Positions 1 to 64,000 of a stretch of 64,000 nt of DNA are shown here, one piece after another (the first letter of the stretch is position 1; the number at the start of each line of letters is the position of its first letter). This DNA is from Agrococcus lahaulensis DSM 17612. GTDB lineage: Bacteria > Actinomycetota > Actinomycetes > Actinomycetales > Microbacteriaceae. The stretch is taken from NCBI RefSeq assembly GCF_000425105.1, contig NZ_AULD01000005.1:744001-808000 (forward strand), given 5' to 3'. The translations under genes were made by a program, and so were the position numbers. Under the pieces are notes generated by a model, which saw only the letters and a list, made by a program, of their open reading frames with translations, did not search any database and had not been told where the DNA came from.

Positions 1-1
1 C

Positions 2-703
2 AAGGAGTCGGAGCCCGAGCCGCGCCTCGAGGGCGAGACGTACTGGCACGAGCTCTCGGGCGGCTTCCGCGCGCTGCTCGCCGACCCGCTGCTGCGGCTG
101 CTGACGATCGCGACGGCGCTCGGCTTCGGCATCACGGGGCTCCTGAACGCGACGATCTTCCCGCTCGTCGAGCACGGGCTGCAGGAGGGACCGGCGGCGC
201 TCGGTCCCGCGCAGGCGATCCAGGGCGTCGGCGCGCTGCTCGGCGGCCTCTGCTCTGCGGCCGTGCTGCGGCGGCTCGGCGAGCGCCGGCTCGTCGCCGC
301 GGGGCTCGCGCTCCTCGGGCTCGGCACGGTCGTCGCGTTCGTCGCGGTGCAGTGGCCGCTCGCTGAGGCGTGGATGCGCTGGGGCGCGATGGGCGGGGCG
401 CAGGCGCTCATCGGGTTCGGCGTGCCGTGGATCATCGTCGGCGTCGTGACGCTGCGCATGCGCCTCACGCCCCCGCGCCTGCAGGGCCGCACGTCGGCGG
501 CGCTCAACGTCTCGATCAACGTGCCGCAGATGCTCATGCTCGCGCTCGGCAGTGCCCTGCTGACCGTCGTCGACTTCCGCTGGCTCGTCGCGGCCGCCGC
601 GGCCGGCGTGCTCGTCGCGGCGCTCGCGGCGTGGTCGGGCCGTCGCCTCGACGCCCCGCCCGCGCCTTCCGTGCCGCAGAGTTCCGGCACTCTGTCGTCC
701 TGA
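2..703 (+). CDS. MFS transporter, C-terminal part (5-prime end outside window)
   Basis: The frame is open from base 2 and ends at TGA 701-703, giving 233 residues. At least five hydrophobic segments alternate with short charged loops such as RRLGERR and RMRLTPP, the layout of the second half of a major facilitator superfamily exporter. A short Glu/Pro-rich cytoplasmic stretch (residues 1-20) probably corresponds to the central loop between the two six-helix bundles. Substrate cannot be told from this half. The last codons run into the first copy of a near-palindromic repeat, so the final residues may not be conserved. Family assignment is from helix pattern, not from a signature motif. Confidence 0.75.
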   Translation, partial: KESEPEPRLEGETYWHELSGGFRALLADPLLRLLTIATALGFGITGLLNATIFPLVEHGLQEGPAALGPAQAIQGVGALLGGLCSAAVLRRLGERRLVAAGLALLGLGTVVAFVAVQWPLAEAWMRWGAMGGAQALIGFGVPWIIVGVVTLRMRLTPPRLQGRTSAALNVSINVPQMLMLALGSALLTVVDFRWLVAAAAAGVLVAALAAWSGRRLDAPPAPSVPQSSGTLSS

Positions 704-734
704 CGCATCCAGATCGCAGAGTTCCGGCACTCTG
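677..734. repeat. Two copies of an 18-bp near-palindrome, 40 bp apart
   Basis: CAGAGTTCCGGCACTCTG occurs at 677-694 and again, identical, at 717-734. Each copy is an inverted repeat (CAGAGT/ACTCTG around CCGG) with one mismatched pair. The first lies inside the end of the MFS gene, the second between its stop and the peroxidase gene. Perfect identity and exact 40-bp spacing argue against chance. It could be a paired operator for the peroxidase gene, a terminator-like hairpin, or copies of a dispersed repeat. Confidence 0.7.
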
Positions 735-796
735 CGGGGAGCAGGCGGGCGTGCGGCTCTCGGGGCGCGCATAGCAACGCGCGGCAGAGTGGCGGC

Positions 797-1276
797 ATGA
801 CGACGCTCAGCGACTTCCAGGCAGAGGCCCTCACGGGCGAGCAGGTCGACCTGAAGGACTTCGAGGGCAAGGTCGTGCTGGTCGTCAACACCGCGAGCCA
901 GTGCGGGCTCACGCCCCAGTTCGAGGGGCTCGAGCAGCTCTACCGCGAGCTGCAGGACGAGGGGCTCGTCGTGCTCGGCTTCCCCTCCGACTCCTTCAAG
1001 CAGGAGCACGACTCGGTCGACCAGATCGCCGAGGTGTGCCAGAAGAACTACGGCGTGAGCTTCCCGATGTTCGCGCCGATCGAGGTCAACGGACCGTCGA
1101 CGCATCCCGTCTTCCAGTGGCTGAAGGACGAGAAGAAGGGGATGCTCGGGGGCGCGATCAAGTGGAACTTCACGAAGTTCCTGGTCGGCCGGGATGGCCG
1201 CGTGATCGAGCGCTTCGCCCCGACGACGACGCCCGCCGAGCTGCGGCCGCAGGTGGAGCAGGCGCTCGCCGCGTAG
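797..1276 (+). CDS. Glutathione peroxidase-family thiol peroxidase
   Basis: 159 residues, the normal size for the family. The peroxidatic Cys36 sits in NTASQCGLTPQ, and the second family block appears as GFPSDSFKQE, followed by WNFTKFLVGRDG, which supplies the Trp and Asn of the active site. It reduces hydrogen peroxide or organic hydroperoxides in the cytoplasm; bacterial cysteine-type members usually draw electrons from thioredoxin (or mycothiol systems in actinobacteria) rather than glutathione. The usual Cys of the GFPCNQF block is Ser here, so a resolving Cys must lie elsewhere (Cys near residue 81 in EVCQKNYG is a candidate). The gene stands alone; the repeated palindrome just upstream may regulate it. 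Confidence 0.9.
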   Translation: MTTLSDFQAEALTGEQVDLKDFEGKVVLVVNTASQCGLTPQFEGLEQLYRELQDEGLVVLGFPSDSFKQEHDSVDQIAEVCQKNYGVSFPMFAPIEVNGPSTHPVFQWLKDEKKGMLGGAIKWNFTKFLVGRDGRVIERFAPTTTPAELRPQVEQALAA

Positions 1277-1286
1277 CTGAGGGGCG

Positions 1287-2468
1287 TCAGTCCAGGCGCT
1301 CGATGATCGTCGCGTTCGCCATGCCCGCACCCTCGCACATCGTCTGCAGGCCGAAGCGACCGCCGCTGTGCTCGAGCTCGTTCACGAGCGTCGCGAGCAG
1401 CCGCGTGCCGGACGAGCCGAGCGCGTGGCCGAGCGCGATCGCGCCGCCGCGCGGGTTGAGCCGGTCGAGGTCGGCGCCCGTCTCGCGCAGCCACGCGAGC
1501 GGCACCGAGGCGAACGCCTCGTTGACCTCGAACGCGTCGATCTCGTCGATGCGCATCCCGGCGCGGTCGAGCACCTTCGCGGTCGCCGGGATCGGGCCGG
1601 TGAGCATCATGATCGGGTCGTCGCCGACCACCGAGAACGCGACGAAGCGGGCGCGCGGGCGAAGGCCCAGCGCATCCGCCTTCTCCCGAGACATGATGAG
1701 CGCCGCCGAAGCGCCGTCGGTGAGCGGCGACGAGCTGCCGGGCGTGATCTTCCACTCGATCTCAGGGAACCGCTCCGCGTAGCGCGGGTGCTCGAACGAG
1801 GGCGCGAGGCCCGCGAGCCCCTCGCGCGTCGTCGACGCGCGCACGGTCTCGTCGCGCCGGTGCTCGCCCGCGGGCGTCGCGATCGGCATGACCTCGCCGT
1901 CGAAGCGGCCGTCGGCGGCGGCCGCGGCGGCGAGCTCGTGCGAACGCGCCGAGAAGTCGTCGAGCTCGGCGCGGCTGAAGCCCCACCTCGCCGCGATGAG
2001 CTCGGCCGAGATGCCCTGGTGCACGAGCCCGTCGGGGTAGCGCTCCGCGAGCCTCGAGCCGTGGATGTCGCGCTCGATCGCGGCCGTGCCGAGCGGCAGC
2101 CGGCTCATCGACTCGACGCCGCACGCGATGACGACGTCCTGCGAGCCGGCCATGATCGCCTGCGCGGCGAACGTCGCCGCCTGCTGGCTCGAGCCGCACT
2201 GCCGGTCGATGGATGTCCCGGGCACGTGCTCGGGGAAGCCCGCGGCGAGCAGGGCGTTGCGCGTGACGTTGCCCGACTGCTCGCCGACCTGCTGCACGCA
2301 GCCGCCGATCACGTCGTCGACGATCGCGGGGTCGATGCCCGTGCGCGCGACGAGCTGCTCGAGCACGCTCGCGAGCAGGTCGACGGGGTGCACGCCGTGC
2401 AGCGCCCCGCCCGGCTTGCCCTTGCCCGACGCGGTGCGCACCGCGTCGACGATCACTGCCTCACGCAT
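1287..2468 (-). CDS. Thiolase (acetyl-CoA C-acyltransferase)
   Basis: 393 residues, full length for a biosynthetic/degradative thiolase. The nucleophilic Cys91 is in RQCGSSQQ, His348 in GHALGSSG and the second catalytic Cys378 in TMCEGAGM; the VNEAFA block is also present. The usual GHPLG motif reads GHALG. It cleaves 3-ketoacyl-CoA with CoA to give acetyl-CoA (or propionyl-CoA from 2-methylacetoacetyl-CoA). It is the last gene of a three-gene operon after an acyl-CoA dehydrogenase and an HSD10-like dehydrogenase, which suits isoleucine or fatty-acid beta-oxidation. ATG start at 2468 is preceded by GAGGGG. Confidence 0.92.
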   Translation of the reverse strand: MREAVIVDAVRTASGKGKPGGALHGVHPVDLLASVLEQLVARTGIDPAIVDDVIGGCVQQVGEQSGNVTRNALLAAGFPEHVPGTSIDRQCGSSQQAATFAAQAIMAGSQDVVIACGVESMSRLPLGTAAIERDIHGSRLAERYPDGLVHQGISAELIAARWGFSRAELDDFSARSHELAAAAAADGRFDGEVMPIATPAGEHRRDETVRASTTREGLAGLAPSFEHPRYAERFPEIEWKITPGSSSPLTDGASAALIMSREKADALGLRPRARFVAFSVVGDDPIMMLTGPIPATAKVLDRAGMRIDEIDAFEVNEAFASVPLAWLRETGADLDRLNPRGGAIALGHALGSSGTRLLATLVNELEHSGGRFGLQTMCEGAGMANATIIERLD

Positions 2469-2498
2469 CCGTCATCCCCTCCGTCGTGGCCGCGGTCG

Positions 2499-3659
2499 CT
2501 ACGCCTTCGAGCGCTTCGCGATGTCGCGCGCGATGATCTCCTTCATGATCTCGGTCGTGCCGCCGTAGATCGTCTGCACGCGCGAGTCGCGGAACGCCCG
2601 CGAGATGGGGAACTCGTCCATGAAGCCGTAGCCGCCGTGCAGCTGCAGGCTGCGCGTGATGACGCGCTGCTCGAGCTCGGTCGCCCACCACTTCGCCTTC
2701 GACGCGTCGACGGTCGTGAGGTGCTGCTCGCCCAGCGCGACGATGCAGCGCTCGACGTAGGCTCGCGTGACGTCGAGCTCGGTCTCGAGCTCGGCGAGCG
2801 TGAAGCGCACCGTCGGCAGGTCGCCGACCGCGCCGCCGAACGCCTGCCGCTGGAAGACGTACTCCCGGCCCCAGTCGTAGGCGGCCTCGGCCGACGACAG
2901 CGCGCCGCAGGCGATCGACAGCCGCTCGCGCGGCAGCCGCTGCATGAGGTAGACGAAGCCCTGGCCCGGCTCGCCGACGACGTTCTCGGCGGGGATGCGC
3001 ACGTCCTTGAAGAACAGCTCCGCGGTGTCCTGCGCGTGCAGGCCGAGCTTCTTGAGCTTGCGGCCGCGCTCGAAGCCTGCCATCCCGTTCTCGACGAGGA
3101 AGAGCGTGAAGCCGCGCGAGCCGGCGGCGGGGTCGGTGCGCGCGAAGACGAGCACCTTGTCGGCGTGGAAGCCGTTCGTGATGAACGTCTTCGAGCCGTT
3201 GAGGATCCAGTCGTCGCCGTCGCGCACGGCGTTCGAGTGGATGCCCTGCAGGTCGCTGCCCGCGCCGGGCTCCGTCATGCCGATCGCGCCGATTGAGGTG
3301 CCGGCGGCCATCGGCGGCAGCCAGCGCTCGAGCTGCTCGGGCGTGCCGAGGTCCATGAGGTAGGGGAGCACGATGTCGTCGTGCACGCCGAGCGTCGCGT
3401 TGACCGAGGCTGCGCCGATGCGGGCGAACTCCTCGCTGATCACCATGCGGAAGCGGTAGTCGTCGACGCCCATGCCGCCGTGCGCCTCGGGCACGGCGAT
3501 GCCGATGAGGCCCGCCTCGCCCATGAGCGGGTAGAGCTCGTCGCCGATCATGCCCGCCTCCTCCCACTTGGCGTAGTGGGGCGCGATGTGGCGGGCGGTG
3601 AACTCGCGCACGCTCTCGCGGAACGCGTCGTGCTCGTCGTCGTAGAAGCTGGAGCGCAT
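2499..3659 (-). CDS. Acyl-CoA dehydrogenase, long-chain-type
   Basis: 386 residues with the standard three-domain fold: N-terminal helices, the beta domain with [13 protein letters not shown] and FITNG, and the C-terminal helical domain with QRQAFGG, LHGGYGFMDEFP and IYGGTTEIMKEI. The YEGT position that carries the catalytic Glu in medium-chain enzymes is Gly (IYGGT); in long-chain and isovaleryl types the base comes from an earlier helix, and Glu of LPRERL fits that role. It oxidises acyl-CoA to 2-enoyl-CoA with FAD and passes electrons to ETF; etfBA lie about 5 kb away. Stop-to-start distances are 6 nt to the preceding gene and 30 nt to the thiolase. Confidence 0.92.
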   Translation of the reverse strand: MRSSFYDDEHDAFRESVREFTARHIAPHYAKWEEAGMIGDELYPLMGEAGLIGIAVPEAHGGMGVDDYRFRMVISEEFARIGAASVNATLGVHDDIVLPYLMDLGTPEQLERWLPPMAAGTSIGAIGMTEPGAGSDLQGIHSNAVRDGDDWILNGSKTFITNGFHADKVLVFARTDPAAGSRGFTLFLVENGMAGFERGRKLKKLGLHAQDTAELFFKDVRIPAENVVGEPGQGFVYLMQRLPRERLSIACGALSSAEAAYDWGREYVFQRQAFGGAVGDLPTVRFTLAELETELDVTRAYVERCIVALGEQHLTTVDASKAKWWATELEQRVITRSLQLHGGYGFMDEFPISRAFRDSRVQTIYGGTTEIMKEIIARDIAKRSKA

Positions 3660-3665
3660 CGTGAC

Positions 3666-4424
3666 CTACCTCGCTGCCATTCGAATGGAGCCGTCGAGCC
3701 GGATGGTCTCGCCGTTGAGCATGGGGTTCGCGACGATCTGCGTGACGAGCAGCGCGTACTCCTCCGGCTTGCCGAGCCGGGCCGGGTGCGGCACCTGCTG
3801 GCCGAGCGAGGCCTGCGCCGCCTCGGGGAGCCCCTTGAGCATCGGCGTCTCGAACAGGCCCGGCGCGATCGTCATGACGCGGATCTGCAGCGCCGCGAGC
3901 TCGCGCGCGAGCGGCAGCGTCATGCCGGCGACGCCCGCCTTCGACGCCGAGTAGGCGGCCTGCCCGATCTGGCCGTCGAAGGCGGCGACGGATGCGGTGC
4001 TCACGATCACGCCCCGCTCCTCACCGATCGGCTCGAGCGCGGCCATGCGCTCGGTGGCGAGGCGGATGACGTTGAACGTGCCCACGAGGTTGATGTCGAT
4101 GACGCGCTGGAACACGTCGAGCGGGAACACGCCGCGCTTGCCGAGCACCTTCGCGGCGTCGGCGACGCCGGCGCAGTTCACGACGAGGCGCAGGTCGCCG
4201 AGCTCGGCGGCGACGTCGAGCGCCGCCGCGACGGCGGCCTCGTCGCGCACGTCGGTCGCCGCGAAGCGCGCGCCCTCGAGCTGCTCGACGGCCTCGGCCT
4301 GCGGGGTGCCGCCGAGGTCGGCGACGACGACCTTCGCGCCGGCGGCGAGCAGCGAGCGCGTGGTCGCGAGGCCCAGCCCCGATGCTCCGCCGGTGACGAG
4401 GGCGACCTGCCCGGTGATGTCCAT
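3666..4424 (-). CDS. HSD10-like 3-hydroxyacyl-CoA dehydrogenase (SDR)
   Basis: 252 residues. Cofactor motif [11 protein letters not shown] block (NCAGVAD), catalytic Ser-Tyr-Lys in [10 protein letters not shown]...YSASK, and the C-terminal [14 protein letters not shown] together match the HSD10 / 3-hydroxy-2-methylbutyryl-CoA dehydrogenase branch of short-chain dehydrogenases very closely, including FETPML and QVPHPARLG. It oxidises 3-hydroxy-2-methylbutyryl-CoA or short 3-hydroxyacyl-CoA with NAD. The frame is open further upstream to 4616, but ATG 4424 is preceded by GAGAGG, starts exactly at the family N-terminus ([13 protein letters not shown]) and lies downstream of a promoter-like element. 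First gene of the operon with the dehydrogenase and thiolase. Confidence 0.93.
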
Positions 4425-4465
4425 GCGCACCTCTCGCGGCGCCGCCATCGGCACCATCGCCCCTG

Positions 4466-4495
4466 AACCTAGCGACCGCATCCGCCGTTCCTCAA
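4466..4495 (-). promoter_or_regulatory. Promoter of the SDR-ACAD-thiolase operon
   Basis: On the minus strand TTGAGG (4490-4495) and TAGGTT (4466-4471) are separated by 18 nt. Transcription would begin near 4459, leaving a leader of about 35 nt with the ribosome site GAGAGG before ATG 4424. Confidence 0.5.
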
Positions 4496-4498
4496 CAC

Positions 4499-4516
4499 GC
4501 TGTGGGATGTCACAGC
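4499..4516. promoter_or_regulatory. Inverted repeat GCTGTG-N6-CACAGC, candidate operator
   Basis: A perfect 6+6 bp inverted repeat with a 6-nt spacer in the middle of the divergent intergenic region, directly next to the minus-strand -35 box. Its size and position suit a TetR- or GntR-type repressor of amino-acid or fatty-acid catabolism, but no regulator gene is adjacent. Confidence 0.4.
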
Positions 4517-4546
4517 CGGGGGTGGCGCGCCGCTCGGCCCCAGTGG

Positions 4547-4564
4547 TAGATATGTGGACGTCCA
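4547..4564 (+). promoter_or_regulatory. -10 box and palindrome upstream of the valine-degradation operon
   Basis: TAGATA at 4547-4552 resembles a -10 box and is followed at 4555-4564 by the perfect palindrome TGGACGTCCA, which would cover the start of transcription and could be a repressor site. No convincing -35 box is seen. Confidence 0.4.
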
Positions 4565-4608
4565 TCGAACTGGCTGGACGCGCAAGCATGCGACGAGGAG
4601 GTCGTGCC

Positions 4609-5787
4609 GTGAGCACCGCCAGCCTGACCCATCCCGCCGAGTCGGCCTCGGCGATCAGCGCCGAGGAGCGCGCCGCGCTCGTCGAGGCGGTGCGCGACTT
4701 CGCCGACGCGCGCCTCGCGCCGTTCGCGAACCAGCGCGACGCCGACCACGAGTTCCCCGTCGAGACGCTCCGCGAGGCGGGCTCGCTCGGCCTCGGCGCG
4801 ATCGTCGTGCGGGAGGACGTCGGGGGATCCGGCCTCGCCCGGGTCGACGCATCCGCGATCTACGAGGAGCTCGCGCGCGGCGACATCGCGGTCGCGGCCT
4901 ACATCTCGATCCACAACATGGTCGCGTGGATGATCGACACCTTCGGCACCGACGAGCAGCGCCGCGCGTGGCTGCCGGGGCTGTGCTCGATGGAGCAGCT
5001 CGCGAGCTACTGCCTCACCGAGCCCGGCGCGGGCTCCGACGCCGCGGCGCTCGCGACGAGCGCCGTGCGCGACGGCGACGACTACGTGCTCACGGGCACG
5101 AAGCAGTTCATCTCGGGCGCGGGCAGCTCGGCCGTCTACGTCGTCATGGCGCGCACGGGCGAGGCCGGCCCGCGCGGCATCTCGGCGTTCATCGTGCCGG
5201 CCGATGCGCCCGGCCTCTCGTTCGGCCCCGACGAGCACAAGATGGGCTGGAACGCGCAGCCGACGAAGCAGGTCATCCTCGATGGCGTGCGCGTGCCCGC
5301 CGCCAACCGGCTCGGCGTGGAGGGCGACGGCTTCGGCATCGCGATGCGCGGCCTCAACGGCGGCAGGCTCGGCATCGCCGCGTGCTCGATCGGCGGCGCG
5401 CAGTTCGCGCTTGAGCGCACGATCGCCTACGTCAAGGACCGCTCGACGTTCGGTGCCCCGCTCGCGACGCGGCAGCACGTCATGTTCCAGCTCGCCGACA
5501 TGGAGACCGAGCTGCAGGCAGCGCGGGCGCTGCTCGTGCAGGCGTCGGCGAAGCTCGACGCGAAGGCGGCCGACGCGCCCGCCGCGTGCGCGATGGCGAA
5601 GCGCTTCGCGACCGACGCGGCGTTCACGGTCGCCGATGAGGCGCTCCAGCTGCACGGCGGCTACGGCTACCTGCACGAGTACGGCATCGAGCGCGTCGTG
5701 CGCGACCTGCGCGTGCACCGCATCCTCGAAGGCACGAACGAGATGATGCGCATGATCGTCGGCCGCTCGCTGCTGGGCGCTCGATGA
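4609..5787 (+). CDS. Acyl-CoA dehydrogenase, isobutyryl-CoA dehydrogenase-like
   Basis: 392 residues from GTG 4609, chosen because GAGGAG lies 8 nt upstream and the family N-terminus ([16 protein letters not shown]) follows soon after; the frame itself is open much further back. Blocks: [50 protein letters not shown] and a C-terminal [18 protein letters not shown]. The Glu of LEGTNE is the expected catalytic base, and this C-terminus is very like the isobutyryl-CoA dehydrogenase branch (ACAD8 type). It would convert isobutyryl-CoA to methacrylyl-CoA with electrons to ETF. The stop overlaps the next start (ATGA), and the next gene encodes 3-hydroxyisobutyryl-CoA hydrolase, which supports the valine role. 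Confidence 0.92.
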
Positions 5788-6863
5788 CGGGCGGGCACGT
5801 GCGCACCGAGCACGTCCGCACGGAGCTGCGCGGCGCGCTCGGCGTCATCGTGCTCGACCGGCAGCCGGCGCTCAACGCCCTCACGCACGAGATGGTGCTC
5901 GGGGTGGCGGATGCGCTGCGGCAGTGGGCGGACGACGCGCGCGTCGAGCGCGTGGCGATCACGGGCGCGGGGGAGCGGGCGCTCTGCGCGGGCGGCGACG
6001 TCGTCTCGCTCGTGGACGACATCCGCGCGACGGGCGGCGAGGGCGCCGGCCGCTTCTGGCGGGACGAGTACGCGCTCAACGCCGCGATCGCGCGCTACCC
6101 GAAGCCGATCGTCGCGATCCAGCACGGCATCGTGCTCGGCGGCGGCGTCGGCCTCTCGGGGCACGCGAGCCACCGCGTCGTCACCGACTCGACGCGCATC
6201 GGCTTCCCCGAGGTGACGATCGGCTTCGTGCCGGACGTCGGCGCCACGTGGCTGCTCACTAGGCAGCCCGGCGAGCTCGGCACGCGCGCCGCGCTCACCG
6301 GCGACCACTTCGGCGCCGCCGACGCGATCCTGCTCGGTCTCGCCGACACCTACGTGCCAGAGCGCCGGCTCCCCGAGCTCCTCGCGGCGCTCGAGGCCGC
6401 GGAGCCCGACGAGGCGATCGGCCGCTTCGCCGCCGAGCCGCCCGCGGGCCGGCTCGAGGGCGAGCGCGCCGTCGTCGACGAGGCGCTCGCGGGCGACGAC
6501 GTGACGGGCGCGCTCGAGCGGCTCGACGCATCCGGCCCCGAGGGGCAGGCGATCGCTGCCACGATCCGGAAGCGCTCGCCCTTCGCCGTCTCCGTGACGC
6601 TCGCGGCGCTGCGCCGCGCGCGCGGCCTGCCGAGCCTCGAGGCGGCGCTCGTGGAGGAGTACCGCGTCTCGCGCGCGACGACGCTGCAGCCCGACTTCGC
6701 CGAGGGGGTGCGGGCGCAGCTCATCGACAAGGATCGCGCGCCGAAGTGGCGTCCTTCCTCGCTCGCGGGCGTGACGCCTGCCATGGTGGAGGCGAGCTTC
6801 GCAGCGCCGCCGGAGGGCGACCTGCAGCTGCCCGCCGTCACCGAGCACGAGGAGCACGCATGA
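5784..6863 (+). CDS. 3-hydroxyisobutyryl-CoA hydrolase
   Basis: 359 residues, longer than plain crotonases and of the usual length for this hydrolase. It has the crotonase oxyanion motifs (CAGGDVVSL and GIVLGGGVGLS), FPEVTIGFVPDVGA with the catalytic Glu, and the C-terminal EGVRAQLIDKDRAPKWRP block diagnostic of HIBYL-CoA hydrolases. It splits 3-hydroxyisobutyryl-CoA to free 3-hydroxyisobutyrate and CoA in valine breakdown, so clearing a toxic methacrylyl-CoA-derived intermediate. It overlaps both neighbours by 4 nt, so translation of the three genes is probably coupled. Confidence 0.92.
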   Translation: MTGGHVRTEHVRTELRGALGVIVLDRQPALNALTHEMVLGVADALRQWADDARVERVAITGAGERALCAGGDVVSLVDDIRATGGEGAGRFWRDEYALNAAIARYPKPIVAIQHGIVLGGGVGLSGHASHRVVTDSTRIGFPEVTIGFVPDVGATWLLTRQPGELGTRAALTGDHFGAADAILLGLADTYVPERRLPELLAALEAAEPDEAIGRFAAEPPAGRLEGERAVVDEALAGDDVTGALERLDASGPEGQAIAATIRKRSPFAVSVTLAALRRARGLPSLEAALVEEYRVSRATTLQPDFAEGVRAQLIDKDRAPKWRPSSLAGVTPAMVEASFAAPPEGDLQLPAVTEHEEHA

Positions 6864-7636
6864 GCGAGCACGAGACCATCCGCGTCGAGCGGCAGGGCCG
6901 CGTCGCCTGGATCCACCTCGACCGGCCCGAGGCGCTCAATGCGCTCAACGCGCAGCTCATGCGCGAGGTCGTCGCGGTCGCGAAGGAGCTCGACGCCGAC
7001 GACGGCGTCGGCGCGATCGTCGTGACCGGCTCGGAGCGCGCCTTCGCCGCCGGCGCCGACATCAAGGAGATGGCCGCGAAGACGACCGCCGAGATGCGCG
7101 CCGACGGCCACTTCGACGCGTGGCTCGAGTTCGCGAGCGTCGAGACGCCGGTCATCGCCGCGGTCTCGGGCTACGCGCTCGGCGGCGGCTGCGAGCTCGC
7201 GCTCATGTGCGACATCATCCTCGCCGCCGACACCGCGACGTTCGGGCTGCCCGAGGTGGGCCTCGGCGTCATCCCCGGCATCGGCGGCACGCAGCGGCTC
7301 GTGCGCGCCGTCGGCTACCCGAAGGCGGCCGAGATCATCCTCACGGGGCGGCGCGTCGGTGCCGAGGAGGCCGAGCGCATCGGGCTCGTCTCGCGCGTCG
7401 TGGCGGCGGATGCGCTGCTCGAGGAGGCGGGGAAGGTCGCCGAAGGCATCGCGGCGAAGTCGCTGCCAGCGCTCCGCGCCGCGAAGGCGGCGATGGACGC
7501 GGCCCTCGAGCTGCCGCTCGCCGAGGGCCTCGCGTTCGAGGCGGAGCGCTTCACGGGCCTGTTCGACACGGCCGACCAGAAGGAAGGGATGGCGGCGTTC
7601 AGTGAGAAGCGCGAGCCGAGGTTCCAGCATCGCTGA
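6860..7636 (+). CDS. Enoyl-CoA hydratase (crotonase family)
   Basis: 258 residues. The ATG at 6860 overlaps the previous stop and is preceded by GAGGAG; an upstream in-frame extension is ignored. Motifs: ALNALNAQLM, AFAAGADIKEM (oxyanion loop), GYALGGGCELALMCD with the first catalytic Glu region, and PEVGLGVIPGIGGTQRL with the second Glu. It hydrates 2-enoyl-CoA; in this operon the likely substrate is methacrylyl-CoA, between the dehydrogenase and the hydrolase. No 3-hydroxyisobutyrate dehydrogenase is seen nearby. Confidence 0.92.
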   Translation: MSEHETIRVERQGRVAWIHLDRPEALNALNAQLMREVVAVAKELDADDGVGAIVVTGSERAFAAGADIKEMAAKTTAEMRADGHFDAWLEFASVETPVIAAVSGYALGGGCELALMCDIILAADTATFGLPEVGLGVIPGIGGTQRLVRAVGYPKAAEIILTGRRVGAEEAERIGLVSRVVAADALLEEAGKVAEGIAAKSLPALRAAKAAMDAALELPLAEGLAFEAERFTGLFDTADQKEGMAAFSEKREPRFQHR

Positions 7637-7642
7637 CGATAC

Positions 7643-7731
7643 CCGTTGGTCGAGTAGCCGCCGAAGGCGGCGTATCGAGACCCCTCGCTCCCGTCTCGAC
7701 GCGCGCCCTGCGGGCGCTGCTCGACGAGCGG
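7643..7731. repeat. Two opposed copies of the dispersed GTCGAG hairpin repeat
   Basis: First copy (about 7645-7681) reads TTGGTCGAGTA, inner stem GCCGCC-gaa-GGCGGC, then GTATCGAGACC. A second, diverged copy in the opposite orientation (about 7693-7731) reads GTCTCGAC, inner stem GCGCCC-tgc-GGGCGC, then CTCGACGAGCGG. They fill the gap between the convergent crotonase and MarR genes and may serve as a bidirectional terminator. Confidence 0.75.
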
Positions 7732-7744
7732 GTGACGGTGAGGG

Positions 7745-8293
7745 TTACAGCGGCTCCGCCACCGGCCGCGGGTCCTCGAAGTCGCCCGCGCGCTTGCGCA
7801 TCCGCGCGATGAGCCGCACGAGCTCCGCCGCGTCCTCGTCGTCGATGTCGAGTCCCGTGAAGGCGCGCTCGTTGAGCGCGACCGTCGCCCGCTCGACGAG
7901 CTCGCGCCCCGCATCCGTGATCGCCAGCACCGTCGCCCGACCGTCGGTCGGGTGCTGCTCGCGCATCACGAGCCCGTCGCGCACGAGCCGGTCGACCGTG
8001 CTCGTCACGCTCGTCGAGTGCACCTGCAGGCGCTTGACGGCCGACTTCATCGGCAGCCGACCGTCGCGCGTGAACGCGAGCAGCCGCAGCACCTCGAAGC
8101 GCGCGAACGACAGCGAGAAGGGGCGCAGGGTCGCTTCGACCGGCGCGACGAGCAGCTGCTGCGCGCGGTTCACCGAGGTCACGAGCGTCATGCCCGGGAC
8201 GGCATCCGTCCAGCCGTGCTCGATCCACTGGCGGCGGGCCTCGGCGATCGGATCCATGGGCATCGGCCTGCTGTTCGTCGGCCTGTGCGGCAT
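7745..8293 (-). CDS. MarR-family transcriptional regulator
   Basis: 182 residues from ATG 8293, which follows a strong GAGGAGGAGGAG ribosome site; a GTG 21 nt upstream (8314) is possible but has none. The winged-helix core is recognisable: [18 protein letters not shown] as recognition helix, then the wing [20 protein letters not shown], followed by a long C-terminal dimerisation helix. MarR proteins bind palindromes near their own promoters and respond to small ligands such as phenolic or CoA-linked acids. It is transcribed divergently from etfB with about 60 bp between the starts, so control of the etf operon is the simplest hypothesis. Confidence 0.88.
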
Positions 8294-8356
8294 CGGCTCC
8301 TCCTCCTCGATCACCGTACCGTTGCCTCAGCACCCCACCACGAAGGGAACCGCTCG

Positions 8357-9148
8357 ATGAAGATCGTCGTGCTCTTGAAGCCCGTCCCCGACACGTACGG
8401 GCAGCGCGTGCTCGACCTCGAGACCGGCCTCGCCGACCGCGCGGCGAGCGAGACGGTCATCGACGAGATCGGCGAGCGCGCGCTCGAGGCGGCGCTGCGG
8501 CACGCCGAGCAGGCGGGCGACGTCGAGGTCGTCGTGCTCTCGATGGCGCCGGCGGACTCCCAGTCCGCGCTGCGCAAGGGGCTCGCGATGGGCGCCGCCT
8601 CGGCGGTGCACGTCGCCGACGAGCGGCTCGCGGGCGCCGACTACGTGCGCACCGCCGAGGTGCTCGCCGCGGCCCTGCGGAAGACGGGCTTCGACCTCGT
8701 CATCACGGGCGACGCGTCGACCGACGGCACGGGCGGCGTGATGGCGGCGATGCTCGCCGAGCTGCTCGACGCCCCCGGCATCACGCGGCTCGAGTCGCTC
8801 GAGATCACGGCGGATGCGGTGCGCGGCACGCGCGCGACCGACGGCGGGTCGATGGTCGTCCAGGCGGCGCTGCCGGCCGTCGTCTCGGTGACGGAGGCGC
8901 TGCCCGACCCGCGCTTCCCGGCGCTCCGCGGCATCATGAACGCGAAGAAGAAGCCGGTCGAGCAGCTCACGCTCGACGACCTGCCGCTCGACGAGGTCGG
9001 TGCGGCGCTCGACGAGACGGCCTCGCCGCGCTCGATCATGCTGTCGGTCGCCGAGCGGCCGCCGCGCTCGGCGGGCACCATCATCACCGACGAGGGCGAC
9101 GCGGGCGAGCGCATCGCGGCCTTCCTGGCCGAGCGGAGGCTCGCGTGA
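8357..9148 (+). CDS. etfB: Electron transfer flavoprotein beta subunit
   Basis: 263 residues starting [16 protein letters not shown], the typical EtfB N-terminus, with AAGGGA as ribosome site. The AMP-binding loop region ([22 protein letters not shown] and [22 protein letters not shown]) and [20 protein letters not shown] are conserved. With EtfA it accepts electrons from acyl-CoA dehydrogenases, three of which are encoded in this window. Its stop overlaps the etfA start (GTGA). A TACCGT box at 8317-8322 could be its -10 element. Confidence 0.95.
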
Positions 9149-10110
9149 ACCCCATCCTCGTGCTGCTGCCCGCCGCCCCCGCGGGCGGCCTCATCGCCGG
9201 CACCGCCGAGGCGATCGGCGCGGCCGCCTCCATCGGCACGCCGATCGCGGTCGTGACCGGGCCCGCGGATGCGCTGCCGGAGCTCGCCGAGCAGGCCGCG
9301 TCCTTCGGCGCGGTGCGCGTGCACACCGCGGTCGTCGAGGGCCCCGAGCTCGGCGCGCCCGCGGCAGATGCGTTCGAGGCCGCCGCTCGGCTCGTGCAGC
9401 CCGAGCTCGTGCTCGTGCCCGCGACGGTCGAGGGCCGCGAGGCGGCCGGCCGGCTCGCCGCGCGGCTCCGCGCCCCGATCGCCGCCGACATCGTCGGCGT
9501 CACGCGCGACGAGCAGGGCGTCGTCGTCCGCCACTCCGTCTACGGCGGCGCGTACGACGTCGAGTCCGCCGCGACCTACGGCCCGCTCATCGCGACGATG
9601 CGGCTCGGCTCGATCGACGACCGCGCCGAGGCGGCGACGCCCGACGTCCAGCCCCTCGAGGTCACCGCATCCGGTCGCCGCGCCGCCACGATCGAGCGCT
9701 TCGAGCCGGTGACGCAGGTCTCGACGCGGCCCGACCTCCGCACGGCGAAGCGCATCGTCTCGGGTGGTCGCGGGCTCGGCTCGAAGGAGCAGTTCGCGCT
9801 CATCGAGCAGCTCGCCGACACCCTCGGCGCCGCGGTCGGCGCCTCGCGCGCCGCGGTCGACGCCGGCTACGTCGACCCGAGCGCGCAGGTCGGGCAGACC
9901 GGCACGTCGGTCTCGCCCGACCTCTACCTCGCGGTCGGCATCTCCGGCGCGATCCAGCACCGCGCCGGCATGCAGACGGCGAAGACGATCGTCGCGATCG
10001 ACCGGGATGCGTCGGCCCCGATCTTCGAGATCGCCGACCTCGGCGTCGTGGGCGACCTGTTCACGATCGTGCCGCAGCTCACCGCGGCGCTCGAGGCGCG
10101 GAAGGGCTGA
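9145..10110 (+). CDS. etfA: Electron transfer flavoprotein alpha subunit
   Basis: 321 residues from GTG. The N-terminal domain is diverged, but the C-terminal FAD domain is clear: [81 protein letters not shown] and [11 protein letters not shown]. It holds FAD and, with EtfB, carries electrons to a membrane oxidoreductase. Two nucleotides after its stop begins a b-type cytochrome gene instead of the usual ETF-quinone oxidoreductase. Confidence 0.95.
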
Positions 10111-10112
10111 CG

Positions 10113-12083
10113 GTGGAGCGAGCGGTGGCGGTGCGCCGGGGGCTCCCGCGCGTGCCCGGCGGCGAGCCGTGGCCGCCGGTGTCGGACGTCGCCGTGGCCG
10201 CGGGCGGCGAGTCTTCGCCCGCGCCTTCGTCGAGCAGCGCGCCCGCCCTCTCTCGCTCGTCGAGCAGCGCGCCCGCCCTCTCCCGGTCGTCGAGTAGCGC
10301 GCATAGCGCGCGTATCGAGACGGATCCGCCGCCGCCTCCCGCTGCCGCGGTCCCGGACGTCGCCGACGCGGCACCGGAGCCCGCTCCCGTCGCCTCGCAG
10401 TCGGCGGCAACCACGTCGATCCGCCGCGGCTTGCCCCGCGTCGCTGGCGGGGAGCCGTGGCCGCCCGTGACCGGTGCGGCCGCGGCCACCGCGGCGCCCG
10501 TCGAGCAGTCGACCGCCGAGCCGGCGCGCGGGCCCGCCCCGCTGGGTGGTATCGATTCGTCGCCTGCCGCCCCCGCCGAGCGGCACATCGGTACCACCCC
10601 TGCTGCTGACGCCGCGTCGGGTGGTACCGATTCGTCGGCTGCCGCTCCCGTCGAGCGGCACATCGGTACCACCCACGACGCCGGCGCCGCGATCCGCCGC
10701 GGGTTGCCGCGCGTGCGCGGCGGTGAGCCGTGGCCGCCCGCCGGCGCCGCCGCGTCGAGGAGCGCGCAGAGCGCGCGTATCGAGACGGAGTCGGCGGGTC
10801 TCGATACGCCGCCTGCGGCGGCTACTCGACCAGCGGAGGTGGAGGCGCCTGCCTCCACCCGTTCGTCGAGTAGCGCGCGCAGCGCGCGTATCGAAACGGA
10901 GCCGGCGGGTCTCGATACGCCGCCTGCGGCGGCTACTCGACCAGCGGGGGTGGAGGCGCCTGCGGCGGCTACTCGACCAGCGGAGGTGGAGCCGCCTGCC
11001 CCCACCCGTTCGTCGAGTAGCGCGCAGAGCGCGCGTATCGAGACGGAGGCGAGTGGTCTCGATACGCCGCCTGCGGCGGCTACTCGACCAGCGGAAGGTG
11101 CGGCGACGGCTCGACCAACGCCGGCGGCCAAGCCGACCGCCGCTGCGACGAAGCCCGCGGCCGCAGCCGCCGCTGCCGCCCCGTCGATGCGGCCGGTGAC
11201 GCCGCGCCAGTGGATCGCGACGGGCGTCATCGTCGCGCTCGCGATCATCGGCCTCGCCACGATCGTCGTCGCGATCGCGCGATGGTTCGTCGGCCTCGAG
11301 CCCGTCGCGGCGTTCATGCAGCAGTACTCCGGCACCTACGACCTGCCCGAGGGGGCGCCCGTCGGTCTGCCGCCGTGGCTCAACTGGTCGCACTTCTTCA
11401 ACTCGCTGCTCATCGTGCTCATCATCCGCTCGGGCCTGCAGGTGCGGTACGAGCGGAAGCCCGACGCCTACTGGACCCCTAAGCGCGGCGGGAAGAAGAC
11501 GTCCCTCTCGGTCTGGCTCCACACGAGCCTCGACGTGCTCTGGGTCGTGAACGGGCTCGTCTTCGTCGTGCTGCTGTTCGCGACCGGTCAGTGGATGCGG
11601 ATCGTGCCGACGAGCTTCGAGGTCTTCCCGCACGCAATCTCCGCGGGCCTGCAGTACGTCTCGCTCGACTGGCCGACCGAGCACGGCTGGGTGAACTACA
11701 ACGCGCTCCAGCAGCTCGCCTACTTCACCACCGTGTTCGTCGCCGCGCCGCTCGCGATCATCACGGGCATCCGCATGAGCCGCTGGTGGCCGCAGGGCAA
11801 GGCCGGCCTCGATCGCGCCCTCCCGGTCGAGTGGGCGCGCGCCGTGCACTTCCCCGTGATGCTCTACTTCGTCGTCTTCATCGTGCTGCACGTGCTGCTC
11901 GTGCTCACGACCGGGGCGCTGCGCAACCTCAACCACATGTACGCCGCGCGGGAGGCCGACGACTGGCTCGGCTTCGCGCTCTTCGCGGCCTCGCTGCTCG
12001 TCATCGCCGCCGCGTGGTTCGCCGCGCGGCCGTCGCTGCTCGTGCCGATCGCGCAGCGCTTCGGCACCGTTTCCTCGCGTTGA
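10113..12083 (+). CDS. Cytochrome b561-type membrane protein with a repeat-built N-terminal tail
   Basis: 656 residues from GTG 10113 (GGAAGGG upstream, 2 nt after etfA). Residues about 366-650 form a cytochrome b/b6-like domain: an N-terminal helix, a loop, then helices with histidines in NWSHFFNS, WLHTSLDVLW, AVHFPVMLYF and IVLHVLLVL, suited to bind two hemes as in hydrogenase or formate dehydrogenase cytochromes b. Residues 1-358 are low-complexity and probably disordered. They hold three copies of RRGLPRVxGGEPWPP (near residues 8, 104 and 195) and long stretches that are direct translations of two DNA repeat families. The frame stays open throughout, which suggests selection against stops. 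A role in moving electrons from ETF to quinone is inferred from position only. Confidence 0.8.
   Translation: MERAVAVRRGLPRVPGGEPWPPVSDVAVAAGGESSPAPSSSSAPALSRSSSSAPALSRSSSSAHSARIETDPPPPPAAAVPDVADAAPEPAPVASQSAATTSIRRGLPRVAGGEPWPPVTGAAAATAAPVEQSTAEPARGPAPLGGIDSSPAAPAERHIGTTPAADAASGGTDSSAAAPVERHIGTTHDAGAAIRRGLPRVRGGEPWPPAGAAASRSAQSARIETESAGLDTPPAAATRPAEVEAPASTRSSSSARSARIETEPAGLDTPPAAATRPAGVEAPAAATRPAEVEPPAPTRSSSSAQSARIETEASGLDTPPAAATRPAEGAATARPTPAAKPTAAATKPAAAAAAAAPSMRPVTPRQWIATGVIVALAIIGLATIVVAIARWFVGLEPVAAFMQQYSGTYDLPEGAPVGLPPWLNWSHFFNSLLIVLIIRSGLQVRYERKPDAYWTPKRGGKKTSLSVWLHTSLDVLWVVNGLVFVVLLFATGQWMRIVPTSFEVFPHAISAGLQYVSLDWPTEHGWVNYNALQQLAYFTTVFVAAPLAIITGIRMSRWWPQGKAGLDRALPVEWARAVHFPVMLYFVVFIVLHVLLVLTTGALRNLNHMYAAREADDWLGFALFAASLLVIAAAWFAARPSLLVPIAQRFGTVSSR
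10227..10322 (+). repeat. Three 30-bp units of the GTCGAG repeat inside the cytochrome gene
   Basis: Units start at 10227, 10257 and 10287 with TCGTCGAGCAGCGCGC or TCGTCGAGTAGCGCGC. The first two encode SSSSAPALSR in tandem; the third runs on into the full element with inner arms GCGCGCAT/AGCGCGC and the right arm GTATCGAGAC. The 30-bp period keeps the reading frame. Confidence 0.75.
10544..10674 (+). repeat. Two 56-bp inverted-repeat elements (GGGTGGTACCGAT ends) inside the gene
   Basis: Copy 1 is 10544-10599, copy 2 is 10619-10674, start to start 75 bp. Both end in 13-bp inverted repeats GGGTGGTAyCGAT / ATCGGTACCACCC (perfect in copy 2, one mismatch in copy 1) around a 30-nt centre. They are translated as GGxDSSxAAPxERHIGTT. 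This is a different family from the GTCGAG repeats. Confidence 0.75.
10754..11094 (+). repeat. Alternating GTCGAG repeat copies in both orientations within the gene
   Basis: Forward copies (TCGAGTAGCGCGC...GCGTATCGAGAC) lie at about 10754-10786, 10861-10899 and 11008-11046. Reverse copies (GGTCTCGATACGCC...GGCTACTCGACCAGCGG) lie at 10797-10836, 10908-10947 and 11055-11094, with a truncated one at 10956-10983. Forward copies are read as SSSSAxSARIETE, reverse ones as GLDTPPAAATRPA. Each is in the frame that avoids the TAG of GAGTAG. Confidence 0.8.
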
Positions 12084-12090
12084 CCCGCCC

Positions 12091-12125
12091 GGGGTCCGCC
12101 GGGGGTCATCCCCCAGGCGGATCCC
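12091..12125 (+). terminator. GC-rich hairpin terminator after the etf-cytochrome operon
   Basis: GGGGTCCGCCGGGGG (12091-12105), loop tcat, and the near-perfect complement to 12125 form a long stem 8 nt after the stop. No T-run follows, as is common in actinobacteria. Confidence 0.6.
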
Positions 12126-12173
12126 GGGACGGCCGGGTGGTCGCGGCAGCCGCTCCCGCCTAGCGTTGCTCGC

Positions 12174-12989
12174 ATGACCGTCCCCAACCCCGCACAGGGC
12201 CAGGCGATGCAGCAGGCTCCGGCCCAGCAGCCGTACGTGCCGCCCCTCGCTCCGACGCAGCCGACGACGCCCCGCCCGCCGCTGTCGAAGGCCGACGCCC
12301 ACCGCGCCCGCCTCGCCGGCGGCATCGGCGGCGGCATCGCGTGGCTCGGCCTCGGCATCTCGCAAGCGGCGATCCTCCTGCTCGCGCTGCCCTTCATCGT
12401 CGGCGCAGTCATCTTCGGCGTCGGCTTCGCCCTGAGCGACGGCGGCCCGAGCGCGACCGGCGGCGTCTGGCCGCAGCTCGGCGACTGGCTCGGCTCCGCG
12501 GGCGGCATCGCCGTCATCGCCGCGATCCCGCTCGGCGTCGTCGTCTGGCTCGTCGGCCTCTGGATCAGCGCACGCATGCTGCGCCGCGGGGGTGTGCACC
12601 GCCCCGTCGGCGTCACGTGGGCGGGCTTCGGCATCGCCGCGGCCGCGAACATCGTGCTCGGGAGCCTCGGCTCCGTCACGATCGGCCCGATGCTCGGCGG
12701 CTTCCCCTTCCTCGGCGGGCCGAACCTCGACCTCGACCCGAGCGACTCCGACTGGGGCGCGCAGGGCTGGAGCGGCGACCCGGGCGACTTCGACCCGAGT
12801 GCGATCGACCCGAGCCTCCTCGAGCGCATCGCCGACCCCGGCCAGCTCGTCGCCCTCGCAGGGCCGTGGGTCGCGCTCGGCTCGCTCGCCTCGCTCGTCG
12901 TGCCGATCATCCTGAGCATCTTCGCCTGGTGGTGGATGGCGCACGCGCTCCGCGCTCCCGCCCGGCCGGAGGCCGACGCCACCACCTGA
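12174..12989 (+). CDS. Membrane protein of unknown function with Pro/Gln-rich N-terminus
   Basis: 271 residues. Residues 1-40 are rich in Pro, Gln and Ala; four hydrophobic segments follow (about 42-78, 101-130, 147-170, 228-256). Between the third and fourth is an acidic Asp/Ser-rich loop (NLDLDPSDSDWG onward) that should face outside. No family is recognised. The start is supported by TAGCGT 7 nt before ATG, a leaderless-type arrangement. A TauE/SafE exporter gene follows 35 nt after the stop and may or may not be co-transcribed. Confidence 0.75.
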   Translation: MTVPNPAQGQAMQQAPAQQPYVPPLAPTQPTTPRPPLSKADAHRARLAGGIGGGIAWLGLGISQAAILLLALPFIVGAVIFGVGFALSDGGPSATGGVWPQLGDWLGSAGGIAVIAAIPLGVVVWLVGLWISARMLRRGGVHRPVGVTWAGFGIAAAANIVLGSLGSVTIGPMLGGFPFLGGPNLDLDPSDSDWGAQGWSGDPGDFDPSAIDPSLLERIADPGQLVALAGPWVALGSLASLVVPIILSIFAWWWMAHALRAPARPEADATT

Positions 12990-13024
12990 ACGGCGGATGC
13001 GGCCGGTCACGGCAGGATGGACGG

Positions 13025-13819
13025 GTGACCGACGATCTCGAGACCCCGCACCGCCGACCGCTCTGGTCGCTCATCGGGATCGGGCTTTTCGCCGGGTTCC
13101 TCTCGGGCATGTTCGGGATCGGCGGCGGCATCGTCATCGTGCCGCTCCTCGTGCTCGCCGCCGGCTTCGAGCGCCGGCTCGCGGCCGGCACCTCGCTCGC
13201 CGCGATCGTGCCCGCCGCGCTCGTCGGCGTCGCGAGCTACGCGGCGCTCGAGCAGGTCGACTGGCTCGTCGCCCTCATCCTCGTGATCGGCTCCGTGACC
13301 GGCGCGCAGGTCGGAGCCCACCTGCTGCACCGGCTGCCGCTGCTCGCCATCCGCTGGGCGTTCATCGTCTTCCTCGCGGCCGTCGCGGTGAGCCTCTTCC
13401 TCGTCGTCCCCTCGCGCGAGGCGGAGCTCGAGCTCACGGTGCTGCCGATCATCGGGCTCGTCGCGCTCGGCTTCTGCACGGGCGTGCTCTCGGGCATCCT
13501 CGGCGTCGGCGGCGGCATCATCATCGTGCCGATGCTCATCCTGCTCTTCGGCCAGAGCGACCTCGTCGCGAAGGGCACGTCGCTCGCGATGATGATCCCG
13601 ACCGCGATCTCGGGCACGATCGGCAACCTGCGCCGGAAGAACGTCGACTTGCGCTCCGCGCTCATCGTCGGGCTCTCGGCGTGCGTCACGACCGCGCTCG
13701 GCGCGGCCGCCGCCAATGCGCTCGACCCGCGCACCGCATCCATCATCTTCGCCGTCTTCCTCGCGGTGCTCATCGTGCGGCTCGTGATCGAGGCGGTGCA
13801 GTCGAGCCGCAAGCCATGA
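13025..13819 (+). CDS. TauE/SafE-family sulfite exporter-like permease
   Basis: 264 residues from GTG 13025 (CAGGAT 6 nt upstream, also AGGATGG as possible ribosome site). The family signature appears twice, once per half: SGMFGIGGGIVIVPLLVL near residue 25 and SGILGVGGGIIIVPMLILLF near residue 155, each followed by A.GTSLA, with eight hydrophobic segments in all. Members export sulfite, sulfoacetate or other organosulfur anions, but many have unknown substrates. It overlaps the next gene by 4 nt. Confidence 0.9.
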   Translation: MTDDLETPHRRPLWSLIGIGLFAGFLSGMFGIGGGIVIVPLLVLAAGFERRLAAGTSLAAIVPAALVGVASYAALEQVDWLVALILVIGSVTGAQVGAHLLHRLPLLAIRWAFIVFLAAVAVSLFLVVPSREAELELTVLPIIGLVALGFCTGVLSGILGVGGGIIIVPMLILLFGQSDLVAKGTSLAMMIPTAISGTIGNLRRKNVDLRSALIVGLSACVTTALGAAAANALDPRTASIIFAVFLAVLIVRLVIEAVQSSRKP

Positions 13820-14430
13820 TGCGCCGGCTCGTGCCGCTGCTGATCGGCACCCTCTTCACGGGCATCGGCGCGGCCGTGCTCGCGGCGATGCTCGCGGGGC
13901 GGCGGCGCTGGGCGCTCGACGTCGAGACGCTCGTGCTGCTCGTGCCGGCGGCGTTCGTCGTCGTCGGCGCGCTGCTCGGCGGCTTCGCGGTGCGGGGGAT
14001 GCTGCGCGAGCGGCGACGGCGGGCGATGCCGCTCGCGGCGGCGCGGCTTCAGCCCGCGGCGGTGACCGGCGAGGGGCGCTGGGCGCTCGCGGACGTCGCG
14101 GGCGAGCTCGCCCGACGGCTCGTCGACAGCCCGTGCGCCGTGCATCACGCGGGCGAGCACGTCGAGGTGCGGTGGCGCGTCGGCTCGTGGGGCGAGGAGC
14201 GCTGCGAGCTGCGCGACGCGGGCGGGGGAGAGCTCGAGCACGCTGACGTCATCGAGACGCCGACCGCGATGCTGCGCCAGGGCGGTGGCTCGACCGTGCG
14301 CGTCGGCGCGCCGGGTCGGGCGCTCGCGTCGGCCGGCGCGCGCGAGGAGCTCGACACGCTCGAGCGGCTCGCGGTGCACGACGCGCTCGACGAGGCGCTC
14401 GCGGTGTCGGGGTGGCGGCGCCGCGGCTGA
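13816..14430 (+). CDS. Small membrane-anchored protein of unknown function
   Basis: 204 residues starting MMRRLVPLLIGTLFTGIGAA; the start overlaps the stop of the TauE-like gene. Two transmembrane segments (about 5-30 and 38-63) precede a soluble region containing VHHAGEHVEVRWRVGSWGEE. No known domain is recognised. Translational coupling suggests work alongside the exporter. Confidence 0.7.
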   Translation: MMRRLVPLLIGTLFTGIGAAVLAAMLAGRRRWALDVETLVLLVPAAFVVVGALLGGFAVRGMLRERRRRAMPLAAARLQPAAVTGEGRWALADVAGELARRLVDSPCAVHHAGEHVEVRWRVGSWGEERCELRDAGGGELEHADVIETPTAMLRQGGGSTVRVGAPGRALASAGAREELDTLERLAVHDALDEALAVSGWRRRG

Positions 14431-14447
14431 GGCACCGCGAGCGAGGG

Positions 14448-15713
14448 CTACTTCGCGATGTCGATCTGCTCGGTGGGCGGCGGCAGCGTGAGCGTGCCGG
14501 TGCGGCTCATGCGGTCGGAGCGGCGCACGCGGATCCACCAGATGGCGCCCACCGCGAAGGCCAGGAGGCAGGTGGCCGCCGCGACGAGGAGTCCCGCTCG
14601 GGGACCCCACGCATCCGCCACCCAGCCGACGATCGGGGCGCCGATCGGGGTGCCGCCCATGAAGACCGCGCCGTAGAGCGCCATCACGCGGCCCCGCATC
14701 TCGGGCGCGCTCGTGAGCTGCACCATCGAGTTGGCGTTCGTCATGAACAGCTGGGCCGTGAAGCCGGCGACGACGAGCGCGACGCCGAACAGCACGATGT
14801 GGGGCGAGACCGCCGCCGCGAGGCAGCCGAGGACGAAGAGGCCGAGGCCGCCGATGATGAGCGTCCAGCGGGGCCGCGCCGCGCGGGCGGCGAGCAGCGC
14901 ACCCGAGACGGAGCCGATCGCCATCGCGCTCGAGAGGATGCCGAAGGTGTCGGCCTGCGCCTCGTACTCGACGCTCGTCATCGTCGAGATGTAGATGGGG
15001 AAGTTGAGCCCGAACGTGCCGAGGATGAACGCCATCGTGAAGACGATGAGCAGGTCGCCGCGCTTCTTCACGTAGCGGAAGCCCGCGACGATGTCGCCGA
15101 GCCCCTTCGCGCCGCGCGGGCTCGGCCGCAGCTCGTCGGTGCGCAGCCGCAGGAGCGCGACGATCATCGCGACGAACGTCACGGCGTTGATGAGGAAGAC
15201 GGGGCCGGGCGCGACGAGCGCGATCAGGAGGCCCGCGACGGCCGGTCCGATCAGCCGCGCGCCGTGGAACGAGGCGGAGTTGAGGGCGACCGCGTTGGCG
15301 ATGTCCTCCTGCCCGACGATCTGCGACACGAACGCCTGGCGCGCGGGGTTGTCGAACGACTGCACGATGCCGAAGGCGAGCGCGAACAGCTGCACGTGCC
15401 ACAGCTCCACGACGCCCGCGGTGACGACGATGCCGAGGATGAGGGCGAGCACGCCCATCGCCGATTGGGTGACGAGCAGCACCTTGCGGCGGTCGTACTT
15501 GTCGGCGATGAGGCCCGAGACCGGCACGAGCAGCAGCTGCGGCCCGAACTGCAGCGCCATGTTGATGCCGACCGCGGTCGCGTCGTTGTTCGTCAGCACC
15601 GTGAGCACGGTCCACGACAGCGCGGTGGACTGCATCCACGCGCCGATGTTCGAGATGAGGGCGCCGGTGAACCAGGTGCGGTAGTTGAACAGTCGCAGCG
15701 ACCGGAACATCAT
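14448..15713 (-). CDS. MFS transporter (DHA3-like efflux type)
   Basis: 421 residues with twelve hydrophobic segments. The N-terminus MFRSLRLFNYRTWFTGALIS and the first-loop block SGLIADKYDRRKVLL match enterobactin/macrolide-type exporters (DHA3, MFS_3). The long in-frame upstream extension is rejected: ATG 15713 forms an ATGA overlap with the stop of the MarR gene. Export of a toxic compound sensed by that MarR protein is the likely role. Confidence 0.88.
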   Translation of the reverse strand: MMFRSLRLFNYRTWFTGALISNIGAWMQSTALSWTVLTVLTNNDATAVGINMALQFGPQLLLVPVSGLIADKYDRRKVLLVTQSAMGVLALILGIVVTAGVVELWHVQLFALAFGIVQSFDNPARQAFVSQIVGQEDIANAVALNSASFHGARLIGPAVAGLLIALVAPGPVFLINAVTFVAMIVALLRLRTDELRPSPRGAKGLGDIVAGFRYVKKRGDLLIVFTMAFILGTFGLNFPIYISTMTSVEYEAQADTFGILSSAMAIGSVSGALLAARAARPRWTLIIGGLGLFVLGCLAAAVSPHIVLFGVALVVAGFTAQLFMTNANSMVQLTSAPEMRGRVMALYGAVFMGGTPIGAPIVGWVADAWGPRAGLLVAAATCLLAFAVGAIWWIRVRRSDRMSRTGTLTLPPPTEQIDIAK

Positions 15714-16129
15714 CGTTCGGCGAGCCTCTGGATGATCGGGATGGCCCGCGCGAGCGCCTCGCGGTCCTCGGGGCTCAGCGCCTCGATCGCCTCGGCGAGC
15801 GCGCGGTTGCGGCGCTCGCGCGTCTCGGCGATCATCTGCTCGCCCTTCTCGCTGATCGTGAAGAGCACCATGCGGCCGTCGCTCGGGTGGTCGCGGCGCT
15901 CGACGTAGCCGAGCGACTCCAGGTGCTGGAGCGTCTTGACCATGCTCGGCGGCTTCACGCCCTCGCACGCGGCGATGCGGGCGAGCGTGGGCTCCTCGAC
16001 GACCTGCAGGGCGCCGAGTGCTGAGAGGTGGTGGAGCGAGAGCGCCTCGTCGACCCGCTCGGCGCGCATCCGCCTGCCCATGCGCACGAGAGCGACCCGG
16101 AAGGCGTCGGCGAGGGCGATGGTCGGCAT
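15710..16129 (-). CDS. MarR-family regulator of the adjacent MFS exporter
   Basis: 139 residues. Winged helix: LARIAACEGVKPPSMVKTLQHLESLGYV as HTH, RRDHPSDGRMVLFTISEKG as wing. It precedes and overlaps the exporter gene by 4 nt, the classic autoregulated efflux layout. TAGACT 6 nt before ATG suggests a leaderless transcript, and the same bases form an imperfect palindrome that may be its operator. Confidence 0.9.
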   Translation of the reverse strand: MPTIALADAFRVALVRMGRRMRAERVDEALSLHHLSALGALQVVEEPTLARIAACEGVKPPSMVKTLQHLESLGYVERRDHPSDGRMVLFTISEKGEQMIAETRERRNRALAEAIEALSPEDREALARAIPIIQRLAER

Positions 16130-16165
16130 TTCGTTAGTCTACCAAACGACCCGCCGAGAGGTCGA
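16129..16165 (-). promoter_or_regulatory. Leaderless promoter overlapped by a MarR-type operator
   Basis: Minus strand: TCGACC (16160-16165), 18 nt, TAGACT (16136-16141), then 6 nt to the ATG. TTTCGTTAGTCTACCAAA (16129-16146, plus strand) is an imperfect palindrome centred on 16138 that covers the -10 box. The AT-rich composition stands out from the surroundings. Confidence 0.6.
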
Positions 16166-16205
16166 CCGGGTCCGCGCACCGATCGGCGCGCGGGATGGGA
16201 GCGAG

Positions 16206-16538
16206 TCAGCCGTTCGAGGCGGCGGAGGCGGCGCTCGCGGAGTCGGCGGGCGCGACCGGCGCGGGGGCCGGCACGGGCTCGGGAGCCGACACCGCCTCGG
16301 CGGACGCGGGCGCCTCGGTGGGGGAGGGCGCGACGATGGTGCCCGCGGCGGCCTTCGTCTCCGGCGGCGCTCCCGCGCCCGCGCTCGCCCGGTCGCCCCG
16401 CAGCTCGATGCCCGCGACGGGCGCACCGGCCGCATCCTGCACCTGCATCGCGCTCGCGATCCCCATCGCGCCGACGCTGAGGCCCGCGAGGGTCAGCGCC
16501 CCCGCGGTGCCGACGAGCACCCACTGCTTCCGCTGCAT
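16206..16538 (-). CDS. Small membrane-anchored Ala/Pro-rich protein
   Basis: 110 residues from ATG 16538 (GGAGG just upstream), in preference to an in-frame start at 16598 with no ribosome site. A Lys/Arg start MQRKQW is followed by one hydrophobic segment (about 7-28) and then a low-complexity tail rich in Ala, Pro, Glu and Ser. It probably sits in the membrane with the tail outside. No family recognised. A 10-bp inverted repeat at 16580-16601 lies upstream and shares CTCTCAT with the region before the two-component operon. Confidence 0.65.
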   Translation of the reverse strand: MQRKQWVLVGTAGALTLAGLSVGAMGIASAMQVQDAAGAPVAGIELRGDRASAGAGAPPETKAAAGTIVAPSPTEAPASAEAVSAPEPVPAPAPVAPADSASAASAASNG

Positions 16539-16579
16539 GCCTCCAGCCTCGCCGGTCTCGGTGAGGGCAGGAGGACGCT

Positions 16580-16601
16580 CAGATGAGAGGGCTCTCATCT
16601 G
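16580..16601. promoter_or_regulatory. Perfect 10-bp inverted repeat CAGATGAGAG-GG-CTCTCATCTG
   Basis: Two 10-bp arms around GG overlap the stop of the phosphotransferase gene and lie about 40 nt before the small membrane gene. There is no T-run. CTCTCAT recurs at 17883-17889 upstream of the histidine kinase, so it may be a response-regulator site; it could equally act as a short hairpin. Confidence 0.5.
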
Positions 16602-17833
16602 CAGCCCAGCAGGATCTCGCGCCCGAGCGCGAGCTCGACCTCGGCGGTCTCGAGGTCGCCGCGCTCGATCGGCGCGAGCGCGTGCGCGAGCACGTGGACG
16701 GCCGTGCGGTGCACGACGCGCGCGAGCCCCGGGCGCCCGCGCGCGAGCCAGCGCGCGGCCGCGGCGTCGAGCAGCCGCCGGAAGCCCGCCGCGCGACCCT
16801 CGTCGCGCCGAGCGAGCGCGATCGACGCGATGAGGTGCCCGACGAGCGCCGCCTCGTCGTCGGCCGGGTCGCCGAGCCCCGCGGTGTCGATGTCGATGAC
16901 GCTCGCGATCGCGCTCGCGTCGCCGGGGTCGACGAACAGCTGCCCGACGTGCAGGTCGCCGTGGATGGTGCGCCGCTTGGCCTCGTCGACGACGAGGGCG
17001 GATGCGTCGGCTCCCGTCACGATGCCCGTCACGGCGGCGAGGTGCTCGCCGAGCGCCGCCGAGGGAGCCGCCGCGGGGTCAGCAGCCGCCGCACGGGGCT
17101 GCTCCGCCCTGGCGAGCGCCGCGTCGATGCGGGCGAGGTACCACTCGTGCCGGAGGCCGAGCGAGGCGCGCGCGGCGCGGCCGGTGTCGACCGCCGCGAT
17201 CCGCTCGCGCAGGGCGTCGATCGAGTCGAGCAGCCGCTCCGGCTCGAGCTCCGCGAGCCGCGACGCGAGCGGCACCCCGGCGGCCGTCTCGGTGAGCACG
17301 ATCCCGAGCTCCGACCAGCCGGTGATGTGCGGGACGGGCACGCCGCCGGCCCGCAGGCTCTCCTGCAGCTCCACGATCGAGCCGGAGGCCGCGGGCCGCA
17401 CGATCTTGAGGTACGTCTCCCGCTCGCCCGCGCGCATCCGGAACATGGCCCGCTTGCCGGGCCGGTAGACGAGCAGCTCGGGCGGGCGGTCGATCGAGAC
17501 GCCGAGCCGGCCCATGAGGGTCGCGGCGGCCGCGGGGAAGGACGCGGGGGCGAGCGCGGGAAGGCGGGGGTCGGCGGGGTGGAGCCAGATGCGCGCGTCG
17601 GGGCGCTCGGGGTCGCCGAGCACGAAGCCCGTCTCGGCCTCCACCCGCTTGCCGGAGGTGTCGACGTACCAGTAGCGCGCCTGGGGGCCGCGCTCCTCGA
17701 AGCCCGTGAGCGCGCCGCCGCCGAAGGGCTCGCGGCTGATGATGCGCAGCTCGCCCTCCAGCTGCTCGCCGAGGGCGTCGCGCAGCATCTGCTCCTCGGC
17801 GCTCACGGCGCGCCCGTCGATCGCTGCATCCAC
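16595..17833 (-). CDS. Aminoglycoside phosphotransferase/choline kinase-fold protein
   Basis: 412 residues from GTG. Kinase-like fold: YRPGKRAMFRMRAGERETYLKIVRP supplies the nucleotide-side Lys, RRTIHGDLHVGQLFVD is the catalytic loop (HGDLHxxQ) and SVIDIDTAGLGDPADDEA holds the metal-binding Asp. It resembles the APH/maltokinase-like superfamily; substrate unknown. The gene at 20159-21277 is clearly a paralog (same IHGDLHxGQLF, DVDTAGLGDPADD and RIWxHPxDPRLPAL blocks). The two flank the two-component system. No good ribosome site precedes GTG 17833, so the true start may be slightly different. Confidence 0.8.
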   Translation of the reverse strand: MDAAIDGRAVSAEEQMLRDALGEQLEGELRIISREPFGGGALTGFEERGPQARYWYVDTSGKRVEAETGFVLGDPERPDARIWLHPADPRLPALAPASFPAAAATLMGRLGVSIDRPPELLVYRPGKRAMFRMRAGERETYLKIVRPAASGSIVELQESLRAGGVPVPHITGWSELGIVLTETAAGVPLASRLAELEPERLLDSIDALRERIAAVDTGRAARASLGLRHEWYLARIDAALARAEQPRAAAADPAAAPSAALGEHLAAVTGIVTGADASALVVDEAKRRTIHGDLHVGQLFVDPGDASAIASVIDIDTAGLGDPADDEAALVGHLIASIALARRDEGRAAGFRRLLDAAAARWLARGRPGLARVVHRTAVHVLAHALAPIERGDLETAEVELALGREILLGCR

Positions 17834-17875
17834 ACGGCCATTCGACCAGATCGCCGAGAGCCGCGGGCCGATCGT

Positions 17876-17900
17876 GAGGCGCCTCTCATGCTCGCCTCAT
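17876..17900 (+). promoter_or_regulatory. Palindrome and 11-bp-spaced CTCAT direct repeat before the two-component genes
   Basis: GAGGCGCCTC at 17876-17885 is a perfect palindrome. CTCAT at 17885-17889 and 17896-17900 is a direct repeat with 11-bp spacing, the usual geometry for OmpR/PhoB-type regulators. Together with the shared CTCTCAT at 16592-16598 it suggests autoregulation. Confidence 0.45.
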
Positions 17901-17933
17901 CGCCGCCCGGCGCCCGGCCGGTTGAATGGGGGC

Positions 17934-19496
17934 ATGGCCGATCCCGAGCGGAGGCGACTGCGCCCATGGACGGTGCGCTCGCGCATCGTCGGGCTGCTGA
18001 CGGTGCTCGCGCTCGTGTCGGCGTTCGTCGCCGGCGGCGTCGCCTACGTCGCCGAGCGATCCCGCACGCTCGAGCAGATCGAGACGAACCTGCGCGCCGC
18101 GCTCGAGTCGGCGAGCTTCATCGTCGCCGACGACGAGTGGGCCGACGCCGAGCAGGCGCTCCGGGCGGTCGTGCAGCGCCTCGCGCCCGACGACAACACG
18201 GGCACGCTCGGCGTCGTCGAGGGCCGCGCGGCGCTCGTGCCGGGCATCGCGACCGACGTGCCGCTCGACCGGCTGCCCGGCTTCGTCGAGCGCGTCGTCG
18301 CCGAGACCGCCGAGCACGAGGTCGTGGTCGGCACCTACGCGGGCGGCTCGCGCACGGTGCGCTACCTCGCGGCGCCCGTCGCGGTCGGCGAGGTCGACGA
18401 GACCGCGCCGCCCAGCGCGGTGTTCGTCACCGGCTACGACGTCGACGCCGAGCTCGCCGAGCTCGACGGGGCCGCGCGCGTCTTCAGCATCACGGCGCTC
18501 CTCACGACCGCCGCGACGTTCCTCGTAGGACTGCTCGTCTCGGACCGGCTGCTGCGCCCGATCCGGCGGATGCGCGAGGTCGCCGAGCGCTCCTCGGCCG
18601 CGAGCCTCTCGGAGCGCATCCCGGTCGGCTCGAGCCGCGACGACGTCTCGCAGCTCGCGATCACCGTCAACGGCATGCTCGACCGGCTCGGCGGCGCGCT
18701 CGACAGTCAGCGCGAGCTGCTGCGCGACGTGGGCCACGAGCTCAAGACGCCCATCACGATCGTGCGCGGCCACCTCGAGCTCGTCGACCCGCGCGACCCG
18801 GCCGACGTCGAGGCGACCCGCGACCTCGCGATCGACGAGCTCGACCGCATGGCGCGGCTCGTCGACGACCTGCGGGCGGCGGCGCGGCTGCGCGACCCGG
18901 GCGCCTTCGAGCTGCGGCAGACCGACGTCGCGGCCCTGCTCGAGCAGATCGCCGAGAAGGCGCGCGCGATCGACGGCGCCGAGCTCGAGCCCGGTGTCGA
19001 GGCGGTGGCCGCGGTCGCCGTGCTCGATCCCGACCGCATCACGCAAGCGATGCTGCAGCTCGTCGCGAACGCCGCGCGGCACGCGCGCGGCCCGATCGCG
19101 ATCGGCGCGCGCGTGCTCGGCCGCGACCTGCAGCTGTTCGTGCGCGACCGCGGACCGGGCGTGCCGGACGAGCTCAAGGCCGTCATCTTCGAGCGCTTCC
19201 GCCGCGGCGTCGCGGAGGGGCGGGGCGACGGCGGCTCGGGGCTCGGGCTCGCGATCGTGACCCTCATCGCGGAGCGCCACGGCGGCTCGGCGTCGGTGGT
19301 GGATGCGCCGGGACCGGACGCGTCTGCGGCGGAGGAGCACGTGCGGGATGCGTCCGTCGGCTCCGAGTTCCGGCTCACCCTCACGGGCGCGGTCGTCCCG
19401 AGCGCCGGTGGCACGCATCCGCCCCGGAGCCCGGTCGAGCGCGACGCCCGACCCCATGAGACCGAGAGCGAGGAGCAGCCATGGCATCGATCCTGA
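17934..19496 (+). CDS. Two-component sensor histidine kinase
   Basis: 520 residues from ATG 17934 (GGGGG just upstream; TTGAAT 6 nt before). Layout: transmembrane helix about 16-38, extracytoplasmic sensor region to about 180, second helix about 183-205, HAMP with RLLRPIRRMREVAER, HisKA with the phospho-acceptor His268 in DVGHELKTPITI, then the ATP lid: N box VANAARHA, G1 DRGPGVP, F box FERFRRG and G2 GGSGLGLAIV. It phosphorylates the response regulator encoded next, with which it overlaps by 16 nt. The signal sensed is unknown. A Pro-rich tail of about 50 residues follows the catalytic domain. Confidence 0.93.
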   Translation: MADPERRRLRPWTVRSRIVGLLTVLALVSAFVAGGVAYVAERSRTLEQIETNLRAALESASFIVADDEWADAEQALRAVVQRLAPDDNTGTLGVVEGRAALVPGIATDVPLDRLPGFVERVVAETAEHEVVVGTYAGGSRTVRYLAAPVAVGEVDETAPPSAVFVTGYDVDAELAELDGAARVFSITALLTTAATFLVGLLVSDRLLRPIRRMREVAERSSAASLSERIPVGSSRDDVSQLAITVNGMLDRLGGALDSQRELLRDVGHELKTPITIVRGHLELVDPRDPADVEATRDLAIDELDRMARLVDDLRAAARLRDPGAFELRQTDVAALLEQIAEKARAIDGAELEPGVEAVAAVAVLDPDRITQAMLQLVANAARHARGPIAIGARVLGRDLQLFVRDRGPGVPDELKAVIFERFRRGVAEGRGDGGSGLGLAIVTLIAERHGGSASVVDAPGPDASAAEEHVRDASVGSEFRLTLTGAVVPSAGGTHPPRSPVERDARPHETESEEQPWHRS

Positions 19497-20143
19497 TCGC
19501 GGAGGACGAGGCGCGCATCGCGTCGTTCATCGAGAAGGGGCTCGCGGCCGCGGGCTTCTCGACGCGCGTCGCGACGACGGGCCCCGAGGCGCTCGACCTC
19601 GCGCTCACGGACGAGTTCGACCTGCTCGTGCTCGACATCGGGCTGCCGGGCTTGGACGGCTTCGAGGTGCTCGCGCAGCTGCGCGGCTCGGGCTCGACGA
19701 TGCCGGTCATCATCCTCACGGCGCGCGCGGGCGGTGCCGACACCGTCGCGGGGCTCGAGGGCGGCGCCGACGACTACATGGCCAAGCCCTTCCGCTTCGA
19801 CGAGCTGCTCGCGCGCGTGCGGCTGCGGATGGCGAGCGCCGCGCCGAGCGGCCAGCCGGTCGCGCAGCTCTCGCACCAGGGCCTCGCGCTCGACGTCCGC
19901 ACCCGGCGCGCGAGCGTCGACGGCCGCGAGGTCGAGCTCTCGGGCCGCGAGTTCGCGCTCGCCGAGGAGCTCGTGCGCCACGCGGGCCAGGTGCTCTCGC
20001 GCGAGCAGCTGCTCTCTCGCGTGTGGGGCTACGACTTCGACCCGGGCTCGAACGTCGTCGACGTGTACATCCGCTACCTCCGCAACAAGCTCGGCGCGGA
20101 GCGCATCGAGACGGTGCGGGGGATGGGCTACCGCCTCGTCTGA
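19481..20143 (+). CDS. OmpR-family response regulator
   Basis: 220 residues. Receiver domain with acidic pocket EDE (residues 8-10), phospho-acceptor Asp52 in LVLDIGLPGLDG, Thr in ILTAR and Lys in YMAKPF. The C-terminal winged helix has ELSGREFALAEELVRHAGQVLSREQLLSRVWG and VVDVYIRYLRNKLG. The ribosome site GAGGAG lies inside the kinase gene. It pairs with the kinase upstream; CTCAT-type repeats near 17885 and 16583 are candidate targets. Confidence 0.95.
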   Translation: MASILIAEDEARIASFIEKGLAAAGFSTRVATTGPEALDLALTDEFDLLVLDIGLPGLDGFEVLAQLRGSGSTMPVIILTARAGGADTVAGLEGGADDYMAKPFRFDELLARVRLRMASAAPSGQPVAQLSHQGLALDVRTRRASVDGREVELSGREFALAEELVRHAGQVLSREQLLSRVWGYDFDPGSNVVDVYIRYLRNKLGAERIETVRGMGYRLV

Positions 20144-20158
20144 GCGGCCGCGCGCGGC

Positions 20159-21277
20159 TCAGCGGCGGGGCCGGAGCCCCGTGACCTCGAGCGCGCGATC
20201 GAGCAGCAGGCTCGCCGCCTCGGGCGAGCGCTCGGCGGCGCGGATGCCGTGGCCGAGCAGGTGCAGCGCCGTGAGCGCTCGCGTGTGCGCCGAGTCGAGC
20301 CAGCGCTCCTCGGCGGCGTCGGCGAGGTCCTGCAGCAGCTCCGCGTCGGCCGCGCGGCCCGCGACGTCGTTGCGCACGGCGCTCGCGGTCGCGTGCCCGA
20401 CGAACGCCGCGCAGTCGTCGGCAGGGTCGCCGAGGCCGGCGGTGTCGACGTCGATGACCGAGGAGACGGCGCTGCCGTGGAAGAAGAGCTGGCCGATGTG
20501 CAGGTCGCCGTGGATGACGCGCGGCGGCCCCACCCGGCGCGCGTTCGCGATCACGAACGGCGCGAGCGCCCGCACGTCGGCGGTGCGGTCGGGCAGGGCG
20601 TCGCCGATGCGCGCGAGGTGCCAGTCGATGCGCGTCGCGACCGACGCCCGCGCGATGCGGCGCGTCCGCACGGTCAGCAGCCGCTCCCGGAGCGCGTCGA
20701 CCGCGTCGACGACGTCGTCGGCCGGCATCGTCGCCGCCGTCACGGGGCCCGGCGTGCCGATCGCGTCGCGCACGACCACGACGCCGGAGGGCGACCAGTG
20801 CACGACCTCGGGCGCGGGCACGCCCACCGAGCGGCACGCCTCGTGGATCGCGACGAGGTCCTCGGCCTCGGCCGGCCGCACGACCTTCACGAACAGGTGC
20901 ACGCCGTGCTGCGTGATGCGCACGACCGCGCGGCGGCCGGGGCGGTAGGCGAGCACGCGCGCCTCGATCGCGCCGCTGCTGCCTGCCGCGGCGGAGATGC
21001 GCGCGAGCCGCTCGGGATCGACGGCCGTGCGCAGCGCCGGCAGGCGCGGGTCGAGCGGATGCTTCCAGATGCGGGCGACCGGGACGCCGTCGCTCGTGCG
21101 CACCACGAAGCCCGTCTCGACCGCCACCGGCAGCCGCGAGGTGTCGACGAACCACTCGCCGGCCCACTCGCCGTCGTCGATCGTGAAGCGCGCGATGCTT
21201 CCGTGGCCGAAGGGCTCCACGGCGATCAGGCGACCGGTCCGACCGATCGCCTTCTCGAGGAGCGCCTGCTCACGCAT
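20159..21277 (-). CDS. APH/choline kinase-fold phosphotransferase, paralog of 16595-17833
   Basis: 372 residues, ATG preceded by GGGAG. Catalytic loop RVIHGDLHIGQLFFHG, metal-binding SVIDVDTAGLGDPADDCA, nucleotide-side YRPGRRAVVRITQHGVHLFVKVVRP. The N-terminal EPFGHGSIARFTIDDGEWAGEWFVDTSR matches the paralog (EPFGGGALTGFEERGPQARYWYVDTSG when aligned in blocks). Substrate unknown. It ends 16 nt from the convergent response regulator gene. Confidence 0.8.
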   Translation of the reverse strand: MREQALLEKAIGRTGRLIAVEPFGHGSIARFTIDDGEWAGEWFVDTSRLPVAVETGFVVRTSDGVPVARIWKHPLDPRLPALRTAVDPERLARISAAAGSSGAIEARVLAYRPGRRAVVRITQHGVHLFVKVVRPAEAEDLVAIHEACRSVGVPAPEVVHWSPSGVVVVRDAIGTPGPVTAATMPADDVVDAVDALRERLLTVRTRRIARASVATRIDWHLARIGDALPDRTADVRALAPFVIANARRVGPPRVIHGDLHIGQLFFHGSAVSSVIDVDTAGLGDPADDCAAFVGHATASAVRNDVAGRAADAELLQDLADAAEERWLDSAHTRALTALHLLGHGIRAAERSPEAASLLLDRALEVTGLRPRR

Positions 21278-21367
21278 GCTCCCATCGTCGCAGGCGAGCG
21301 CGACGATCGGGGTACGGATGCGGTCCGAGCGCCGGGCGCGTCGAGCGCGGTCCTGCGCTCGCGGCGG

Positions 21368-21850
21368 CTACTCCGCCGCGTCGGCCGCGGCGGCGCCGCG
21401 GCCGAGCAGGCTCGCGCGCAGCGGGCCGAACACGCGGTGCAGCACCGCGATCGCCTCGTCGTCGAGGCCACCGAGGAAGAGCTCCTCGACGTGGCGGGCG
21501 TGCACGGGACGCGCCTTCCGCAGCCGCTGCCGCCCCGCATCCGTCAGCACGGCCTCGGTGCCGCGGCGGTCGCTCGTGCTCTGCTCGCGCTGCACGAGCC
21601 CCGAGCGCTCGAGCGCCGCGATGCGGTACGTGAGCCGGCCGGGCGCGAACGCGATCGCGCGCGCGAGGTCGCCCATGCGCATCCGCGAGCCCTCGGCCTC
21701 GTGCAGCACGAGCAGGATGTTGAACTCGCCGAGGTCCATGTCGGCGGCGTCCTTGAGCCGCCGCTCGAGCTCGTTCTCGAGCAGGCTCGAGCCCTCGAAG
21801 TACTCGCGCCAGGCCTGCGACGCCGTCGGCGTGCCGCGAGCGGGGCTCAC
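21368..21850 (-). CDS. MarR-family regulator
   Basis: 160 residues from GTG, whose first bases overlap the stop of the FMN reductase gene. HTH region MGDLARAIAFAPGRLTYRIAALERSGLVQ, wing REQSTSDRRGTEAVLTDAGRQRL, then a C-terminal dimer helix. As third gene of the luciferase-like monooxygenase operon it is probably its repressor; AT-rich sequence upstream of that operon is the place to look for its operator. Confidence 0.88.
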   Translation of the reverse strand: MSPARGTPTASQAWREYFEGSSLLENELERRLKDAADMDLGEFNILLVLHEAEGSRMRMGDLARAIAFAPGRLTYRIAALERSGLVQREQSTSDRRGTEAVLTDAGRQRLRKARPVHARHVEELFLGGLDDEAIAVLHRVFGPLRASLLGRGAAAADAAE

Positions 21851-22464
21851 GCGTGCCCCAGCATCTGCTCGAACGAGACGAACGCCTCGCTCTCGACGTC
21901 GAACGGATCGGCGTCGCGGCGGCGCGGCAGCGCGACCATGAGGTCGGCGAGCTCCTGCCCCTCGCGGGCGATGCGGCGGTCGAGGCCGGAGGCGGTGCCC
22001 CAGTCCTCGCTCGCGGCGAAGACCCCGGTGGGCACGACCTGCGCCTTGAGGTAGGCGAACATCGGCCGCATCGCGGTGTCCATCACCATCGAGTGGCGCG
22101 CCGAGCCGCCCGTCGCGCCGAGCGCCGTCGGGATCGAGGCGAGCTGCCCCTCCTCGATGACGTCGAAGAAGGACTTGAACAGCCCCGAGTACGACATGTT
22201 GAACGTCGGCGTCACGGCGATGATCGCCTCGGCGTCAACGACCTCCGCGATCGCGGCGGCGAGCGCCTCCGAGGGGTTGTGCGTGAGCATGTGCGAGGCG
22301 ATGTCCTGCGCGAGCGGCCGCAGCACGACGTCGACGGCCTCGGCGGTCTGGCCGTGCGCGGTGAGCGCCGAGAGCGTCGCGTCGCGCAGCCGGTCGGCGA
22401 GCAGCTTCGTGCTCGAGGGCTCGCCGAGCCCGGCCGAGACGACCGCGATCCGGGGCGAGCTCAT
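21847..22464 (-). CDS. NAD(P)H-dependent FMN reductase
   Basis: 205 residues. Flavodoxin-like fold: VVSAGLGEPSSTKLLADRL binds the FMN phosphate, AIIAVTPTFNMSYSGLFKSFFD and ALGATGGSARHSMVMD contact the isoalloxazine ring. It matches the CE1759-type reductases that occur next to CE1758-type luciferase-like monooxygenases in actinobacteria, and here too it follows such a gene with an ATGA overlap. It should supply reduced FMN to the monooxygenase. Confidence 0.9.
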   Translation of the reverse strand: MSSPRIAVVSAGLGEPSSTKLLADRLRDATLSALTAHGQTAEAVDVVLRPLAQDIASHMLTHNPSEALAAAIAEVVDAEAIIAVTPTFNMSYSGLFKSFFDVIEEGQLASIPTALGATGGSARHSMVMDTAMRPMFAYLKAQVVPTGVFAASEDWGTASGLDRRIAREGQELADLMVALPRRRDADPFDVESEAFVSFEQMLGHA

Positions 22465-23651
22465 CGGGCGTCCTCCGCCTGCTGCGCGATCGCCGCGCCC
22501 GTGTCGAGGTCGCTGCGCGCGCCCTGCTCCTGCCACGCGCGGCCCTGCTCGCCGAGTCGCGTGCCCGCCTCGCGAGCCGCGGCGACGCGCGCGGCGTGCG
22601 TCGGCGCATCCGGCACGCCGGGCTGGCGCACGCGGTCGAACTCCTGCCGCAGCACCGGCACGACCTCCGTGCCGAGGATCTCGATCTGCTCGAGCACCTC
22701 CTCGAGCGGGAGGCCGGCGTGGTCGATGAGGAAGAGCTGGCGCTGGTAGTCGCCCGCGAAGTCGCGGAACGAGAGCGTCCGCTCGATGACCTGCTCGGGC
22801 GTGCCCACGGTGAGCGGCGTCGCCTCGGTGAACTCCTCGAGCGAGGGGCCGTGGCCGTAGACGGGCGCGACGTCGAAGAACGGGCGGAACCGCTCCTTCG
22901 CCTCGCGCTCGGTCGGCTTCATGAAGACCTGGCCGCCGAGGCCGACGATCGCCTGCTCGGGCTCGCCGTGGCCGTAGTGCGCGAAGCGGTTGCGGTAGAG
23001 CCGCACCATCCGCTCCGTGTGCTCCTTGTTCCAGAAGATGTTGTTGTGGAAGAAGCCGTCGCCGTAGTAGGCCGCCTGCTCGGCGATCTGCGGCGAGCGG
23101 ATCGAGCCGTGCCACACGAAGGGCGCGACGCCGTCGAGGGGCGCGGGCGTCGAGGTGTAGCCCGTGAGCGGCGTGCGGTGCTTGCCCTGCCAGTTGACGA
23201 CCGGCTCGCGCCACAGCTTGTGCAGCAGCGCGTAGTTCTCGATCGCGAGCTCGATGCCGTCGCGGATGTCCTTGCCGAACCAGGGGTAGACCGGGCCGGT
23301 GTTGCCGCGGCCGAGCGTGAGGTCGACGCGGCCGTCGGCGAGGTGCTGCAGCATCGCGAAGTCCTCGGCGATTTTCACCGGGTCGTTCGTCGTGATGAGC
23401 GTCGTCGCGGTCGAGAGGATGAGCCGCTCGGTCTGCGCGGCGATGTAGCCGAGGATCGTCGTGGGCGACGAGGAGAAGAACGGCGGGTTGTGGTGCTCGC
23501 CGGCGGCGAAGACGTCGAGGCCGACCTCCTCGGCCTTCTTCGCCATCGCGACCCACGCCCGGATGCGCTCGTGCTCGGTCGGCGTGCGGCCGGTGGTCGG
23601 GTCCTCGGTGATGTCGCTCACCGAGAAGATGCCGAACTGCATGCTGCTCAT
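22461..23651 (-). CDS. Luciferase-like FMN-dependent monooxygenase
   Basis: 396 residues from ATG 23651, which has AAGGA 7 nt upstream; earlier in-frame starts lack a site. TIM-barrel features: GEHHNPPFFSSSPTTILGYIAAQT, ADGRVDLTLGRGNTGPVYPWFGKD and GSIRSPQIAEQAAYYGDGFFHNN (in separate blocks) are typical of the CE1758 family. The extended C-terminal tail (about 60 residues) is predicted helical. It uses reduced FMN from the next gene to oxidise an unknown substrate. The three genes form one operon with the MarR regulator at its end. Confidence 0.9.
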   Translation of the reverse strand: MSSMQFGIFSVSDITEDPTTGRTPTEHERIRAWVAMAKKAEEVGLDVFAAGEHHNPPFFSSSPTTILGYIAAQTERLILSTATTLITTNDPVKIAEDFAMLQHLADGRVDLTLGRGNTGPVYPWFGKDIRDGIELAIENYALLHKLWREPVVNWQGKHRTPLTGYTSTPAPLDGVAPFVWHGSIRSPQIAEQAAYYGDGFFHNNIFWNKEHTERMVRLYRNRFAHYGHGEPEQAIVGLGGQVFMKPTEREAKERFRPFFDVAPVYGHGPSLEEFTEATPLTVGTPEQVIERTLSFRDFAGDYQRQLFLIDHAGLPLEEVLEQIEILGTEVVPVLRQEFDRVRQPGVPDAPTHAARVAAAREAGTRLGEQGRAWQEQGARSDLDTGAAIAQQAEDAR

Positions 23652-23804
23652 TGGGGGTCCTTCCGTCGCGAGCACGTCTTTCAAAATCGAACAGTTGGTG
23701 CAACGGGTCGTGCGGACAGCGTATTCCCCCGCGGGTGCAGTTCGTTCAAATCCGATGGATCGGCCCGCGTGTCCTCATGCGTCGACGCGGCAGCCTGCAC
23801 CGCG
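23652..23804 (-). promoter_or_regulatory. AT-richer intergenic region with candidate promoter and MarR sites
   Basis: On the minus strand TTGAAC (23744-23749) and GAATAC (23721-23726) stand 17 nt apart. Two similar stretches, GATTTGAACGAACTG (around 23740-23755) and TTCGATTTTGAAAG (around 23680-23695), could be operator copies. The -10 match is poor. Confidence 0.3.
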
Positions 23805-25121
23805 TCAGTCGGTCGGTGCGGTCGCGGGCGGCGCGTGGTCGTCGCGCACCGCCGCCGGCCGCCCGCGGAGCCGCTCGAGCGCATCCATCAGGTGGTAGAT
23901 CACGAGCGTCGCGACCGTGCCCAGCACGATGCCCCCGAAGGAGATCTGCCCCGACGAGAGCGTGAAGTCGGCGATCGCGACGATGAGGCCGACGCCCGCG
24001 GCGAACTGGTTGCGGGGGATCGAGAAGTCGACGCCGTTCTCGACCCAGATGCGCACGCCGATGATGCCGATGAGGCCGTAGAGCGCGGTCGTCACGCCGC
24101 CGAGCACGCCGTCGGGCGTCGCGAAGATGACCGCGCCGACCTTGGGTGAGAGGCCCAGCAGCACCGCGGTGATCGCCGCGATCCAGTACGCGGCGGTCGA
24201 GAAGACGCGCGTCGCGCTCATGACGCCGATGTTCTCGCCGTACGTCGTCGTCGGCGAGCCGCCGAACGCGCCGGCGATCGTCGTGGCGAGGCCGTCGGCG
24301 AAGAGCGCGCGGCCGGCGAGCGGGTCGAGGTCGCGGTCGAGCAGCTGACCGACGCCCTTGACGTGCCCGAGGTTCTCGGCGATGAGCGGCAGCACGACCG
24401 GCACGAACATGAGGATCGCCGGCAGCAGCGCCGGGTCGAGCGTCGGGGTCGTGAAGGTGGGCAGCCCGATCCACGCGGCGTCATCGATGGCGTCGAGCTT
24501 CTCCTGGTCCACCCGCCGGGTCAGCAGTGCGACGACGTAGCCGAGCACGACGCCGACGAGGATCGCGAGGCGAGCGACCATGCCGCGGAAGAGCACCGAG
24601 GTGAGGATGATCGCGAGCAGCGTGATCGCGGCGATCAGCGGGTCGGCGATGAAGTTGTCGCGGGCGGCGGGAGCGAGGTTGAAGCCGATGAGGGCGACGA
24701 TGGTGCCCGAGACGACGGGCGGCATGAGCGCGGCGATCCAGCGGCTGCCGGCGAAGTGCACGATCGCGCCGACGAGCGCGAGCAGCAGCCCGACGAGGAT
24801 GACGCCCGAGAGCGCGAAGCCCGGACCGCCGATCTCGGTCGCGGCACCGATCGGCGCGAGGAACGCGAACGACGAGCCGAGGTAGCTCGGCAGCCGGTTC
24901 TTCGTGACGAGGAGGAACAGCATGGTGCCGATGCCGGAGAACAGCAGGGTCGTCGACGGCGGGAAGCCGGTGATGATGGGCACGAGGAACGTCGCGCCGA
25001 ACATCGCCACGACGTGCTGCATCCCGAGCCCGATCGTGCGGGGCCATGCGAGCCGCTCCTCGGGGAGGACGATGTCGGATGCGGTGAGCCGCGACGCGTC
25101 GCGGAGGCTCCAGGAGAACAT
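23805..25121 (-). CDS. NCS2 uracil-xanthine permease
   Basis: 438 residues with about fourteen hydrophobic segments. UraA-like blocks: GLGMQHVVAMFGATFLVP near the start, YLGSSFAFLAPIGA, IAENLGHVKG with the substrate-contacting Glu, and SPTTTYGENIGVMSATRVFS. It takes up uracil (or a related base) with protons across the cytoplasmic membrane. ATG follows GAAGGGA. The gene stands alone. Confidence 0.92.
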   Translation of the reverse strand: MFSWSLRDASRLTASDIVLPEERLAWPRTIGLGMQHVVAMFGATFLVPIITGFPPSTTLLFSGIGTMLFLLVTKNRLPSYLGSSFAFLAPIGAATEIGGPGFALSGVILVGLLLALVGAIVHFAGSRWIAALMPPVVSGTIVALIGFNLAPAARDNFIADPLIAAITLLAIILTSVLFRGMVARLAILVGVVLGYVVALLTRRVDQEKLDAIDDAAWIGLPTFTTPTLDPALLPAILMFVPVVLPLIAENLGHVKGVGQLLDRDLDPLAGRALFADGLATTIAGAFGGSPTTTYGENIGVMSATRVFSTAAYWIAAITAVLLGLSPKVGAVIFATPDGVLGGVTTALYGLIGIIGVRIWVENGVDFSIPRNQFAAGVGLIVAIADFTLSSGQISFGGIVLGTVATLVIYHLMDALERLRGRPAAVRDDHAPPATAPTD

Positions 25122-25227
25122 GCGGTCCCTTCGGTCGAGCGGAGGCGGAGACCGCCCCTGGGATCGTAGTCCGCGGTCATCCGGTCGGCCGACGCGCGCG
25201 AGCGGCGACCCCGGCTAGCGTCACGAC

Positions 25228-25746
25228 GTGCTCTCGACGATCCTCGCCGCCCACCCGTGGCTCGCACCCGCCGCGCTCGCCGCGGTCGCACTGGCTGCGC
25301 CGCCCATCGGCGCGTGGCTCGCCGGTCGGCCTCGGATCGCGTGGGTGCTCGCGGGCCTCGCGGGGATCGCGGTGCTCGCCGCGACGCTCAGCCCGAGCGG
25401 TCGAGAGCTCGAACCCGGCTGCGTGCTCGCCGTCGAGGCGCGGCTCACCGCGCCGGAGCCGCTCGCGAACGTCGTGCTGACGGTGCCGCTCGCGATGCTC
25501 GTCGGCGTCGCGAGCCGCAGGCCCGCGCTCGGCGCCGCCGTCGCGGCGGCGCTCGCGGTCGCGATCGAGGCGCTGCAGGCGCTCGTGCCGGCGCTCGGCC
25601 GCTCGTGCGCGGTCGACGACGCGCTCGCGAACGGCATCGGCGCCGTGCTCGGCGCGCTGCTCGCCTTCGCGGCGCTCGCGATCGCGCGCCGAGCGCGGCC
25701 GGGCGCGGACCGCTCGGCCGGCCGACGCATCCGCACGCCTCAGTAG
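25228..25746 (+). CDS. VanZ-like membrane protein
   Basis: 172 residues from GTG, with TAGCGT 6 nt upstream (leaderless pattern). Four hydrophobic segments; the conserved VanZ polar pattern is present as AIEALQALVPALGRSCAVDDALANGIGA (read in blocks: Glu-x2-Gln, Arg, Asp-x3-Asn-x2-Gly). VanZ homologues affect teicoplanin sensitivity or are of unknown function. Its stop overlaps the 3-prime end of the convergent ThDP enzyme gene by 7 nt. Confidence 0.8.
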   Translation: MLSTILAAHPWLAPAALAAVALAAPPIGAWLAGRPRIAWVLAGLAGIAVLAATLSPSGRELEPGCVLAVEARLTAPEPLANVVLTVPLAMLVGVASRRPALGAAVAAALAVAIEALQALVPALGRSCAVDDALANGIGAVLGALLAFAALAIARRARPGADRSAGRRIRTPQ

Positions 25747-27428
25747 GCCTGCTCGCGCTGCTCCGTGATGACGTGGAGCAGCACGAACCGCTCGCCCTCC
25801 CGCCAGAGCCCGAGCGCCTCCTCGACCGCCGCGGGCACGTCGGCGTCGCGGTCGACGGCGATGCCGTGGCCGCCGTAGGCGCGCGCGAGCATCGCGAAGT
25901 CGGGGTTCTCGAGCTGGGTGCCCGAGACGCGCCCGGGGTGGCGGCGCTCCTGGTGCGTGCGGATCGTGCCGTACTCCTGGTTGTCGACGAGCACGACGAG
26001 CGGCGTCGCCCCGACCTGCGCGGCGGTCGCGAGCTCCTGCCCGTTCATGAGGAACTCGCCGTCGCCGGCGATCGAGACGACCTGCCGCTCGGGGAAGTGG
26101 AGCGACGCCGCGACGGCCGACGGGATCGAGTAGCCCATCGACCCGTTGCCGCAGCTGACCATCGAGGGGTAGGCGCGCGTCGGGAAGTAGCGGTGCGCCC
26201 AGTTCGTGTGCTCGCCCGCGCCGAAGGTGACGAGCGCGTCGTGGTCGAGCTGCGGCACGAGGTGCGCCATGACGGTCGCCATCGAGGCGCGGCCCGTGCC
26301 GGGCTGCGGGTCGGGGAGGGCGCTGAAGGCGACCTGCTGCTCGCGCAGCCGCGCGGTCCAGTCGGCGCGGCGATCGTCGGGCGCGAGCTCGATCCGGTCG
26401 AGGTCGCGCGCGAATGCGCTCGGCCGCGCGAGGATGTGGTGGCTCACGGCGCCGGAGCGGCCGCGCAGCGTCGGGTCGATCGAGACGAGGAAGTTGCGCC
26501 GCTCCCAGCCCTGCCGCACGAGGAAGCCGTTCGTGATCACGTCGCCCGGCAGCGTGCCGACGAAGACGAGCAGGTCGCACTCCTCGAGCACGTCGAGCGT
26601 CGGCTTCGGCCGGCCGTAGCCGATCGGGCCCGCGTAGGAGGGCGAGTCGAACGGCACGATGCCCTCCGTGCGCCACTCGGCGACCGCGGGCAGGCGGTGC
26701 CGCTCGAGCCAGCGGGTGAGCCGGGCGGAGGCCTCCGCGTCCCAGTCGCTGCCGCCGGTGACGAACAGCGGCTTCTCGGCGCCGGCGAGCGCATCGCGCA
26801 GGGCGTCGAGGTCGTGCGCGGTCATGCCGCCGTCGGCGACGGGCAGCTGCGGCTGCGGGTGGGGCTCGATCGACTCTCGGATGACGTCCTCCGGCAGTCC
26901 GACGACGACCGGTCCGGGGCGTCCGGCGCGGGCGAGGAAGAGCGCATCGGCGACGACCTCCTGCGCGCGCTCGGCGACGTCGAGCGTCACGACGCTCTTC
27001 GCGCCGGCGGCGAACCAGCCGTCGACGTCGAACTCCTGGAACGCCTCCTTGTGCCGGTGCGCGAGCGGGATGAGGCCGATGAACAGCACCATCGGCGTCG
27101 AGTCCTGCCACGCGGTGTGCACGCCCACGAGCGCGTTCGCCGCGCCCGGTCCGCGCGTCACCATCGCGATGCCCGGCAGCGGCCCGAGCTTGCCCTCCGC
27201 CTCCGCCATGTAGGCCGCGCCGCCCTCGTGCCGGCACACGACCGTCTCGATCGACGAGTCGTGCAGCCCGTCGAGCACCTCGAGGTAGCTCTCGCCGGGC
27301 ACGACGAACGCGCGCCGGACGCCGTGCTCCTCGAGCACGCGCACGATCGCGTGGCCTGCGGTCTCGGTGAGCGGTCGGGGATGCGTGGGGACAGCCTGGC
27401 GCGTCGGCGCGGGCATGAGCTGGGTCAA
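25740..27428 (-). CDS. Thiamine diphosphate-dependent enzyme (acetolactate synthase-like)
   Basis: 562 residues. N-terminal PYR domain with VPGESYLEVLDGL and the catalytic Glu in CRHEGGAAYMAEA; central domain; C-terminal PP domain with the ThDP motif AGDGEFLMNGQELATAAQ ending in the DNQEYGTIR region. This resembles acetolactate synthase or benzoylformate decarboxylase large-subunit-type proteins; no small regulatory subunit or ilvC is adjacent, so a catabolic or undefined role is likely. Start is either TTG 27428 (GGAG 5 nt upstream) or ATG 27416 (no site); the former is listed. Confidence 0.88.
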   Translation of the reverse strand: MTQLMPAPTRQAVPTHPRPLTETAGHAIVRVLEEHGVRRAFVVPGESYLEVLDGLHDSSIETVVCRHEGGAAYMAEAEGKLGPLPGIAMVTRGPGAANALVGVHTAWQDSTPMVLFIGLIPLAHRHKEAFQEFDVDGWFAAGAKSVVTLDVAERAQEVVADALFLARAGRPGPVVVGLPEDVIRESIEPHPQPQLPVADGGMTAHDLDALRDALAGAEKPLFVTGGSDWDAEASARLTRWLERHRLPAVAEWRTEGIVPFDSPSYAGPIGYGRPKPTLDVLEECDLLVFVGTLPGDVITNGFLVRQGWERRNFLVSIDPTLRGRSGAVSHHILARPSAFARDLDRIELAPDDRRADWTARLREQQVAFSALPDPQPGTGRASMATVMAHLVPQLDHDALVTFGAGEHTNWAHRYFPTRAYPSMVSCGNGSMGYSIPSAVAASLHFPERQVVSIAGDGEFLMNGQELATAAQVGATPLVVLVDNQEYGTIRTHQERRHPGRVSGTQLENPDFAMLARAYGGHGIAVDRDADVPAAVEEALGLWREGERFVLLHVITEQREQAY

Positions 27429-27713
27429 GAGAGCTCCAAGTTTCGGCAGAAGAGATTCGAGGGAGAGCCGCCGATGCGTCGCGTGGGTCGCTGAGCTGGC
27501 GCTCGCAGGGCCGTGCTGCTCGCTGGTGGCGAGCGGAGCCGAGGGGTCGAAGGTGCCGAACCGTTCCTGAGGCTACGCGCGGGTTCGGCCACGCGGGACG
27601 GAGCGTGCCAGCGAAAGATCGCCTCCTCTTGACGTGCGAGCAAGACGGTAGGCACCTTGAGCGGCGAGCGTCGGACCTTACCGACGTCGGCGGGTGGCGC
27701 TAGGTTCGCAGGC
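27429..27713. other. Divergent intergenic region of 285 bp
   Basis: No reading frame with a convincing start lies here. The left part carries the GGAG site of the ThDP enzyme gene; the right end carries TTACCG and TAGGTT (27701-27706) 17 nt apart, a possible promoter of the UvrA-like gene. The centre has short near-repeats of GCGAGC/GGTTCG but no clean palindrome. Confidence 0.5.
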
Positions 27714-29972
27714 GTGACCGAGCACATCAGCGTGCGCGGCGCGCGCGAGAACAACCTGCGCGACGTCGACGTCGACATCCCCAAGCGGCAGCTGAGCGTC
27801 TTCACGGGCGTCTCCGGCTCCGGCAAGTCGAGCCTCGTGTTCGGCACGATCGCGGCGGAGTCGCGCCGCCTCATCGACGAGACGTACGACGCGTTCGTGC
27901 AGGGCTTCATGCCGCCGTCGCCGCAGCCCGACGCCGACAGCCTCGAGGGGCTCACCGCGGCGATCCTCGTCAGCCAGGAGCAGATGGGCGCGAACTCCCG
28001 CTCCACCGTCGGCACCGCGACCGACGCGTACACGATGCTCCGCATCCTCTACTCGCGCGCCGGCACCCCGCGGCTCGAGTCGTCGGTGATGTTCTCCTTC
28101 AACGACCCGCGCGGCATGTGCTTGGCGTGCGAGGGCCTCGGTCGCGTCTCGACGATCGACGTCGACGTCATCGTCGACCGCTCGAAGAGCCTCAACGAGG
28201 GCGCGATCGACTTCCCCAACTACGGCGTCGGCACCTGGTACTGGAAGGTCTACGCCGACTCGGGGCTGCTCGATCCCGACAAGAAGATCGCCGACTACAC
28301 CGACGACGAGCTGCACACGTTCCTGCACGGCGAGGAGCGGAAGGTCGCCTTCGCCGGCTTCAACATGACCTACGAGGGCCTGATCCCGAAGCTCCGCAAG
28401 AGCGTCTTCGTCAAGGACGTCGACTCGATGAAGCCCAACCTCCGCGCGATCGTCGAGCGCGCCGCGACCTTCGAGGCGTGCCCCGAGTGCGGCGGCTCGA
28501 GGCTCAACGCCGCCGCGCGCGAGGTGCGCGTGCAGGACGTGACGATCGCCGAGGCGACCGCGATGCAGCTCACCGACCTCGCCGCCTTCGTCGCGGCGAT
28601 CCCGCCGGACGCGGGCGGCGCCGCGACCGCGCCGCTGCGGGCGAAGCTCATCGACCTGCTCGAGACCTTCGACGCCATCGGGCTCGGCTACCTCTCGCTC
28701 GACCGCCCGGCGGGCAGCCTCTCGGGCGGCGAGTCGCAGCGCACGAAGATGGTGCGCCACATGGGCTCGGCGCTCACCGACGTCACCTACGTCTTCGACG
28801 AGCCGACGGCCGGGCTGCACCCGCACGACGTGCAGCGCATGAACGGGCTGCTGCAGCGGCTGCGCGACAAGGGCAACACCGTGCTCGTCGTCGAGCACAA
28901 GCCCGAGGCGATGGCGATCGCCGACCGCGTGTTCGATCTCGGCCCCGGCGCGGGCGTCCACGGCGGGCAGGTCGTGTTCGAGGGCACGTTCGACGAGCTG
29001 CGCGCGTCGGGCACGCGCACGGGCGAGCACCTCGAGCACCGGCAGCAGCTCAAGGCCGAGGTGCGCACGCCGTCGGGCCGGCTCGAGATCCGCGACGCGC
29101 GCGAGCACAACCTGCAGGGCGCCGACGTGGATGTGCCCACGGGCGTGCTCGTGGCCGTCACGGGGGTCGCGGGCTCGGGCAAGTCGTCGCTCATCCACGG
29201 CTCGCTGCCGCGCGACGGCGTCGCCTTCGTCGACCAATCCGCCATCAAGGGCTCACGGCGGTCGAACCCGGCGACCTACACCGGCATCCTCGAGCCCATC
29301 CGCAAGGCCTTCGCGACCGCCAACGGCGTGAAGCCCGCGCTCTTCTCGGCGAACTCCGAAGGCGCGTGCCCCGAGTGCAAGGGGCTCGGCGTCATCTACT
29401 CCGACCTCGCCTTCATGGCCGGCGTCACGACGCCGTGCGAGCTGTGCGGCGGCCGGCGCTTCACGGCGGAGGTGCTCGAGTACGAGCTCCGAGGCAAGTC
29501 GATCGGCGACGTGCTCGACATGTCGATCGAGGAGGCCGCCGACTTCTTCACCGAGAAGCAGGTGCAGCCGATGCTCGGCAGGCTCGTCGACGTCGGCATC
29601 GGCTACATCACGCTCGGGCAGACGCTCACCTCGCTCTCGGGCGGCGAGCGGCAGCGGCTCAAGCTCGCGATCGAGATGGGCACGGCCGCCGATGTCATCG
29701 TGCTCGACGAGCCGACGACGGGCCTCCACATGGCCGACGTCGACAACCTCATCGGCCTCCTCGACCGCATCGTCGACGCCGGGCGCACGGTCATCGTCAT
29801 CGAGCACAACCTTGACGTCGTCTCGCGCGCCGACTGGCTCATCGACCTCGGCCCGGGCGCGGGCGCCCAGGGCGGGCGCGTCGTGTTCGAGGGCACGCCG
29901 ATCGCGCTCGCGACCGAGCCGGGCGACTCGCTCACCGGCCAGCACCTCGCGAAGCGGCTCGCCGCGGTCTGA
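27714..29972 (+). CDS. UvrA-like ABC ATPase, short form
   Basis: 752 residues from GTG 27714 (TAGGTT 7 nt upstream), clearly shorter than the roughly 950 of true UvrA. Two ABC modules: Walker A GVSGSGKSS near residue 34 with signature LSGGESQRTKM and VFDEPTAGLHPHD; Walker A GVAGSGKSS with LSGGERQRLKL and VLDEPTTGLHMAD. Cys pairs CLAC, CPEC and CPEC...CELC remain from the zinc modules, but the region that binds UvrB is reduced. Such paralogs are known in actinobacteria, some in drug self-resistance (DrrC type). A role in standard excision repair is unlikely without the UvrB-binding part. Confidence 0.85.
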   Translation: MTEHISVRGARENNLRDVDVDIPKRQLSVFTGVSGSGKSSLVFGTIAAESRRLIDETYDAFVQGFMPPSPQPDADSLEGLTAAILVSQEQMGANSRSTVGTATDAYTMLRILYSRAGTPRLESSVMFSFNDPRGMCLACEGLGRVSTIDVDVIVDRSKSLNEGAIDFPNYGVGTWYWKVYADSGLLDPDKKIADYTDDELHTFLHGEERKVAFAGFNMTYEGLIPKLRKSVFVKDVDSMKPNLRAIVERAATFEACPECGGSRLNAAAREVRVQDVTIAEATAMQLTDLAAFVAAIPPDAGGAATAPLRAKLIDLLETFDAIGLGYLSLDRPAGSLSGGESQRTKMVRHMGSALTDVTYVFDEPTAGLHPHDVQRMNGLLQRLRDKGNTVLVVEHKPEAMAIADRVFDLGPGAGVHGGQVVFEGTFDELRASGTRTGEHLEHRQQLKAEVRTPSGRLEIRDAREHNLQGADVDVPTGVLVAVTGVAGSGKSSLIHGSLPRDGVAFVDQSAIKGSRRSNPATYTGILEPIRKAFATANGVKPALFSANSEGACPECKGLGVIYSDLAFMAGVTTPCELCGGRRFTAEVLEYELRGKSIGDVLDMSIEEAADFFTEKQVQPMLGRLVDVGIGYITLGQTLTSLSGGERQRLKLAIEMGTAADVIVLDEPTTGLHMADVDNLIGLLDRIVDAGRTVIVIEHNLDVVSRADWLIDLGPGAGAQGGRVVFEGTPIALATEPGDSLTGQHLAKRLAAV

Positions 29973-29999
29973 GGAGTTCTCGCGGCTAGACTCCGCGGC

Positions 30000-30887
30000 A
30001 TGCAGATCACCGCCCTCCGCGACGAGTCGACGTTCGTCGACCTCCAGGGCGTCACGATCCACCTCTACAAGTGGCAGCCGGGCCGGCCGAAGGCGGCGGT
30101 GCTGATCGCGCACGGCCTCGGCGAGCACGCGCTGCGCTACGAGCACGTCGCGCAGCGGCTCGTGCAGGCCGGCTACGCGGTGTGGGCGATCGATCAGCGC
30201 GGGCACGGCGCGACGGGTGTCGAGCAGCACGGCGGCGACCTGACGAAGCTCGGCCGGCTCGGGCCCGGCGGCATGCGCGCCGTCGTCGGCGACCTCGTGA
30301 ACGTGCTGAAGCGCATGCGGGCCGAGCACCCGACGATCCCGATCGCGATCGTCGGCCACTCCTGGGGCTCGCTCTCGACGCAGATCCTGCTCAACAGCCG
30401 CAGCGACCTCGTCGACGCGGCCGTGCTGAGCGGCACCGCCTACCGCGTGCCGGGCTGGGTGAACGCCGGCGACCTCAACGCCCGGCACGCGCACCTCGGC
30501 ACGACGGGCTACGAGTGGCTCTCGCGGGATCCCGCGATCATCAGCGCCTTCGTCGACGACCCGCTCACCTTCCCCGCGAAGGTGCTCCCGCTCTTCGGCG
30601 TCGCCGACGGCACGCGCCTCTACGGCGTGCCCAAGCGCATCCAGCCGCCCATCCCGCTGCTCATCGCGGGCGGCTCCGACGACTCGCTCGGCGGCTCGAA
30701 GTCGATGCGACGGCTCGCCGAGGCCTACCGTCGGCGCGGCGGGCTCGACGACGTGACCCTCACGATCTATCCCGGCGCGCGGCATGAGATCTACAACGAG
30801 ATCAACCGCCAGAAGGTGCTCGACGACCTCGTCGCGTGGCTCGACGAGCGCCTCTTCGAGCCGCGGGTCGAGACGCCCGGCGCCTAG
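30000..30887 (+). CDS. Alpha/beta hydrolase, monoacylglycerol lipase-like
   Basis: 295 residues. Oxyanion region HGLGEHALRYEHVA, nucleophile in IVGHSWGSL, acid Asp in AGGSDDSLGG and His in YPGARHEIYNE: the MGLL/lysophospholipase (Hydrolase_4) pattern. It probably cleaves monoacylglycerols or lysolipids in the cytoplasm. TAGACT lies 7 nt before ATG, so the mRNA may be leaderless. The next gene, another hydrolase, starts 9 nt after its stop. Confidence 0.88.
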   Translation: MQITALRDESTFVDLQGVTIHLYKWQPGRPKAAVLIAHGLGEHALRYEHVAQRLVQAGYAVWAIDQRGHGATGVEQHGGDLTKLGRLGPGGMRAVVGDLVNVLKRMRAEHPTIPIAIVGHSWGSLSTQILLNSRSDLVDAAVLSGTAYRVPGWVNAGDLNARHAHLGTTGYEWLSRDPAIISAFVDDPLTFPAKVLPLFGVADGTRLYGVPKRIQPPIPLLIAGGSDDSLGGSKSMRRLAEAYRRRGGLDDVTLTIYPGARHEIYNEINRQKVLDDLVAWLDERLFEPRVETPGA

Positions 30888-30896
30888 GCTGTCCGG

Positions 30897-31919
30897 GTGG
30901 CCGAGCCGTGGATCCCCGACGTGCTCGGCGCCCCGTTCGAGCAGCGCACGCTCCCGCTCGGCGACGATGCCGAGGGCGACCTCGTCGCGACGCTCGTGCG
31001 CAGCCTCCCGGGATGGCGAGAGCGGATGCTCGGGCCGCTCCGCGACGTCGACGTGCTGTACGTGCACGGCTGGTCGGACTACTTCTTCCAGACCGAGCTC
31101 GCGCAGGCGTGGAACGGCCTCGGGGCGCGCTTCTACGCCCTCGACCTGCGCAAGTACGGCCGCTCGCTGCGCGACGGCCAGACGCCCGGCTACGTCGACT
31201 CGCTCGACGCCTACGACGCCGACATCGCCGCGGCCCTCGACGCGATGGGCCACGGCGGCGGGGAGCGCTCGCGCCGGCTGGTGCTGCTCGGCCACTCGAC
31301 CGGCGGGCTCACGCTCACGCTCTGGGCCGCGCGGCACCCGGGCATCGCCGCCGCGCTCGTGCTCAACAGCCCGTGGCTCGAGCTGCAGACCGGCGCGCTC
31401 GCGCGGCAGGCGATCGCGCCGCTGCTGCGGGCGCACGCGCGGGTCGCGCCGCTCAGCGCGCCGCCCGCGATCGAGCTGAGCACCTACGCGCGAGCGCAGG
31501 CCGAGATCGGCTCCCTCCCCATCGCGGCGGGGCGCGAGCGCTGGCGACCCGCCGAGGCGTTCGCGATCCACCCCGGATGGCTCAATGCCGTGCTCGCGGG
31601 ACACCAGCGGATCGCGGCGGGCGTCGACGTCGGCTGCCCCGTGCTCGTGCTGCTCTCCACGCGCTCGATGCCGCCGTTCCGGTGGGTCGACGAGCTCACG
31701 AGCTCCGATTCGGTGCTCACCGTCGACGACATCGCGCGCGCGGCGACGAGGATCGGCTCCCTCGTCACGATCGCGCGGATCGAGGGCGCAATCCACGACG
31801 TCTTCCTGTCGTGGCCGCAGCCGCGGGCCGAGGCGTACCGCGTCATGCGCGCGTGGTCCACGGCGACGCTGCGCGGGAGAGCGTCCGCCCGCCCGCGCTC
31901 GAGCAGCGCATCCGCCTAG
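30897..31919 (+). CDS. Alpha/beta hydrolase
   Basis: 340 residues from GTG. Nucleophile in LLGHSTGGLTLTLWA, preceded by VHGWSDYFFQTELAQ and DLRKYGRS; His near the C-terminus in GAIHDVFLSWP. It belongs to the same superfamily as its neighbour but is not a close copy. The TAG stop of the upstream gene is also the first half of TAGGCT, 6 nt before this GTG, so the gene may have its own leaderless promoter. Substrate unknown. Confidence 0.85.
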   Translation: MAEPWIPDVLGAPFEQRTLPLGDDAEGDLVATLVRSLPGWRERMLGPLRDVDVLYVHGWSDYFFQTELAQAWNGLGARFYALDLRKYGRSLRDGQTPGYVDSLDAYDADIAAALDAMGHGGGERSRRLVLLGHSTGGLTLTLWAARHPGIAAALVLNSPWLELQTGALARQAIAPLLRAHARVAPLSAPPAIELSTYARAQAEIGSLPIAAGRERWRPAEAFAIHPGWLNAVLAGHQRIAAGVDVGCPVLVLLSTRSMPPFRWVDELTSSDSVLTVDDIARAATRIGSLVTIARIEGAIHDVFLSWPQPRAEAYRVMRAWSTATLRGRASARPRSSSASA

Positions 31920-31928
31920 GCTGAGGCC

Positions 31929-32978
31929 ATGCACGGCGAGTACAAGGTCCCCGGCGGCAAGCTCGTGGTGGTCGACCTCGAGGAGCAGGACGGCCGCATC
32001 GCCGGCTTCCGGCTCGCGGGCGACTTCTTCCTCGAGCCCGACGACGCGCTCGGCACGATCGACGCGGCTGTCAACGGCCTCCCCGTCACCGCGACCGCCG
32101 CCGAGATCGGCGAGGCGATCAAGCGGGCGCTGCCGCCGGAGGCCGTGCTGCTCGGCTTCACGCCCGAGTCGGTCGGCGTCGCCATCCGTCGCGCGCTCCA
32201 GCACGCGAGCTCGTTCAGCGACTACGAGTGGACCATCATCGACGACGAGCCGCGGCTGCCGATCGTGCACGTCGCGCTCGACGAGGTGCTCACCGAGGCC
32301 GTCGGCGCGGGGTCCCGCGGGCCGACCCTCCGCTTCTGGAACCTCGCGGGGCCCGCCGTCTACCTCGGCTCGTTCCAGTCGTACCGCAACGAGGTCGACC
32401 CCGAGAACGCCGAGCGCCACGGCATCCCGGTCATCCGCCGCATCACGGGCGGCGGCGCGATGTTCTCCGAGCCCGACAACGCCATCACCTACTCGCTCTA
32501 CGTGCCGGGCGACCTCGTGCAGGGCATGAGCTTCCAGGACTCGTACGCGTTCCTGGATGCGTGGGTCATCGAGGGGCTCAAGGGCCTCGGCATCGACGCG
32601 TTCTACGCGCCGCTCAACGACATCACGTCGGCGAAGGGCAAGATCGGCGGTGCGGCGCAGAAGCGGCTCGCCTCCGGGGCCGTGCTGCACCACGCGACGA
32701 TGTCCTACGACATCGACGCCGACAAGATGACCGAGGTGCTGCGCATCGGCCGCGAGAAGCTGAGCGACAAGGGCACGACGAGCGCGAAGAAGCGCGTCGA
32801 CCCGCTGAAGTCGCAGACCGGCATGGCGAAGGCCGAGGTGCAGGACGCGCTCAAGGGCACGTTCCGGCGGCTCTACGGCGGCACGGAGGGCGCGCTCACC
32901 GAGGCCGAGCTCGCCGAGGCCGAGGAGCGCATCCGCTCGAAGTTCGCGACCGAGGAGTGGCTGCACCGGGTGCCGTGA
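31929..32978 (+). CDS. Lipoate-protein ligase with N-terminal accessory domain
   Basis: 349 residues. Residues about 1-80 (GEYKVPGGKLVVVDLEEQDG, then FRLAGDFFLEPDDAL) match the accessory domain that lies C-terminal in E. coli LplA. Residues about 95-345 are the catalytic BPL/LplA fold with RFWNLAGPAVYLGSFQ, VIRRITGGGAMFSEPDNAITYSL (in blocks) and the lysine region SAKGKIGGAAQ. It attaches lipoate to E2 subunits of 2-oxoacid dehydrogenases. The swapped domain order is discussed in the findings. TAGGCT, overlapping the previous stop, stands 6 nt before ATG. Confidence 0.88.
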   Translation: MHGEYKVPGGKLVVVDLEEQDGRIAGFRLAGDFFLEPDDALGTIDAAVNGLPVTATAAEIGEAIKRALPPEAVLLGFTPESVGVAIRRALQHASSFSDYEWTIIDDEPRLPIVHVALDEVLTEAVGAGSRGPTLRFWNLAGPAVYLGSFQSYRNEVDPENAERHGIPVIRRITGGGAMFSEPDNAITYSLYVPGDLVQGMSFQDSYAFLDAWVIEGLKGLGIDAFYAPLNDITSAKGKIGGAAQKRLASGAVLHHATMSYDIDADKMTEVLRIGREKLSDKGTTSAKKRVDPLKSQTGMAKAEVQDALKGTFRRLYGGTEGALTEAELAEAEERIRSKFATEEWLHRVP

Positions 32979-33033
32979 CGGCGATCGGATCGGGGGCCGA
33001 TTCGCAGGCTCGCCGCCCTACGATCGTCGCACC

Positions 33034-33879
33034 ATGGACTTCTCGCTCGAACTCACGCCCGATCTCCTCGCGATCTTCCTCACGCTCTTCGTGCTCGAGA
33101 TCGTGCTCGGGGTCGACAACGTCATCTTCATCTCGATCCTCGCCGCGAAGCTGCCCGAGTCGCAGCAGGCGAAGGCGCGCACGCTCGGGCTCACGCTCGC
33201 GATGGTCATGCGCGTCGGGCTCGTGCTGCTCGCCGGCTGGATCATCACGCTCAACGACGACCTCTTCACCGTGTTCGGGATGGGGTTCTCGGGCCGGGAG
33301 CTCATCCTCATCGGCGGCGGCGGGTTCCTGCTCTACAAGGCGATCCACGAGATCCACCTGAAGCTCGAGGGCGACGAGGAGTCGCACGGCTCGAGCGCCG
33401 CGAAGGCGACCTTCGGCGCCGTGCTCGCGCAGATCCTGGCGATGGACCTCGTCTTCTCGCTCGACTCGGTCATCACCGCGGTCGGCATGACGAGCAACAT
33501 GATCGTCATCATCAGCGCGGTCGTCATCTCCTTCGGCATCCTGCTCTTCGCCGCGCGCTACATCTTCGAGTTCGTCAACCGCCACCCGACGGTCAAGATG
33601 CTCGCGCTGTCGTTCCTGCTGCTCATCGGTGTCTTCCTCATCGCCGAGGGCTTCGGCTTCCACATCGACAAGGCGTTCATCTACGGCCCGATGGTGTTCG
33701 CGGTGCTCGTCGAGAGCCTCAACCTCGCGGCGGCGGCCCGCCGCCGCAAGCGCCAGGGCAAGGCCGAGGAGGAGGAGGCAGTGCGGCTCCACATGCGCAC
33801 CTATGCGACCCCCGTGCGCGGCAGCGCCGACGACGCGGCGACGGGGCACACGCACCCGCAGCGCGACAGCTCCGCGTGA
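33034..33879 (+). CDS. TerC-family integral membrane protein
   Basis: 281 residues, about seven hydrophobic segments. Signature blocks ...LEIVLGVDNVIFISILA and MDLVFSLDSVITAVGM hold the paired acidic residues of TerC/YoaE proteins, which are linked to manganese export during or after translation of secreted metalloproteins and to tellurite resistance. The C-terminal tail is charged (RRRKRQGKAEEEEA) and probably cytoplasmic. No manganese riboswitch fits in the 55 bp upstream; TACGAT lies 9 nt before ATG. Confidence 0.92.
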   Translation: MDFSLELTPDLLAIFLTLFVLEIVLGVDNVIFISILAAKLPESQQAKARTLGLTLAMVMRVGLVLLAGWIITLNDDLFTVFGMGFSGRELILIGGGGFLLYKAIHEIHLKLEGDEESHGSSAAKATFGAVLAQILAMDLVFSLDSVITAVGMTSNMIVIISAVVISFGILLFAARYIFEFVNRHPTVKMLALSFLLLIGVFLIAEGFGFHIDKAFIYGPMVFAVLVESLNLAAAARRRKRQGKAEEEEAVRLHMRTYATPVRGSADDAATGHTHPQRDSSA

Positions 33880-33884
33880 GGCTT

Positions 33885-33918
33885 GCCGCCCATCTGCCTT
33901 CGGGGTTGGATGGGCGGC
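33885..33918 (+). promoter_or_regulatory. 10-bp inverted repeat GCCGCCCATC/GATGGGCGGC ending at a start codon
   Basis: Perfect arms at 33885-33894 and 33909-33918 with a 14-nt spacer, between terC and the GNAT gene. The right arm touches ATG 33919 and overlaps its TTGGAT box. It could be a terminator for terC, an operator, or a hairpin that limits translation. Confidence 0.5.
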
Positions 33919-34242
33919 ATGAGCGATCCCGCAGCGTCTGGCACCCACGTCGTCGTCGGGGACGACTCCGACCGCTCGCGCTTCGAGGCGCACATCGGCA
34001 ACCAGCTCGCCGGGGTGCTGTCGTACGCGGACGACGAGGAGACGGGGGAGCGCACGCTCCAGCACACCGTCGTGGGCGAGGCGTTCGGCGGCCACGGCGT
34101 CGGCAGCGCCCTCGCCGCGTTCGCGATCGCGGAGGCGCGCGAGGCCGGCCGGCGGATCGTGCCGCAGTGCACGTTCGTGCAGCGGTGGCTCGAGAAGCAC
34201 CCCGACCAGGCCGACATCGTCGCGCACCCGTACGGCGGCTGA
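33919..34242 (+). CDS. Small GCN5-type N-acetyltransferase (YjdJ-like)
   Basis: 107 residues from ATG 33919. The single-domain GNAT form: AHIGNQLAGVLSYADDEE strand region, LQHTVVGEAFGGHGVGSALAAFAIAEARE with the acetyl-CoA pyrophosphate loop (GGHGVGSAL), and the C-terminal VPQCTFVQRWLEKHPDQADIVAHP typical of the CG subfamily. Acceptor unknown. Confidence 0.88.
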   Translation: MSDPAASGTHVVVGDDSDRSRFEAHIGNQLAGVLSYADDEETGERTLQHTVVGEAFGGHGVGSALAAFAIAEAREAGRRIVPQCTFVQRWLEKHPDQADIVAHPYGG

Positions 34243-34324
34243 CGCGCCACCGGGCCGCGCATCGGCGGGCGCAGGCGTCGGCGGGCGTTGTGGCGTACGA
34301 TGGGGAAGCCGCTCGAGCGGCAAC

Positions 34325-34398
34325 GCGGATGTAGTTCAATGGTAGAACTTCAGCTTCCCAAGCTGATAGCGCGGGTTCGATTCCCGTCATCCGCTCCA
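34325..34398 (+). tRNA. tRNA-Gly (anticodon CCC)
   Basis: Acceptor stem GCGGATG pairs with CATCCGC; D-loop AGTTCAATGGTAGAA; anticodon stem TCAGC/GCTGA with loop TTCCCAA; T-arm GCGGGTTCGATTCCCGT. CCA is encoded (34396-34398). TACGAT at 34296-34301 could be its -10 box. A GC hairpin follows at once. Confidence 0.95.
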
Positions 34399-34561
34399 TC
34401 GGCCCGGTCTGCGACCGGGCCGTTCCGCGTCTGCCGGGAATCGAACGGAGGCGCGGCCTGCGGCCGCACCGGTCGGATCACGCGGAGGTCCACTGGACCT
34501 GCGCGCCCGTCATCCGCTCCATCGGCCCGGTCTGCGACCGGGCCGTTCCGCGTCTGCCGGG
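34383..34561 (+). repeat. 56-bp direct repeat containing the tRNA-Gly 3-prime end and its terminator
   Basis: 34383-34438 and 34506-34561 are identical, offset 123 bp. Each holds the last 16 nt of the tRNA (from CCCGTCATCC through CCA) plus the terminator hairpin. The 67 bp between them contain no gene, only a 15-bp palindrome AGGTCCACTGGACCT at 34486-34500. It looks like an att-type or recombination scar. Confidence 0.85.
34400..34424 (+). terminator. Terminator of tRNA-Gly
   Basis: CGGCCCGGT-ctgcg-ACCGGGCCG followed by TT, 2 nt after the CCA end. The same hairpin recurs at 34523-34547 within the second repeat copy. Confidence 0.8.
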
Positions 34562-34618
34562 CCCGGCCGCGGTACCGACGTCCAGCCCGCGCGCCGGCCT
34601 CGCGCCTACGATGCCCGT

Positions 34619-35377
34619 GTGGCAGCAGCTCGGAAGCGCGGACGCGGCGCGATCGTCGGCGTCGCGGCGCTGCTGCTGCTCGCGGCGCTCGTGGTCGGCG
34701 CCGAGCTCGTCGCGCGCCAGGTCGTCCCGGGCATGGTGCGCGACGCGGTCGTCGAGCGGCTCGCGCTGCCCGCCGACCACCCGGTCGACGTCGACATCGA
34801 CGGCATCCTGCTGCCGCAGCTCATCGCCGGCACGCTCGCCGACGTGCGCATCGCCTCGCGGGACGTGACGGTCGGGGCATTCTCGGGCGACGTCGTCGCC
34901 CGCGGCGAGGCCGTCCCCATCCGCGGCGACGCACCCGCCGCCGGCGGCGCCGCCGAGGTGCGCATGACGACCGAGCAGCTGCGCTCGCTCCTGTCGGGCA
35001 TCGACGGGTTCCCTGCCGGCTCCGTCGAGCTCGCCGCGCCGAACGTCGCCGCCTCGTTCGAGGCGGAGGTGCTCGGGGCATCCATCCCGCTCGGCATCGC
35101 GCTCGAGCCCAGCGCGTCGGACGGCGACATCGTGCTCACGCCCGTCGAGGGGACGATCGCGGAGGCGACCGTGCGCGCCGACGAGCTGCGCCAGCGCTTC
35201 GGCGCCGCGCTCGACGGGCTGCTGCAGGACCGCCGGGTGTGCATCGCGTCGTCCGTGCCCGCCGGCGCGACGCTGACGTCGATCGAGGTCGACGGCGACG
35301 AGCTCGTCGCGCGCTTCGACATCGCCGGCGGCATCGTCGCCGACCCGGCGCTGCAGGAGCCCGGCACCTGCGCCTAG
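34619..35377 (+). CDS. LmeA-like (DUF2993) phospholipid-binding protein
   Basis: 252 residues from GTG (TACGAT 6 nt upstream). A single N-terminal transmembrane/signal segment (about 12-35, GAIVGVAALLLLAALVVGAE) is followed by a DUF2993-type domain with repeated beta-strand pattern (VDVDIDGILLPQLIAGTLADVRI in blocks; GDVVARGEAVPI). The mycobacterial member LmeA is a periplasmic protein that helps mature lipomannan. A role in the cell envelope is likely; details unknown. Confidence 0.8.
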   Translation: MAAARKRGRGAIVGVAALLLLAALVVGAELVARQVVPGMVRDAVVERLALPADHPVDVDIDGILLPQLIAGTLADVRIASRDVTVGAFSGDVVARGEAVPIRGDAPAAGGAAEVRMTTEQLRSLLSGIDGFPAGSVELAAPNVAASFEAEVLGASIPLGIALEPSASDGDIVLTPVEGTIAEATVRADELRQRFGAALDGLLQDRRVCIASSVPAGATLTSIEVDGDELVARFDIAGGIVADPALQEPGTCA

Positions 35378-35404
35378 GCAACGCTGCCGCGGGTCCGGCG
35401 CGGC

Positions 35405-35911
35405 TCAGCTCGGCAGCTGCAGCGGCTGCAGCACCCCGAGTCGCAGCCAGAGGAGCGGCGCCACGACCGAGAGCGCGACCGTCAGCAGCAACGTCAGCAC
35501 CACGACGATGTACTGCACGCGCCGCCGGCCGTGCGAGATGCGGCGGAAGCCCCACGCGACCGGGATGCCGACGAGCGCGACCATGATCGCGACCGTCGGC
35601 GCGACCCAGTGGGGGATGCACGCGAGCACGGCGAGCGCCGCGACGCCGACCGCGATCGGCCACATGCGCGGCTCGCGCGCGGCCGCCCGCTCGGCCTCCG
35701 GCGGCGGCTCCCACGGCAGCTCCGGCACCGGCACGGGCCCCGCCTCGAGCGGGGCGGATGCGTCGACGGGCTCCCGGGGCTGGCGGACGCCGCGCGTCCA
35801 CGGCGCCGCCGCGGACGGAGCGGCAGGCTCGGCGCGACCGCCGTCGCCGCCCGCTGCGGCGCGGCGCTCGGGCGGCGCCCACCGCGCCGCGTCGTCGTCG
35901 TGCCCGTCCAC
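35405..35911 (-). CDS. Membrane protein of unknown function, Pro/Glu-rich N-terminus
   Basis: 168 residues from GTG 35911, supported by CACGAT 6 nt upstream. Residues 1-80 are rich in Ala, Pro, Glu and Arg (PVPVPELPWEPPPEAERAAA); three hydrophobic segments follow (about 82-98, 100-115, 130-155). A much longer upstream extension in the same frame is a composition artefact. No family recognised. Confidence 0.65.
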   Translation of the reverse strand: MDGHDDDAARWAPPERRAAAGGDGGRAEPAAPSAAAPWTRGVRQPREPVDASAPLEAGPVPVPELPWEPPPEAERAAAREPRMWPIAVGVAALAVLACIPHWVAPTVAIMVALVGIPVAWGFRRISHGRRRVQYIVVVLTLLLTVALSVVAPLLWLRLGVLQPLQLPS

Positions 35912-35958
35912 GCATCCATCGTGGCAGGCGGCGCCCGCGCCGTCCCTGCCCGAGCGGC

Positions 35959-36900
35959 TCAGGGGAGCGGCGGCAGCTGCAGCCCGCTCGGGCCGGTCAG
36001 CGGCGGCGGCTCGCGCCTCGCGCGCGCGGCGGTGAGCGCGACGCCCGCCGAGGCGACGATGACGAGCGCGATCGCGAGCAGGTCCCAGCCGGTCAGCAGC
36101 TCGCCGATGACGAGGAAGCCGAAGAGGGCCGCCGAGGCCGGCTCGAGCGACATGAGGATGCCGAACACGCGCGTCGGCACGCGGCGGAGCGCGAGCAGCT
36201 CGAGCCCGTAGGCGATCGCGCTCGAGAGCATCGCGATCCCGAACGCGGGCAGCAGCACGCTCGGGTCGGCGGCGACCGCGTCGATCGCGCCGAGCAGGCC
36301 GAAGGGCAGCACCGCGACGGCCGCGATGACGAGCGCCCCCGCGAGCCCGCCGACGCCCGGCACCCGCTGCCCGACCTGCGCCGAGGCGAGGATGTAGGCG
36401 GCCCAGCAGCCGCCCGCCGCGAGCGCGAGCAGCACGCCGACCGGGTCGAGGTCGCCGCCGAGCGACTGCACGCCGATGACGCCCACGCCGAGGGCCGCGA
36501 CGCCGACCCACGCGAAGTCGACCGCCCGCCGCGACTGCACGAGCGCGAGCACGAGCGGGCCGAGCAGCTCGACCGTCACCGCGACCGCGATCGGGATGCG
36601 GGGGAGCGCGAGATAGAACAGCAGGTTCATGCCCGCGAGCGTGACGCCGAGGAAGACGATCGAGCGCCACGCCGCGGCGTTCCACGAGCGGATGCGCGGG
36701 CGCGCGATCGCGAGGACGACGAGGGCCGCGAAGACGAGCCGCAGCAGCGTGAGCCCGGCGGGGTCGATGCGATCGAGGACGGTCTTCGCGATCGACGCGC
36801 CGAGCTGCACCGAGGCGATCGAGCCGAGCACGAGCAGCACGCCCACGAGCAGCCCGCCGGTCGGCATGCCGCGCAGGAGGGATCGGGCGGAGGCAGGCAC
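35959..36900 (-). CDS. EamA/RhtA-like drug-metabolite transporter
   Basis: 313 residues with ten hydrophobic segments and two EamA repeats. The N-terminal block GSIASVQLGASIAKTVLDRI followed by GLTLLRLVFAALVVL closely recalls the threonine/homoserine exporter RhtA. GTG 36900 is chosen because TACCCT lies 6 nt upstream (the spacer, ggagga, may also act as ribosome site). ATG 36867 is an alternative. Export of an amino acid or similar metabolite is inferred. Confidence 0.85.
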   Translation of the reverse strand: MPASARSLLRGMPTGGLLVGVLLVLGSIASVQLGASIAKTVLDRIDPAGLTLLRLVFAALVVLAIARPRIRSWNAAAWRSIVFLGVTLAGMNLLFYLALPRIPIAVAVTVELLGPLVLALVQSRRAVDFAWVGVAALGVGVIGVQSLGGDLDPVGVLLALAAGGCWAAYILASAQVGQRVPGVGGLAGALVIAAVAVLPFGLLGAIDAVAADPSVLLPAFGIAMLSSAIAYGLELLALRRVPTRVFGILMSLEPASAALFGFLVIGELLTGWDLLAIALVIVASAGVALTAARARREPPPLTGPSGLQLPPLP

Positions 36901-37040
36901 TCCTCCAGGGTAGGACGGCGCTCCGGCCGCGAGCGCCCGCGTCACGCCAGAGGATGATCTTCGGGCGCGCCTGTTCCGCTGCTCCGCCGCGAGCCCCAGG
37001 ATGTGGCTATGGATCGTCCCTCCTGCCGCCGGCGCCCGCG

Positions 37041-38072
37041 ATGAGCGCGCCCGCGAGCCCCGGCGCGCCCGCGAGCCCCGGCGCGCCCGAGCCGCTGCCC
37101 GCATCCCCCGTCTTCGTCGACCCGGTCCGCCCCGCCGACGCGGTGGACCTGAGCGCCGACGGCATCGTCGTCGAGGGCCTCCGGCGCAGCTTCGGCGGCG
37201 TGCACGCGGTGCGCGCGATGACCTTCCACGCGAAGCCCGGTCGCGTGACGGGCCTCATCGGGCCGAACGGTGCGGGCAAGACGACGCTCCTGCTCATGCT
37301 CGCCTCGCTGCTGGCGCCCGACGCCGGCGCGATCCGCGTCGCGGGTGCCGACCCGGTGCGCGACCCGCGGGCCGTGCGGCGCGCGATGGGGTGGATGCCC
37401 GACGTGCTCGGCACGTGGCGCACGCTCTCGCCGCGGCAGATCCTCGTGACCGTCGGGCGGCTGCACGGGCTGCCGGAGCGCCGGGCGCGCGAGCGCGCCG
37501 ACGAGCTCATCGCGCAGGCGCGGCTCGAGGAGCTTGCCACCCGGCCGAGCCGCGTGCTCTCGCGCGGCCAGCAGCAGCGGCTCGGGCTCGCCCGCGCGCT
37601 CGTGCACCACCCGCGCGTGCTGCTGCTCGACGAGCCCGCCGCCGGCCTCGACCCCACCTCGCGCGTCGAGCTGCGCGAGCTGCTGCGCGGCTTCGCGGCC
37701 GCGGGCGGCACGGTGCTCATCTCGAGCCACGACCTCTCCGAGCTCGACGAGATCGCGCAGGACGCCGTCTTCGTCGACCGCGGCGAGGTCGTCGGCGGCG
37801 AGCGGCTCGTGCTCGCCCGGCAGGCGGCGCGCGAGTGGCGCGTGCGCGCCCTCGACCCGCGCGCCCTCAGCTACCAGCTCGCGAGCATCGGCGTCGCGTT
37901 CGACCGCGTGCGGCTCGAGGGCGACGTCGCGCTCATCGCGCTCGACCGCGAGGAGCACGCCGCCGACCTGCTGCAGCGGCTCGTCGCCGCAGGCGTGCCG
38001 ATCGTCCACTTCGCGCCCGCCGTCGGCGACATCGAGCGCACCTACCTCGGACTCGCGGGAGGCCGCCGATGA
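37041..38072 (+). CDS. ABC transporter ATP-binding protein
   Basis: 343 residues from ATG 37041. A Pro/Ala-rich leader of about 45 residues precedes the ATPase: Walker A GPNGAGKTT, signature LSRGQQQRLGLAR (a variant of LSGGQ), Walker B VLLLDEPAAGLDP and H-loop ISSHDLSE. A C-terminal extension of about 90 residues follows. It overlaps the next gene by 4 nt and should power the ABC-2 permease it encodes. Confidence 0.92.
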   Translation: MSAPASPGAPASPGAPEPLPASPVFVDPVRPADAVDLSADGIVVEGLRRSFGGVHAVRAMTFHAKPGRVTGLIGPNGAGKTTLLLMLASLLAPDAGAIRVAGADPVRDPRAVRRAMGWMPDVLGTWRTLSPRQILVTVGRLHGLPERRARERADELIAQARLEELATRPSRVLSRGQQQRLGLARALVHHPRVLLLDEPAAGLDPTSRVELRELLRGFAAAGGTVLISSHDLSELDEIAQDAVFVDRGEVVGGERLVLARQAAREWRVRALDPRALSYQLASIGVAFDRVRLEGDVALIALDREEHAADLLQRLVAAGVPIVHFAPAVGDIERTYLGLAGGRR

Positions 38073-39175
38073 GCCAGACGACGACCCTCCCGCCCCGGGA
38101 GCCGGCACCCGTGCCGGCTCCTCCGCGGGGGCTCGGTGCGTGGCTGCGCATGCTCGGCGTGGTCGTGCGGCTCGAGCTCGCGCAGCGCGTGCGGAGCGTC
38201 GCCTGGTACGTGCTGCTCGTCGTCGTCGGCCTCGTCGTCGGCGGCGTCATCGTCGTGCTGTTCCTGTCCCTCTCCGGCTACCAGCGCGACCTCGGCGGGG
38301 CGATCTTCTCGACCACGATCTTCCTCGTCATGCTCGTCACCTCGCTCGTGACGCCGGCGCTGAGCGGCAACGCCGTCAACGGCGACCGCGACGGCGGCAC
38401 GCTCGCCGCGACGCAGGTGACGCAGGTGACGGCCGCCCAGCTCGTGCTCGGCAAGGTGCTCGGCGCGTGGATCGCCTCGCTCGGCTTCCTCGCCGTCTGC
38501 GCGCCGTTCATGCTCGGCTCCGCCCTGCTCGGGGGCCTGCGCATCGAGGCGGTCGCCATCGCGATCCCGGTCGTCGTGGTCGAGATCGGCGTGGTCTCGG
38601 CGATCGGCGTCGGCCTGTCCGGGCTCATCCGCCGGCCGGTGCTCTCGACCGTCGTCACCTACCTCGTCGTCGCGTTCTTCAGCGTCGGGACCCTCATCGG
38701 CTTCGGGGTCGCGACGATCGCGTTCCAGAGCGAGGAGACCTACAACGAGGTCACGTGGGACTGGGACGAGGAGACCGACGAGACGACGTGCCGCGTCACC
38801 GACCGCACGTTCGACACGACCGTGCCGAGGCCCGACCGCGTCTGGCCGCTGCTCGCCGCCAATCCCTACGTGATCCTCGCCGACGCGGTGCCGCCGCACT
38901 TCGACGCGAGCGGCTACCCCGACGACCTGCTCGGTCAGATCGCGATCGGCGTGCGGTACGCGCAGCTCGAGCCGGTGCAGGAGGAGTGCCCGGAGGTGCT
39001 GCCCTACGGGGCGTGGCAGGGCGAGACGGCCGAGGAGGTCTACGAGCGCACGGTGCCGAGCTGGTTCGTCGGGCTCGCGATCCACCTCGCGCTCGCGGCG
39101 CTCGCGGTGTGGGGCGCGATCGCGGCGGTGCGGGCTCCCGCCCGCACGCTCGCCGCCGGCAGCCGCATCGCGTGA
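38069..39175 (+). CDS. ABC-2 type transporter permease
   Basis: 368 residues. Six hydrophobic segments: about 45-72, 80-105, 140-165, 172-195, 200-228 and a last one near 340-360. A large external loop between the fifth and sixth (about residues 230-335) is acidic and contains two Cys (TCRVTDRT and QEECPEVL) that could form a disulfide. NAVNGDRDGGTLAATQVT is typical of the ABC-2/NatB-like permeases. Substrate unknown. Confidence 0.88.
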   Translation: MSQTTTLPPREPAPVPAPPRGLGAWLRMLGVVVRLELAQRVRSVAWYVLLVVVGLVVGGVIVVLFLSLSGYQRDLGGAIFSTTIFLVMLVTSLVTPALSGNAVNGDRDGGTLAATQVTQVTAAQLVLGKVLGAWIASLGFLAVCAPFMLGSALLGGLRIEAVAIAIPVVVVEIGVVSAIGVGLSGLIRRPVLSTVVTYLVVAFFSVGTLIGFGVATIAFQSEETYNEVTWDWDEETDETTCRVTDRTFDTTVPRPDRVWPLLAANPYVILADAVPPHFDASGYPDDLLGQIAIGVRYAQLEPVQEECPEVLPYGAWQGETAEEVYERTVPSWFVGLAIHLALAALAVWGAIAAVRAPARTLAAGSRIA

Positions 39176-39214
39176 GCCCAGCCGACCCATTCGGCCCGCT
39201 CCCTCCCGTCCCAC

Positions 39215-39306
39215 GCACAACGCAAGCCCGCGCCGGGCGTCCGGCGGCGGGATGCGCGCGGCCGGCTCCCGCGCGGCGGATCTCGGCCGAGCGGCTTGCG
39301 TTGTGC
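39215..39306. repeat. 92-bp element bounded by perfect 14-bp inverted repeats
   Basis: GCACAACGCAAGCC (39215-39228) and GGCTTGCGTTGTGC (39293-39306) are exact inverse copies around 64 bp of GC-rich sequence. The right arm ends inside the CAGGAT box before the YbaK-like gene. It has no coding capacity and could be a miniature dispersed element, an operator pair, or a cruciform-type terminator of the ABC operon. Confidence 0.75.
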
Positions 39307-39317
39307 AGGATGGGGGC

Positions 39318-39791
39318 ATGACGCTGCCTCCCAGGGCCGAGGCGATCCGGCGAGAGCTCGCCGCGCTCGGCATCGACCGCGAGATCATCCGCTTCCCCGA
39401 GGGCACGCACACGGCGAAGGCCGCCGCGGCGGCGCTCGGCATCGACGTCGGCGCGATCGCCAACTCGCTCATCTTCTGGATGGCGGATGCGCCCCTGCTC
39501 GTGATGACGTCGGGTCGCCACCGCGTCGACACGGCCGCGCTCGCCGCGCAGCTCGGCGCCGGGCCGATCGAGCGCGCGACGCCCGAGCAGGTGCGTGCCG
39601 CGACCGGCCAGGTGATCGGCGGCGTCGCGCCGCTCGGGCACCCCGCGCCGATCCGTACGATCGTGGACGTCGCGCTCGCCGACTACGAGCAGCTCTCGGC
39701 GGCGGCCGGCACGGCCGACACCGTCTTCATGCTCAGCTACGAGGAGCTGCTGCGCATCACGGGCGGCGAGGAGCGCGTCGTCGGCGACTGA
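39318..39791 (+). CDS. YbaK/ProX-type aminoacyl-tRNA deacylase
   Basis: 157 residues from ATG 39318. The YbaK fold is clear from FPEGTHTAKAAAAALG, IANSLIFWMADAPLLVMTSGRHRVD (in blocks) and GVAPLGHPAPIRTIVD with the conserved GxxxPxGH. Family members hydrolyse mischarged tRNA such as Cys- or Ala-tRNA(Pro). CAGGAT stands 6 nt before ATG. Two strong hairpins follow its stop. Confidence 0.9.
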   Translation: MTLPPRAEAIRRELAALGIDREIIRFPEGTHTAKAAAAALGIDVGAIANSLIFWMADAPLLVMTSGRHRVDTAALAAQLGAGPIERATPEQVRAATGQVIGGVAPLGHPAPIRTIVDVALADYEQLSAAAGTADTVFMLSYEELLRITGGEERVVGD

Positions 39792-39805
39792 GCGGTGGAG
39801 CTGAG

Positions 39806-39866
39806 GGTCGAGGCCCTTTCGGGCCTCGACCGCGACCCCAGCTCCGACGCCCGTCCCGGGCGTCGG
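39806..39866 (+). terminator. Two consecutive perfect hairpins
   Basis: GGTCGAGGCCC-tttc-GGGCCTCGACC (39806-39831) and CCGACGCCCG-tcc-CGGGCGTCGG (39844-39866). Both stems are perfect. They lie between the YbaK-like gene and glgX, so a tandem terminator is the simplest reading. Confidence 0.75.
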
Positions 39867-39935
39867 CTCTCGGAGGGGCTCGCGATGCGACCGCCCCCAG
39901 CAGTACCACAGACACCCCGCCATACACTCAGCCCG

Positions 39936-42179
39936 ATGACTGACACCGCTTCCGCCCCTGAGCTCCAGGTCTGGCCCGGCCAGCCCTATCCGTTGGGTGC
40001 GACCTTCGACGGCACCGGCACGAACTTCGCCATCTTCACCGAGTCGGCCGAGCGCGTCGAGCTGTGCCTCTTCGACGACGACGACGTCGAGACCCGTGTC
40101 GAGCTCACCGAGGTCGACGCCTTCGTCTGGCACGCCTACCTCCCGAGCGTGCAGCCCGGTCAGCGCTACGGCTACCGGGTGCACGGCCCGTACGAGCCCG
40201 AGCGCGGGCTGCGGCACAACCCGGCGAAGCTCCTCCTCGACCCCTACGCGAAGGCGACGAGCGGCACGATCGAGTGGGGCCAGCCGCTCCACAGCTACAA
40301 CTTCGGCGATCCGCTGAGCCGCAACGACGACGACTCCGCGCCGCACATGGTCAAGGGCGTCGTCATCAACCCGTTCTTCGACTGGACGGGCGACCGCTAC
40401 CCGCGCACGCCCTACAACGAGACGGTCATCTACGAGGCGCACGTCAAGGGGCTCACGCAGACCCACCCCGACCTGCCCGAGGCGCTCCGGGGCACCTACG
40501 CGGGCCTCGCGCATCCGTCGATCATCGCCCACCTGCAGAAGATCGGCGTGACGGCGATCGAGCTCATGCCCGTGCACCAGTTCGTGCACGACGCTGTGCT
40601 GCTCGAGAAGGGCCTGCGCAACTACTGGGGCTACAACACCCTGAGCTTCTTCGCCCCGCACGCGGAGTACGCGGGGACGGGCGAGCGCGGCCAGCAGGTG
40701 CAGGAGTTCAAGGCGATGGTGAAGGCGATGCACGCCGCCGGCATCGAGGTCATCCTCGACGTCGTCTACAACCACACCGCCGAGGGCAACCACATGGGCC
40801 CGACGCTCAGCTGGCGCGGCATCGACAACCAGGCCTACTACCGGCTCGTCGAGGGCGACGAGCAGTTCTACATGGACTACACCGGCACGGGCAACAGCCT
40901 CAACGTCGCCCACCCGCACGCGCTGCAGATGATCATGGACAGCCTGCGCTACTGGGTGACCGAGATGCACGTCGACGGCTTCCGCTTCGACCTCGCCTCC
41001 ACGCTCGCGCGCGAGTTCTACGACGTCGACCGGCTGTCGACCTTCTTCGAGCTCGTGCAGCAGGACCCGGTGATCAGCCAGGTCAAGCTCATCGCCGAGC
41101 CGTGGGACATCGGCCCGGGCGGCTACCAGGTGGGCAACTTCCCGCCGCAGTGGACGGAGTGGAACGGCAAGTACCGCGACCAGGTGCGCGACTTCTGGCG
41201 CGGGGAGCCGACCGCGCTCGGGGAGTTCGCGAGCCGCCTGGCCGGCTCCGCCGACCTGTACGAGCACTCCGGTCGCCGGCCCGTCGCATCCATCAACTTC
41301 GTCACCGCGCACGACGGCTTCACGCTCCGCGACCTCGTCAGCTACAACGAGAAGCACAACGAGGCCAACGGCGAGGACGGCAACGACGGCGAGAGCCACA
41401 ACCGCTCCTACAACTACGGCGTCGAGGGGCCGACCGACGACCCCGAGATCCTCGCGATCCGCGCCCGCCAGCAGCGCAACTTCCTCGCGACGCTGCTGCT
41501 GAGCCAGGGCGTGCCGATGATCCTGCACGGCGACGAGCTCGGCCGCACGCAGCAGGGCAACAACAACACCTACGCGCAGGACTCCGAGCTCAGCTGGATC
41601 GACTGGTCGACGATCGACCAGCCGCTCATCGAGTTCACGGCCGCGATCGCGCAGCTGCGCCACGACCACCCGACCTTCCGCCGGAAGCGCTTCTTCACCG
41701 GCACGACGGTGCGCACGGGCAACGGCGAGCGGCTCAACGACATCGTGTGGCTGCGCGGCGACGGCACCCCGATGGAGGACGGCGACTGGGAGGCTGCCGC
41801 GGGCGAGAAGACCGTCGGCATGTACCTCAACGGGCACGGCATCGCCGGCGTCGGCGAGCGCGGCGAGCGGATCGTCGACGACCACTTCCTCATCTACTGC
41901 AGCGCCTCGGAGGAGGAGCGCGAGCTCGTCCTGCCGCCGGCCGAGTACGCCGAGGCGTGGGACGTGCTGATCGACACGGGCGCCGAGGCGCCGCACGACG
42001 AGCCCGTGGAGGCGGGCAGCACGCTCCGCATCGCGTCGCGCGCGCTCGTGGTGCTGCGCGAGCACAAGCCGCCGGTCGAGCAGGACTTCTCGGTCGCGGC
42101 CTCGCTCGCCGCCGTGAACGGCACCGCGACCGGCGCCATCGCGACCGTCGACGCATCCGAGACGCCCGAGCAGGACTGA
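39936..42179 (+). CDS. glgX: Glycogen debranching enzyme (GlgX/TreX type)
   Basis: 747 residues from ATG 39936 (TACACT 7 nt upstream). CBM48-like N-terminal domain (GATFDGTGTNFAIFTESAERV in blocks), then the GH13 barrel: VVYNHTAEG, nucleophile Asp in DGFRFDLAST, acid Glu in LIAEPWDIGPGGYQ and TAHDGFTLRDLVSYNEKHN. It hydrolyses alpha-1,6 branches of glycogen to release linear maltodextrins. treY follows after 12 nt and treZ lies downstream, so this is the TreX step of trehalose formation from glycogen. An in-frame upstream extension to 39795 is rejected because it runs through the terminator hairpins. Confidence 0.95.
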   Translation: MTDTASAPELQVWPGQPYPLGATFDGTGTNFAIFTESAERVELCLFDDDDVETRVELTEVDAFVWHAYLPSVQPGQRYGYRVHGPYEPERGLRHNPAKLLLDPYAKATSGTIEWGQPLHSYNFGDPLSRNDDDSAPHMVKGVVINPFFDWTGDRYPRTPYNETVIYEAHVKGLTQTHPDLPEALRGTYAGLAHPSIIAHLQKIGVTAIELMPVHQFVHDAVLLEKGLRNYWGYNTLSFFAPHAEYAGTGERGQQVQEFKAMVKAMHAAGIEVILDVVYNHTAEGNHMGPTLSWRGIDNQAYYRLVEGDEQFYMDYTGTGNSLNVAHPHALQMIMDSLRYWVTEMHVDGFRFDLASTLAREFYDVDRLSTFFELVQQDPVISQVKLIAEPWDIGPGGYQVGNFPPQWTEWNGKYRDQVRDFWRGEPTALGEFASRLAGSADLYEHSGRRPVASINFVTAHDGFTLRDLVSYNEKHNEANGEDGNDGESHNRSYNYGVEGPTDDPEILAIRARQQRNFLATLLLSQGVPMILHGDELGRTQQGNNNTYAQDSELSWIDWSTIDQPLIEFTAAIAQLRHDHPTFRRKRFFTGTTVRTGNGERLNDIVWLRGDGTPMEDGDWEAAAGEKTVGMYLNGHGIAGVGERGERIVDDHFLIYCSASEEERELVLPPAEYAEAWDVLIDTGAEAPHDEPVEAGSTLRIASRALVVLREHKPPVEQDFSVAASLAAVNGTATGAIATVDASETPEQD

Positions 42180-42191
42180 GCGAGGAGAGCC

Positions 42192-44516
42192 GTGCACGCC
42201 CCGCAGAGCACCTACCGACTGCAGATCAGCGAGGAGTTCACGCTCTTCGACGCGGCCGCCCGGCTCGAGGCGCTCGCCGACCTCGGGGTCGACTGGGTCT
42301 ACCTCTCGCCGATCCTCGATGCGGAGCCCGGCTCGAACCACGGCTACGACGTCGTCTCGCACGCGCGCGTCGACGCGTCGCGCGGCGGGCCGGAGGGACT
42401 GGATGCGGTGGCGCAGGAGGCGCGCAGGCTCGGCATGGGCGTGCTCGTCGACATCGTGCCGAACCACATGGGCGTCGCGGTGCCCGAGCACAACGCGTGG
42501 TGGTGGCAGCTGCTGCGCGAGGGGCGCGAGAGCGCGATCGCGCCGTACTTCGACGTCGACTGGGACGCGGGCGGCGGCAAGCTGCTGCTGCCGATCGTCG
42601 GCGACGACGACTGGTCGGAGGACGGCACCGTCGGCCACCTCGCCATCGAGGACGGCGGCGAGGCGCTCAGGTACTGGGACACGCGGCTGCCGATCGCACC
42701 CGGCACCGGCGAGGGCACGCCGCACGAGGTGCTCGAGCGGCAGCACTACCGGCTCGGGCACTGGAAGCAGGGCGACGACCAGCTGAACTACCGGCGCTTC
42801 TTCGCGGTCTCGACGCTCGCCGCTGTGCGGGTCGAGCTGCCCGAGGTCTTCGACGCGACGCACGCCGAGATCGCGCGCTGGTTCGACGAGCGGCTCGTGC
42901 AGGGACTGCGCGTCGACCACCCGGACGGCTTGCGCGACCCTGCGGGCTATCTCGACGACCTCGACCGGCTCACGGGCGGCGCGTTCGTGCTCGTCGAGAA
43001 GATCCTCGAGCCGGGGGAGGAGCTGCCGCGCTGGGCGACCGCCGGCACGACCGGCTACGACACGCTCGGGCTCATCGACCGCGTGCTCACCGACCCCGCC
43101 GGGGCCGAGCCCCTCGACGCGCTCGACGCGCGGCTGCGCGGCGGCGAGCGCGTCGACTGGGCCGAGATGATCCACGGCACGAAGCGCGGCATCGCCGACG
43201 GCATCCTGCGCGCCGAGGTGCTGCGCCTCGAGCGCGAGGTACGTGCCGCGGATGCGTGGGGAGAGCGGGGTGCGCCGGCCGACGCGGCCGACGCGATCGC
43301 CGAGCTGCTCGCGTGCTTCCCCGTCTACCGCTCCTACCTGCCCGAGGGCCGCGACCACCTCGGCCGCGCAGCTGAGCTCGCGAAGCAGCACCGGCCCGAC
43401 CTCGAGGGCACGATCGACGCGCTGCTGCCGGTGCTCGGCAACCCCGAGCAGCCCGCCGCACTGCGCTTCCAGCAGACGAGCGGCATGGTGATGGCGAAGG
43501 GCGTCGAGGACACCGCGTTCTACCGCTACTCGCGGCTCACGAGCCTCAACGAGGTGGGCGGCGACCCCGCGGTGTTCTCCGTCGATGTCGAGGAGTTCCA
43601 CACCTCGATGGCGAAGCGCCAGCAGGAGTGGCCGCTCGCGATGAACACGCTCTCGACCCACGACACGAAGCGCGGCGAGGACGTGCGCGCGCGCATCACG
43701 ACGATCTCCGAGGTGCCGGGCGAGTGGGAGGCGCTGCTCGACCGGCTGCTGGTCTTCGCGCCCAACCAGGGGCGGCCCTTCGTCAACCTGCTGCTGCAGG
43801 CGGTCGTCGGCGCGTGGCCCGCGAGCGAGGAGCGGCTGCTCGCCTACATGGAGAAGGCCTCGCGCGAGGCCGACGACATCACGCACTGGACGGCGCCCGA
43901 CGAGGAGTTCGAGGGCCACCTCGCCGAGCTCGTGCGGCAGGTGCTGCAGGAGCCGGCGAGCCGCGACGTGGAGGCGTTCCTCGAGTCGACCGACGCCGGC
44001 TTCCGCGCCAACGTGCTGAGCGCGAAGCTGCTGAGCCTCACGATTCCCGGCTTCCCCGACGTCTACCAGGGCTCCGAGGCGCTCGAGCAGTCGCTCGTCG
44101 ACCCCGACAACCGCCGCCCGATCGACTGGGCACGGATGGATGCGCTGCGCGAGTCCGCGCGCTCGCCCCTGTCGGGAGGGTGGGACCTCGAGGTCGCGAA
44201 GACCCGGCTCGTGCGCGAGGCGCTGCGCCTGCGGCGCGACCACCCCGAGCGCTTCGCGGACTACGCGCCGATCCTGCCGCACGGCGAGGCGGCCGCCCAC
44301 GCGATCGCGTTCGACCGGGGCGGCGCGATCGCCGTCGCGACGCGCATGCCGATCGGGCTCGCCGCGCGCGGCGGCTGGGGCGACACCACGATCCAGCTGC
44401 CCGAGGGCCGGTGGCGCGAGCTGCTGACGACGAAGGAGCTCCGCGGCGGCGAGACGCCGCTCGCCGACCTCCTCTCGACCCTGCCGGTCGCCCTCCTCAC
44501 TCGAACCGACGACTGA
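42192..44516 (+). CDS. treY: Malto-oligosyltrehalose synthase
   Basis: 774 residues from GTG, with GAGGAGA upstream. TreY markers: STYRLQIS at the start, DIVPNHMGV, nucleophile region LRVDHPDGLRDPAGYL, VEKILEPGEELP with the acid Glu, QQTSGMVMAKGVEDTAFYRY (in blocks) and STHDTKRGEDVRAR. It turns the reducing end of a maltodextrin into a terminal trehalosyl unit by internal transglycosylation. It acts after GlgX and before TreZ. The two repeat arrays begin 6 nt after its stop. Confidence 0.95.
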   Translation: MHAPQSTYRLQISEEFTLFDAAARLEALADLGVDWVYLSPILDAEPGSNHGYDVVSHARVDASRGGPEGLDAVAQEARRLGMGVLVDIVPNHMGVAVPEHNAWWWQLLREGRESAIAPYFDVDWDAGGGKLLLPIVGDDDWSEDGTVGHLAIEDGGEALRYWDTRLPIAPGTGEGTPHEVLERQHYRLGHWKQGDDQLNYRRFFAVSTLAAVRVELPEVFDATHAEIARWFDERLVQGLRVDHPDGLRDPAGYLDDLDRLTGGAFVLVEKILEPGEELPRWATAGTTGYDTLGLIDRVLTDPAGAEPLDALDARLRGGERVDWAEMIHGTKRGIADGILRAEVLRLEREVRAADAWGERGAPADAADAIAELLACFPVYRSYLPEGRDHLGRAAELAKQHRPDLEGTIDALLPVLGNPEQPAALRFQQTSGMVMAKGVEDTAFYRYSRLTSLNEVGGDPAVFSVDVEEFHTSMAKRQQEWPLAMNTLSTHDTKRGEDVRARITTISEVPGEWEALLDRLLVFAPNQGRPFVNLLLQAVVGAWPASEERLLAYMEKASREADDITHWTAPDEEFEGHLAELVRQVLQEPASRDVEAFLESTDAGFRANVLSAKLLSLTIPGFPDVYQGSEALEQSLVDPDNRRPIDWARMDALRESARSPLSGGWDLEVAKTRLVREALRLRRDHPERFADYAPILPHGEAAAHAIAFDRGGAIAVATRMPIGLAARGGWGDTTIQLPEGRWRELLTTKELRGGETPLADLLSTLPVALLTRTDD

Positions 44517-44521
44517 CCCGG

Positions 44522-44619
44522 GCGGTCAGCTCCGCGCGAGCGGTCACTTCGGCGCCCGAGCGGTCATCTCGGCGCCTGAGGGGTCACTTCCGCGTCTGAG
44601 CGGTCAGCCGCGCGCACGA
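44522..44619 (+). repeat. Tandem array, five units of about 20 bp (GCGGTCA...)
   Basis: Units begin GCGGTCA or GGGGTCA at 44522, 44540, 44560, 44580 and 44600 and read approximately GCGGTCACTTCCGCGCCTGA. The first unit is 18 bp, the others 20 bp. The consensus is the reverse complement of the array at 44641-44772. Confidence 0.8.
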
Positions 44620-44640
44620 TCCCACCCGCGGCCCGGATCG

Positions 44641-44772
44641 ACCACTCACGCGCGGAAGCGACCGCTCACGGGCGGGGCTGACCGCTCACGGGCGGAAGTG
44701 ACCGTTCGTGGGCGGAAGTGACCGCTCACGGGCGGAAGTGACCGCTCACGGGCGGAAGTGACCGCTCACCCG
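44641..44772 (+). repeat. Tandem array, six and a half 20-bp units (ACCGCTCACGGGCGGAAGTG)
   Basis: Units begin at 44641, 44661, 44681, 44701, 44721 and 44741, with a partial unit at 44761. Units 3, 5 and 6 are identical; unit 4 reads ACCGTTCGTGGGCGGAAGTG; units 1 and 2 diverge. No spacer of changing sequence exists, so this is not CRISPR. It faces the array at 44522-44619 across about 22 bp. Confidence 0.9.
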
Positions 44773-45010
44773 CCGAGCCGGGCGCTCCGCGGCGGGGCAT
44801 GCTCTCGGCGCGTTCGCAGACGCCGTTACTAGACTGCTCGCGTCTCAGACGATCGAGCTCGCGACTCGGTTCGCGCCGACGGCGGTGCCGAGCCGGTCGC
44901 GTCGCCGCCGGAGGGGTCGGGCTGCTGGTGGGTGTGCTCGGCTCCTCCGCCGTCGGCGCGCCGCGAACGCGATGGGTGCGCTCGGCACAGCCGAGGCATA
45001 GCCTGCAGTC
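44773..45010. other. Non-coding stretch before the small membrane gene
   Basis: No supportable reading frame. TAGACT at 44830-44835 resembles a -10 box without a start codon at leaderless distance. TAGCCT at 44999-45004 precedes ATG 45011 by 6 nt and is the likely promoter of the next gene. Confidence 0.45.
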
Positions 45011-45640
45011 ATGCAGCGTGACGCGCCCTACCCCGACGACCAGCAGCCGCGATACGGGCAGGAGTCGCAGCCCGGGCAGCCGAGCCCGTACGGCTCGCCG
45101 GCCCCCTACGGCGAGCCGCGGCAGGGCCAGCCTCAGCAGGGCCAGCCCTATGCCGGCCAGCCCTACGGCGACCAGCCGGTGAGCTACGCCCCGTACGGCC
45201 AGGGGGCCCAGTACGGCCAGGGCGCGCAGCACGGGCAGCCCGCCTTCGGCCCCGCCGCCCCCATGCCCGCGGTGGTGAAGTGGGGCCTCGGCATCCAGTG
45301 GGCCGGGGTCGCGCTCGGCGTGATCGGCATCGGCATCGCCCTGCTCGGGCTGCTCGCGCTCGCCGGCACGGGCGACGCGGCGGCGTTCGGCGTCGTGGGC
45401 ATGCTCATCGCCGTGGCTGCCGTGCTCGTCGTGGCGCAGATCGTGGTGCTCCTGTTCGCGACGAAGGGCCGCAACTGGGCGCGCATCGTGCTCGCGGTGC
45501 TCGCCGCGATCGGCATCTTCACGTCGCTCGCCTCCGGCCAGGGCCTGAACTTCGGCTCGCTGATCTCGATCCTGAGCGTCGTGCTGCTCTTCCTGCCCGC
45601 GGCGAACGAGTGGTACCGCGCGCGCTCCGCGCAGCGCTAG
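45011..45640 (+). CDS. Small membrane protein with Gln/Pro/Gly/Tyr-rich N-terminus
   Basis: 209 residues. Residues 1-85 are a low-complexity tail with many QP, PYG and QGQ repeats (PYAGQPYGDQPVSYAPYGQG), probably disordered and cytoplasmic. Four hydrophobic segments follow (about 92-120, 125-155, 160-180, 183-200). No family recognised, although this layout is common among actinobacterial membrane proteins of unknown role. It sits between treY and treZ; a functional link with trehalose is not shown. Confidence 0.75.
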   Translation: MQRDAPYPDDQQPRYGQESQPGQPSPYGSPAPYGEPRQGQPQQGQPYAGQPYGDQPVSYAPYGQGAQYGQGAQHGQPAFGPAAPMPAVVKWGLGIQWAGVALGVIGIGIALLGLLALAGTGDAAAFGVVGMLIAVAAVLVVAQIVVLLFATKGRNWARIVLAVLAAIGIFTSLASGQGLNFGSLISILSVVLLFLPAANEWYRARSAQR

Positions 45641-45707
45641 CGGCCGACTCGGGCGGCTCCCAGGCAACCGGCAGGCTCGCGCCGCGCTGCCGCCCTAGCC
45701 TCGACTC

Positions 45708-47432
45708 ATGCTGCACGAGTACCGGGTCTGGGCGCCGAACGCCAAGCGGATGCGCGTCGTCGCCGACGACGAGTCCGTCGAGATGACGAGTGCCGAGGGC
45801 GGCTGGTGGCACGCGCTCGCGCCGGCGGGCGACTACGGCTTCCAGATCGACGACGACGACGCGGTGCGGCCCGACCCGCGGAGCATGCGCCAGCCCGGCG
45901 GCGTCCACGAGCGCTCCCGCGTGTGGGACGCATCCGCCCACGCCTGGCAGGACGCGGGCTGGACGGGCAAGCCGATCGCGGGCGGCGTGATCTACGAGCT
46001 GCACGTCGGCACGTTCACCCCCGAGGGCACGCTCGAGGCGGCCGCCGGCCGGCTCGACCACTTGCGCGACATCGGCGTCACCCACGTCGAGCTGCTGCCG
46101 ATGAACGCCTTCAACGGCACGCACAACTGGGGCTACGACGGCGTCGCCTGGTTCGCGGTGCACGAGGGCTACGGTGGCCCCGACGCCTACCAGCGCTTCG
46201 TCGACGCGGCGCACGCCGCGGGGCTCGCGGTCGTGCAGGACGTCGTCTACAACCACCTCGGCCCGTCGGGCAACTACCTGCCGCTCTACGGGCCCTACCT
46301 CTCGAGCGAGGGCCGCTCGACGTGGGGCGAGCACGTCAACCTCGCCGAGCCCGCCGTGCGCCGGTACATCCTCGACAACGTGCGCTTCTGGTTCGAGGAC
46401 ATGCACGTGGATGCGCTGCGGCTCGATGCCGTGCACGCGCTCCACGACGAGGGCCCCACGCACATCCTCGAGGAGATGGCGATCGAGACGGCGGCGCTCG
46501 CCGCGCACCTCGGCCGGCCGCTCGAGCTCATCGCCGAGAGCGACATGAACGACCCGAAGCTCATCACGCCGCGCGAGGGCGGTGGCTACGGCCTCGACGG
46601 GCAGTGGTCCGACGACTTCCACCACGGCGTGCACGTCGCGCTCACGGGCGAGACGGCGGGCTACTACGCCGACTTCGAGCCGCTCGCGGCGCTCGGCAAG
46701 GCGCTCGAGCGCGGCTTCTTCCACGACGGCACCTATTCGTCGTTCCGCGGTCGCGACCACGGGCATCCGATCGACGTCGAGCGCTCGCTGTCGTGGCGGC
46801 TCGTCGTGTCGGCGCAGAATCACGACCAGATCGGCAACCGCGCGCGCGGTGACCGCATCACCGAGGTGCTCGACGAGTCGCAGCTGCTGTGCGCCGCGCT
46901 GCTGCTCTATGCCGGCCCCTTCACGCCGATGCTCTTCATGGGCGAGGAGTGGGCGGCGTCGACGCCGTTCCAGTTCTTCACGTCGCACCCCGAGCCCGAG
47001 CTCGGCAAGGCGACCGCCGAGGGCCGGCTCGAGGAGTTCGAGCAGATGGGCTGGGACCCGGCCGTCGTGCCCGACCCGCAGGACCCCGCGACGTTCGAGC
47101 GCTCGAAGCTCGACTGGTCGGAGCCGGAGGGCGGGCGCCACGCGCGCGTGCTCGAGGGCTACCGGCAGCTCGCGCAGCTGCGTCGCGAGCTCGAGGCGCT
47201 CACCGACCCGCACTACTCGCGCAACCGCGTCGAGGTCGACGAGGAGCGGCGCGTGCTGCGCCTCGCGCGGCGAGCGGGCATGGCGGATGCGGTGGAGGTC
47301 GTCATCAACGTCGGTCGCGAGCCGCAGACGGTCGCGGTCGAGCGCAGCGAGCTGCGCTTCGCGACCCACCCCGACGTCGCGCTCGCGGGCGAGCTGACGC
47401 TCCCGCCCGGCTCGGGCGCGCTCCTCGCCTGA
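45708..47432 (+). CDS. treZ: Malto-oligosyltrehalose trehalohydrolase
   Basis: 574 residues from ATG, with TAGCCT 6 nt upstream. Starts with a short CBM48-like domain ([14 protein letters not shown]), then GH13 blocks [24 protein letters not shown] with the nucleophile, [10 protein letters not shown] with the acid Glu, and [16 protein letters not shown]. It frees trehalose from the trehalosyl end made by TreY. Its own leaderless-type promoter suggests it is not strictly dependent on read-through from treY. Confidence 0.95.
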
Positions 47433-47440
47433 CCCGCTCC

Positions 47441-47533
47441 GCCCCTCCGCCCGTTGGTCGAGTAGCCCGGCCGCGGGCCGCCCCTCCGCCCGTTGGTCGA
47501 GTAGCCCGGCCGCAGGCCGGGCGTATCGAGACC
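47441..47533 (+). repeat. Tandem duplicate of the dispersed GTCGAG hairpin repeat
   Basis: A 39-bp unit starting GCCCCTCCGCCCGTTGGTCG occurs at 47441-47479 and 47480-47518. The first lacks the right arm. The second is complete: TTGGTCGAGTA, inner stem GCCCGGCC-gca-GGCCGGGC, GTATCGAGACC, ending at about 47533, just before the TACCGT box of the next gene. Confidence 0.75.
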
Positions 47534-47549
47534 CGGCTACCGTTGACGC

Positions 47550-48566
47550 GTGACCCAGCTCGTCGGCGACCTCTCCTTCCCGCACGTCGGCTACCTCGAG
47601 TCGCGCCGCGGCCCGATCGTCGAGATCCGCCTCTCGAACCACCCGATGGGGCAGCGCCGCACCTACGTGCGCGTGCCCGAGGGCGCGGGCGAGATCCCCG
47701 CCGGCATCTACAGCACGGCGGTCAAGCGCATCGACGAGGTCGACGAGGGCGGCTGGTTCGCCGAGGTCGAGCTCGAGCGTGAGCGGCCCGACGGCACGGT
47801 GCGCGCCGACGCGACGCGCGACGACGAATGGCGCTCGGAGGAGCGCGGCCTCTACGTGTCGAGCACCATGGAGGACTTCCTCCCGCAAGAGCCGCCCCTC
47901 GAGCGGGAGGGCGAGCAGCCGATCAACCCCTACGGGCTCTGGGCGCTCGATCCGCAAGGCGAGGCATTCCTCGTCGACGCCGAGTTCGACGACGTCGGTG
48001 GGCTGGTGATCGAACCCGCGACCCGCTTCGGCAAGTCGCTCCATCCCTGGACGTACCGAGCAGCGCTGCCGGACGGGCTCGCGATCGACGAGACCGCGCT
48101 CGACGACATCGACGCGCTCGTCGAGGTGCAGGTCTACGACTTCGACGGGTCGGACGAGCGGGCGTACGAGGTGTGGCAGCTCGGCGCGCGGCGCGCGATC
48201 GAGCGGGCGGCGACGCAGCCGCTGCCCGACTTCGACCCGGGGGTCTGGATGCGGTGGCTCACTCCGCTGGACGGCGGGAGCCCGGTCGCCTTCGGCGGCT
48301 TCATGTTCCCCGGAGATCGCGTCATCGAGCTGCAGCCCGTCATGCCGGTCGAGCCGGAGTGGGCGGCCGGCCGCGTGCTGACCGTGCCGATGCCGCGCCC
48401 CGGCGTCGAGTTCGAGGCGGCGCGCGAGGTGACGGTGTACGGCAAGCCGTTCAAGGAGCTGCGCTCGTCGGCGCCGAAGATCCAGAAGCGCCCGCCGACG
48501 CCGCTCGGCCGGTTCGTGCTCGAGGCCGAGGGCTACATGCCGCCGGGCTGGAGCGCGCTCGGCTGA
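47550..48566 (+). CDS. Protein of unknown function
   Basis: 338 residues from GTG (TACCGT 6 nt upstream). It is soluble in appearance, acidic, rich in Asp, Glu, Trp and Pro, without signal peptide or membrane segment. The first 60 residues (GDLSFPHVGYLESRRGPIVE) and the regularly spaced hydrophobic strands suggest beta-rich folding. Nothing catalytic is recognised. Its last 34 nt overlap the 3-prime end of the convergent GlxA-type regulator gene. Confidence 0.7.
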   Translation: MTQLVGDLSFPHVGYLESRRGPIVEIRLSNHPMGQRRTYVRVPEGAGEIPAGIYSTAVKRIDEVDEGGWFAEVELERERPDGTVRADATRDDEWRSEERGLYVSSTMEDFLPQEPPLEREGEQPINPYGLWALDPQGEAFLVDAEFDDVGGLVIEPATRFGKSLHPWTYRAALPDGLAIDETALDDIDALVEVQVYDFDGSDERAYEVWQLGARRAIERAATQPLPDFDPGVWMRWLTPLDGGSPVAFGGFMFPGDRVIELQPVMPVEPEWAAGRVLTVPMPRPGVEFEAAREVTVYGKPFKELRSSAPKIQKRPPTPLGRFVLEAEGYMPPGWSALG

Positions 48567-49534
48567 GGCGCCGGCTCGGGTACGGCGAATCGCCGGCGGT
48601 AGGCCGAGGGCGAGACGCGCAGCTGCCGCGTGAAGTGGTGCCGGAGCAGCGCCGCCGTGCCGAACCCCGCCTGCTGCGCGACGGCGTCGAGCCCCAGGTC
48701 GGTCGCCTCGAGCAGGGCTTGCGCGCGCTGCACGCGCTGCGACGTGAGCCACGCCGCAGGCGTCGTGCCGAGCTCCTCGCGGAACCGGCGCGCGAACGTG
48801 CGCTCCGAGAGGTTCGCCCGCCGCGCGAGCGAGGCGACGGTGTGCTCCTCGTCGAGGTGCGCGACCATCCAGTCGATGAGCGGCGCGAGCGTCTCGGCGC
48901 GCTGCTCGGCGACCGGTCCGACGGCGAACTGCGATTGGCCGCCGTCGCGCAGCGGCGGCACGACCATCGAGCGGGCGATGACCGCGGCGGCCTGCGCGCC
49001 GTGCAGCTGGCGCACGACGTGCAGCGACGCGTCGATCGCCGCCGCGGTGCCGGCGCTCGTCGTGACGGGCCCGTCGTCGACCCACAGCGCGTCGCGCTCG
49101 AGCGCGATGTGCGGGAACTGCGCGGCGAGGTCGTCGATGTGCCGCCAGTGCGTCGTCGCGCGCCGGCCGTCGAGGATCCCGGCCTTCGCGGCGACGAACG
49201 CCCCGGAGCACAGCGCGAGCACGCGAGCGCCGCGGTCGACGGCGCGCTGGAGCACGCGCGAGACCGCGAGCGAGCACTCGCCGTCGTACTCGCACTGCGC
49301 ATAGGGGGTGACGATGAGCAGGTCGGCCTCGTCGGCGAAGTCGAGCCCGTGCTCCACCATCATCGGCAGGTTCAGGCCGCCCGAGACCCGCACGGGCCCG
49401 GGCGTCTGCGTGACGACCCGGAAGTCGTGCCGCGGCACGCCCCGATCCGAGCGGTCGTAGCCGAAGACCTCGCCGGCGACGGCGAGCTCGAACGCGCTGA
49501 GGTCGTCGTCGACGATGCAGGCCACCTTGAGCAT
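48533..49534 (-). CDS. GlxA/AdpA-type transcriptional regulator (DJ-1/PfpI + AraC)
   Basis: 333 residues. Residues about 1-180 are a DJ-1/PfpI-like (GATase1) domain with VLALCSGAFVAAKAGILDGRRAT (in blocks; the Cys is the nucleophile elbow) and THWRHIDDLAAQFP. The C-terminal AraC domain has two HTH motifs: TVASLARRANLSERTFARRFREE and LDAVAQQAGFGTAALLRHHFTR. Start ATG 49534 has GGAGGG upstream and is preferred over ATG 49573 because the TGGCAGGAT boxes would otherwise be coding. The family includes AdpA, and nearby boxes match the AdpA consensus, so autoregulation is likely. Confidence 0.88.
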   Translation of the reverse strand: MLKVACIVDDDLSAFELAVAGEVFGYDRSDRGVPRHDFRVVTQTPGPVRVSGGLNLPMMVEHGLDFADEADLLIVTPYAQCEYDGECSLAVSRVLQRAVDRGARVLALCSGAFVAAKAGILDGRRATTHWRHIDDLAAQFPHIALERDALWVDDGPVTTSAGTAAAIDASLHVVRQLHGAQAAAVIARSMVVPPLRDGGQSQFAVGPVAEQRAETLAPLIDWMVAHLDEEHTVASLARRANLSERTFARRFREELGTTPAAWLTSQRVQRAQALLEATDLGLDAVAQQAGFGTAALLRHHFTRQLRVSPSAYRRRFAVPEPAPQPSALQPGGM

Positions 49535-49552
49535 CGGAGCCCTCCGGACGAT

Positions 49553-49625
49553 TGGCAGGATGTTGTCGGACATTGACGATCCTGCCACTCGTGGCGGGAT
49601 CTTGGCAAGCGCAGACTTCCTGCCA
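49553..49625. promoter_or_regulatory. Cluster of four AdpA-like boxes (TGGCnGGAT)
   Basis: TGGCAGGATG at 49553-49562 (+), TGGCAGGATC at 49578-49587 (-), TGGCGGGATC at 49592-49601 (+) and TGGCAGGAAG near 49616-49625 (-). The first two form a 9-bp inverted repeat. TGGCGGGATC fits the published AdpA consensus TGGCSNGWWY fully, the others at all but one or two positions. Confidence 0.55.
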
Positions 49626-49909
49626 TGAACACCACCTGGCTCCTCATCCTCCTCGTCCTCGGCGCCGTCGCGATCGTCGGCACCGTCACCGCGCTGGTCC
49701 GCCAGCGCGCGCCCCGCGTCGCGACCGACGCCGAGCGCATCGCGCAGCTGCGGGACCGCTCGCTCGACCAGGACGCGCGCCGCCTCGCCGCGGCCGTCGA
49801 GGAGCAGTTCTCGCACCGGCTCGACGCGCCCGGGAACGGCCTCGCTCCGCAGATGGCCCAGCCGGTCATCGACGCGAGCATCTGGGGCGGCGCGGTGCCC
49901 GCCCGATGA
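49625..49909 (+). CDS. Small single-pass membrane protein
   Basis: 94 residues. One N-terminal helix (WLLILLVLGAVAIVGTVTAL) followed by a charged cytoplasmic-type region VRQRAPRVATDAERIAQLRD and a polar tail. It is divergent from the GlxA-type gene across the AdpA-like boxes, so it is a candidate target. The juxtamembrane motif recurs in the next gene. No family recognised. Confidence 0.65.
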   Translation: MNTTWLLILLVLGAVAIVGTVTALVRQRAPRVATDAERIAQLRDRSLDQDARRLAAAVEEQFSHRLDAPGNGLAPQMAQPVIDASIWGGAVPAR

Positions 49910-49934
49910 CGCCCGCGCATCCCGATCGCCGAAA

Positions 49935-49957
49935 GCCCGACGACTCGATCGTCGGGC
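49935..49957 (+). terminator. Hairpin GCCCGACGA-ctcga-TCGTCGGGC
   Basis: Perfect 9-bp stem with AAA before and CTT after, 25 nt after the stop of the small membrane gene. It would separate that gene from the next. Confidence 0.7.
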
Positions 49958-50013
49958 CTTCGCCCGCGAATCGACCCCTGGTGCTCCCGCCATCGCGGTC
50001 GCATCATCGACGC

Positions 50014-50193
50014 ATGGATGCGACCTGGGCCAGCAGCGTCGCCACGGACCCCACGTGGCTCGCCATCATCGCCGCGATCGGCGTCGTCGGATCGCTCGCG
50101 ACCGTCGTCGTGCTGCTGCGCCAGCAGGCGCCGCGCCGGAAGCCGGATCTCGAGCGCATCGCGCGCCGCCGCGAGCCGCGGCCCTCGCACTGA
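50014..50193 (+). CDS. Small single-pass membrane protein, relative of the preceding one
   Basis: 59 residues. One helix (WLAIIAAIGVVGSLATVVVLL) followed by RQQAPRRKPDLERIARRRE, which parallels RQRAPRVATDAERIAQLRD in the protein encoded at 49625. Too short for a family assignment; conserved layout suggests a tandem duplication. Confidence 0.55.
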   Translation: MDATWASSVATDPTWLAIIAAIGVVGSLATVVVLLRQQAPRRKPDLERIARRREPRPSH

Positions 50194-50240
50194 GGCGGCG
50201 AGCGCGCGGCGGCCCTGCAGCGGGGCCCCACAATGGAGCC

Positions 50241-51707
50241 ATGCGACTCGCGAACGCCCGGCTCCTCGACGGCTCCCTGACCGACATCGACATCGTCGAG
50301 GGCGAGATCGAGCGCATCAGCCCGGCCGGTTCGACCCCGTCGACGGGGGAGCGCCGCGACCTCGAGGGCGCGGTCGTCGTCCCCGGCCTGTGGGACGAGC
50401 ACACGCACATGAGCCAGTGGGCGCGGCACCGCACGCGCCAGAGCGTGCTCGCCGCCGAGTCGGCGGAGGAGGCGGCCGCGATCGCCGCAGCGGCGGTCGT
50501 GCGGCACTCCGGTCCCGACCCACTCGTGCTCGTCGGCATGCGCGACGGCCTCTGGCCCGCCGCGCCGACCCGCGCGCTGCTCGACGAGGCGACCGGCCCC
50601 GTGCCGACGCTCGTCGTCTCGAGCGACGTGCACTGCTCGTGGCCGAACACCGCGATGCTCGAGCGCCTCGGGCTCCAGCTCGACGGCGCGCTGCTCCGTG
50701 AGGACGCCGCCTTCGCCGCCCTCGGCGACGTCGAGGCGATGCTCGACCCCGACGCCCTCGACCGCCACGTCGTCGACGCCCTCGCGGCAGCCGCGTCGCG
50801 CGGTGTCGTCGGCGTCGTCGACCTCGAGTTCGGCGACGCGGTCGGGCAGTGGATGCGTCCCGGCAGGGCGACGCCGACGCGCGTCGACGTCGGCATCTAC
50901 GCCGACGAGCTCGAGCTCGCCGCCGAGCGCGGGCTCCGCTCGGGCGACGTCATCGCGGGCAGCGCCCGGGTCGGCGGGCTCAAGGTGATCTCCGACGGCT
51001 CGCTCGGCACGCGCACGGCGTGGACCGCGCATCCGTACGGCACCTCGAGCGCCAAGGTCGACGGCGGCGACTTCGGCAGGGGCGTCCGCAACGTCGACGA
51101 CGAGGCGCTCGACCGGCTGCTCGCGCGAGCGCGAGAGCTCGGTCTCGACGCGATGGTCCACGCGATCGGCGACGCGGCCGTCACCGCGGCGATCGACGCG
51201 TTCGAGCGCGCGGGCGTCGGCGGCCGCATCGAGCACGCGCAGCTCGTCGCCGGGGCCGACATCCCCCGCATGGCGCGGCTCGGCATCGTCGCCTCGGTGC
51301 AGCCCGAGCACGCGCTCGACGACCGCGAGCTCATGGCCTCGCTGTGGGCCGATCGCTCGCGCGACGCCTACCGGCTGCGCTCACTCGTCGACGCCGGCGT
51401 GCGCGTCGTGCTGGGCTCCGACGCGCCCGTGACGCCGCTCGACCCGTGGCTCGGCATCGCGACCGCGGTGACGCGCACGCGCGGCGACGAGGCGCCGTGG
51501 CAGCCGGAGGAGGCGCTCTCGCTCGAGCAGGCGATCGCCGCCTCGAGCCGCACGAGCGTCGCCGTCGGCGAGCCGGCCGACCTCGTCGTGCTCGGCGCGC
51601 CGCTGCCCGACACCGACGACCCGCACGAGGCCGCGGCGGCGCTGCGTGGCATGCCCGTCGCGCTCACGCTCGTCGCGGGCGAGGCGATCTTCGACGCGAT
51701 GGGCTGA
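50241..51707 (+). CDS. Amidohydrolase, YtcJ-like
   Basis: 488 residues from ATG 50241 (CACAAT 6 nt upstream). Metal-dependent hydrolase features: VVVPGLWDEHTHMSQW (HxH), GVVGVVDLEFGD, VHAIGDAAVTAAIDA, RIEHAQLVAGADIPRMA and VVLGSDAPVTPLDPWLGI with the metal Asp. Belongs to amidohydrolase_3. Substrates of the family are poorly known (N-substituted formamides and others). It begins 47 nt after the small membrane gene and may have its own promoter. Confidence 0.88.
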   Translation: MRLANARLLDGSLTDIDIVEGEIERISPAGSTPSTGERRDLEGAVVVPGLWDEHTHMSQWARHRTRQSVLAAESAEEAAAIAAAAVVRHSGPDPLVLVGMRDGLWPAAPTRALLDEATGPVPTLVVSSDVHCSWPNTAMLERLGLQLDGALLREDAAFAALGDVEAMLDPDALDRHVVDALAAAASRGVVGVVDLEFGDAVGQWMRPGRATPTRVDVGIYADELELAAERGLRSGDVIAGSARVGGLKVISDGSLGTRTAWTAHPYGTSSAKVDGGDFGRGVRNVDDEALDRLLARARELGLDAMVHAIGDAAVTAAIDAFERAGVGGRIEHAQLVAGADIPRMARLGIVASVQPEHALDDRELMASLWADRSRDAYRLRSLVDAGVRVVLGSDAPVTPLDPWLGIATAVTRTRGDEAPWQPEEALSLEQAIAASSRTSVAVGEPADLVVLGAPLPDTDDPHEAAAALRGMPVALTLVAGEAIFDAMG

Positions 51708-51877
51708 ATCGCGCCCTTGCGGACCCGGACAGCGGATGCGTCCGGCCGTTGTCGATCCCGCACAAGCGGGCGCGTGGCGGCACCGGCGCCGATTGCGGTC
51801 GGGGCCAACGCCCTCGCGGGGCCTCGAGGGGCGTGCCTACCGTGAGGACGCATCCATCCTGTCCTGAAGGAGGAACC

Positions 51878-54067
51878 ATGGCCGACCGCACCGACCGCCA
51901 GCGCTCGACGAGCTCGCGCCCGCAGGGCCGGGTCGACGTCGACTGGCTCGGCCGCGACCTGCTCGGCACGTGGGCCGAGCGCCGCCTCGCGGCGCGCGCC
52001 AAGGTCGCCGACCCGCGCTACCAGCGCGTCGACGACCTGACGATGGCCGACCACCGCGAGCGAGTGCTCGAGCAGATGCACATGCTCGTCGCCGACGGCG
52101 CCGTCCACGCCGCGTTCCCGGAGCGCTTCGGCGGCGCCGACGACCACGGCGGCAACATCGCCGGGTTCGAGGAGCTCGTGCTCGCCGACCCGAGCCTGCA
52201 GATCAAGTCGGGCGTGCAGTACGGGCTGTTCGGCGCGGCGGTGCTGCACCTCGGCACGCGGCGCCACCACGACGAGCTGCTGCCGGCCATCATCAGCCTC
52301 GACGTGCCGGGCGCCTTCGCGATGACCGAGACCGGCCACGGCTCGGACGTCGCCTCGATCGGCACGACCGCGACCTACGACGAGGCGACCGAGGAGTTCG
52401 TCATCCACACGCCGTTCCGCGGCGCGTGGAAGGACTACCTCGGCAACGCCGCGCTGCACGGCAAGCACGCGGTCGTCTTCGCCAAGCTCATCACGAAGGG
52501 CGTCGACCACGGCGTGCACGCCTTCTACGTGCCGCTGCGCGACGACGAGGGCGCGTTCCTGCCTGGCGTCGGCGGCGAGGACGACGGTTACAAGGGCGGG
52601 CTCAACGGCATCGACAACGGCCGGCTCCACTTCACCCACGTGCGCGTGCCGCGCACGAACCTGCTCAACCGCTACGGCGACGTCGCGCCCGACGGCACCT
52701 ACTCGAGCCCGATCGCGAGCCCCGGCCGGCGCTTCTTCACGATGCTCGGCACGCTCGTGCAGGGCCGCGTCTCGCTCGACGGCGCCGCCGTCGTCGCGCA
52801 GAAGGCCGCGCTCGCGATCGCGATCCGCTACGGCACCGAGCGGCGCCAGTTCAACGCCTCGAGCAACGCCGAGGAGGAGGTGCTGCTCGACTACCGCCGG
52901 CACCAGCGCCGACTCTTCACGCGGCTCGCGAAGGCGTACGCGCAGTCCTACGCGCACGAGATCCTGCTCTCGAAGTTCGACGGGGTCTTCTCGGGCCGCA
53001 CCGACACCCCCGAGGAGCGCGAGGACCTCGAGACCCTCGCCGCCGGCCTCAAGGCGCTCTCGACGTGGCAGATGCTCGACACGCTCCAGGAGGCGCGCGA
53101 GGCGTGCGGCGGGGCGGGCTTCCTTGGCGAGAACCGGCTCGTGCAGCTGCGCGCCGACACCGACGTCTACGTCACCTTCGAGGGCGACAACACCGTGCTC
53201 CTCCAGCTCGTCGGCAAGCGCCTGCTCGGCGACTTCTCGAAGCAGTTCAAGGGCGCCTCGAAGGCCGACATCGCGCGCTTCGCCGCCGACCAGCTCTTCG
53301 ACCGCGCGACCTCGTTCGTCGGCCTCCGCACCTTCTCGCAGGACGTGCGCGACCTCCGCAACGTGAAGAAGTCGTCGCTCGCGCTCCGCGACCGCGAGGT
53401 GCAGCGCGACCTGCTCGAGGACCGCGTCGAGCAGATGGTCGCCGACATCGCGGGCCGGCTGCGGAGCGCCCCGAAGGACCAGGCCGGCGCCGCCGCGGCG
53501 TTCAACGACGAGCAGCACGAGCTCATCGAGGCCGCGCGCGCGTGGGTCGAGCTGCAGCAGTACGACGCGCTCGACGCGGCCGTCGAGCGGATGCCCGCGG
53601 CGACCAAGGAGGTCATGACGCACGTGCGCGACCTCTTCGCGCTCACGATCATCGAGGAGCACGCCGCGTGGCACCTCGAGAACGGCCGGCTCTCGGGTGC
53701 CCGCTCGAAGGCCGTGACCTCGACGATCGAGGTGCTGCTGCAGAAGCTGCGGCCGCACGCGCTCGACCTCTCCGCGGCCTTCGGCCTCGGCGACGAGCAC
53801 CTGCGCGCGCACATCGCGACCGGCGCCGAGTCCGAGCGCCAGGCCGAGGCGATGGCGCACTACGCGCAGCTCCGGGCCGCCGGCGCCCTTCCGGTGCCCG
53901 AGAAGCGGGGGCGCGCGTCCGACCCGTCGGCGCAGCCGATCGCGACGGCGGGCGCGGCGCCCGTGCCGCCGGCCGACGTCATGTCGGCGCCCTCGGCCGA
54001 CTCGGTGTCGGCGCCGTCGGCGGATGCGGCTGACGACGAGCACGACGCGGAGCTCGCGACCCGCTGA
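51878..54067 (+). CDS. Acyl-CoA oxidase / long acyl-CoA dehydrogenase-family protein
   Basis: 729 residues from ATG with a strong AAGGAGGA site. It follows acyl-CoA oxidase architecture: FAMTETGHGSDVASIGTTATYD, GLNGIDNGRLHFTHVRVPRTNLL (in blocks), RRQFNASS, EACGGAGFLGENRL and YVTFEGDNTVLLQLVGKRLL, where Glu of FEGDN is the catalytic base. A C-terminal domain of about 170 residues follows, and the last 50 residues are a Pro/Ala/Ser/Asp-rich tail. It oxidises acyl-CoA to enoyl-CoA, passing electrons to oxygen or ETF. It is isolated from the beta-oxidation cluster, and precedes the lipid desaturase genes. Confidence 0.9.
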   Translation: MADRTDRQRSTSSRPQGRVDVDWLGRDLLGTWAERRLAARAKVADPRYQRVDDLTMADHRERVLEQMHMLVADGAVHAAFPERFGGADDHGGNIAGFEELVLADPSLQIKSGVQYGLFGAAVLHLGTRRHHDELLPAIISLDVPGAFAMTETGHGSDVASIGTTATYDEATEEFVIHTPFRGAWKDYLGNAALHGKHAVVFAKLITKGVDHGVHAFYVPLRDDEGAFLPGVGGEDDGYKGGLNGIDNGRLHFTHVRVPRTNLLNRYGDVAPDGTYSSPIASPGRRFFTMLGTLVQGRVSLDGAAVVAQKAALAIAIRYGTERRQFNASSNAEEEVLLDYRRHQRRLFTRLAKAYAQSYAHEILLSKFDGVFSGRTDTPEEREDLETLAAGLKALSTWQMLDTLQEAREACGGAGFLGENRLVQLRADTDVYVTFEGDNTVLLQLVGKRLLGDFSKQFKGASKADIARFAADQLFDRATSFVGLRTFSQDVRDLRNVKKSSLALRDREVQRDLLEDRVEQMVADIAGRLRSAPKDQAGAAAAFNDEQHELIEAARAWVELQQYDALDAAVERMPAATKEVMTHVRDLFALTIIEEHAAWHLENGRLSGARSKAVTSTIEVLLQKLRPHALDLSAAFGLGDEHLRAHIATGAESERQAEAMAHYAQLRAAGALPVPEKRGRASDPSAQPIATAGAAPVPPADVMSAPSADSVSAPSADAADDEHDAELATR

Positions 54068-54161
54068 GCCGCCGCCGTCCATCGAGGGGATCCGCCGCAG
54101 GGCGGGTCCCCTCCATGCCGTCGCGGGCCGCGCGCCCGCGGATGCAGACGCGATCCACAGG

Positions 54162-54201
54162 GCGTATGCGGCCTACAGAATTGCGTACGCCATACGCTGT
54201 A
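54162..54201 (+). promoter_or_regulatory. Nested inverted repeats upstream of the desaturase gene
   Basis: GCGTATG (54162-54168) pairs with CATACGC (54191-54197); TACAG (54174-54178) pairs with CTGTA (54197-54201); GCGTACGC (54183-54190) is a perfect palindrome. This AT-richer patch lies 80-120 bp before ATG 54281 and is the likely operator/promoter. TTGCGT and TACAGA are possible boxes but do not form a clean pair. Confidence 0.5.
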
Positions 54202-54280
54202 AAGCATCCGGGGTCGCGATCGAGCAGGTCGTCAGGCCCGCATCGGCTGGGAAGTCGCCGACGAGCCCGAGAGGGGCACC

Positions 54281-55375
54281 ATGACCACGATGACCGCCGT
54301 GAGGAGCTCGCAAGGCGAGCCCCGGGCCACCACACCGCCCTCCGAGCGAGGAGCGCGCGCCGACTTCCGGGTCGTCGCGAAGGCCGTGCGAGACGCAGGC
54401 CTGCTCGAGCGCCGAGTGGGCTTCTACGCGTGGCTCATGGCCGGTCTCGGCATCGCGCTCGCGGGGCTGCTCGTCGGCTCCGTGCTGCTGGGCGACTCGT
54501 GGTTCCAGCTGCTCATCGCGGCTGGCCTCGGCATCGTGCTCACGCAGATCGCGTTCATCGCGCACGAGGCCTCGCACCGGCAGGTGCTGAAGTCCGGCCC
54601 CGCGAACGACCGGCTCGGGCGCATCCTCGCCGCGGGCGTCGTCGGCATCAGCCACCAGTGGTGGATGACGAAGCACTCGCGCCACCACGCGAACCCCAAT
54701 CAGATCGGCCGCGACCCCGACATCGAGATCGACACGATCTCGTTCCTGCCGAGCGACGCCAAGAAGGCGCGCGGCATCCAGCGCTGGGTGACCCAGCGCC
54801 AGGGCTGGCTGTTCTTCCCGCTGCTGACCTTCGAGGGCGCCAACCTGCACGTGCGCTCGATCATCACCCTGCTCGAGCGCCGCCCGGTCGTCGGGCGCTG
54901 GCTCGAGCTCGGCCTCATCGCCGGCCGCTTCGCCCTGCTGATCACGTTCCTGCTGCTCGTCATGCCGCCGCTCATGGCGCTCGCGTTCCTCGGCGTGCAG
55001 CTCGCCGTCTTCGGCATCGGCATGGGCGCGTCCTTCGCGCCGAACCACAAGGGGATGCCGACCGTCAGCCGCGACGCGAAGCTCGACTTCTTCACGAAGC
55101 AGGTGCGCACCTCGCGCAACATCCGCGGCTGGGGCATGAGCGCGCTCATGGGCGGCCTCAACTACCAGGTCGAGCACCACCTGTTCCCCAACATGGCCCG
55201 CCCGCACCTACGCGCGGCGAGCGAGATCGTGCGCGCCCACTGCCGCGAGCACGGCATCAGCTACACCGAGACCAGCATGGTCGGCGCCTACGCCTCCGTC
55301 ATCCGCTACTTGAACCGCGTGGGCCTCGCCGCCCGCGACCCGTTCGAGTGCCCGATGCTGGCGACGAGGCGATGA
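54281..55375 (+). CDS. Membrane fatty-acid desaturase
   Basis: 364 residues. Three histidine boxes hold the di-iron site: HEASH (95-99), HSRHH (132-136) and NYQVEHHLFPNM near residue 300. Two pairs of hydrophobic segments lie at about 48-95 and 205-250. This acyl-CoA/acyl-lipid class introduces a double bond into fatty acids with oxygen and ferredoxin or NADPH reductase, tuning membrane fluidity. It overlaps the acyltransferase gene by 4 nt. ATG follows GAGAGGGGCACC. Confidence 0.93.
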   Translation: MTTMTAVRSSQGEPRATTPPSERGARADFRVVAKAVRDAGLLERRVGFYAWLMAGLGIALAGLLVGSVLLGDSWFQLLIAAGLGIVLTQIAFIAHEASHRQVLKSGPANDRLGRILAAGVVGISHQWWMTKHSRHHANPNQIGRDPDIEIDTISFLPSDAKKARGIQRWVTQRQGWLFFPLLTFEGANLHVRSIITLLERRPVVGRWLELGLIAGRFALLITFLLLVMPPLMALAFLGVQLAVFGIGMGASFAPNHKGMPTVSRDAKLDFFTKQVRTSRNIRGWGMSALMGGLNYQVEHHLFPNMARPHLRAASEIVRAHCREHGISYTETSMVGAYASVIRYLNRVGLAARDPFECPMLATRR

Positions 55376-56010
55376 ACCGGAGGGCACCGAAGCGGCAGCC
55401 CGTCCGCCACGCGCTCGCGCAGCTGCACTGGGCGCTCAGCCCTTGGCGGCTCGTCCGCGAGCAGCCGCCCGTCGACGGCGCGCGGCTGCTCATCGGCGCC
55501 CCCCACACCTCCAACCGCGACTTCGTGCTCATGCTCGCGATCGCGTGGGATGCGCGACTGCCGGTGCGCTGGCTCGGCAAGCGAGAGCTGTTCCAGGGCC
55601 CGCTCGGCTGGGTGATGCACCGCCTCGGCGGCATCCCCGTCGACCGCGACGACCCGGCCGGGCTCGTCGACCGCGTCATCGCGCTCGTGCGCGACGACCC
55701 GCGCGCCGCGATCGTCGTCACGCCCGACGGCACGCGCCGCTCGACGCAGTGGCGGAGCGGCTTCTACCGCATCGCGCTCGAGGCGGGCCTGCCCGTCACG
55801 CTGGGCTTCGTCGACGCGACGACCCGCACGACGGGCCTCGGCCCGACCATCTCGCTCACGGGTGACGTCCCTGCCGACATGGACCGTATCCGCGCCTTCT
55901 ACGCCGACAAGGCGGGCGTCCGCCCCGAGCTGCGCACCGAGCCGCGGCTCGCCGACGAGGCGAGCCTCGCCGCGCGCTTGCGGGAGGAGCGAGCGAAGCG
56001 CGAGCGCTGA
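55372..56010 (+). CDS. PlsC-like 1-acylglycerol-3-phosphate acyltransferase
   Basis: 212 residues. Motif I GAPHTSNRDFVLML (Hx4D), motif II GKRELFQGPLGWVMHRLGGIPVDRDD (in blocks) and motif III VVTPDGTRRSTQWRSGFYRIA. No clear membrane helix. This soluble-looking PlsC branch acylates lysophosphatidic acid or related acceptors. Translational coupling to the desaturase supports a joint role in membrane lipid remodelling. Confidence 0.88.
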   Translation: MNRRAPKRQPVRHALAQLHWALSPWRLVREQPPVDGARLLIGAPHTSNRDFVLMLAIAWDARLPVRWLGKRELFQGPLGWVMHRLGGIPVDRDDPAGLVDRVIALVRDDPRAAIVVTPDGTRRSTQWRSGFYRIALEAGLPVTLGFVDATTRTTGLGPTISLTGDVPADMDRIRAFYADKAGVRPELRTEPRLADEASLAARLREERAKRER

Positions 56011-56058
56011 CCGGCGCCGCCTCTGGCGCGGCCGCCGAGGCTTTGGCACGATGAGGCC

Positions 56059-56502
56059 ATGAGCACGGCCGGGATGATCGAGATCAGCGAGGACGAGTGC
56101 CTCAAGCTGCTGCGCGCCTTCGAGTTCGGGCGCATCGCGTTCCGCGTCGGCGACGTGCTCGAGGTCTTCCCGATCAACTACCACGCGGACGGGCGCGAGA
56201 TCACGTTCCGCACCGCGCCAGGCACGAAGCTCGCCGGGGTGCTGCTCGCCGACGACGTGGTCTTCGAGATCGACCACATCGGCGAGCGCGAGGCGTGGAG
56301 CGTCGTCGCGCACGGCAGGGCGCGCAGGCTCGACTCGGGCAAGGAACTCGAGGAAGCCGAGCAGCTGCCGATCCGCTCGCTCGTGCCGAGCGTGAAGCGC
56401 GAGTTCGTGCGCATCGAGATCTCGCGGGTGAGCGGCCGCCGCTTCCACCGCGGGCGTCAGCCGGACCCGGCTGCGGAGCCGCTCGTCGACTCGACCGACT
56501 GA
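56059..56502 (+). CDS. Pyridoxamine 5-prime-phosphate oxidase-like flavin-binding protein
   Basis: 147 residues from ATG (CACGAT 6 nt upstream). The split-barrel pattern is seen in SEDECLKLLRAFEFGRIAF, VLEVFPINYHADGREITFRTAPGTKLAG (in blocks) and VVFEIDHIGEREAWSVVAHGRARRL. Members of this Pyridox_ox_2 group bind FMN, F420 or heme. Actual cofactor and substrate unknown. Confidence 0.85.
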   Translation: MSTAGMIEISEDECLKLLRAFEFGRIAFRVGDVLEVFPINYHADGREITFRTAPGTKLAGVLLADDVVFEIDHIGEREAWSVVAHGRARRLDSGKELEEAEQLPIRSLVPSVKREFVRIEISRVSGRRFHRGRQPDPAAEPLVDSTD

Positions 56503-56515
56503 CCGGCGTGCGCGA

Positions 56516-57724
56516 TCACTCGTCGAGCTCGTCGCGCCGCCTGGCGAGGTAGGCACGCTCGGCGGCATTGCTCGTGAGCTCGAGCGCCCGGTCGTAGGCG
56601 GCGCGCGCCTCGTCGCGCCGCCCGAGCCGGCGCAGCAGATCCGCTCGTGTCGCGTGCAGCGCGTGGTAGCCGTCGATCTCGACTGCCACGCGGTCGACCT
56701 CGGCGAGCGCCGCACCCGGGCCGTGCACCTCGCCGATGGCGACCGCTCGGTTGAGCCGCACGATCGGCGACGGGTCGAGCGCGACGATCCGCGGCCAGTC
56801 GGTCTCCCGCGCGGTCGACGCGGCGGTGTGCACGGCGCTCATCGCGGCGAGCAGCTGGAAGCGACCGGGCGCCTCGCCGGTCGCGGCGCGCTCGCGCACG
56901 AGCGCGTGCCCCTCGTCGATCAGGTCGCGATGCCACGCGGCGCGGTCCTGCCGATCCAGCGTCACGAGCTCGCCCGAGGGCGAGACCCGCGCGGGCCGCC
57001 GAGCCTCGGCGAGCAGCATGAGGGCGAGCAGGCCCGCGACCTCGCCGTCGTCGGGGCGCAGCTCGCGCAGCAGTCGGCCGAGCCGGATCGCCTCGTCGGT
57101 GAGCTCGCGGCGCACCGGCTCGGCGCCGGAGCCCGCGAGGTAGCCCTCGTTGAAGACGAGGTAGACGACCGTGAGCACGCCCTGGAGGCGCTCGCCGACG
57201 TCCGCCTCCGAGGGCACGCGGTAGGGGATCCGCGCGACGCGGATCTTGCGCTTCGCCCGCGTGAGCCGCTGCGCCATCGTCGACTCCGGCACGAGGAAGG
57301 CTCGTGCGATGTCGGCGACCGCAAGCCCGGTGACGAGCCGCAGGGTCAGCGCGGCGCGCGCCTCCATCGCGAGCGCCGGGTGGCAGCACGTGAACAGCAG
57401 CCGCAGCCGGTCGTCGTCGACCGCGCCGGCCGGCTCGGGAGGGGAGTCGTCGAAGACCATGAGCGCGGCCTCGTGCTTGCCGTGCCGCTGCTCCTCGCGG
57501 CGCAGCCGGTCGATCGCGCGCCGGGTCGCGGTCGTCGTGAGCCAGCCGCCGGGGTTGGGCGGCACGCCCTCCCGCGGCCAGCGCTCGACCGCCGCGAGGA
57601 AGGCCTCGCCCGCGGCGTCCTCCGCGAGGTCGAGGTCCCCGAAGCGGCGGGCGAGCCCGGCGACCACCCGCGACCACTCGGAGCGGTGGGCGCGGGCGAT
57701 CGCGAGGCCGGCTTGGTCGATCAC
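56516..57724 (-). CDS. ECF42-type RNA polymerase sigma factor with TPR-like C-terminus
   Basis: 402 residues from GTG, overlapping the upstream DGPF gene. Sigma region 2: DLDLAEDAAGEAFLAAVERWP and GWLTTTATRRAIDRLRRE. Region 4: TLRLVTGLAVADIARAFLVPESTMAQRLTRAKRKIR (in blocks). The C-terminal 230 residues form the helical TPR-like extension of the ECF42 group, with VLYLVFNEGY-type sequence (VVYLVFNEGYLAGSG) and LNRAVAIGEVHGP. ECF42 genes characteristically sit with DGPF/YCII proteins and lack an anti-sigma factor, as here; the extension is thought to control activity. Confidence 0.93.
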   Translation of the reverse strand: MIDQAGLAIARAHRSEWSRVVAGLARRFGDLDLAEDAAGEAFLAAVERWPREGVPPNPGGWLTTTATRRAIDRLRREEQRHGKHEAALMVFDDSPPEPAGAVDDDRLRLLFTCCHPALAMEARAALTLRLVTGLAVADIARAFLVPESTMAQRLTRAKRKIRVARIPYRVPSEADVGERLQGVLTVVYLVFNEGYLAGSGAEPVRRELTDEAIRLGRLLRELRPDDGEVAGLLALMLLAEARRPARVSPSGELVTLDRQDRAAWHRDLIDEGHALVRERAATGEAPGRFQLLAAMSAVHTAASTARETDWPRIVALDPSPIVRLNRAVAIGEVHGPGAALAEVDRVAVEIDGYHALHATRADLLRRLGRRDEARAAYDRALELTSNAAERAYLARRRDELDE

Positions 57725-58107
57725 GCGTCGAGCGTGGCGCGGACGGACTCAGCCGAGTTGAACGGGCGCACCTCTATGGGGTTGCGGCACGCCCTCGACC
57801 CCTCCGCGGCGAGCGCGATCGCCTCGTCGAGATCGGCTGCCTCGATGACCCAGAAGCCGCCGAGGTGCTCCTTCGACTCGAGGTAGGGGCCGTCGGTGAC
57901 GATGGGCCGCTCGCCCCGCCCGTCGACGGTCGTCGCGCTGGTCGCCTCGGCGAGCCCGTCGGCGAAGACGAAGTGCCCGTCGCGCTCGAGCCGCTCGTTG
58001 AAGGCGCCGGTGTCGGCGAGCGCCTGCCCCATCGCCTCCCGCGAGCCGTACTCCCCGAACGGCTCGCGCTCGGCGGGCCCGAACACCGACAGCATGTAGC
58101 GCGCCAT
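57721..58107 (-). CDS. DGPF/YCII-domain protein
   Basis: 128 residues. The DGPF signature is IVTDGPYLESKEHLGGFWVIE; the start MARYMLSVFGPAE and the ferredoxin-like alternation of strands and helices fit YCII proteins. It lies between a second DGPF gene (1-nt gap) and the ECF42 sigma gene (4-nt overlap). Known DGPF proteins are partners in ECF42 regulation, with unclear biochemistry. Confidence 0.92.
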   Translation of the reverse strand: MARYMLSVFGPAEREPFGEYGSREAMGQALADTGAFNERLERDGHFVFADGLAEATSATTVDGRGERPIVTDGPYLESKEHLGGFWVIEAADLDEAIALAAEGSRACRNPIEVRPFNSAESVRATLDA

Positions 58108-58108
58108 C

Positions 58109-58495
58109 TCAGTCGCGATCCTGCGCGTGCCGCTCCACGATCTCGGCCATGCCGGAGGGGAAGCGGTGCACCTCCTGCGGCCAGTCGAGCGCGACTGCGA
58201 GCCGGCCCGCCCAGTAGCGCGCGGTCTCGTCGTCCGGCACGTCGATCACCGCGAAGCCGCCGAGGTGCTCCTTCGTCTCGACGTAGGGCCCGTCCGTGAA
58301 GACGGGCTCGCCGTCCCGGCTCTCGACGCTGCAGACGACGGTGGATGCGTCGAGCCCGCCGTCCCCGAACACGTAGACGCCTGCCTGCTGCATCTGCGCG
58401 ATCACGGCACCGGAGGCCGTGCTCTTCGCACGCAGCTCCTCGGCGGTGTGCGCCGGGACCCACTCGTCGTTGAACGCGATCAAGTACTGCGCCAT
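58109..58495 (-). CDS. DGPF/YCII-domain protein, first gene of the sigma operon
   Basis: 128 residues from ATG 58495, which follows GAGGAG; an in-frame start at 58567 lacks one. Signature [21 protein letters not shown]. It is a paralog of the next protein. As promoter-proximal gene it is the place to look for the ECF42-dependent promoter. Confidence 0.92.
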
Positions 58496-58703
58496 CACTG
58501 TCTCCTCTCGAGCGGCCCCATCGACCGCCTCACATGATCTACGAACGGGAGGCGCCGGATACGACACCCGCGGTCATGATCCGCCGGCGACGCCGCTCAG
58601 GGAAGGCGTCGAGCGCGTCCGGGCGGAATGGGGAACCCTCAGGGCGCGTTGGCACACTCGGGTCGACACGACGAGAGATCCGCACGACGAGGAGAGCACC
58701 CGC

Positions 58704-59381
58704 ATGACGCACACGGTCGCATCGAGCATCGCCGACGCCGAGCGACCGCGCGAGACGCTCACGATCGGCATCCTCGGGGCCGGCAAGATCGGCACGGTGC
58801 TCGCGCGCCTCTCGCTCGCCGCGGGGCACCGCACGCTCATCGCCGCCTCGGGCTCGCCCCAGCGCATCCGCCTCATCGCGGAGTACATGGCGCCGGGCGC
58901 CGAGCCCATGCTCGCCGCCGATGCCGCGGCACAGGCCGACCTCGTGATCCTCGCCCTGCCGCTCGGCCAGTACGACCGGCTGCCGGTCGAGGCGCTGCGC
59001 GGCAAGGTCGTCGTCGACGCCATGAACTACTGGTGGGAGACCGACGGCCTCCGCGACGAGTTCACCGACCCCGAGCGGCCGACGAGCACCATCGTGCAGG
59101 AGTTCCTGCCCGAGTCGCGCGTCGTGAAGGCGTTCAACCACATGGGCTACCACGACCTCGCCGACTGGCCGCGCTCGGCCGGGAGCCCGCAGCGGCGCGC
59201 GATCGCCGTCGCGGGCGACAGCCCGGAGGATGTGCGGCTCGTGGCGCAGCTCGTCGACGACTTCGGCTTCGATCCGGTCGTGCTCGACTCGCTCGCAGTA
59301 GGCCTGCGGCTGCAGCCGGGCTTCCCGGCATTCGGAGCGAACGAGGACGCGCCGACGCTCCGGGCGCTCATCGGCGACTGA
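58704..59381 (+). CDS. NADP-binding oxidoreductase, F420-NADP reductase-like
   Basis: 225 residues from ATG 58704 (GAGGAGA upstream). Rossmann motif [22 protein letters not shown], then [31 protein letters not shown] and [16 protein letters not shown], which match the coenzyme F420-dependent NADP oxidoreductase/DUF-type NAD-binding family. A specific reaction cannot be given. A bidirectional terminator follows 24 nt after its stop. Confidence 0.85.
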
Positions 59382-59405
59382 CGCCTCCGCTGCCCGCCGA
59401 ACGAC

Positions 59406-59431
59406 CAAGCCCCCGCCGAGGCGGGGGCTTG
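59406..59431. terminator. Bidirectional terminator CAAGCCCCCGCC-ga-GGCGGGGGCTTG
   Basis: Perfect 12-bp stem between the convergent oxidoreductase gene and the tRNA cluster; symmetric ends (AAG/CTT) allow use in both directions. Confidence 0.85.
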
Positions 59432-59435
59432 TCGA

Positions 59436-59511
59436 TGGTGGCTCCGACCGGCATCGATCCGGTGACCTTTCGATTTTCAGTCGAACGCTCTACCAACTGA
59501 GCTACAGAGCC
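59436..59511 (-). tRNA. tRNA-Phe (anticodon GAA)
   Basis: Minus strand: acceptor GGCTCTG/CGGAGCC, D-arm AGCTCAGTTGGTAGAGC, anticodon loop CTGAAAA, T-arm with GGTTCGAT-like core seen as GGATCGATGCC; encoded CCA. Last of three tRNAs in the cluster. Confidence 0.94.
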
Positions 59512-59585
59512 AGGCTCTCGAGGAGCCGAAGCGGGCTCTCGCCCGCCCTTGCACAAGGCCCTCTCTCTCGAGAGGGCCAGGGCAA

Positions 59586-59663
59586 TGGCGACCCTGACGG
59601 GACTTGAACCCGCGACCTCCGCCGTGACAGGGCGGCGCGCTAACCAAACTGCGCTACAGGGCC
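59586..59663 (-). tRNA. tRNA-Asp (anticodon GTC)
   Basis: Minus strand: acceptor GGCCCTG/CAGGGTC, D-arm AGCGCAGTTTGGTTAGCGC, anticodon loop CTGTCAC, T-arm CGCGGGTTCAAGTCCCGT, encoded CCA. Confidence 0.95.
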
Positions 59664-59704
59664 ATTCCGGTAGTCCCCATCGTACAGATGAATCCGCGAG
59701 TGAG

Positions 59705-59777
59705 TGACCCCAACGGGATTCGAACCCGTGCTGCCGCCGTGAAAGGGCGGTGTCCTAGGCCGCTAAACGATGGGGCC
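59705..59777 (-). tRNA. tRNA-Glu (anticodon TTC)
   Basis: Minus strand: acceptor GGCCCCA/TGGGGTC, anticodon loop CTTTCAC, T-arm ACGGGTTCGAATCCCGT. Unlike the other two, CCA is not encoded (the following bases read ACTCAC). First of the cluster. Confidence 0.95.
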
Positions 59778-59808
59778 ATGCGCCGGAGCACATGACTACC
59801 GAGGGATG

Positions 59809-59838
59809 ACGTTACAGCACGCGGCACCCGCCGTGCAA
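59809..59838 (-). promoter_or_regulatory. Promoter of the tRNA Glu-Asp-Phe cluster
   Basis: Minus strand TTGCAC (59833-59838), 18 nt, TAACGT (59809-59814). Transcription would begin near 59802, about 25 nt before the mature tRNA-Glu. Confidence 0.6.
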
Positions 59839-59925
59839 ACCGGCGCCGACCCGCGGCGAGCCCCTCGCGGTCTCTGCGCCGCGCTTCCGGCGACACGCCC
59901 GCCTCAGTGTCGGCTGAACCGAACC

Positions 59926-59954
59926 TTCAGGTGGAGTATGAAAGTTGATAGCGT
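59926..59954 (+). promoter_or_regulatory. Promoter of the M23 peptidase gene
   Basis: TTCAGG (59926-59931), 17 nt, TAGCGT (59949-59954), giving a leader of about 80 nt before ATG 60040. The leader contains a small inverted repeat GTGTC-gt-GACAC near 59967-59978. Confidence 0.5.
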
Positions 59955-60039
59955 GGCTCCCGATGTGTGTCGTGACACGGGCGCAGCCCGGGTGCACGAT
60001 GTTGATTTATGCAGCCGCGCGCTGCTCGAACGGAGCGAC

Positions 60040-61482
60040 ATGGCCCACCCCAGCCGGCCGGCCCCAGGCCTCGCGGATCGGTCGCGCCTGCGCGCCGTCC
60101 GCCACGGCCTCGCCACGGCTGCGGCAGTCGCCAGCCTCGTGCTCGTCATGCTCGTGCCCGGCGCCCCGAGCGCCAACGCCGGAGGCCACGAGGATCAGTG
60201 GGGCTACCCCACGTGGGCCGAGGTCGAGGCGGCACGCGGCAACGTGACCGCGAAGAACACGCAGATCGAGCAGATCCGCGGACTCATCGCGCAGCTCGAG
60301 GCCGAGGCCGTGGACGCGCAGGCGTTCTCCGACCAGAAGGCCGCCGAGGCGATCGAGGCGCAGCGCGTCTACGACGAGGCCGTTGCGGTCGCCCAGCGCC
60401 TGCAGGAGCAGGCCGACGAGGCGTCGGCCCGGGCCAGCGAGTCGGAGCTCGCCGCCGGTCAGCTCGCGGCGCAGCTTGCCCGCAGCGGCGGCACCGGCGA
60501 CATGAGCGCTGAGCTCTTCGCCAACCCCGGCTCCGCCGACAGCTGGCTCTATCGCCTCGACCTCATGGATCGCGCCGCCGGCACCGCCGACTCGCTCTAC
60601 CAGCAGGCGCAGCAGGACTCCAACACCGCGCAGGCCCTCCAGGACCAGGCGGCCGTCGCGCGCGACGCCCTCGGCCAGCTCAAGGAGGAGGCTGACGCCG
60701 CCTACCTCGCCGCGCAGGAGGCCGCGATGGCCGCGCAGGCCGCGGTCGAGGAGGAGCAGAACAACCGCGTCGTGCTCGAGGCGCAGCTGTCGGTGCTCGT
60801 CGAGAACCGCGCCGCCACCGAGGCCGACTACCAGGCCGGCCAGCGCTGGCAGGCGTACCTCGCCGAGCAGGAGCGGCTGCGCATCGAGCGCGAGCGCCGC
60901 GAGGCCGAGGAGGCGCGGCAGCGCTGGCTCGCCGAGCAGCAGCGCCAGCGCGAGGCCGCGGCGCAGGCCGCCGCGGAAGCCGCGGCTCGGGCTGCGGCTG
61001 GCGGCGGCTCGGGAGGAGGCGGCTCGTCGAGCGGTGGCGGCAGCTCCGTCCCGGTGGCGCCCCCCGCCAGCAGCGGCTGGCAGACTCCCCTGTACGGACG
61101 CTTCACGTCGGGCTACGGGATGCGCAACGACCCGGTCGGCCAGCTCGGCCGCAAGCTGCATGCCGGAGTGGACATCGCAGGCGGCTGTGGTTCGCCCATC
61201 TACGCCGCGGCCAGCGGCGTCGTGACGCTCCGCTCCCGCGACATCTATGGCGCGAACATGCTCTACATCGACCATGGCGGCGGCGTGCAGACCGAGTACT
61301 ACCACATGATCAGACCCGCCAGCGTCGTTCCCGGTCAGCGCGTGAGCGCCGGACAGGTGATCGCCTACGAGGGCAGAACCGGCTGGGTGACCGGCTGCCA
61401 CCTGCACTTCCAGATCCGCGTCGGCGGCACGCTCGTCAACCCCGAGTCGTTCCTCAACGCCCGCGGCGTCTACCTGAGCTGA
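60040..61482 (+). CDS. Secreted M23 peptidase with coiled-coil domain
   Basis: 480 residues from ATG 60040 (GGAG upstream). Signal sequence: RLRAVRHG then the hydrophobic core LATAAAVASLVLVMLVPGAP, cleavage likely after SANA. Residues about 60-330 are Ala/Glu/Gln-rich heptad sequence, a long coiled coil like EnvC or RipA-type proteins. A Gly/Ser linker leads to the C-terminal LytM domain with HAGVDIAGG (zinc His and Asp) and HLHFQI (HxH). It cuts peptidoglycan cross-links during growth or division, or activates another hydrolase. All zinc ligands appear intact, so it is probably active itself. Confidence 0.92.
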   Translation: MAHPSRPAPGLADRSRLRAVRHGLATAAAVASLVLVMLVPGAPSANAGGHEDQWGYPTWAEVEAARGNVTAKNTQIEQIRGLIAQLEAEAVDAQAFSDQKAAEAIEAQRVYDEAVAVAQRLQEQADEASARASESELAAGQLAAQLARSGGTGDMSAELFANPGSADSWLYRLDLMDRAAGTADSLYQQAQQDSNTAQALQDQAAVARDALGQLKEEADAAYLAAQEAAMAAQAAVEEEQNNRVVLEAQLSVLVENRAATEADYQAGQRWQAYLAEQERLRIERERREAEEARQRWLAEQQRQREAAAQAAAEAAARAAAGGGSGGGGSSSGGGSSVPVAPPASSGWQTPLYGRFTSGYGMRNDPVGQLGRKLHAGVDIAGGCGSPIYAAASGVVTLRSRDIYGANMLYIDHGGGVQTEYYHMIRPASVVPGQRVSAGQVIAYEGRTGWVTGCHLHFQIRVGGTLVNPESFLNARGVYLS

Positions 61483-61503
61483 CCGGCCCGGCGCATCCGT
61501 ACT

Positions 61504-61584
61504 CCGCTGGTCGAGCCGCCGGCCCTCCGGGCCGGCGAGTCGAGACCATGAGACGTCGGATGCGCCGACCTCCTCGACCAGCGG
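61504..61584. repeat. GTCGAG-family repeat pair with 12-bp outer arms
   Basis: CCGCTGGTCGAG (61504-61515) and CTCGACCAGCGG (61573-61584) are exact inverse copies. Inside lie the inner stem CCGGCCC-tcc-GGGCCGG and the right arm GTCGAGACC. This is a diverged member of the dispersed family, in which TA of GAGTA is missing. Confidence 0.7.
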
Positions 61585-61609
61585 GGTGCGGGATGCGCCG
61601 ACCCGGCAC

Positions 61610-61647
61610 GACGAAGGGGGCGCACCTCGCGGTGCGCCCCCTTCGTC
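61610..61647. terminator. Strong bidirectional terminator, 17-bp stem
   Basis: GACGAAGGGGGCGCACC (61610-61626), loop tcgc, GGTGCGCCCCCTTCGTC (61631-61647), between the convergent M23 and ppa genes. Confidence 0.9.
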
Positions 61648-61659
61648 TCGTTGCGCGCG

Positions 61660-62205
61660 TCAGTCGTCGATGTCGCGTCCGCCCTCGGGCTTCTCCACCG
61701 ACTCGCCGGTCTGGTCGCCGTGCTCGGCGTCGAACGCCGCGATGCCGGCCTGGACCGTCGCCTCGGCGGCCTCCGCGCCGTCCCAGTCGCCGAGCTTGGC
61801 CCACTTGCCGGGCTCGAGGTCCTTGTAGTGCAGGAAGAAGTGCTCGATCTCGTTGCGGATCTGCCGCGGCACGTCGTCGATGTCCTGGATGTGGGCCCAG
61901 CGCGGGTCCTTGTCCAGCACGCAGATCACCTTCGTGTCGATGCCGCCGTCGTCCTCCATGTTGAGCTGGCCGACGGGGCGCACGCGCACGAAGACGCCCG
62001 GCGGCACCGGGTACTCGAGCAGCACGAGCGCGTCGACCGGGTCGCCGTCGAGGCCGAGCGTGCCCTCGAAGAAGCCGTAGTCGGTCGGGTAGACGAAGGT
62101 CGTGAACAGCACCCGGTCGAGGTAGACGCGGCCCGTCTCGTGATCGACCTCGTACTTGTTGCGGCTCCCCTTCGGGATCTCGATGACGACGTCGTAGGCG
62201 GCCAA
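61660..62205 (-). CDS. ppa: Inorganic pyrophosphatase
   Basis: 181 residues from TTG 62205, chosen because AAGGAG lies 6 nt upstream and the product then starts exactly at the family N-terminus ([20 protein letters not shown]). An ATG at 62239-62241 would add 12 residues that lack similarity. Metal and substrate residues: [30 protein letters not shown] and [10 protein letters not shown] (Asp set), [14 protein letters not shown]. It hydrolyses pyrophosphate from biosynthesis. The gene is divergent from tilS, a common actinobacterial arrangement. Confidence 0.93.
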
Positions 62206-62252
62206 GAGCGGCTCCTTCTCGTGGGGGTGAGGAATCGGCATAAGGTTACTTC

Positions 62253-63245
62253 ATGCCCGAAAGCGACCGTCGACCGCGGCTGACGCCTGCCGTCGCCGAC
62301 GTGCGTCGGGCGGTGCGCGAGGCCCTCGCCGACCTTCCTGAGGGCGCGCTCGTGCTCGTCGCGCTCTCGGGCGGCGCCGACTCGCTCGCGCTCGCCGGGG
62401 CGACGGCCTTCGAGGCGCAGCGCGCCGGCCTGCGCGCCGGCGCCGTCGTCGTCGACCACCAGCTGCAGGCGGGCAGCGCCGAGATCGCCGAGCGCGCGGC
62501 CGAGCAGGGGCGAGCGCTCGGCCTCGACCCGGTGCGCATCGTGCCCGTGCAGGTCGCGCCCGACGGGAGCCCCGAGGCGGCCGCCCGTCAGGCCCGCTAC
62601 GCGGCGCTCCTCAAGGCGCGGAAGGACACCGGCGCATCCGCAGTCCTCCTCGGGCACACGCTCGACGACCAGGCCGAGACCGTGCTCATCGGCCTCGCGC
62701 GCGGCTCTGGTCCCGAGAGCCTGTGGGGCATGCACCCGCGCATCGGCTTCCTGCGGCGGCCGCTGCTGCAGGTGCGGCGCGCGACGACGCACCAGGCGTG
62801 CCGCGACCAGGGGCTCGAGCCGTGGAGCGACCCGCACAACGACGACGAGCGCTTCCTGCGCGTGCGCGTGCGGCACCGGGTGCTGCCGATGCTCGACGAG
62901 GTGCTCGGCGGGGGAGTGGCGCTCGCCCTCACGCGCACCGCAGACACGCTGCGGGAGGACGCCGAGGCGCTCGCGCACTTCGCGCAGGAGCAGATCGGCG
63001 ACCTCGTCGAGCACGCCGAGGGCGGGCTCTCGCTCGACGTCGGCGGCCTCGGTGCGAACCCGCCTGCCCTGCGGCAGCGCATCATCCGGCTCGCGGTGCA
63101 GAGCGAGTTCCACACCGCGCTCACGAGGCAGCAGACGCTCGAGGTCTCGCGCCTCGTCACCGACTGGCACGGCCAGGGGCCGATCCACCTCCCCGGCATC
63201 CGCGTCTCGCGCGAGGGCCGCAGGCTCGTCTTCGTCGCCGCCTGA
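62253..63245 (+). CDS. tilS: tRNA(Ile)-lysidine synthase
   Basis: 330 residues. PP-loop SGGADS at 39-44, followed by VVVDHQLQAGSAEIAERA, GHTLDDQAETVLIGLARGSG and RPLLQVRRA, with EPWSDPHNDDERFLRVRVRHRVLP as substrate block. It adds lysine to C34 of tRNA-Ile(CAU), so that AUA is read as Ile; an essential role. It has the short actinobacterial C-terminus. TAAGGT stands 6 nt before ATG, a leaderless pattern. Confidence 0.95.
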   Translation: MPESDRRPRLTPAVADVRRAVREALADLPEGALVLVALSGGADSLALAGATAFEAQRAGLRAGAVVVDHQLQAGSAEIAERAAEQGRALGLDPVRIVPVQVAPDGSPEAAARQARYAALLKARKDTGASAVLLGHTLDDQAETVLIGLARGSGPESLWGMHPRIGFLRRPLLQVRRATTHQACRDQGLEPWSDPHNDDERFLRVRVRHRVLPMLDEVLGGGVALALTRTADTLREDAEALAHFAQEQIGDLVEHAEGGLSLDVGGLGANPPALRQRIIRLAVQSEFHTALTRQQTLEVSRLVTDWHGQGPIHLPGIRVSREGRRLVFVAA

Positions 63246-63354
63246 CGCCTCCTCGGCGGTCGTTGCGGAATCGTGACCTCTTCGGCGCGATCCGTCGGCA
63301 ACGGGGGAACCTGACAGGGTGAGGATGTCTTCTGGCACCGCCGAGAGGACCCCC

Positions 63355-64000
63355 ATGTCACGCCCCCTCGCGATCACCGCCGCCGTCGCCGCGCTGCTCG
63401 CGCTCACCGGCTGCGCCGGCGCAGCCGCCCCCGCGCCGAGCGAGCCCGCGGCGTCCTTCACGGCTGCACCCTCCGCGAGTGCCCCGACAGATCCGTCGGC
63501 GGAGCCAAGCGCGAGCGCCGACCCGCTCGTGATGACGGACGACTGGCTCGAGTACGCCACGAGCGACGGCAGCGCCTCGTTCCGCTACCCGCCGACCTGG
63601 ACGCTCGAAGCCGACTCGGAGCCGTTCTCGCCCGGTGGCAGCACCGACACGCAGTCTCCCGAGCGCTGGGCGGACTCGGCGACGCTCACCGCTCCGAACG
63701 GGCAGCAGCTGCTCGCGATGCACGACTTCGTCGACATCGGCGGCACCTGCGGCGGCGTCACGTTCCCCTTGGAGGTGCTCGCGACGGAACCCGCGCGCGC
63801 GGAGCCGCTGCTGCCCGACGCCGGCGACCCGGTCATCGCCACGGTCGCGCTCGGCACCGATGACGACCGCTGGCGCGTCGGGGTCGGCATCACGTCTTCC
63901 GGATCGATCGAGCGCGCCGACGCCTGCCACGTGTACTTCGTCGGCAGCTCCTCCGACGGCGGTGTGAGCTTCGGCACGCACTTCCAGCTGAACAGCGGCG
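63355..64000 (+). CDS. Putative lipoprotein, 3-prime end outside window
   Basis: At least 215 residues. The signal sequence SRPLAITAAVAALLALTGC ends in a lipobox (LTGC), so the Cys at about residue 20 would be lipidated. A Ser/Ala/Pro-rich linker of about 45 residues follows, then a soluble domain (DDWLEYATSDGSASFRYPPTW onward). ATG 63355 is chosen for the length of the signal peptide; ATG 63325 in the same frame is possible. No enzymatic motif seen. Anchored on the outer face of the membrane. Confidence 0.8.
   Translation, partial: MSRPLAITAAVAALLALTGCAGAAAPAPSEPAASFTAAPSASAPTDPSAEPSASADPLVMTDDWLEYATSDGSASFRYPPTWTLEADSEPFSPGGSTDTQSPERWADSATLTAPNGQQLLAMHDFVDIGGTCGGVTFPLEVLATEPARAEPLLPDAGDPVIATVALGTDDDRWRVGVGITSSGSIERADACHVYFVGSSSDGGVSFGTHFQLNSG

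Follow-up and report, generated by a model that had tools for sequence, protein, structure and literature searches.

REP-like palindromes between copies of an apparently older conserved motif in the predicted tail of an Agrococcus membrane cytochrome

A membrane cytochrome gene of Agrococcus lahaulensis DSM 17612 opens with a long N-terminal tail. Short palindromes of a chiefly intergenic family are read in frame there, in the stretches that separate copies of a conserved motif, apparently with no disruption of the gene. As an instance of in-frame REPs, a known phenomenon, the case is unusually large, and it stands out by its occurrence in an actinobacterium and by the position of the repeats between conserved motif copies. 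The tail itself predates the repeats, which were added later as linker filler and did not build it. Repeat invasion is the probable history: scattered palindromes enter genes, survive in linkers and multiply by tandem duplication.

The case offers a set of closely related genomes, some with palindromes that are probably recent arrivals in genes and others free of the insertions. The question raised by Rickettsia palindromic elements (RPEs), namely whether such insertions are mere survivors or new protein material, becomes testable outside Rickettsia. A second outcome is a short, strongly conserved and repeated motif tied to genes of the electron transfer flavoprotein (ETF).

Gene context

The window is the whole stretch of DNA that was analysed, 64,000 nt of contig NZ_AULD01000005.1 (positions 744,001 to 808,000), from a genome of 2.68 Mb in 13 contigs. 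The gene product is a b561-type membrane cytochrome encoded in an etfB-etfA-cytochrome cluster:

8357..9148, + strand: etfB-like gene (ETF domain, PF01012)
9145..10110, + strand: etfA, electron transfer flavoprotein alpha (PF00766, PF01012)
10113..12083, + strand: membrane cytochrome gene with long N-terminal tail (open reading frame, 656 aa)
11187..12083, + strand: membrane cytochrome domain (PF01292 match, residues 421-607)

The cytochrome gene starts with GTG, which is separated from the etfA stop by 2 nt. The match to PF01292 (b561-type cytochrome) scored 33.4 bits and passed the curated cut-off of 30.1, and the cytochrome is 97% identical to its counterpart in Agrococcus pavilionensis RW1. 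A search of solved structures returned no PDB chain for the protein at E<=0.01. Disorder is predicted across residues 1-360, with pLDDT of 28-48 in a weak model (mean 47.7, 14 sequences).

Repeats and motifs of the tail

The REP-like unit is about 33 nt long and consists of GTCGAGTAGC and GTATCGAGAC on either side of a short palindromic stem that varies in sequence. Most units measure 31-39 nt and some 41-43 nt; their stems are palindromic and differ in sequence. GTAG abuts the stem and is not terminal, as conserved letters stand before it. Units are frequently paired in opposition across a gap of about 11 nt, and the pairs are tandemly repeated, to a maximum of 12 units per site. The window holds nine copies at <=1 mismatch, seven of which lie within the cytochrome gene. 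In 20 Markov shuffles, the background averaged 0.0 per window at <=2 mismatches and 0.2 at 3. The elements of the tail are as follows:

10128..10193, + strand: conserved motif, copy 1, VRRGLPRVPGGEPWPP
10229..10268, + strand: pair of REP-like half units, with left arms 30 nt apart at 10229 and 10259
10289..10321, + strand: REP-like unit, translated SSSSAHSARIET
10416..10481, + strand: conserved motif, copy 2, IRRGLPRVAGGEPWPP
10545..10598, + strand: second palindrome family, copy 1, translated GGIDSSPAAPAERHIGTT
10620..10673, + strand: second palindrome family, copy 2, translated GGTDSSAAAPVERHIGTT
10689..10754, + strand: conserved motif, copy 3, IRRGLPRVRGGEPWPP
10754..10786, + strand: REP-like unit, translated ASRSAQSARIET
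10798..10830, - strand: REP-like unit, translated GLDTPPAAATRP
10810..11103, + strand: two tandem 147-nt copies, 90% identical, carrying REP-like doublets
10865..10897, + strand: REP-like unit, translated SSSSARSARIET
10909..10941, - strand: REP-like unit, translated GLDTPPAAATRP
10968..10977, - strand: half unit of the REP-like element
11012..11044, + strand: REP-like unit, translated SSSSAQSARIET
11056..11088, - strand: REP-like unit, translated GLDTPPAAATRP

The GTCGAG copies reported for this tail in the preliminary description correspond to the seven full units and the half units, all in frame. Its 56-bp inverted repeat was likewise recovered, as a 54-nt element in two copies with arms GGTGGTACCGAT and ATCGGTACCACC (0 in 10 shuffles), and three further copies lie between genes at two places elsewhere in the genome. 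The 147-nt tandem duplication had not been described; on its own, it makes the repeat copies stay in one frame. Of the tail's 1075 nt, at least 704 have a match at another place in the genome, and one such stretch covers about 139 codons (10744-11160).

Units of the same REP-like family also occur between genes in the window:

7649..7725: intergenic REP-like doublet, with perfect arms in 7649-7681 and 3 mismatches in 7693-7725
47496..47532, + strand: intergenic REP-like unit, arms perfect

Two of three intergenic GTCGAG sites proposed earlier (7643-7731 and 47441-47533) are accounted for in this way. The third, at 61504-61584, is not established, since it has 4 mismatches and five shuffles give 1-3 such matches per window.

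Translation of the tail

The reading frame from 10113 to 12083 is open, and the repeats within its first 358 codons are read without stops, as had been observed; IETEPAGLDTPPAAATR is an example of a peptide within residues 1-358. An open frame was rejected as proof of coding, because three of the six frames are stop-free over the tail. In the cytochrome gene's own frame, only 8 of 2000 Markov shuffles were open.

Relatives within the genus bear directly on the start. All nine orthologs with an intact tail have an ATG or GTG within about 8 nt past the etfA stop, and the two nearest relatives have ATG at the exact position of this gene's GTG. Between the tails of this gene, G069 and G073, dN/dS is 0.00-0.12 in the motifs and 0.50-0.70 in the linkers, the linker alignment being less certain than that of the motifs. 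Together, these sequence comparisons strongly indicate that the tail is translated, with a start at 10113.

The opposite reading, in which translation begins at 11187 and the kilobase before it is a repeat-rich spacer that is not translated, had been allowed for in the preliminary description. A home-made gene caller based on codon usage does place the start there, which follows from the atypical codon use of the tail, and many N-terminal REPs have been suggested to be extragenic because translation starts downstream (PMC3733652). Nevertheless, a start at 11187 is very unlikely: the start position is shared among relatives, the in-frame motif is conserved at dN/dS 0-0.12, and nine of 12 tails in the genus are intact.

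A conserved motif and the age of the tail

Alongside the repeats, the tail contains three copies of [ILV]RRGLPRxxGGEPWPP, which are not intergenic repeats and were absent from the preliminary description. Among 80 named loci with a cytochrome domain (L052-L131), 70 carry one to four in-frame copies, and 179 copies were tabulated. The search fixed RRG[LMI]P[RKP] and left the other positions free. Among these free positions, 174 of the 179 copies retain the second G, 175 the W and 177 the P after it. The ten named loci without a motif include contig ends, a frame change, a gap, cases where no upstream etfA was found, and a few true absences.

In an order-wide sample, the motif was present in 15 of 149 genomes. 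Of 28 loci fetched from 14 motif genomes, etfA and the cytochrome occurred together in 26, and each remaining locus had one of the two. A tail of this kind separates the two genes in Microbacteriaceae and in other families of the order. No further motif copy was found in this genome, either with 150 of 273 candidates scored or in a stricter look with 57 of 57 scored, and a text search on RRGLPR found no description of the motif in the open-licence literature. Gene order provides the basis for a tentative suggestion, that the motif may dock the electron transfer flavoprotein.

The repeats have a far narrower distribution. Units at <=3 mismatches occur in the tail region of four of six Agrococcus loci and in none of 74 loci outside Agrococcus. 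The tail is older than the repeats, since motif-bearing tails exist in genera whose tails have no such units. The earlier proposal of repeat expansion within a disordered linker stands in part: repeats of an intergenic type are in frame, but they did not build the tail itself.

Variation within Agrococcus

The genus set comprised 24 genomes, this one included. A cytochrome ortholog was found in 12 and the motif in 13, the additional genome (G075) having the motif at a contig end. Nine of the 12 orthologs have intact open tails. In G079 (L046; listed 8% contamination), the frame changes after motif 1 and before the cytochrome; G049 has a run of N within the tail. In G062 (L142, L143), 0.8 Mb separate the motif tail from the cytochrome domain. 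The tail neighbours etfA and is fused to the end of a gene that corresponds to a transglutaminase-like gene in the present genome; the cytochrome domain adjoins a helicase gene, called HrpA-like from its resemblance to L195. Stops or frameshifts in relatives had been singled out beforehand as evidence against coding; most orthologs are free of them, and G079 is an instance of a frame change. Together, G079 and G062 may mean that an unbroken link between tail and cytochrome is not essential, or that the assemblies are wrong at the repeats.

Repeat content varies between orthologs, as had been anticipated, and the cytochrome domain is conserved. For example, among orthologs with cytochromes 97% identical, the distance from the etfA stop to the cytochrome is 359, 336 and 291 codons, with 7, 3 and 2 units, respectively. 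Units at <=4 mismatches were detected upstream of the cytochrome in eight of the 12 genus orthologs; at this threshold, none were found in G060, G065, G049 (gap) and G062 (split).

A comparison with sampled units of three genomes bears on whether tails are seeded by the repeats of their own species; it shows no clear preference overall and counts against such seeding in this genome. This genome's tail units scored 0.879 against G063 units and 0.851 against units of their own genome, those of G071 gave a near tie (0.939 against 0.932), and those of G063 alone fitted their own genome (0.817 vs 0.792 and 0.620). This comparison is biased, because similarity to the G071 tail was the criterion by which the G063 and G071 samples were picked. 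A cytochrome-domain tree for counting independent gains was set aside, with four of 13 inner branches well supported.

The repeat family across the genome

A covariance model of the unit (R1, E<=0.01) places at least 132 REP-like units in 69 clusters of this genome, a lower bound because 150 of 12272 candidates were scored. Under a home-made codon model, 64 of the 69 clusters were classified as intergenic (51), at gene edges (8) or inside genes (5); the other five lie in the window (4) and on contig C11 (1). The five intragenic clusters may be an undercount, as the codon model misses the cytochrome tail. The elements look strongly depleted from genes, given that the coding fraction of the regions is 0.85. 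REPs have been defined as mostly extragenic, palindromic, short (14-40 nt in E. coli) and present in many copies with a shared consensus (PMC12306157). The intergenic majority, the palindromic units of mostly 31-39 nt and the matches to one shared model agree with each of these features.

The five genes with an internal element encode a NERD/UvrD-type helicase, protoporphyrinogen oxidase, an alpha/beta hydrolase-AMP ligase fusion, HrpA and CydDC. Four of these carry the element in a stretch that separates one domain match from the next; the fused CydDC (L213), for instance, has a REP-like unit after the CydD match (6-468) and ahead of the CydC match (534-925). The exception is protoporphyrinogen oxidase, whose element falls within a domain match. 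In-frame units occur at this oxidase (L170, L217-L240) in five of 24 genus loci, all at one loop; one of the 24 loci stops short of that loop. The oxidases of the two closest relatives, G069 and G073, have no units. Either the loop has been hit repeatedly, or old insertions have been lost, including in these relatives.

Two further observations concern these genes. A REP-like translation (RSSSS...GLDT) is found in the HrpA helicase both here (L195) and in G062 (L143), at similar positions. In the alpha/beta hydrolase-AMP ligase fusion (L180, 656-3094), an in-frame REP doublet is followed by five DYSTNGG copies.

Reading phase and a proposed route into genes

In tails, '-' units are read in one phase (GLDTPPAAATRP type) in 18 of 18 cases, and '+' units are read as the SSSSAQSARIET type in 11 of 16, relative to the cytochrome frame. 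Of the remaining '+' units, three (G063) are in another phase, as are two in G079 relative to the cytochrome; worked out by hand, the latter two match the usual phase when the motif is taken as reference. The two usual phases recur in four of the five other genes here, including protoporphyrinogen oxidase and HrpA. One of the three '+' phases contains a TAG stop in the common unit type, in keeping with the TAG noted earlier in another frame. The pattern fits the removal of stop-bearing, basic or hydrophobic phases. No probability is attached to the bias, since the copies are tandem duplicates of 147 nt, a multiple of three.

The proposed route starts from Agrococcus genomes that hold scattered REP-like palindromes, chiefly intergenic. 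A palindrome or doublet would occasionally insert into a gene. Insertions that break the frame or the fold would be removed, and those in linkers in a stop-free phase would persist. Surviving units would then multiply by tandem duplication in lengths that are multiples of three. The tail would need only its motifs, and the linkers between them would tolerate much change. We infer that insertions are filtered by tolerance and not by benefit, and that the tail would face the cytosol, its motifs perhaps docking ETF and the repeats serving as neutral spacers.

The same phase pattern could instead reflect adaptive protein spacers, in which a Ser/Ala/Pro-rich translation lengthens or stiffens an arm and the phase is selected. 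The consistency of each orientation in tails and the recurrence of both phases in protoporphyrinogen oxidase, HrpA and others are what one would then expect. However, the phase counts are not independent, as units are tandem duplicates and coupled in doublets; counted by gene, four of five others share the phases and one differs. The TAG stop already closes one '+' phase in the common type, and other genera carry the tail without the REP-like repeat. An adaptive role is accordingly considered improbable.

A role as RNA or DNA would make translation incidental, with strong hairpins in the etfBA-cytochrome message governing how stable the mRNA is or how much cytochrome is made relative to ETF. 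The tail mRNA does fold far more strongly than shuffled sequences (z -10.7), in contrast to an equal stretch of the cytochrome (z +0.84), and REPs have been proposed to act on mRNA (PMC3733652). However, two of the nine intact genus tails (G060, G065) have no unit at <=4 mismatches, tails outside Agrococcus have none at <=3, and the frame stays open through the linkers, where dN/dS is below 1. This role, too, seems unlikely, to about the same degree.

Repeat invasion with filtering by tolerance can be extended further. A palindrome family without a recognised transposase might act as a standing supply of linkers, with loops and tails re-seeded across species in stop-free, hydrophilic phases, and with the spacing of ETF-docking motifs tuned by repeat gain and loss. 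We regard this extension as rather doubtful.

Relation to known repeat families

A 2013 survey by Di Nocera et al. described GTAG and CGTC REPs as short palindromes, often in opposed pairs, mostly intergenic and in some cases inside open reading frames (PMC3733652). The Agrococcus elements share this arrangement, including their intragenic, translated copies. In the survey's account, GTAG repeats occur in Proteobacteria, Cyanobacteria, Chloroflexi and the PVC group, and CGTC repeats in Proteobacteria, Chlorobi, Bacteroidetes, Spirochaetes and Thermotogae (PMC3733652). The survey lists many REPs read in frame in Proteobacteria, Verrucomicrobia and Rickettsia, and in two Xanthomonas species REPs had entered recB at much the same site (PMC3733652). 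The survey's main text does not mention Actinobacteria. The largest REP-encoded regions it gives span 43-82 aa (PMC3733652), compared with about 139 codons here, a looser measure that counts matches elsewhere in the genome. A further difference from these REPs is that the repeats here lie between conserved motif copies.

REPs in this phylum are not new, since a RepRanger table counts them in Actinomycetota, including an Arthrobacter (PMC12306157). These are likened to the Agrococcus elements by phylum and not by sequence, and the RepRanger main text does not contain the word intragenic (PMC12306157). RPEs, reviewed as elements of about 150 bp in ten families (PMC10969869), are also dispersed palindromes in frame in unrelated proteins; they are set apart by description, in size and families.

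Inverted doublets about 11 nt apart, tandem clusters and GTAG beside the stem are shared with REPINs and BIMEs that have a RAYT. In contrast to those systems, the elements here have extra conserved flanks outside GTAG, and no Y1_Tnp match (PF01797; RAYT) was found in the 24 genus genomes, five of them contaminated or incomplete; among 14 controls, 5 gave a match. Mobilisation by a RAYT was rejected on this basis. A search of the open-licence literature found nothing on a REPIN with RAYT in actinobacteria.

For the cytochrome itself, a possible parallel is EtfD of Mycobacterium tuberculosis, which presumably belongs to a protein family other than this b561-type cytochrome. The common role would be electron exit from ETF to the membrane, with gene order as what points to it here; EtfD has been described as the membrane partner of EtfBA (PMC8593149). 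In some genomes, the whole etf-cytochrome cluster is present more than once. Second or further etfA-cytochrome loci were observed in G061 (two, among L049-L051) and G074 (one), and these carry the motif or a shortened form of it.
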